Source: Candidatus Sumerlaeota bacterium (lineage in GTDB: Bacteria > Sumerlaeota > Sumerlaeia > JAFGJS01). Taken from it: 17,718 nucleotides of DNA. The notes below the pieces were generated by a model. It had not been told where the DNA came from. It did not search any database and worked only from the letters and a program-made list of their open reading frames with translations. The stretch is from positions 1-17,718 of the forward strand of contig JAFGJS010000043.1 of NCBI GenBank assembly GCA_016928995.1, read 5' to 3'. Below are positions 1-17,718 of the stretch, piece by piece. Both the position numbers and the translations under genes were made by a program. Numbering within the stretch: position 1 is the stretch's first letter; each line of letters opens with the position of its first letter.

Positions 1-73
1 CCTGTTGCTGCTCGAACTCGCGCGAAGAAACGACGACTGGGACGAAATCTGGAGCGAACGCTTGGTAGCTTGA
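1..73 (+). CDS. C-terminal end of an unknown protein (partial)
   Basis: The window opens inside a reading frame on the + strand that ends with TGA at 71-73. Frame 2 gives 23 residues, beginning LLLLELARRN and ending WSERLVA, with an amphipathic, charged helical character. The other two forward frames give Arg-rich or less protein-like translations, so this frame is preferred. Too little remains to name a family. No hairpin with a T-run follows on the + strand, so the nearest terminator (151-191) probably serves the converging gene instead. It could also be chance coding, since only 23 codons are visible. Confidence 0.5.
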   Translation, partial: LLLLELARRNDDWDEIWSERLVA

Positions 74-150
74 TCAAGATGCGCCCATTAATTCGGCAAG
101 AAATTTTCAGCGTTCATCGCTGATCTGCGCCGGTTTTGAAAGTTATTTTA

Positions 151-191
151 TAAGAAAACGGCGGCCGGATGATTGCGTCATCCCGCCGCCG
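151..191 (-). terminator. Rho-independent terminator for the 269-601 gene
   Basis: Arms at 159-172 and 178-191 form a 14-bp stem with one G-G mismatch and a 5-nt loop (positions 173-177). Read on the - strand, the stem is followed directly by TTTTCTTAT (151-158 on the + strand). This is a strong intrinsic terminator for transcription leaving the two small - strand genes. The + strand side has no T-run. A weaker 7-bp stem (240-246 with 254-260) and a separate T7 tract (211-217, - strand) lie between it and the gene. Confidence 0.8.
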
Positions 192-268
192 ATTCTTGGC
201 GCCTCGTAACAAAAAAATGGCCATCGATGGAACTCATCGCCGTCGTTGCGCAGACGACGGAATGAATG

Positions 269-601
269 TTATTGTACTTCTTCCTCAATCACCTCGGTAA
301 AACTGACTACCGTAAGGTTTTTTTCCTCAACTGTGCCTTTGGCTTCGACTTTCTTGCCATCGAGCTCGGCCAGTTTTTTACCCTCGTCGTCCTGGACGAC
401 GCTGTATGTCTCTGTGTCGGTCTTGAGCGTCACACCTGTAACGGCGCCTTCTTCATCCATGGCGACTGAAATCACGCCCGTCAATGTGACTGTGGTCGGC
501 TCAGCATCATCCTGAGCCCGGCTGATTGTCGCGCTAGCCATCAACATCACTATCGCGATCAGCGCCAGCGAACCGGCGTAAAACTTGTACGTTTTCTGCA
601 T
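269..601 (-). CDS. Small secreted OB-fold-like protein
   Basis: This encodes a 110-residue protein of unknown function. Residues 1-29 are a signal peptide: basic start, hydrophobic core SLALIAIVMLMA, and a likely cut after Ser-Arg-Ala29 before QDD. The mature part (about 36-105) alternates short beta-strand-like segments with acidic turns (VTLTGVISVAMDEEG, VTLKTDTETYSVV, KKVEAKGTVEEK). That pattern and length fit a small bacterial OB-fold, which is an inference without an alignment. The ATG at 601 is supported by a purine-rich GGGAGAAAAGGAAA just upstream. The mature protein is strongly acidic with no cysteines, so it probably acts in the periplasm or outside. It lies 106 bp downstream of the 47-aa gene on the same strand, so the two may be co-transcribed and end at the 151-191 terminator. 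Confidence 0.8.
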   Translation of the reverse strand: MQKTYKFYAGSLALIAIVMLMASATISRAQDDAEPTTVTLTGVISVAMDEEGAVTGVTLKTDTETYSVVQDDEGKKLAELDGKKVEAKGTVEEKNLTVVSFTEVIEEEVQ

Positions 602-707
602 TTTCCTTTTCTCCCTTTTTTGTTGTGTTTTTGTGCGATCAGATCCCTTTAATCGGGGACGAGTAGCGCTGCTCCACGGATGGCCGGTCCATTGATATTG
701 CGCAAAA

Positions 708-851
708 CTATCGTTTCAAGTCTTTGACCGGCGCCTTGCTTCCTTGCTGGGGCGCGGCTGGAGTCGTGCAGTTCTTGCACGGAGGCTTTTGCTCTTTTGC
801 TTTGGGATTGGAAGCCTCTTTCGGTTTCTGCGTTCCTGGTTTCTCTTTCAT
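708..851 (-). CDS. 47-aa Lys/Pro-rich small protein with a CKNC motif
   Basis: A short frame on the - strand starts with ATG at 849-851 and stops with TAG at 708-710. A clear Shine-Dalgarno AAGGAG sits about 7 nt before the ATG, the main reason to accept so short a gene. The product is very hydrophilic: an N-terminal half rich in Lys, Glu, Pro and Gln, then PPCKNCTTPAAP with a Cys-x-x-Cys pair at residues 25 and 28, and a basic C-terminus ending DLKR. No signal peptide or membrane segment is visible. The CxxC could bind a metal or form a disulfide, but no family is recognised. A longer frame across the same DNA (649-936) lacks a comparable ribosome binding site and is treated as a shadow. Confidence 0.65.
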   Translation of the reverse strand: MKEKPGTQKPKEASNPKAKEQKPPCKNCTTPAAPQQGSKAPVKDLKR

Positions 852-1048
852 CGGAGTTCTCCTTGCCCTGAGGGCTGATCAAAAATAGAAGTCGCTCAAC
901 GGACTTCCCTTTCTGCTTGGCATATGAAATAAGCAAACGTTATGCCTAATCGTGGAGGTGAATCAGTATTTGCGCAGAAGATTGTATTCCCGTTAGTTAA
1001 GCGCCTGATCCCTTCGGCGCAATTCGCCATCAATGGAGATAATGGAAC

Positions 1049-1078
1049 TTGACTTCCGATAAAAATCGGAAATATGAT
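1049..1078 (+). promoter_or_regulatory. Sigma-70-type promoter of the sigma-54 activator gene
   Basis: TTGACT (1049-1054) and TATGAT (1073-1078) are separated by 18 bp, close to the housekeeping consensus, with start expected near 1085. That leaves a leader of roughly 28 nt before the ATG at 1113. Palindromes fill the spacer and overlap the -10 box, so this promoter looks built to be repressed. Confidence 0.65.
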
Positions 1079-1112
1079 TCCGTAACATATTAAAACCGGA
1101 AGGGGAATTCCG
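1054..1112. promoter_or_regulatory. Cluster of TTCCG/CGGAA palindromes (candidate operators)
   Basis: Three palindromes can be read here. TTCCGAT-N4-ATCGGAA (1054-1071) fills the promoter spacer. CGGAA-N6-TTCCG (1067-1082) covers the -10 box. A second CGGAA-N6-TTCCG (1097-1112) covers the ribosome binding site and touches the start codon. The last two have identical architecture and lie exactly 30 bp apart, about three helical turns. The first two share a CGGAA half-site. The layout suggests cooperative binding of a dimeric regulator, perhaps the downstream gene's own product; the regulator's identity is inference. Confidence 0.6.
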
Positions 1113-2570
1113 ATGCTGTTGCAGGTCTGCGCAATCATTGACGATTCAAAATTGCGTCAGCGCATCCGCCGGATGTTGCGTACGCTCGACGCCGTAGTGG
1201 AATTCGGACGCGCTCAAGCCGGTCTGTGGGAGCAAATCAAACGCGGCAATATGGATATCTTGATCGTCAGCCGGAATCTGTTGCCGGCGCGACCGGCCGA
1301 AACGCTGGCCCAGATCCGACAGATTCCCGATCCGCCAAGGGTGATCGCCATCTCAGATCATGAGGATCCGGACGAGCGGGCTAATTTGCTGGCCAGCGGC
1401 TGCGACGCGGTGCTGTACGCCGGTTTGCCCAATGAAAAATTGCGCGATGTGCTGGCCGCGTTTCTGGAAAAACGCCGGGGCCAGGAGGCCAAACTGCTCG
1501 TCGCGGACGCTGGACCCGTGCGCAACCGGCTGTCTGATTTCATCTCGATCAGTTCCTCCATGCAGAATTTCATCAGTCTTGCGCAACGCGTGGCGATGAG
1601 CGACGCCGGCTTGTTGCTGCTGGGCGAGACCGGCGTAGGCAAGGAGCACCTGGCGCGTGCGATTCATGGCGAAAGCTCGCGTTCCGGCGGCGCATTCATC
1701 ACGGTCAACTGTGGCGCCCTGCCGGAGACTCTGCTGGAAAGCGAGCTGTTCGGCCATGAGGAAGGAGCGTTCACCGGCGCTCATCGTCCGCGCCGGGGAT
1801 GGTTTGAACTGGCCCATCACGGGACGATTTTTCTCGATGAAATCGGCGAGATCCCCACCCACCTGCAAGTCAAACTGCTGCGAGTGCTTCAGGAGCACAC
1901 CGTTCAGCGGCTGGGCAGCGAAAAAGCGTTGAACATCGACGTGCGTGTGATCGCCGCAACGAATCGCGATCTGGCCGCCGAGGTCGCCGCCGGTAAATTC
2001 CGCAAGGACTTATTCTACCGGCTGAGCGTGGTGACGTTGACCCTTCCCGCGTTGCGCTCACGGCGCGAAGACATCCCGGCGCTGGTGATGAACTATATTC
2101 AATACTTCCAAACCCGTCTGCGCACACTGGCTGAAGACATCGCGCCCGAGGCGTTGGATGCGCTGATGCGGTATGCATGGCCGGGCAATGTCCGCGAACT
2201 GATTAACGTCATCGAACGAGCGATGATCCTTTGCAATGGATCGCTGATCGAACTCAAGGATTTGCCTGAAGCTTTCAACGGTCAGGAAAGACGCTCGATC
2301 GCGCACGTTCATGAAGAGGCGGAGCGTTCGCCGCATCTCGCGTTGCCCGAAGACTGGATGGAGCGTCCCTTGAGCGAAGTTCGCATTGAGGCGCTGGAGC
2401 AATTGGAACGCCGTTATTTGGCGGAACTGCTGCGAAATTCCAAAGGACACCTGGGCAAGACAGCGCAACGCGCAGGCATTACGCCGCGCGCGCTGTACAA
2501 TAAAATGCGCCGTTACGATCTCTCTCGCGCGGACTTTCGCGCAATGCATCCTGATGAACGCTCCGCATAA
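1113..2570 (+). CDS. Sigma-54-dependent transcriptional activator (NtrC-type) with degenerate receiver
   Basis: A 485-residue enhancer-binding protein that would remodel RNA polymerase-sigma-54 at its target promoters. Residues 1-120 resemble a receiver: the acidic pair D10-D11 is present, but the phosphoacceptor position in MDILIVSRNLLP is Ser53 instead of Asp, and the conserved Lys after the fourth strand is missing. Activation is therefore probably phosphorylation-independent. The AAA+ domain (about 145-375) is complete: Walker A GETGVGKE (171-178), the sigma-54 loop GAFTGA (218-223), Walker B IFLDEI (239-244), the arginine-finger region FRKDLFYRL, and WPGNVREL (356-363). A Fis-type helix-turn-helix lies near 445-468. 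Start: ATG with AAGGGG about 7 nt upstream. No partner kinase is adjacent; the hybrid kinase at 4377 is on the same strand but separated by another gene. Its targets are unknown. Confidence 0.93.
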   Translation: MLLQVCAIIDDSKLRQRIRRMLRTLDAVVEFGRAQAGLWEQIKRGNMDILIVSRNLLPARPAETLAQIRQIPDPPRVIAISDHEDPDERANLLASGCDAVLYAGLPNEKLRDVLAAFLEKRRGQEAKLLVADAGPVRNRLSDFISISSSMQNFISLAQRVAMSDAGLLLLGETGVGKEHLARAIHGESSRSGGAFITVNCGALPETLLESELFGHEEGAFTGAHRPRRGWFELAHHGTIFLDEIGEIPTHLQVKLLRVLQEHTVQRLGSEKALNIDVRVIAATNRDLAAEVAAGKFRKDLFYRLSVVTLTLPALRSRREDIPALVMNYIQYFQTRLRTLAEDIAPEALDALMRYAWPGNVRELINVIERAMILCNGSLIELKDLPEAFNGQERRSIAHVHEEAERSPHLALPEDWMERPLSEVRIEALEQLERRYLAELLRNSKGHLGKTAQRAGITPRALYNKMRRYDLSRADFRAMHPDERSA

Positions 2571-2595
2571 TGCTTGACGCCGGATCAACATCATG

Positions 2596-2675
2596 AGGCG
2601 CCGCTGCCGACTCCAGGACTTGACTTGACCGGTTTTTCGCGGAAAAGTCATTCTGCGATGATGCGGCGCCTTTTA
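2596..2675 (+). terminator. Nested inverted repeats, possible terminator or attenuator
   Basis: AGGCGCCGC (2596-2604) is complementary to GCGGCGCCT (2663-2671), and the right arm runs into TTTTATT. The 58-nt loop holds two smaller, mutually exclusive pairings: TGACTT (2621-2626) with AAGTCA (2645-2650), and TTTTC (2634-2638) with GAAAA (2642-2646). It lies between the activator gene and the glycosyltransferase gene, ending about 15 nt before the latter's first possible start. The long loop makes it a weak simple terminator; an attenuator-like switch is possible but unproven. Confidence 0.4.
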
Positions 2676-2686
2676 TTGAGCGCGGA

Positions 2687-4183
2687 TTGGATGATAGCAG
2701 GATGACCCGGTGGTTCGCGGCTCTCAAGCCGGACAGCATCTGGGACTGGATCGCGGCGGCGGCATGCATTCCGTTGCTGGCGTGGCTGGTTTATGCCCAG
2801 GCGCTGCTGCCCAATTCACCGGAGCATAAAATCGACTGGCCATGGGCGCAGCGCGATCATGCGCCGCATGTCACGATTCACAACAACGATTTCAAGCATT
2901 TCTTCCTCGGCGCGGTGCTGTTGAAACGTGGAGGAAATCCGTATCATTATGAGAACCTGCAACAAGCGCGGCGGGACTTCGGCATCGACAGCGGGATCAA
3001 TCCATTCGTCTATCCGCCGTTCAACGGCATTGCGATGTGGTGGCTGACGCCGTCAGACGTTAAGCCGCCCTCGTTCCGGCAATTCAGCGACGCGGCGACG
3101 CTGTGGAACCGGATGCAATACGTCCTGCTGGCGCTGAGCGCGGCGTGCATCCTGCTGCTGATCGGCGACGAAAAATTCTGGCTGAAGCTGGCGGCGCTGC
3201 TGGGCGTGCTGGCGTTTTCCTGGCCGCTGACGCGCACGATCACCGCGGGACAGGTGAATATGGTCCTGCTTGCAGTTTATTGCGCGGCGCCATTGTTGCT
3301 GCGCTGGCGGCTGATTCCTGGCGCGGGGATCCTGGCGGCGTTCGGCGCGTGGTACAAGCTCGCGCCCGGAGCGCTGCTATTTTACTTCTGCGCGCGACGG
3401 CGGTGGTGGAGCGCGATTTGGTTCGTTGGAGCGGCGATTGTGATTGTGCTGCTGGCGCTCTTGCTGGTCGGGGCGCGGGTGCACCTGGACTACTGGCCGC
3501 TGTTGCGCGACATGGGTTACGGCAAATCGACCTGGGCGGAGCATAGCATGGAATACCATCTGGAGGCGTCCAACCAGTCGATCAACTCCTTCCTGTTGCA
3601 TGCGTTCAGCGAGAATGCCGTGAAAAATCCGGCGAACAAGACCACGCCTTGGGTGAATCTCGGCGCTGGCGCGGCGAATGGATTGACCTACGCCGTCGCG
3701 CTGGCCTTGCTGGCGGGCATGGCATGGCTCACCTGGCGTCTGTCGAAGGTGCGCGAGGATGACGCCGGCGCTCCATACGACGCCCCGGAGCGGCTGGCCT
3801 ATTCGCTGTGGATTTTCGTCTCGCTGCTGATTCCCAGTCTGATGTGGGATCATTACTGCCTGCTGCTGCTGCCTGCTCAAATGTTCATGCTCGACGCCAT
3901 CCTGCGCATGGAGCGGCGCGGCGCCGCTTTCGGCTTTTCGATCGCGGCATGGTTGATCGCGGCGATCCTGATCGACTGGAAGTTTCCCTTTGCTGTCGCC
4001 TCCTGGAATCCTCGGTTTCAGGCGGCTGATCTCGATTGGCTGGCCCGGATCGGAATTACGGATTATCGTAGCGGCGTGGGGATCATCGTTGAAAAACACA
4101 AGCTTTTTGGCACACTGCTGCTGCTGGCGTTAAACGCGACATTGCTGGCGCCGACATTAAAGAGATCCACGCATAAGGCATAA
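2687..4183 (+). CDS. GT87-like integral membrane glycosyltransferase (DUF2029)
   Basis: A polytopic membrane protein of up to 498 residues with about ten hydrophobic segments (for example near 20-40, 145-160, 165-180, 190-205, 245-263, 335-350, 372-385, 415-430, 473-490). The pattern fits glycosyltransferase family 87, whose members use polyprenyl-phosphate mannose on the outer face of the inner membrane. Supporting motifs are an Asp in the first outer loop (HNNDFKHFF, D68), YPPF (109-112), GQVNMVLLAVY (188-198), WYKLAPGALLF (222-232) and NQSINSFLLHAF (296-307). Donor and acceptor cannot be told from sequence. The first possible start is TTG at 2687; an in-frame ATG at 2702 is also plausible because neither has a strong ribosome binding site. 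A hairpin with TTTTT (4208-4238) ends the transcript. Confidence 0.82.
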   Translation: MDDSRMTRWFAALKPDSIWDWIAAAACIPLLAWLVYAQALLPNSPEHKIDWPWAQRDHAPHVTIHNNDFKHFFLGAVLLKRGGNPYHYENLQQARRDFGIDSGINPFVYPPFNGIAMWWLTPSDVKPPSFRQFSDAATLWNRMQYVLLALSAACILLLIGDEKFWLKLAALLGVLAFSWPLTRTITAGQVNMVLLAVYCAAPLLLRWRLIPGAGILAAFGAWYKLAPGALLFYFCARRRWWSAIWFVGAAIVIVLLALLLVGARVHLDYWPLLRDMGYGKSTWAEHSMEYHLEASNQSINSFLLHAFSENAVKNPANKTTPWVNLGAGAANGLTYAVALALLAGMAWLTWRLSKVREDDAGAPYDAPERLAYSLWIFVSLLIPSLMWDHYCLLLLPAQMFMLDAILRMERRGAAFGFSIAAWLIAAILIDWKFPFAVASWNPRFQAADLDWLARIGITDYRSGVGIIVEKHKLFGTLLLLALNATLLAPTLKRSTHKA

Positions 4184-4207
4184 CACCCTTCTCCCATCAC
4201 ACATAAT

Positions 4208-4238
4208 TGATTGCACAGCAAATGACGCAATCATTTTT
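4208..4238 (+). terminator. Rho-independent terminator after the GT87-like gene
   Basis: TGATTGC (4208-4214) pairs with GCAATCA (4227-4233) across a 12-nt loop, followed at once by TTTTT (4234-4238). It sits 25 nt after the stop codon and separates this unit from the kinase gene. Confidence 0.65.
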
Positions 4239-4272
4239 AAGGATCGAAATCATGGCATATAGATGGTAATTT

Positions 4273-4288
4273 TGTGATGAGATTCACG
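4273..4288. promoter_or_regulatory. CRP/FNR-family-like palindrome
   Basis: TGTGA-N6-TCACG matches the CRP core TGTGA-N6-TCACA at nine of ten fixed positions. Its centre lies about 85 bp before the predicted start of the kinase transcript, within the range used by upstream-acting CRP sites. Presence of a CRP-type protein in this organism is not shown by the window. Confidence 0.35.
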
Positions 4289-4329
4289 AATTATGCCGAT
4301 AAAGAAATATGATGGACAAAAAACATGAA

Positions 4330-4359
4330 TTGACGCGAACATCATCATGGATGTTTAAT
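4330..4359 (+). promoter_or_regulatory. Candidate sigma-70-type promoter of the hybrid kinase
   Basis: TTGACG (4330-4335) and TTTAAT (4354-4359) are spaced by 18 bp in an AT-rich region. Transcription would begin near 4366, only about 11 nt before the first ATG (4377), or about 47 nt before the in-frame ATG at 4413. Confidence 0.5.
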
Positions 4360-4376
4360 TAATAAACAGTATAAGT

Positions 4377-7256
4377 ATGTCAATTTGTGCATGGTGTTTT
4401 TTCATTGTTGATATGGATGATCCGAAAAACATAAATCCACTCTCTTCTATTATTGATGCGATGAAAAAGGCCTGTGCCGGCGACTATTCGGCGCAACTCC
4501 CACAATCCGACGCTGATGATGAACTTCACAAACTCGCCAAGGCGACAAACGCTCTGATTCAACAACTGAAACGCCGTGAGGATCAACTCAGACGATTTGA
4601 TGAGGATTCCCATCAGGCTACCGAGAGATACCAGCGCCTGGAAACCAATATTCCGGGCATGGTTTATATCTTCGCGCAGCATACCGATGGCAGTTATTCG
4701 TTTCCTTACGTCAATCCCGCTTCGCGTGAAATGTTCGGCATCGAGCCTGACGCTTTAATGCGCGACTGGATGCTATTAGGCGGCCGGATCCATCCTAAAG
4801 ACCAGGGCCGTTTTTATCAGTCAGTGCTTTCTTCGGCCCAAAATCTGACGCCATGGCGACAGGAACTGCGTCTGATCTCCGAGGACGGGGAAGAACGTTG
4901 GTACGACTGTATCTCCCGGCCTGAGATGCAGCCGGACGGAGAGATTTTATGGGACGGCATCATTTTAGACATCACCGAACGCAAACAGGCGGAGAACAGC
5001 CTGCTGCTGACTCGATTCTGCTTCGAACATACCTCCGTGGGGATTATTCTGTTTGATCCTGATGGCATGGTCGTGGATGTCAATCCGGTCGCATGCAAAA
5101 ACATGGGTTACACACATGAGGAATTATGCCGTTTGGATGTCTATAAAATCGATCCACTTGTCTCCACTGAAGATGTTCAGGAACTTTTACGGAAAATGCG
5201 GATCAAAGGCGTCCATGTCTTTGAGAGCGTCCATCAGCGCAAGGATGGCTCTCGATTTCCAGTCGAAGTCACGCTTAATGGTTTTAAATACGATTATGAT
5301 AATTATGTGATTTGCTTCGCTAATGACATCACCGAACGTAAAAAGGCGGAAAAGGCGTTGCGGGAAAGCGAGATCAAGTACCGCCTGCTGCATGAATCCA
5401 TGATGGATGCGTTTGTCAGCCGCGACATGGAAGGCCACATCCTGGAAGCCAATTCAATCTATCAAAAAATGACCGGATACAGCCTGGAAGAGTTGCATCA
5501 GATGACGTACCAAGACCTGACTCCTGCGAAATGGCATGAACCGGAGCAGAACATCGTCAAGCGAGAAGTGTTAACGCGCGGCTTTTCCGAAGTTTACGAA
5601 AAGGAATACCTTCGGAAGGATGGAGCAATCATCCCCATCGAACTGCGCACATACCTGCTGCGCGACGATTCCGGCGAACCTTGCGGATTGTGGGCGATGA
5701 TCCGCGACATCAGCGAACGCAAAATGACCGAAGAGCATTTGCGGTTGATTGAGTTTTGCGTCGAGAACAGCTCCATCAGCATCTTCCAGGTTGACGAGCC
5801 GGACGCGCGAATCCGGATGGCCAATAAGCATGCTTGCGATACTTTGGGCTATACCCGGGAAGAACTCTGCAATATGTCAGCCTTGGAGATCGACACCAAC
5901 GTCACGCTTGAGGGCTGGCGGAAGCACCGGAAGAATATCCGCAAGTCGAAATCACGCACCGTTGAAACGACGCATCGCCGGAAAGACGGCACAACTTTTC
6001 CCGTCGAGGTGACCATCAGTTTCTTCAACTTCAAAGGCAAGGAATACGCTTTTTCTTTCGTGCAGGACATCACGGAACGGAAAAAAGTGGAAGAGGATAA
6101 CGCTAAACTGGAACTGCAGTTGCGTCAGGCTCAAAAACTGGAATCCGTCGGTCAACTGGCCGGCGGCATCGCGCATGATTTCAACAATATGCTCAGCGTT
6201 ATCCTGGGCTATGCCGAACTGCTGAAACTCGATTTGCCTCTGGAATCGTCCGAATGGAGTCATGTTCTCGAAATCGAAAAGGCGGCCACGCACTCCAAGG
6301 AAATCACGCGCCAGTTGCTTGCTTTTTCCCGGAAGCAGATCATCGCTCCGGAATCCATCAACCTGAATCAACTGATTGACGAGAGAAAAAAGACCCTGGC
6401 CCGGTTGATCGGTGAAAATATCGAACTGCGTTTCATTCCGGCGGACGATCTGGGATTGATCCGTTTCGATCCATCGCAGTTGGATCAGATTCTGATCAAT
6501 CTCGCCATCAACGCCCGGGACGCCATGCCTTCCGGCGGCAAGCTGACCCTCGAAACTGGAAACGTGACGCTGGATGAGGAGTATTGCCGGACCCATGTCG
6601 AACACCGCCCGGCCAGCTATGTGCTGCTGAAAATCAGCGACAACGGGATCGGCATGGACCGGGAAACCGTGACGCATGTTTTCGAGCCGTTTTTCACGAC
6701 CAAGGAAGTCGGCAAGGGCACGGGGCTTGGATTGGCCACGGTTTACGGAATCATCAAACAAAATGAAGGCACGATCAACGTCTATAGCGAAGTCGGTCTG
6801 GGGACGACATTTAAGATTTATATTCCAAGAAGCGATGATGCGCCGGAAAGCCGTAAAAGAGCGGAACCGATATCGCTGATCTCCGGCTCAGAAACCATTC
6901 TGCTGGTGGAAGATGATGAAATGGTGCGTGGCATGACGAGCGCCATGTTGGAGCAGCTGGGATACACAACGATCATTGCAGACTCTCCGGAACATGCCGT
7001 CTCGATTTGCGAGGATAACGATGATAAGGTCGATCTTCTGCTGACCGACGTGGTCATGCCCGGAATCAGCGGCACGGAATTAAGCGAGAAGATTCAAAAA
7101 TTCCGTCCGGGCATCAAGACGCTCTACATGTCCGGATACACCACCAACGTCATCGTCCACCACGGGATGCTGGAAGACAGCGTCAATTTTATCCAAAAGC
7201 CTTTCAGCCTGAATGATCTCGCGCGAAAAATCCGCTTAACCCTCGACGAATCCTGA
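4377..7256 (+). CDS. Soluble hybrid sensor histidine kinase: HAMP-like, four PAS, kinase core, receiver
   Basis: A 959-residue hybrid kinase. Order: a HAMP-like stretch (20-72), four PAS/PAC units each ending in a D-I-T/S-E-R-K box (about 85-204, 212-323, 331-449, 455-570), HisKA with GGIAHDFNN (phospho-His600), HATPase with [12 protein letters not shown] (N box), DNGIGM (755-760), PFFTTK and GKGTGLGLA (779-787), then a receiver (840-957) with D846-D847, phospho-Asp891 and Lys941. All catalytic residues are present. No transmembrane helix is evident, so it probably senses a cytoplasmic signal. The receiver has no output domain, so phosphate likely passes to another protein or drains away. Neither ATG4377 nor ATG4413 has a good ribosome binding site; the first twelve residues ([12 protein letters not shown]) look atypical, so 4413 is a fair alternative. 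The stop abuts that of the convergent gene. Confidence 0.92.
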
Positions 7257-9914
7257 TCAGGCGCCGGGCAGAAGCAGACGCCGGCGCGTCCAGCGAATCG
7301 CGCTGGATTCCAGTTCGGGACACATTCCCTTCAGCAGGCTGAGGGGATTGATCAGCGAATTATTCTGCGAGCGCACATGCAGCGTCAGGCGCGCGCCTTC
7401 CAATGCCAGCTCGGCAAGGACTTCCTTGAGTTCCAGCGGTTTGGCTCCGCGTTTACGTTGCACTTCGACGATGTATGAATCGGACACATGGAAGCGCTCG
7501 ACGATCTCACGGATCGCAGGCAGATGCTCTTCCTGCAGCTCGGCGGCGTAGATTGCGCCAGTGATCGTGGCATCGAGCGAAGGACCGCGCAGTTCAACCT
7601 CGCGCGCGCTGTGAAACTCGATCCCCTCCGGCGCAATGGCGTTTATCTTGGCCATGATTCTGTCCGGATCGGCGCGTTGGTAGAAGAATAAATCAAAGTG
7701 CTCCTCCTCCGCGGCGAATCCCAGACTGAGCGGCGGAGCAAATTGCATCACCGGTTTGGGATGATAGCCCTCCGACCATTTAACCGGCAGCCGCAGCCGC
7801 TGCGTCAGGAGCTGCAGAAAACGGATCATGTCAAGATGCGAGATGTAGCGCTGGCGTCCGGTTTTGCGGTAAGCCATACGCACGCGCTGCACCGGATCGG
7901 CCTGCATTGCGGCTGTTCCCAGCGCCCTTTTTGGATCAATGCGCTTGCCCGAGTCATCCGTGTCTTTTTGGTCCAAACCAAACTTGAATTCATCGGGTAA
8001 TTGAGTCTCTAGCTCGCTCGACGGAGCGTTGACATCCGCATCGCCTGTTCTCTTCCGGCGAGCGTCGCGGACCAGTTCATGATCGAGGCCGTTTTCGGGA
8101 TCGCACGCCTCGCATCCCGCGCATTCATGGCACGAGCAGTCGGCAGTCTCGCGCATATCGTATGCGCATTGGCGCTCCTTCCAGAGGAAGCGCTTGCCCA
8201 GATTCATCCCGATATGATCCCAGGGCAGCAGCTCGTCCTTGTCGCGCATGCGATGGGCGTAGAACGACGGATCGACGCCGGCCGCTTCAAAGGCGTTGAG
8301 CCATTCGTGATGCAGGTGCCACTCGTCCCAGCCGTCGAAACGGCACCCACGCTTCCATGCTTCGAGGATCGCCAGGCCGACGCGCCGGTCGCCGCGCGCC
8401 AGCACCGCTTCGAGCATCGAACAGCGCAGATCATGACGCTTGAGCGCGACGCCGCGTAATTTTCGGAGACCTTGCGCCACGTGTTCATAACGCTTGCGCA
8501 GTTCCTCCTGATCCAGCTGCGGTTCCCATTGGAACGGCGTGTGCGGCTTGGGCACGAACGGTGAAAGGCTGACATTGATGGTAAGCCGTCCGCCATGTCG
8601 CTGCCGCCCGATGCGCCAGGCGCTTTCGACCAGCTCCACAATGCCGTCCAGGTCGGTGTAATCTTCCGTAGGCAGGCCGATCATGAAGTAAAACTTAAGC
8701 GTGCGCCATCCCAGCCGTGTCACCTCATCGACGATTTTCAGCACGTCATCCTGCGAGATGACCTTGTTGATCACCTTGCGCAGCCGCTCGCTGCCGGCCT
8801 CGGGCGCGAAGGTGAAGCCGGTTTTGCGCACCTTGCTGATCTCCGCCGCCAGCCGCACATCGAAAGCGTTGATGCGCAATGACGGCAGCGAAATCGACAC
8901 CATGTCGCGCGAAAGGTTCGCGTTCAACAGCTGCACCGTGGGCAGCAGGCACGTGTAGTCCGCGCTGCTGAGCGAAAGCAGCGAGATTTCGCGGTAGCCC
9001 GTGTTTTCGATTCCCGTTTGCGCGATTTCAAGAATCTGCTCCGGCGTGCGTTCGCGGATCGGCCGCGTGATCATCCCTGCCGCACAGAACCGGCAACCAC
9101 GCGTGCAGCCCCGCTTGATCTCGATGACCAGCCGGTTATGCACCGCCTCCACCATCGGCATGATCGGTTTCAGCGAGCCGGAGTCGCGTCGCAAGTCATA
9201 GATTCGTTTGCGGATCGGCTCAGCGTCCCTTAATTCGCCGGAGGCTTCCTTGCGATAAAACGCCTTCAGCGTGTTGTCCGCGTTGTATTCCGCTTCAAAC
9301 ATCGACGGAACGTAGACTCCCGGAATCGCGTCGAGTCGCCGCAGCCGTTCCGCACGATCTGCGCCTTCGCGTTTCCATTGTGCGCACGCTTCCAGGATCT
9401 CAATCACGGCGTCCTCGCCGTCGCCCAGCACGAAGGCGTCGATGAACATCGCCAGCGGCTCAGGCGCGACGGCCCCCTCTCCGCCGGCGATGATCATCGG
9501 CGCCTTCTCGCCGCGCTCGTCCGCCAGCGGCGCGATGTCCGCCAGATCGAGCATGCTCAACACGTTGGTGTAGTTCATCTCGTACTGCAGCGTGAAGCCG
9601 ATGATGTCGTAATCGCTGAGCGGCCGCATCTGGTCCAACGCGTACAACGGCACGTTCGCGCCGCGAAGTTCCCGCTCCATGTCCGGCCACGGCGCGTACG
9701 TCCGGTCGGCCAGGAACTCCGGCCGCCGGTTGATGTGTTCATAGAGAATCCGGAAGCCGTGATACGACATTCCGATGTCGTATATATCGGGAAACGCCAG
9801 CGCGATGCGCGCCTGCGTCGCGTCCCAGTCCTTTTTGACCGCATTGATTTCGCCGCCGACGTACCGCCCAGGCTTATCCACGCGATTCAACAATGGCTCG
9901 ATCCGAGAAAACAA
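7257..9914 (-). CDS. B12-binding/radical SAM protein fused to DUF2344 (TIGR03960-TIGR03936 type)
   Basis: An 885-residue two-part protein. Residues about 1-250 form the B12-binding-like region typical of TIGR03960 (ALAFPDIYDIGMSYHGFRILY near 38-58; IIAGGEGAVAPEPL near 141-154). The radical SAM core follows with KRGCTRGCRFC, whose C270, C274 and C277 should hold a 4Fe-4S cluster for S-adenosylmethionine cleavage. A Cys-rich knot with C593, C595, C598, C601 and C604 lies near the end of this half. After a charged linker, residues about 676-880 match the DUF2344 type (YRKTGRQRYISHLDMIRF, WSEGYHPKPVMQFAPPL). In many bacteria the two halves are separate adjacent genes; here they are one. The substrate is unknown. 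The start is TTG at 9914, fixed by a perfect AAGGAG 7 nt upstream. Confidence 0.9.
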   Translation of the reverse strand: MFSRIEPLLNRVDKPGRYVGGEINAVKKDWDATQARIALAFPDIYDIGMSYHGFRILYEHINRRPEFLADRTYAPWPDMERELRGANVPLYALDQMRPLSDYDIIGFTLQYEMNYTNVLSMLDLADIAPLADERGEKAPMIIAGGEGAVAPEPLAMFIDAFVLGDGEDAVIEILEACAQWKREGADRAERLRRLDAIPGVYVPSMFEAEYNADNTLKAFYRKEASGELRDAEPIRKRIYDLRRDSGSLKPIMPMVEAVHNRLVIEIKRGCTRGCRFCAAGMITRPIRERTPEQILEIAQTGIENTGYREISLLSLSSADYTCLLPTVQLLNANLSRDMVSISLPSLRINAFDVRLAAEISKVRKTGFTFAPEAGSERLRKVINKVISQDDVLKIVDEVTRLGWRTLKFYFMIGLPTEDYTDLDGIVELVESAWRIGRQRHGGRLTINVSLSPFVPKPHTPFQWEPQLDQEELRKRYEHVAQGLRKLRGVALKRHDLRCSMLEAVLARGDRRVGLAILEAWKRGCRFDGWDEWHLHHEWLNAFEAAGVDPSFYAHRMRDKDELLPWDHIGMNLGKRFLWKERQCAYDMRETADCSCHECAGCEACDPENGLDHELVRDARRKRTGDADVNAPSSELETQLPDEFKFGLDQKDTDDSGKRIDPKRALGTAAMQADPVQRVRMAYRKTGRQRYISHLDMIRFLQLLTQRLRLPVKWSEGYHPKPVMQFAPPLSLGFAAEEEHFDLFFYQRADPDRIMAKINAIAPEGIEFHSAREVELRGPSLDATITGAIYAAELQEEHLPAIREIVERFHVSDSYIVEVQRKRGAKPLELKEVLAELALEGARLTLHVRSQNNSLINPLSLLKGMCPELESSAIRWTRRRLLLPGA

Positions 9915-9921
9915 CGCCTCG

Positions 9922-9927
9922 CTCCTT
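9922..9927 (-). promoter_or_regulatory. Shine-Dalgarno AAGGAG fixing a TTG start
   Basis: On the - strand AAGGAG precedes the TTG at 9912-9914 by 7 nt. The next methionine, at residue 49, lies inside the conserved domain, so TTG is the real start. Confidence 0.7.
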
Positions 9928-10044
9928 GGCTGCTTGCTTTTAATAAGAAACTAATTTTTCATTATCCGGATTGACCCGCAACAACATTATGCTGCGATAA
10001 TAAGGCGTGACTTGCGGCGTTCAAAAGGTGGGGAATGGAAAAGA

Positions 10045-10093
10045 ATGGGACGGGCGACCGGATTTGAACCGGCGACCAACGGAGCCACGATCC
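10045..10093 (-). pseudogene. 3'-half fragment of tRNA-His, att-like
   Basis: This stretch matches the intact tRNA-His at 13209-13257 at 46 of 49 positions, and the first 33 bp (10045-10077) are identical. The copy covers the encoded CCA, acceptor 3' strand, T arm, variable loop and anticodon loop. It then loses similarity inside the anticodon stem, so no D arm or 5' acceptor strand exists. It cannot fold as a tRNA. One change also turns the invariant U33 before the GTG anticodon into C. Its position beyond the 3' end of the intact tRNA fits the distal attachment-site remnant of an integrated element; an old partial duplication is the alternative. Confidence 0.8.
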
Positions 10094-10344
10094 CTGCTTA
10101 TGCCTTCTTATTCCTTGTCATAAGTAATGTGAGCAGAGCGACAAGAATTGGAATCCTCATAATGGCAACGATTTAGTATGATTTTATTTGTTATATGAAT
10201 CAATATAATGATTTGATCGGATTATCGAAGGGATCGAAAAAAATTTAAGAAACAATGCAATTTTTGGTCAGATTGAGTGTCCTTTCTTATATAAGGGCGC
10301 GAAATTCGCATTCTATCAAGATCGACACCTGATCGAGCCGACAT

Positions 10345-10349
10345 GGAGG
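10345..10349 (+). promoter_or_regulatory. Shine-Dalgarno GGAGG fixing a GTG start
   Basis: GGAGG followed by a 6-nt spacer precedes the GTG at 10356, giving a clear initiation site for the sigma-factor gene. Confidence 0.7.
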
Positions 10350-10355
10350 AGCGCC

Positions 10356-11723
10356 GTGCATTTGGATGAAGAGGCTCGCACGGATCTGAAATTGATTCGT
10401 GCAGCTCAAGATGGGGATGTGTTAGCGTTTGAGGCGATTGTCGAGCGCTATTTTTCAATGATCTACGCCATCACTTACAGCAGGTTGGGAAATCGCGAGG
10501 CGGCGGAGGATCTCACTCAGGAGGTTTTTCTTCGCGTCTATCTCCATTTCGATCAATTGCAGAATCCAGAACGCTTTGTTCCCTGGCTTTGTCGGATCGC
10601 CCGAAACCTTGCGATCAATCGGGGAAAGCAGAACTACCGTCATTCGAAGCTGCTATCTCTAGCGCCTGAGACGACGGAGAATATTCCAGATGAGACGGAA
10701 ATAAATGCGCAGGAAACCATGACACAAAACGAAGAAAACAGAATCGTACATCAAGCAATCATGCAATTGCCGCCAAATTTACGCGAAGTTGTGCTGTTGC
10801 ACTTCATGGAAGGGCTAAACAAAGCGCAGATCGCTACACGGATGGATTCACATCCTTCAACCGTCGGGCGCCAATTGGATAAGGCCCTTCTCTCGCTGAG
10901 ACAATTGCTGACGCCCGTTCTTCATGAATCGATGAAGGCCTTGAGACCGAATCGCCGGATTGTGCGTCGCACAGTTGTGCAAATCGGCCTGGTGTCCGCG
11001 CTGTCGGCGAATGCCAAGGACGCTCTTGCGTTAGCGGACGGGGGGGCTGACGCGATTGCGGCCGCCGGCGCGGTGGGGGGGAGCATTGGAAAGACGACAG
11101 GCGTGAGCGGCATCGGGAGCGCTCTACTTTGGATGATGAAAAGGACATCCATTCAGTATTTTTCCAACAAAACTGCGGCGGTTATTGTAACGACGATCGG
11201 GATGATTGCGGGGGGATTTTATTTTGTATCGGAATATCAATCCGGCGGACCGCCGCATTATCGCAGGGAAATCAGGGAGGTTCGAAGGGCTTTTCTGGCC
11301 TACCAGGCCCATGTTCGCGCGGGAAATGCGATCGCCGCGGCGGATGCATGGGATACTGAGTCGCTGGCAAGATTGTCAGGGCGCGACGAAAGATGGTTGC
11401 ATACCAATTTGGGAGGACACGCGATCGTCGATGAGTCACGACAAATGATCGGCAATCTCACTATTGATTCGATTTCTGTATTTCGAACGGAAGCAGTCGA
11501 ATTGATTCCTCTTTCGCTTGATTCTTCAATGAAAGAAGTTTCTGAACCGGTGCGGATCGAGCCTCCGATCATGGAAGTGAAGGCCGGGGTATGGAACGGT
11601 TATTTTCACAAGAATGGAAACGAGTGGAAATTGATTAATGATGAGTCTCCGTTAAAAGAGGAAATGGAATCTTTCGGTCGATGGCAAGTGACGCCAATCG
11701 AAGAGGATAATGAGATGAATTGA
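10356..11723 (+). CDS. ECF-like sigma factor fused to a membrane anchor and outer domain
   Basis: A 455-residue protein starting at GTG with GGAGG upstream. Residues about 20-95 are sigma region 2 (AFEAIVERYFSMIY, EAAEDLTQEVFLRVY, FVPWLCRIARNLAINR). Residues about 130-185 are sigma region 4 (IMQLPPNLREVVLLHFMEG, then a helix-turn-helix QIATRMDSHPSTVGRQLDKA). A low-complexity Ala/Gly-rich linker follows (205-258), then one hydrophobic helix AAVIVTTIGMIAGGFYFV (about 274-291). The C-terminal 150 residues, predicted to be outside the inner membrane, begin with an amphipathic helix and then strand-like segments, loosely recalling NTF2/SnoaL-like folds (weak). ECF factors are usually held by a separate anti-sigma factor; none is adjacent, so the outer domain may sense the signal itself. 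The downstream propeller gene could be its target or partner. By eye its DNA is more AT-rich than the genes outside the tRNA repeats. Confidence 0.85.
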   Translation: MHLDEEARTDLKLIRAAQDGDVLAFEAIVERYFSMIYAITYSRLGNREAAEDLTQEVFLRVYLHFDQLQNPERFVPWLCRIARNLAINRGKQNYRHSKLLSLAPETTENIPDETEINAQETMTQNEENRIVHQAIMQLPPNLREVVLLHFMEGLNKAQIATRMDSHPSTVGRQLDKALLSLRQLLTPVLHESMKALRPNRRIVRRTVVQIGLVSALSANAKDALALADGGADAIAAAGAVGGSIGKTTGVSGIGSALLWMMKRTSIQYFSNKTAAVIVTTIGMIAGGFYFVSEYQSGGPPHYRREIREVRRAFLAYQAHVRAGNAIAAADAWDTESLARLSGRDERWLHTNLGGHAIVDESRQMIGNLTIDSISVFRTEAVELIPLSLDSSMKEVSEPVRIEPPIMEVKAGVWNGYFHKNGNEWKLINDESPLKEEMESFGRWQVTPIEEDNEMN

Positions 11724-11911
11724 TTATCCAATTCATAAAGTCGTTTTAACAATTCGCCTTCTGTGTGTGGAGCCGCAGAGCCGCATCGTTCTCTCCAAGC
11801 GATATTCATACGAAATCAGGGAGGAATAAACGCTTAAAAAGCGCGCTGGCACAACATACCCAAAAATCGAAAAAGAATCACACAATCAACGTTTGGAACA
11901 GGAGCCTTATT

Positions 11912-13183
11912 ATGTTCATGAAAATGCTTTCCTCGGTTTTAACAATCACTCTATTGATTGGATCACATGCATTTTGCGTTACGCAAACAATTCAAATCGA
12001 TGCAGCCGCTAATAGATATAGTGGAACATTTTCCGCTGACGTGGCGATGGCGCCAACCGGCGAGTTTGTTGTTGTCTGGTGCAACGGAAACCCAGCCTCG
12101 GGGAATATTCATGGACACCGATACGACTCAACCGGAAATCCGATTGGGAATTCGTTTGCGATTTCCGCCGTTGACTATTCATATAAGCCTCGCATCGCCA
12201 TGGCGTCATCCGGCGAGTTTATTGTCGTATGGCATCGGATAGACTATGACAATCCATTATCCGACGATGTGGCGACAATTCATGCCCGTCGATATAATGC
12301 GCAAGCGACAGCGCTTGGACCGGAATTCCGAGTCGACACGAATGAACCGACGGTGAGTTTGCCTTCATATTTGGCAAGATTTCCTGATGTGTCCATGAAT
12401 GACGATGGCGCTTTTGTCGTCGTCTGGTCCAACTGCACCGGCCCTGGCGGACATAGCATTGTGGATTATCACATCCATGGCCGCGCTTATAATTCCTCAG
12501 GCGTCGCTTATGGATCGGAATTCAGAATTTCGAACCTGGCCCATACCGACATGCCCTGTTCGACGATCGATGCAGACGGCGACTTTATCGTATGCTGGGA
12601 ACATCATGGCGATGCGAATCACCTTCCATACGATTCATATTTAAACACCCGGCATTATAATGCAGATGGAACACCCAAAAACGATCCGACTCAAATCAGT
12701 CCCGCGATTATCTCCCCGGGAGCCACATATTTTAGAATAGCGATGAATGAAGATGGGGATTACGGCGTTGTCTGGCATCGTTATGATGCGGAGGATATTC
12801 AATGCCGGCAATTCGCTTCTTCCGGCGCCGCGTCAACTTCAGCATTCAAATTGATTGGAATCGCCCATCATTATTACCTATCCGGTTTTTGTATGAAAGC
12901 CGATGGGCGTTTCATCGTTTCCTGGCTGGAAATGACTGACGCTGGAGAAAATGTATATGCCGCATGGTTTAATCAAAACGGAGATCAAAGGACGATGGTG
13001 ACACGAATCAGCACTCCCTTGAATGAGGCCCAGGCATCGTACGGCATGGCCATTAATGAAAACAATCAAGCCGTTCTTATCTGGGAAAAAGCAGAAGCGG
13101 ACGGATACCATCTCATTGGAACGCTGAATCCCACATTCGTAAATATGCCGACATCGACGCTTGATTGGCGGCGTTACCAATAA
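11912..13183 (+). CDS. Secreted seven-repeat beta-propeller-like protein
   Basis: A 423-residue exported protein. The frame is open back to 11765, but the ATG at 11912 is chosen because AGGAG lies 7 nt upstream and the protein then begins with a signal peptide (MFMKMLSSVLTITLLIGSHA). The rest holds seven imperfect repeats of about 45-55 residues. Each has a core like D-V-A-M-x-x-x-G-E-F-V-V-V-W, a variable loop, then H-x-R-x-Y-N/D-x-x-G and a closing strand such as GSEFRIS. Examples are APTGEFVVVW, NDDGAFVVVW, DADGDFIVCW, NEDGDYGVVW and KADGRFIVSW. Seven repeats suggest a seven-bladed propeller. No catalytic motif, membrane anchor or sorting tail is visible, so binding or surface display is only an inference. 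It follows the sigma-factor gene by 188 bp on the same strand, and no terminator was found between them. Confidence 0.8.
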   Translation: MFMKMLSSVLTITLLIGSHAFCVTQTIQIDAAANRYSGTFSADVAMAPTGEFVVVWCNGNPASGNIHGHRYDSTGNPIGNSFAISAVDYSYKPRIAMASSGEFIVVWHRIDYDNPLSDDVATIHARRYNAQATALGPEFRVDTNEPTVSLPSYLARFPDVSMNDDGAFVVVWSNCTGPGGHSIVDYHIHGRAYNSSGVAYGSEFRISNLAHTDMPCSTIDADGDFIVCWEHHGDANHLPYDSYLNTRHYNADGTPKNDPTQISPAIISPGATYFRIAMNEDGDYGVVWHRYDAEDIQCRQFASSGAASTSAFKLIGIAHHYYLSGFCMKADGRFIVSWLEMTDAGENVYAAWFNQNGDQRTMVTRISTPLNEAQASYGMAINENNQAVLIWEKAEADGYHLIGTLNPTFVNMPTSTLDWRRYQ

Positions 13184-13209
13184 TCCAATGAGTAGGAATT
13201 ACAAATTGA

Positions 13210-13287
13210 TGGGACGGGCGACCGGATTTGAACCGGCGACCTACGGAACCACAATCCGTCGCTCTAACCAACTGAGCTACGCCCGCC
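13210..13287 (-). tRNA. tRNA-His (GTG)
   Basis: A complete cloverleaf reads on the - strand. The 5' end carries the extra G(-1) typical of histidine tRNA, opposite C73. The acceptor stem is GCGGGCG with CGCCCGT, the D arm GCTC/GAGC, the anticodon stem ACGGA/TCCGT with loop TTGTGGT (anticodon GTG), and the T arm GCCGG-TTCAAAT-CCGGT. CCA is encoded at the 3' end. A possible promoter is TTGACT (13363-13368, - strand) with a poor -10, CAGACT, 17 bp on. The 3' half is duplicated at 10045-10093. Confidence 0.95.
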
Positions 13288-13474
13288 ATTGTTTCCGCAA
13301 AAAACCGCTAAAGAATCCCGTATCAACCAACGGGCGCAAAGTCTGTGCAATCCCACGAACCAAGTCAACAGCAAATTTAAGATTTTTCATCGCTGTTTTG
13401 ATGATGAATCACAAGCAATACGAACGCGAAACAGCTGCATTGATCGCTGATTTTTATGTTCATATTGCGAAATG

Positions 13475-16400
13475 TCATTCAAGCGGCGACGGCGTGAATG
13501 GATCGAGGCGAAGTTTTTCCCCGTTAATGTCAGCCGTGACCGCTTGATCGGTTTCGATGGCCGAGACCTTGCCGTTATTCAGTTGCAGGATGAACGCGCA
13601 CGGCTGATCGAAGGTCACGTCGGCTTGGCCGTCGTTGTCGAGGTCGATGGAATCGCCCACGCCTCCCGCCGACGTGCGGCCGACATACAGCGCGCCTTCC
13701 ACGCGGCCCAGCACGCTTGAGAAGTTCAGACCATCCCGTTTGAAACTCGCCCGCACGCTCTCCGCGTCAGGATCGCCTGCGTTTCGTGGATAGACGAAAG
13801 TCTCCACGGTCCCTCGATTGGAATCCGTGACGCGAACGGGGCGGAAGTCGCCATATCCGCCGCGCACGGAGGGGCTGTTCGCGTCGAGTTGATGCGACAG
13901 CTGCAGCGCGATGAAGTTTTGCTGATCCGGCTCCGGCTCCGACGGCATGGCGGGATAAACGCGTAATTCGTCGATGACCGCCTGATTGCCGGAATCGCCG
14001 GCCGGTTCGATGCGGATGGTGTTCTTCGTTCCGCGTTCAAGCGTTACGGGCGCGTAAAGCTGATGCCAATCGTCCCAGGCGCCGGTGCTGAGAAACACAA
14101 GGTCCGGTTGAGGAACCTGATTGACGATCAGTTTCATCCGCCGCATCGCTTTGCGATCCACGCCCAGCGCGTAGTGGAATCCAATGGTTGTCGCGCCGCC
14201 CTCGCCGCCGTCAACGCCGGTCCATTCCAGCGCTTCATCGGCTTTTGCCGCCTGCGAGGCTGGCTGCACGCTCTGCGCGCCGTTCATGCGAGGATACGCG
14301 GTCGAAGCGATCGACTCAGCGATTTGCGTATTCAGCACGGTTCGGCCGTCGAACTCGAACAGCGGCCAGATCACGCCGAACTGCTCAGGCATCATATCGC
14401 CGGAGACGCAACGGGTGTCCACCAGCGCGCCGTCGGGCGTGAGCGTCAGCTGCATTTCAAAGGCTGGTCCGGTCTGTCCGGGCAGCGGCGCGATGGTGTA
14501 TGTGCCGCGCACGAGCAGGGGATGCACGAATTCCGTGTGGAACTTGCCTTGGAAACGCTTGGGCTGAAGGCACACGCGCGTCCACTTGCCGTTTTCCAGG
14601 AACGCAGGCGAGAAGCTGACGCCATCGCTGAAGTCGGGATTGACGTGTCCGGCGCCGGGTCCGAGGCGCGATTCGAAGCCCATCCTGCTGAAACGCGTGA
14701 TGCCCAGCGTATGCCACTGCACCCAGCCGTAGGCGTCGGTTTCGCCCCGTGTGCAGATTTGCGCCTGCATTCCCCCGGCATTAAGGAAAATATTGCTGAA
14801 GGACGGGTCCAAGGTCACGGCGTATCCGCCGATCTCGCTGGGCGTCGCCTGCTCGGGGATCTCGGTCTTGCGTCCCTGCAGCGTCTCCGTCAGGCAGGTC
14901 AGCGTGAAACAGCCGTAATTGGTCAGGCCGCTCCAGGAGGCGTAGCGATGTTTCAGGCTGGAGTGGAATTGATTTTTCGTGATCGAGAACCAGCCGCGCT
15001 CCTGCTGGAAACGCGCGTGGCTCTGCAGCAGTAATTGGGTGGCGCGGCGGAATTGCCCGGCAAGGCGGAGATTGCCCTTTTGCGCGAAAATCTCGGCCAT
15101 GCGCTCGAAGCCCACGGAATAGATCGTATCGTCCCAGATATGCTCGCCGGTCCGGCCGCCGCCCGGCGCCTCGCCGGAGCCGCTCATCAGCAGCAGCGAA
15201 GAACGGAGATTGTGCTCGATAATGGCACGCATCTCATCCGCCGACGGCCCGTTATAGCCGAATCCGAGCATCTTGAGCAAGTTGGCGGTTGTCGCGCCGT
15301 TGTACGCGAATGTTTCCGGATCGGCGGTGTGGTCGTGATACAAGCAGAAATTTGGTTTCAGTCCGTAACGTTGCGAGTCCTCTAGGAAGCGCTCTCTTTG
15401 GCCGCCTTCGGCCTTTTGCAGCCAGCAGGCCTCGTTCCAGGCGACGCCATCGGAGATGTAGCCGTCCTGTTCGCGCAGCCATTCTCCCTCCATCGCGAAC
15501 GTGCGCCAGTTTTGCCGGACATTCATGTTCATAAAGACATTGCGGTTGGCGCTCAGGCGTTTTTTCCAGGTCTCGATTCGCTCTCCGGTGATCTGCGGAT
15601 ATTGCGCCTGCAGCGACTCATAGATGCGCAGCGCCTTGACAATCGGAGCAGCGAAAAATTCGCCGTGATTGCCGTTGCACTTGCCGCTGGAGATGTCCAG
15701 CGTGGCGCGATCCAGCGCGCGCGCGCCTTGTTCCGCCAGGTCGATCGAACGGCCTTCGGTGAGCAGCACGGCGACGATAAACGAGAAATGCGGTGTCGCA
15801 TACTGAATCTCCACGTTGTCAAAGGGATCGATGATCGCTCCGTTTTTAGCGTCGGATGGATTCGCTTCATTCCAGTGCTGACACTCCGCCAGCGCGTGAA
15901 TGGCCCGTTCGATCCGGTCGAATTGCGCGCTTTTTGGCTCGTTCACCGGCGTCCAGGGACGTGAGGTGAGATGGAAACGGATTTCTGGCAGGTATTCCGG
16001 CTGACTCGCCTCAACCGTGCTGGGCGTCTTTTCCGCGGCGTTTTGTATGTCCTCGAACGTCACAGCCTGTCGTGTGACGTTCGGCTCTCTGTCTTCCATT
16101 GTCGGCTCCAGTGTGAGCGAATTTATGACCCAGTTGTCCTCGGGCGAATCGAAGATCATTTCGACTGAATCTTGAGCGGTGATCGTCACGGTCAGCGTGG
16201 CGAACTCCGAACGCGCCGGATTCATCAGCGGCAGTTCAAGCGTGTTCCCCGAGATCCTTACGCGGGTGACATGGTCGCCGTATTCCATGTCGCCGCTGAC
16301 GATAGTCAATAGATACTTGCCTGGTTTCAGTCCCGCGATGCGAAACGTGGCTGGGCCTTGGCCAAAGATAAAATCCCGGCGGCTGTCACCCGGTGTCGTC

Positions 16401-16660
16401 CGGTCGCGCACGTCCAGTCCAGAGGGTTCCAGCCAACCATAACCACGTTGCGCTGTGAAGAGCGTCTTTGCATCAACCGGAAAATAATCCGGCGCGATCA
16501 TCGTGTCGCCAAAATCGAACCGGTATCCGGAGGCTAAGGCTGGCGCGCAGGATAGGATCAGAAATAACGCGGAAACAATTCCCAAACTCCGCAACGAGCC
16601 AATCATCTCCGCCGGTTTTATACGCTGCATATCGATCATTTCCCCATTTTGAGTATGCAT
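13475..16660 (-). CDS. Large secreted putative polysaccharide-degrading enzyme
   Basis: Up to 1061 residues. A signal peptide lies at about 19-43 (hydrophobic core then ALA before SGYRF); Cys38 within ILSC could alternatively be a lipobox. Residues about 45-190 (YRFDFGD, then strands to WVINSLTLEP) resemble a galactose-binding-like carbohydrate module. Residues about 225-610 are mostly helical and recall alpha/alpha-toroid lyases or hydrolases, with conserved-looking SGEAPGGGRTGEHIWDD (near 507) and NQFHSSLKHRYASWSG (near 567). A beta-sandwich region follows, then a second carbohydrate-binding-like module (about 820-905) and a tail with DLDNDGQAD (near 1007), like a calcium loop. The exact family and substrate are not recognised. 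The ATG at 16660 lacks a ribosome binding site; in-frame ATGs at 16630 (GGGGA about 10 nt upstream) and 16606 also keep the signal peptide. Confidence 0.75.
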   Translation of the reverse strand: MHTQNGEMIDMQRIKPAEMIGSLRSLGIVSALFLILSCAPALASGYRFDFGDTMIAPDYFPVDAKTLFTAQRGYGWLEPSGLDVRDRTTPGDSRRDFIFGQGPATFRIAGLKPGKYLLTIVSGDMEYGDHVTRVRISGNTLELPLMNPARSEFATLTVTITAQDSVEMIFDSPEDNWVINSLTLEPTMEDREPNVTRQAVTFEDIQNAAEKTPSTVEASQPEYLPEIRFHLTSRPWTPVNEPKSAQFDRIERAIHALAECQHWNEANPSDAKNGAIIDPFDNVEIQYATPHFSFIVAVLLTEGRSIDLAEQGARALDRATLDISSGKCNGNHGEFFAAPIVKALRIYESLQAQYPQITGERIETWKKRLSANRNVFMNMNVRQNWRTFAMEGEWLREQDGYISDGVAWNEACWLQKAEGGQRERFLEDSQRYGLKPNFCLYHDHTADPETFAYNGATTANLLKMLGFGYNGPSADEMRAIIEHNLRSSLLLMSGSGEAPGGGRTGEHIWDDTIYSVGFERMAEIFAQKGNLRLAGQFRRATQLLLQSHARFQQERGWFSITKNQFHSSLKHRYASWSGLTNYGCFTLTCLTETLQGRKTEIPEQATPSEIGGYAVTLDPSFSNIFLNAGGMQAQICTRGETDAYGWVQWHTLGITRFSRMGFESRLGPGAGHVNPDFSDGVSFSPAFLENGKWTRVCLQPKRFQGKFHTEFVHPLLVRGTYTIAPLPGQTGPAFEMQLTLTPDGALVDTRCVSGDMMPEQFGVIWPLFEFDGRTVLNTQIAESIASTAYPRMNGAQSVQPASQAAKADEALEWTGVDGGEGGATTIGFHYALGVDRKAMRRMKLIVNQVPQPDLVFLSTGAWDDWHQLYAPVTLERGTKNTIRIEPAGDSGNQAVIDELRVYPAMPSEPEPDQQNFIALQLSHQLDANSPSVRGGYGDFRPVRVTDSNRGTVETFVYPRNAGDPDAESVRASFKRDGLNFSSVLGRVEGALYVGRTSAGGVGDSIDLDNDGQADVTFDQPCAFILQLNNGKVSAIETDQAVTADINGEKLRLDPFTPSPLE

Positions 16661-17044
16661 GCCAGACTACGCGTAAGCCTGACTCCAAATAACTGGATAT
16701 ATATCATGCCAGCCGCTTCGGCGTCAATGCATGAGACCAGCGCCGGCCAAATCATCCACGCTTCTCAACCGATTTCAAAAAAGCAAAGAACCTGATTAAA
16801 ATGCGGTGAATATATAGATGGGCTGGAGTTGGAGCCGAAATGAGTGATTGTATCCGTTGTCGCTTTCAGATTCCATTCGCATCAAGATCTTAAAACGCGG
16901 CGCTGACGATTGCCGCTCTCATCTTAAATGATGTCATATGCGGACTTTTTTATATCGTTTTCTGCCGGTTCTCATTCATCGCGTGTCTACAGGCGTGGCC
17001 GTCGTGCCGGGGCGCTGTCGCGATGAGCGATTCCGCAGCATGCG
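16661..17044. other. Gene-free stretch with a promoter and a weak terminator
   Basis: No protein gene of useful length was found in this 384-bp region. It holds the enzyme promoter (16698-16727) and, further right, the downstream tail of the second sigma-54 activator transcript. A weak - strand hairpin GCGGC/GCCGC (16897-16901 with 16912-16916, 10-nt loop) followed by GTTTT may end that transcript about 130 nt after its stop codon. Confidence 0.45.
16698..16727 (-). promoter_or_regulatory. Promoter of the large secreted enzyme
   Basis: On the - strand TTGACG (16722-16727) and TATATA (16698-16703) are spaced by 18 bp, with an extended -10 TG dinucleotide just before the -10 box. Transcription would begin near 16691, about 30 nt before the first ATG and about 60 nt before the ATG at 16630. 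Confidence 0.5.
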
Positions 17045-17718
17045 CTATTTCAAGTCATATTTTTTGATCAGGGCGTGGAAGTGGGTTCTTTGCATGCCGA
17101 CGTCTTCAGCCGCGCGGCTGATATTGCTGTCATTGCGGCGAAGGCTTTCCAGCAGGAATTGACGCTCCAGACGCTCCACCGCCGTCTCGCGCACCTTTTG
17201 TTTGAGTTGCTTCATCTCCTCCCAGGTGTGCGGCAGGTTGCTCTTCGGAGTGTGGAGCGGCGCTTGACGGATCTCCTCGGGCAAATGCTGCACTTCGATG
17301 CGTTCGCCGTCGCAGAGAATCGCCATGCGCTGGACCATGTTTTTCAACTCCCGCACGTTGCCGGGCCAATGATAACTCTCCATCAGCGCCATGGCCTCGG
17401 GAGTGAATCCGGCGGCGCGAACGGGATTCTTGCGGCGAAACGCCTCCAAAAGGCACATGGCCAGCAGCGGAATGTCGCCGTGGCGCTCGCGCAACGGCGG
17501 CAGGTGGATTGGCACGACATTCAGCCGGTAGTAGAGGTCTTCGCGGAATTCGTTCCTCCGCACCATTTCAGCGAGATCGCTGTTGGTGGCGGTGATCAGG
17601 CGGATGTCGATGGGCCGCTCCACAACGTCGCCGACGCGCTTCACGCTGTGGGATTCGAGCACGCGCAGCAGTTTCCCCTGAGTTTCCTTGGGGATGTTGC
17701 CGGTTTCATCCAGAAACA
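17045..17718 (-). CDS. Sigma-54-dependent transcriptional activator, C-terminal part (partial)
   Basis: The window edge cuts this gene. The visible 223 residues begin at Walker B (FLDETGNIP) and run to TAG at 17045-17047. Present are the sensor and arginine-finger segments of the AAA+ domain (ITATNSDLAEMVRRNEFREDLYYRL, in two pieces ITATNSDL and FREDLYYRL), PPLRERHGDIPLL, and HWPGNVRELKNM. A linker leads to a Fis-type helix-turn-helix (NISRAAEDVGMQRTHFHALIKKY). Walker A and the GAFTGA loop lie outside the window, so sigma-54 contact cannot be confirmed, nor can the sensory domain. The DNA-binding end resembles many NtrC-family response regulators. It shares domain type with the activator at 1113 but its recognition helix differs (RTHFHALIKKY against RALYNKMRRY), so they should bind different sites. 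Confidence 0.9.
   Translation of the reverse strand, partial: FLDETGNIPKETQGKLLRVLESHSVKRVGDVVERPIDIRLITATNSDLAEMVRRNEFREDLYYRLNVVPIHLPPLRERHGDIPLLAMCLLEAFRRKNPVRAAGFTPEAMALMESYHWPGNVRELKNMVQRMAILCDGERIEVQHLPEEIRQAPLHTPKSNLPHTWEEMKQLKQKVRETAVERLERQFLLESLRRNDSNISRAAEDVGMQRTHFHALIKKYDLK

Follow-up and report, generated by a model that had tools for sequence, protein, structure and literature searches.

The tRNA-His locus and its displaced 3′ fragment

The window analysed here is the whole of contig C86 (17,718 bp), from a 4.55 Mb genome that is assembled in 161 contigs and is ~92% complete. It contains an intact tRNA-His gene, which is the sole His(gtg) gene in the genome's set of 48 tRNA hits, and, downstream of it on the same strand, a second copy of its 3′ portion (Table 1). 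Two open reading frames lie between the copies, one for an ECF sigma factor and one for a secreted beta-propeller protein, and the segment is directly flanked by genes for a radical SAM protein and a 1061-aa protein.

Table 1. Features of the tRNA-His locus (window coordinates).
Feature	Position	Strand	Basis or remark
Intact tRNA-His (GUG), CCA encoded; putative regenerated target, attL side	13210..13286	-	ARAGORN; Rfam tRNA, 68.6 bits
Displaced tRNA-His 3′ fragment (nt 30-77); far end of putative element, attR side	10046..10093	-	45/48 identical
Putative integrated element	10094..13209	.	GC 48%
AT-rich (37% GC) non-coding stretch, fragment to sigma gene	10094..10355	.	No trace of an integrase at E<=0.001
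ECF sigma factor: regions 2 and 4, hydrophobic helix (~residues 274-295), C-terminal tail	10356..11723	+	Pfam, NCBIfam, family alignment, structure model
Secreted beta-propeller protein, N-terminal hydrophobic (signal-like) segment	11912..13183	+	Repeats; AlphaFold2; Foldseek

The first-pass annotation had reported a perfect 33-bp repeat, 46/49 matches over a longer span and an offset of 3164 bp, and all three values were reproduced exactly on recomputation: the perfect block occupies positions 10045-10077, the longer span includes one extra matching base in the flank, and the offset is the start-to-start distance between gene and fragment. The fragment matches the intact gene at 74.3 bits (E 1.5e-14). 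It starts at the anticodon arm and runs to the exact 3′ end of the tRNA, including CCA, and it therefore covers both known crossover zones, the anticodon loop and the T arm. The three mismatches (tRNA positions 34, 39 and 45; T>C, T>C and A>T) all fall in the half containing the anticodon arm and variable loop. The first of them abolishes U33, which is invariant in the tRNA anticodon loop, and because of this loss the fragment does not represent a functional tRNA. It is intergenic, lying outside any ORF with a Pfam domain and outside any other tRNA. A T near the 3′ end (CCCGTCCCA) is common to the fragment and the intact gene and is absent from all 20 relatives compared.

The match is not due to chance. 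As a pure control, the regions downstream of the 47 other tRNAs of the genome were searched with the window itself left out (400,634 bp); the best non-tRNA match scored 24.7 bits, as opposed to 74.3 bits here, and none of the 47 had a match resembling an end fragment. In the rest of the sampled genome, the 48-nt segment had no ungapped match better than 32/48, and the genome has no tRNA-His fragment other than this one. The first-pass annotation had also considered that the fragment might be a separate, decayed tRNA-His with its own old 5′ half. This was not borne out: aligned to the tRNA 5′ half, the 80 nt on the 5′ side of the fragment scored 16 against a shuffled mean of 17.8 (p=0.80), and no tRNA-His 5′ half was found anywhere in the 3.1 kb between the copies. 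In one relative (G005, L216:6214-6427), two identical tRNA-His genes stand in tandem, their starts 137 bp apart.

Composition and gene content of the segment

The composition of the segment is atypical, not extreme. Its GC content of 0.479 lies at the 2.2nd percentile of 3164-bp windows drawn from ~0.5 Mb of the genome (mean 0.559), and its dinucleotide distance at the 92nd percentile. In codon usage, the sigma and propeller genes score at the 2.3rd and 1.8th percentiles, respectively, and both directly flanking genes are typical in GC and codon usage. A comparison of GC and codon bias inside and outside the repeats, as had been proposed beforehand, thus places the inside near the 2nd percentile. 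This fits a separate history of the segment without proving it. Elsewhere in the window, a gene for a PAS-rich sensor histidine kinase with a receiver domain (4377-7256) also has a GC content below that of its neighbours (0.508; 8th percentile).

The sigma gene is an intact ORF of 455 codons. Among the NCBIfam hits shown for its product, the sigma70-ECF superfamily model alone reached its cut-off, and matches in PHROGs were to generic sigma or transcription families; a named-genome scan gave no match. The structure model is confident for the sigma domains alone and does not resolve the tail. ECF sigma factors with C-terminal extensions are known (PMC8103513), and the protein resembles them in having regions 2 and 4 followed by such an extension; it differs in that the extension comprises a predicted membrane helix and a variable tail. 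Relatives with membrane tails occur across Sumerlaeia and are numerous in some genomes (at E<1e-27, G002 has 13 such places and G029 has 9); the genome of the window has one, on contig C105. This expanded family (L145-L164 and the window gene) combines a membrane helix with highly variable C-terminal tails, and it is possibly an undescribed ECF group. In three of the regions (L155, L161 and L164) the sigma gene overlaps a gene with a pseudopilin-type N-terminus or has one within the next two genes. Relatives usually sit away from tRNAs, and no tRNA fragments were found in the homologue regions. Since sigma factors of this family are native to the class, a foreign origin of the cargo is not required.

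The propeller ORF is also intact (423 codons), and its stop codon lies 26 bp from the 3′ end of tRNA-His. No Pfam family was detected in the protein. Its AlphaFold2 model is all-beta (pTM 0.83) and looks like a propeller of the seven-bladed type, the number of blades being tentative. Foldseek retrieved propellers, lyases and sialidases among them, with TM ~0.45-0.56 and 8-12% identity; no catalytic activity can be deduced from these matches. Sequence relatives are repeat proteins, encoded in genomes of the class and by plasmids from Pantoea and some alphaproteobacteria, the plasmid matches among those listed being remote repeat matches of 23-27% identity; no relatives were found in phages.

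A search for the same two genes at other tRNA sites did not find them together elsewhere: no propeller match lay near the sigma homologues in any of the 20 regions examined, and neither gene has relatives in viral contigs. Because the pair is not seen again at other tRNAs, a new type of satellite is without support. Nor does anything support the first-pass suggestion of a minimal or satellite element equipped with a transcription factor of its own; the sigma factor is a member of a chromosomal family present across Sumerlaeia.

Recombinase genes and genomic context

The segment has no integrase, as the first-pass annotation had held, and no relaxase, phage gene or remnant of an integrase was found in it either; a six-frame search for tyrosine recombinases (PF00589) recovered none in the window. 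The search identified a single intact tyrosine recombinase in the genome, a 311-aa ORF on contig C46 that we read as Xer-like from its sequence and its place among housekeeping genes. A broken C-terminal remnant of another (MGHENLTTTARYLHA) is located at a contig end (G000:C147:169-288(-), L166) and is the trace of a former mobile element. Serine recombinases are encoded on C113 and C29, but tRNA genes are not known as targets of this class of enzyme (PMC4383910). With no integrase in the window, an Xer-like protein on C46 and a broken gene on C147, we conclude that the element is integrase-less and that a helper, if any, would lie outside the assembled part of the genome.

In four genomes of the class, the 3′ end of a tRNA gene is closely followed by a convergent tyrosine integrase gene, at tRNA-Thr (G033), tRNA-Pro (G021), tRNA-Arg (G010) and tRNA-Gly (G028). 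The propeller gene of the window occupies the same place and orientation. No 3′ fragments were detected, within the DNA available, at tRNAs near tyrosine-recombinase genes in these four genomes or in G007 and G006, and these genomes therefore provided no complete integrase-bearing island as a positive control. Near the fragment, possible arm-type sites amounted to weak short repeats, for which no claim is made, and scans for promoters and terminators yielded no more hits than shuffled sequences did. We found no relative of the element that carries transfer genes.

Sumerlaeota at ~41-44% identity are among the closest named matches of the radical SAM neighbour, and the 1061-aa neighbour has relatives in one other genome only. 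In the flanks read (<=1.5 kb), none of the many relatives of the radical SAM gene has a tRNA-His beside it. Among 20 class members, close relatives of the flanking genes were not found around tRNA-His; synteny of the flanks is not conserved. On another contig of the genome (G000:C97:72208-72560; L254:4209-4560), tRNA-Phe precedes two tRNA-like genes that overlap each other; their anticodons are ATG and TTA, of which TTA would read a stop codon. The pair could be a pseudo-tRNA array or a suppressor-like tRNA.

Origin of the segment and its relation to known islands

We regard the segment as probably an integrase-less element that integrated site-specifically, a solitary relic of an island, akin to a CIME, that has kept two intact cargo genes. 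It looks like an island of a known and common kind, apparently old and now immobile. An attP site carrying the 3′ half of tRNA-His would have recombined, in the manner of tyrosine integrases, into the only tRNA-His gene of the genome; the 3′ half brought by the element would have restored the gene, and the old 3′ half would have been displaced by 3164 bp. We infer that the integrase was lost afterwards rather than originally absent, along with any transfer genes, and that the two remaining genes were probably kept for host use. The fragment, its side and strand, the size and composition of the segment, and the lack of a 5′ half and of an integrase give good support to the integration into tRNA-His that the first-pass annotation had proposed, and to its option of a relic that became resident. 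If the crossover took place in the anticodon loop, the three differences represent later drift in an unconstrained fragment; if it took place in the T arm, they may predate the event, having been present in attP, and integration could be recent. Two intact ORFs this long beside a fragment with 6% change suggest either selection on the genes or a crossover in the T arm.

More tentatively, architecture and adjacency raise the possibility that the sigma factor controls its neighbour. Held in the membrane, it would sense an extracytoplasmic signal through its tail; once released, it would transcribe its own gene and the adjacent gene for the secreted propeller.

Other histories of the locus were weighed against integration. 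A tandem tRNA-His duplicate, of the kind present in G005, could have lost its 5′ half through an adjacent insertion or rearrangement without any site-specific recombinase, which would be in keeping with a segment that has no integrase. We consider this unlikely, as no trace of a 5′ half remains beside the fragment or in the 3.1 kb, the composition shifts between the two repeats, and an insertion plus a deletion ending at the anticodon arm would be required, whereas one integration explains all of the anatomy. Misjoining of a metagenomic contig at the tRNA repeat deserves a mention given the fragmentation of the genome, which is probably a MAG like its named relatives; it is scarcely credible, since the usual assembly k-mers are longer than the 33-bp repeat and the two flanks have typical GC and codon usage in common.

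The element might instead be non-autonomous and still mobile, either mobilized in trans or carried along by accretion with another user of the same att site. Both att-like sites remain, with 33 identical bp, both genes are intact, and streptococcal CIMEs move by accretion (PMC5704250, PMC7563491). Against such mobility, which we judge improbable, stand the lack of an intact phage-type integrase in a genome that is 92% complete, where only the Xer-like and broken recombinases were found, and the lack of a second tRNA-His fragment or a second cargo pair. It would be more far-fetched still to suppose that tiny non-autonomous elements spread modules of sensor-sigma and surface-protein genes among tRNA sites of Sumerlaeota with integrases supplied in trans.

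Integration with subsequent loss of the integrase, our preferred reading, can be set beside described systems. Islander recognizes a tRNA gene accompanied by an end fragment of the same gene, on the correct side and in the correct orientation, 2-200 kb apart, the fragment lying outside other tRNAs and Pfam-domain ORFs, with a tyrosine integrase (PMC4383910). The locus resembles Islander islands in its regenerated tRNA-His, its 3′ fragment displaced downstream on the same strand by 3164 bp, and the coverage of known crossover zones by that fragment. It differs in size, 3.16 kb being far below the peaks at 13.6 and 40 kb (PMC4383910), and in having no integrase, so that Islander would reject it; among the criteria checked, the integrase alone has no counterpart here. 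CIMEs are decayed ICEs or IMEs that keep attL and attR and have lost their recombination and transfer genes (PMC5704250, PMC7563491), and classical examples measure 1.2-13 kb (PMC7563491). Our element falls within this range and has cargo and att-like sites, whose att function is inferred from the tRNA repeat, without integration or transfer genes. Unlike CIMEs, it is solitary and has never been seen to move, and its ancestor may have been an ICE, IME, prophage or satellite, so that we call it CIME-like rather than a CIME. With Tycheposons, tRNA-bordered islands of 4-200 kb that carry a tyrosine recombinase gene (PMC10872708), it has in common a cargo island at a tRNA gene, but it is smaller than 4 kb and has no such recombinase. 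From phage satellites it differs in consisting of two ORFs only, without integrase, packaging or phage-interference genes.

In prokaryote genomes, tRNA fragments that stem from integration should be pervasive (PMC9897764), and the tRNA-His island, ordinary in kind, alters no general view by itself. It is a clean tRNA-marked island reduced to its cargo in a little-studied uncultured phylum, and island finders that require an integrase gene would miss such an element. That a tRNA island contains a membrane-tailed sigma factor offers a hint as to how members of this expanded family may occasionally be moved.
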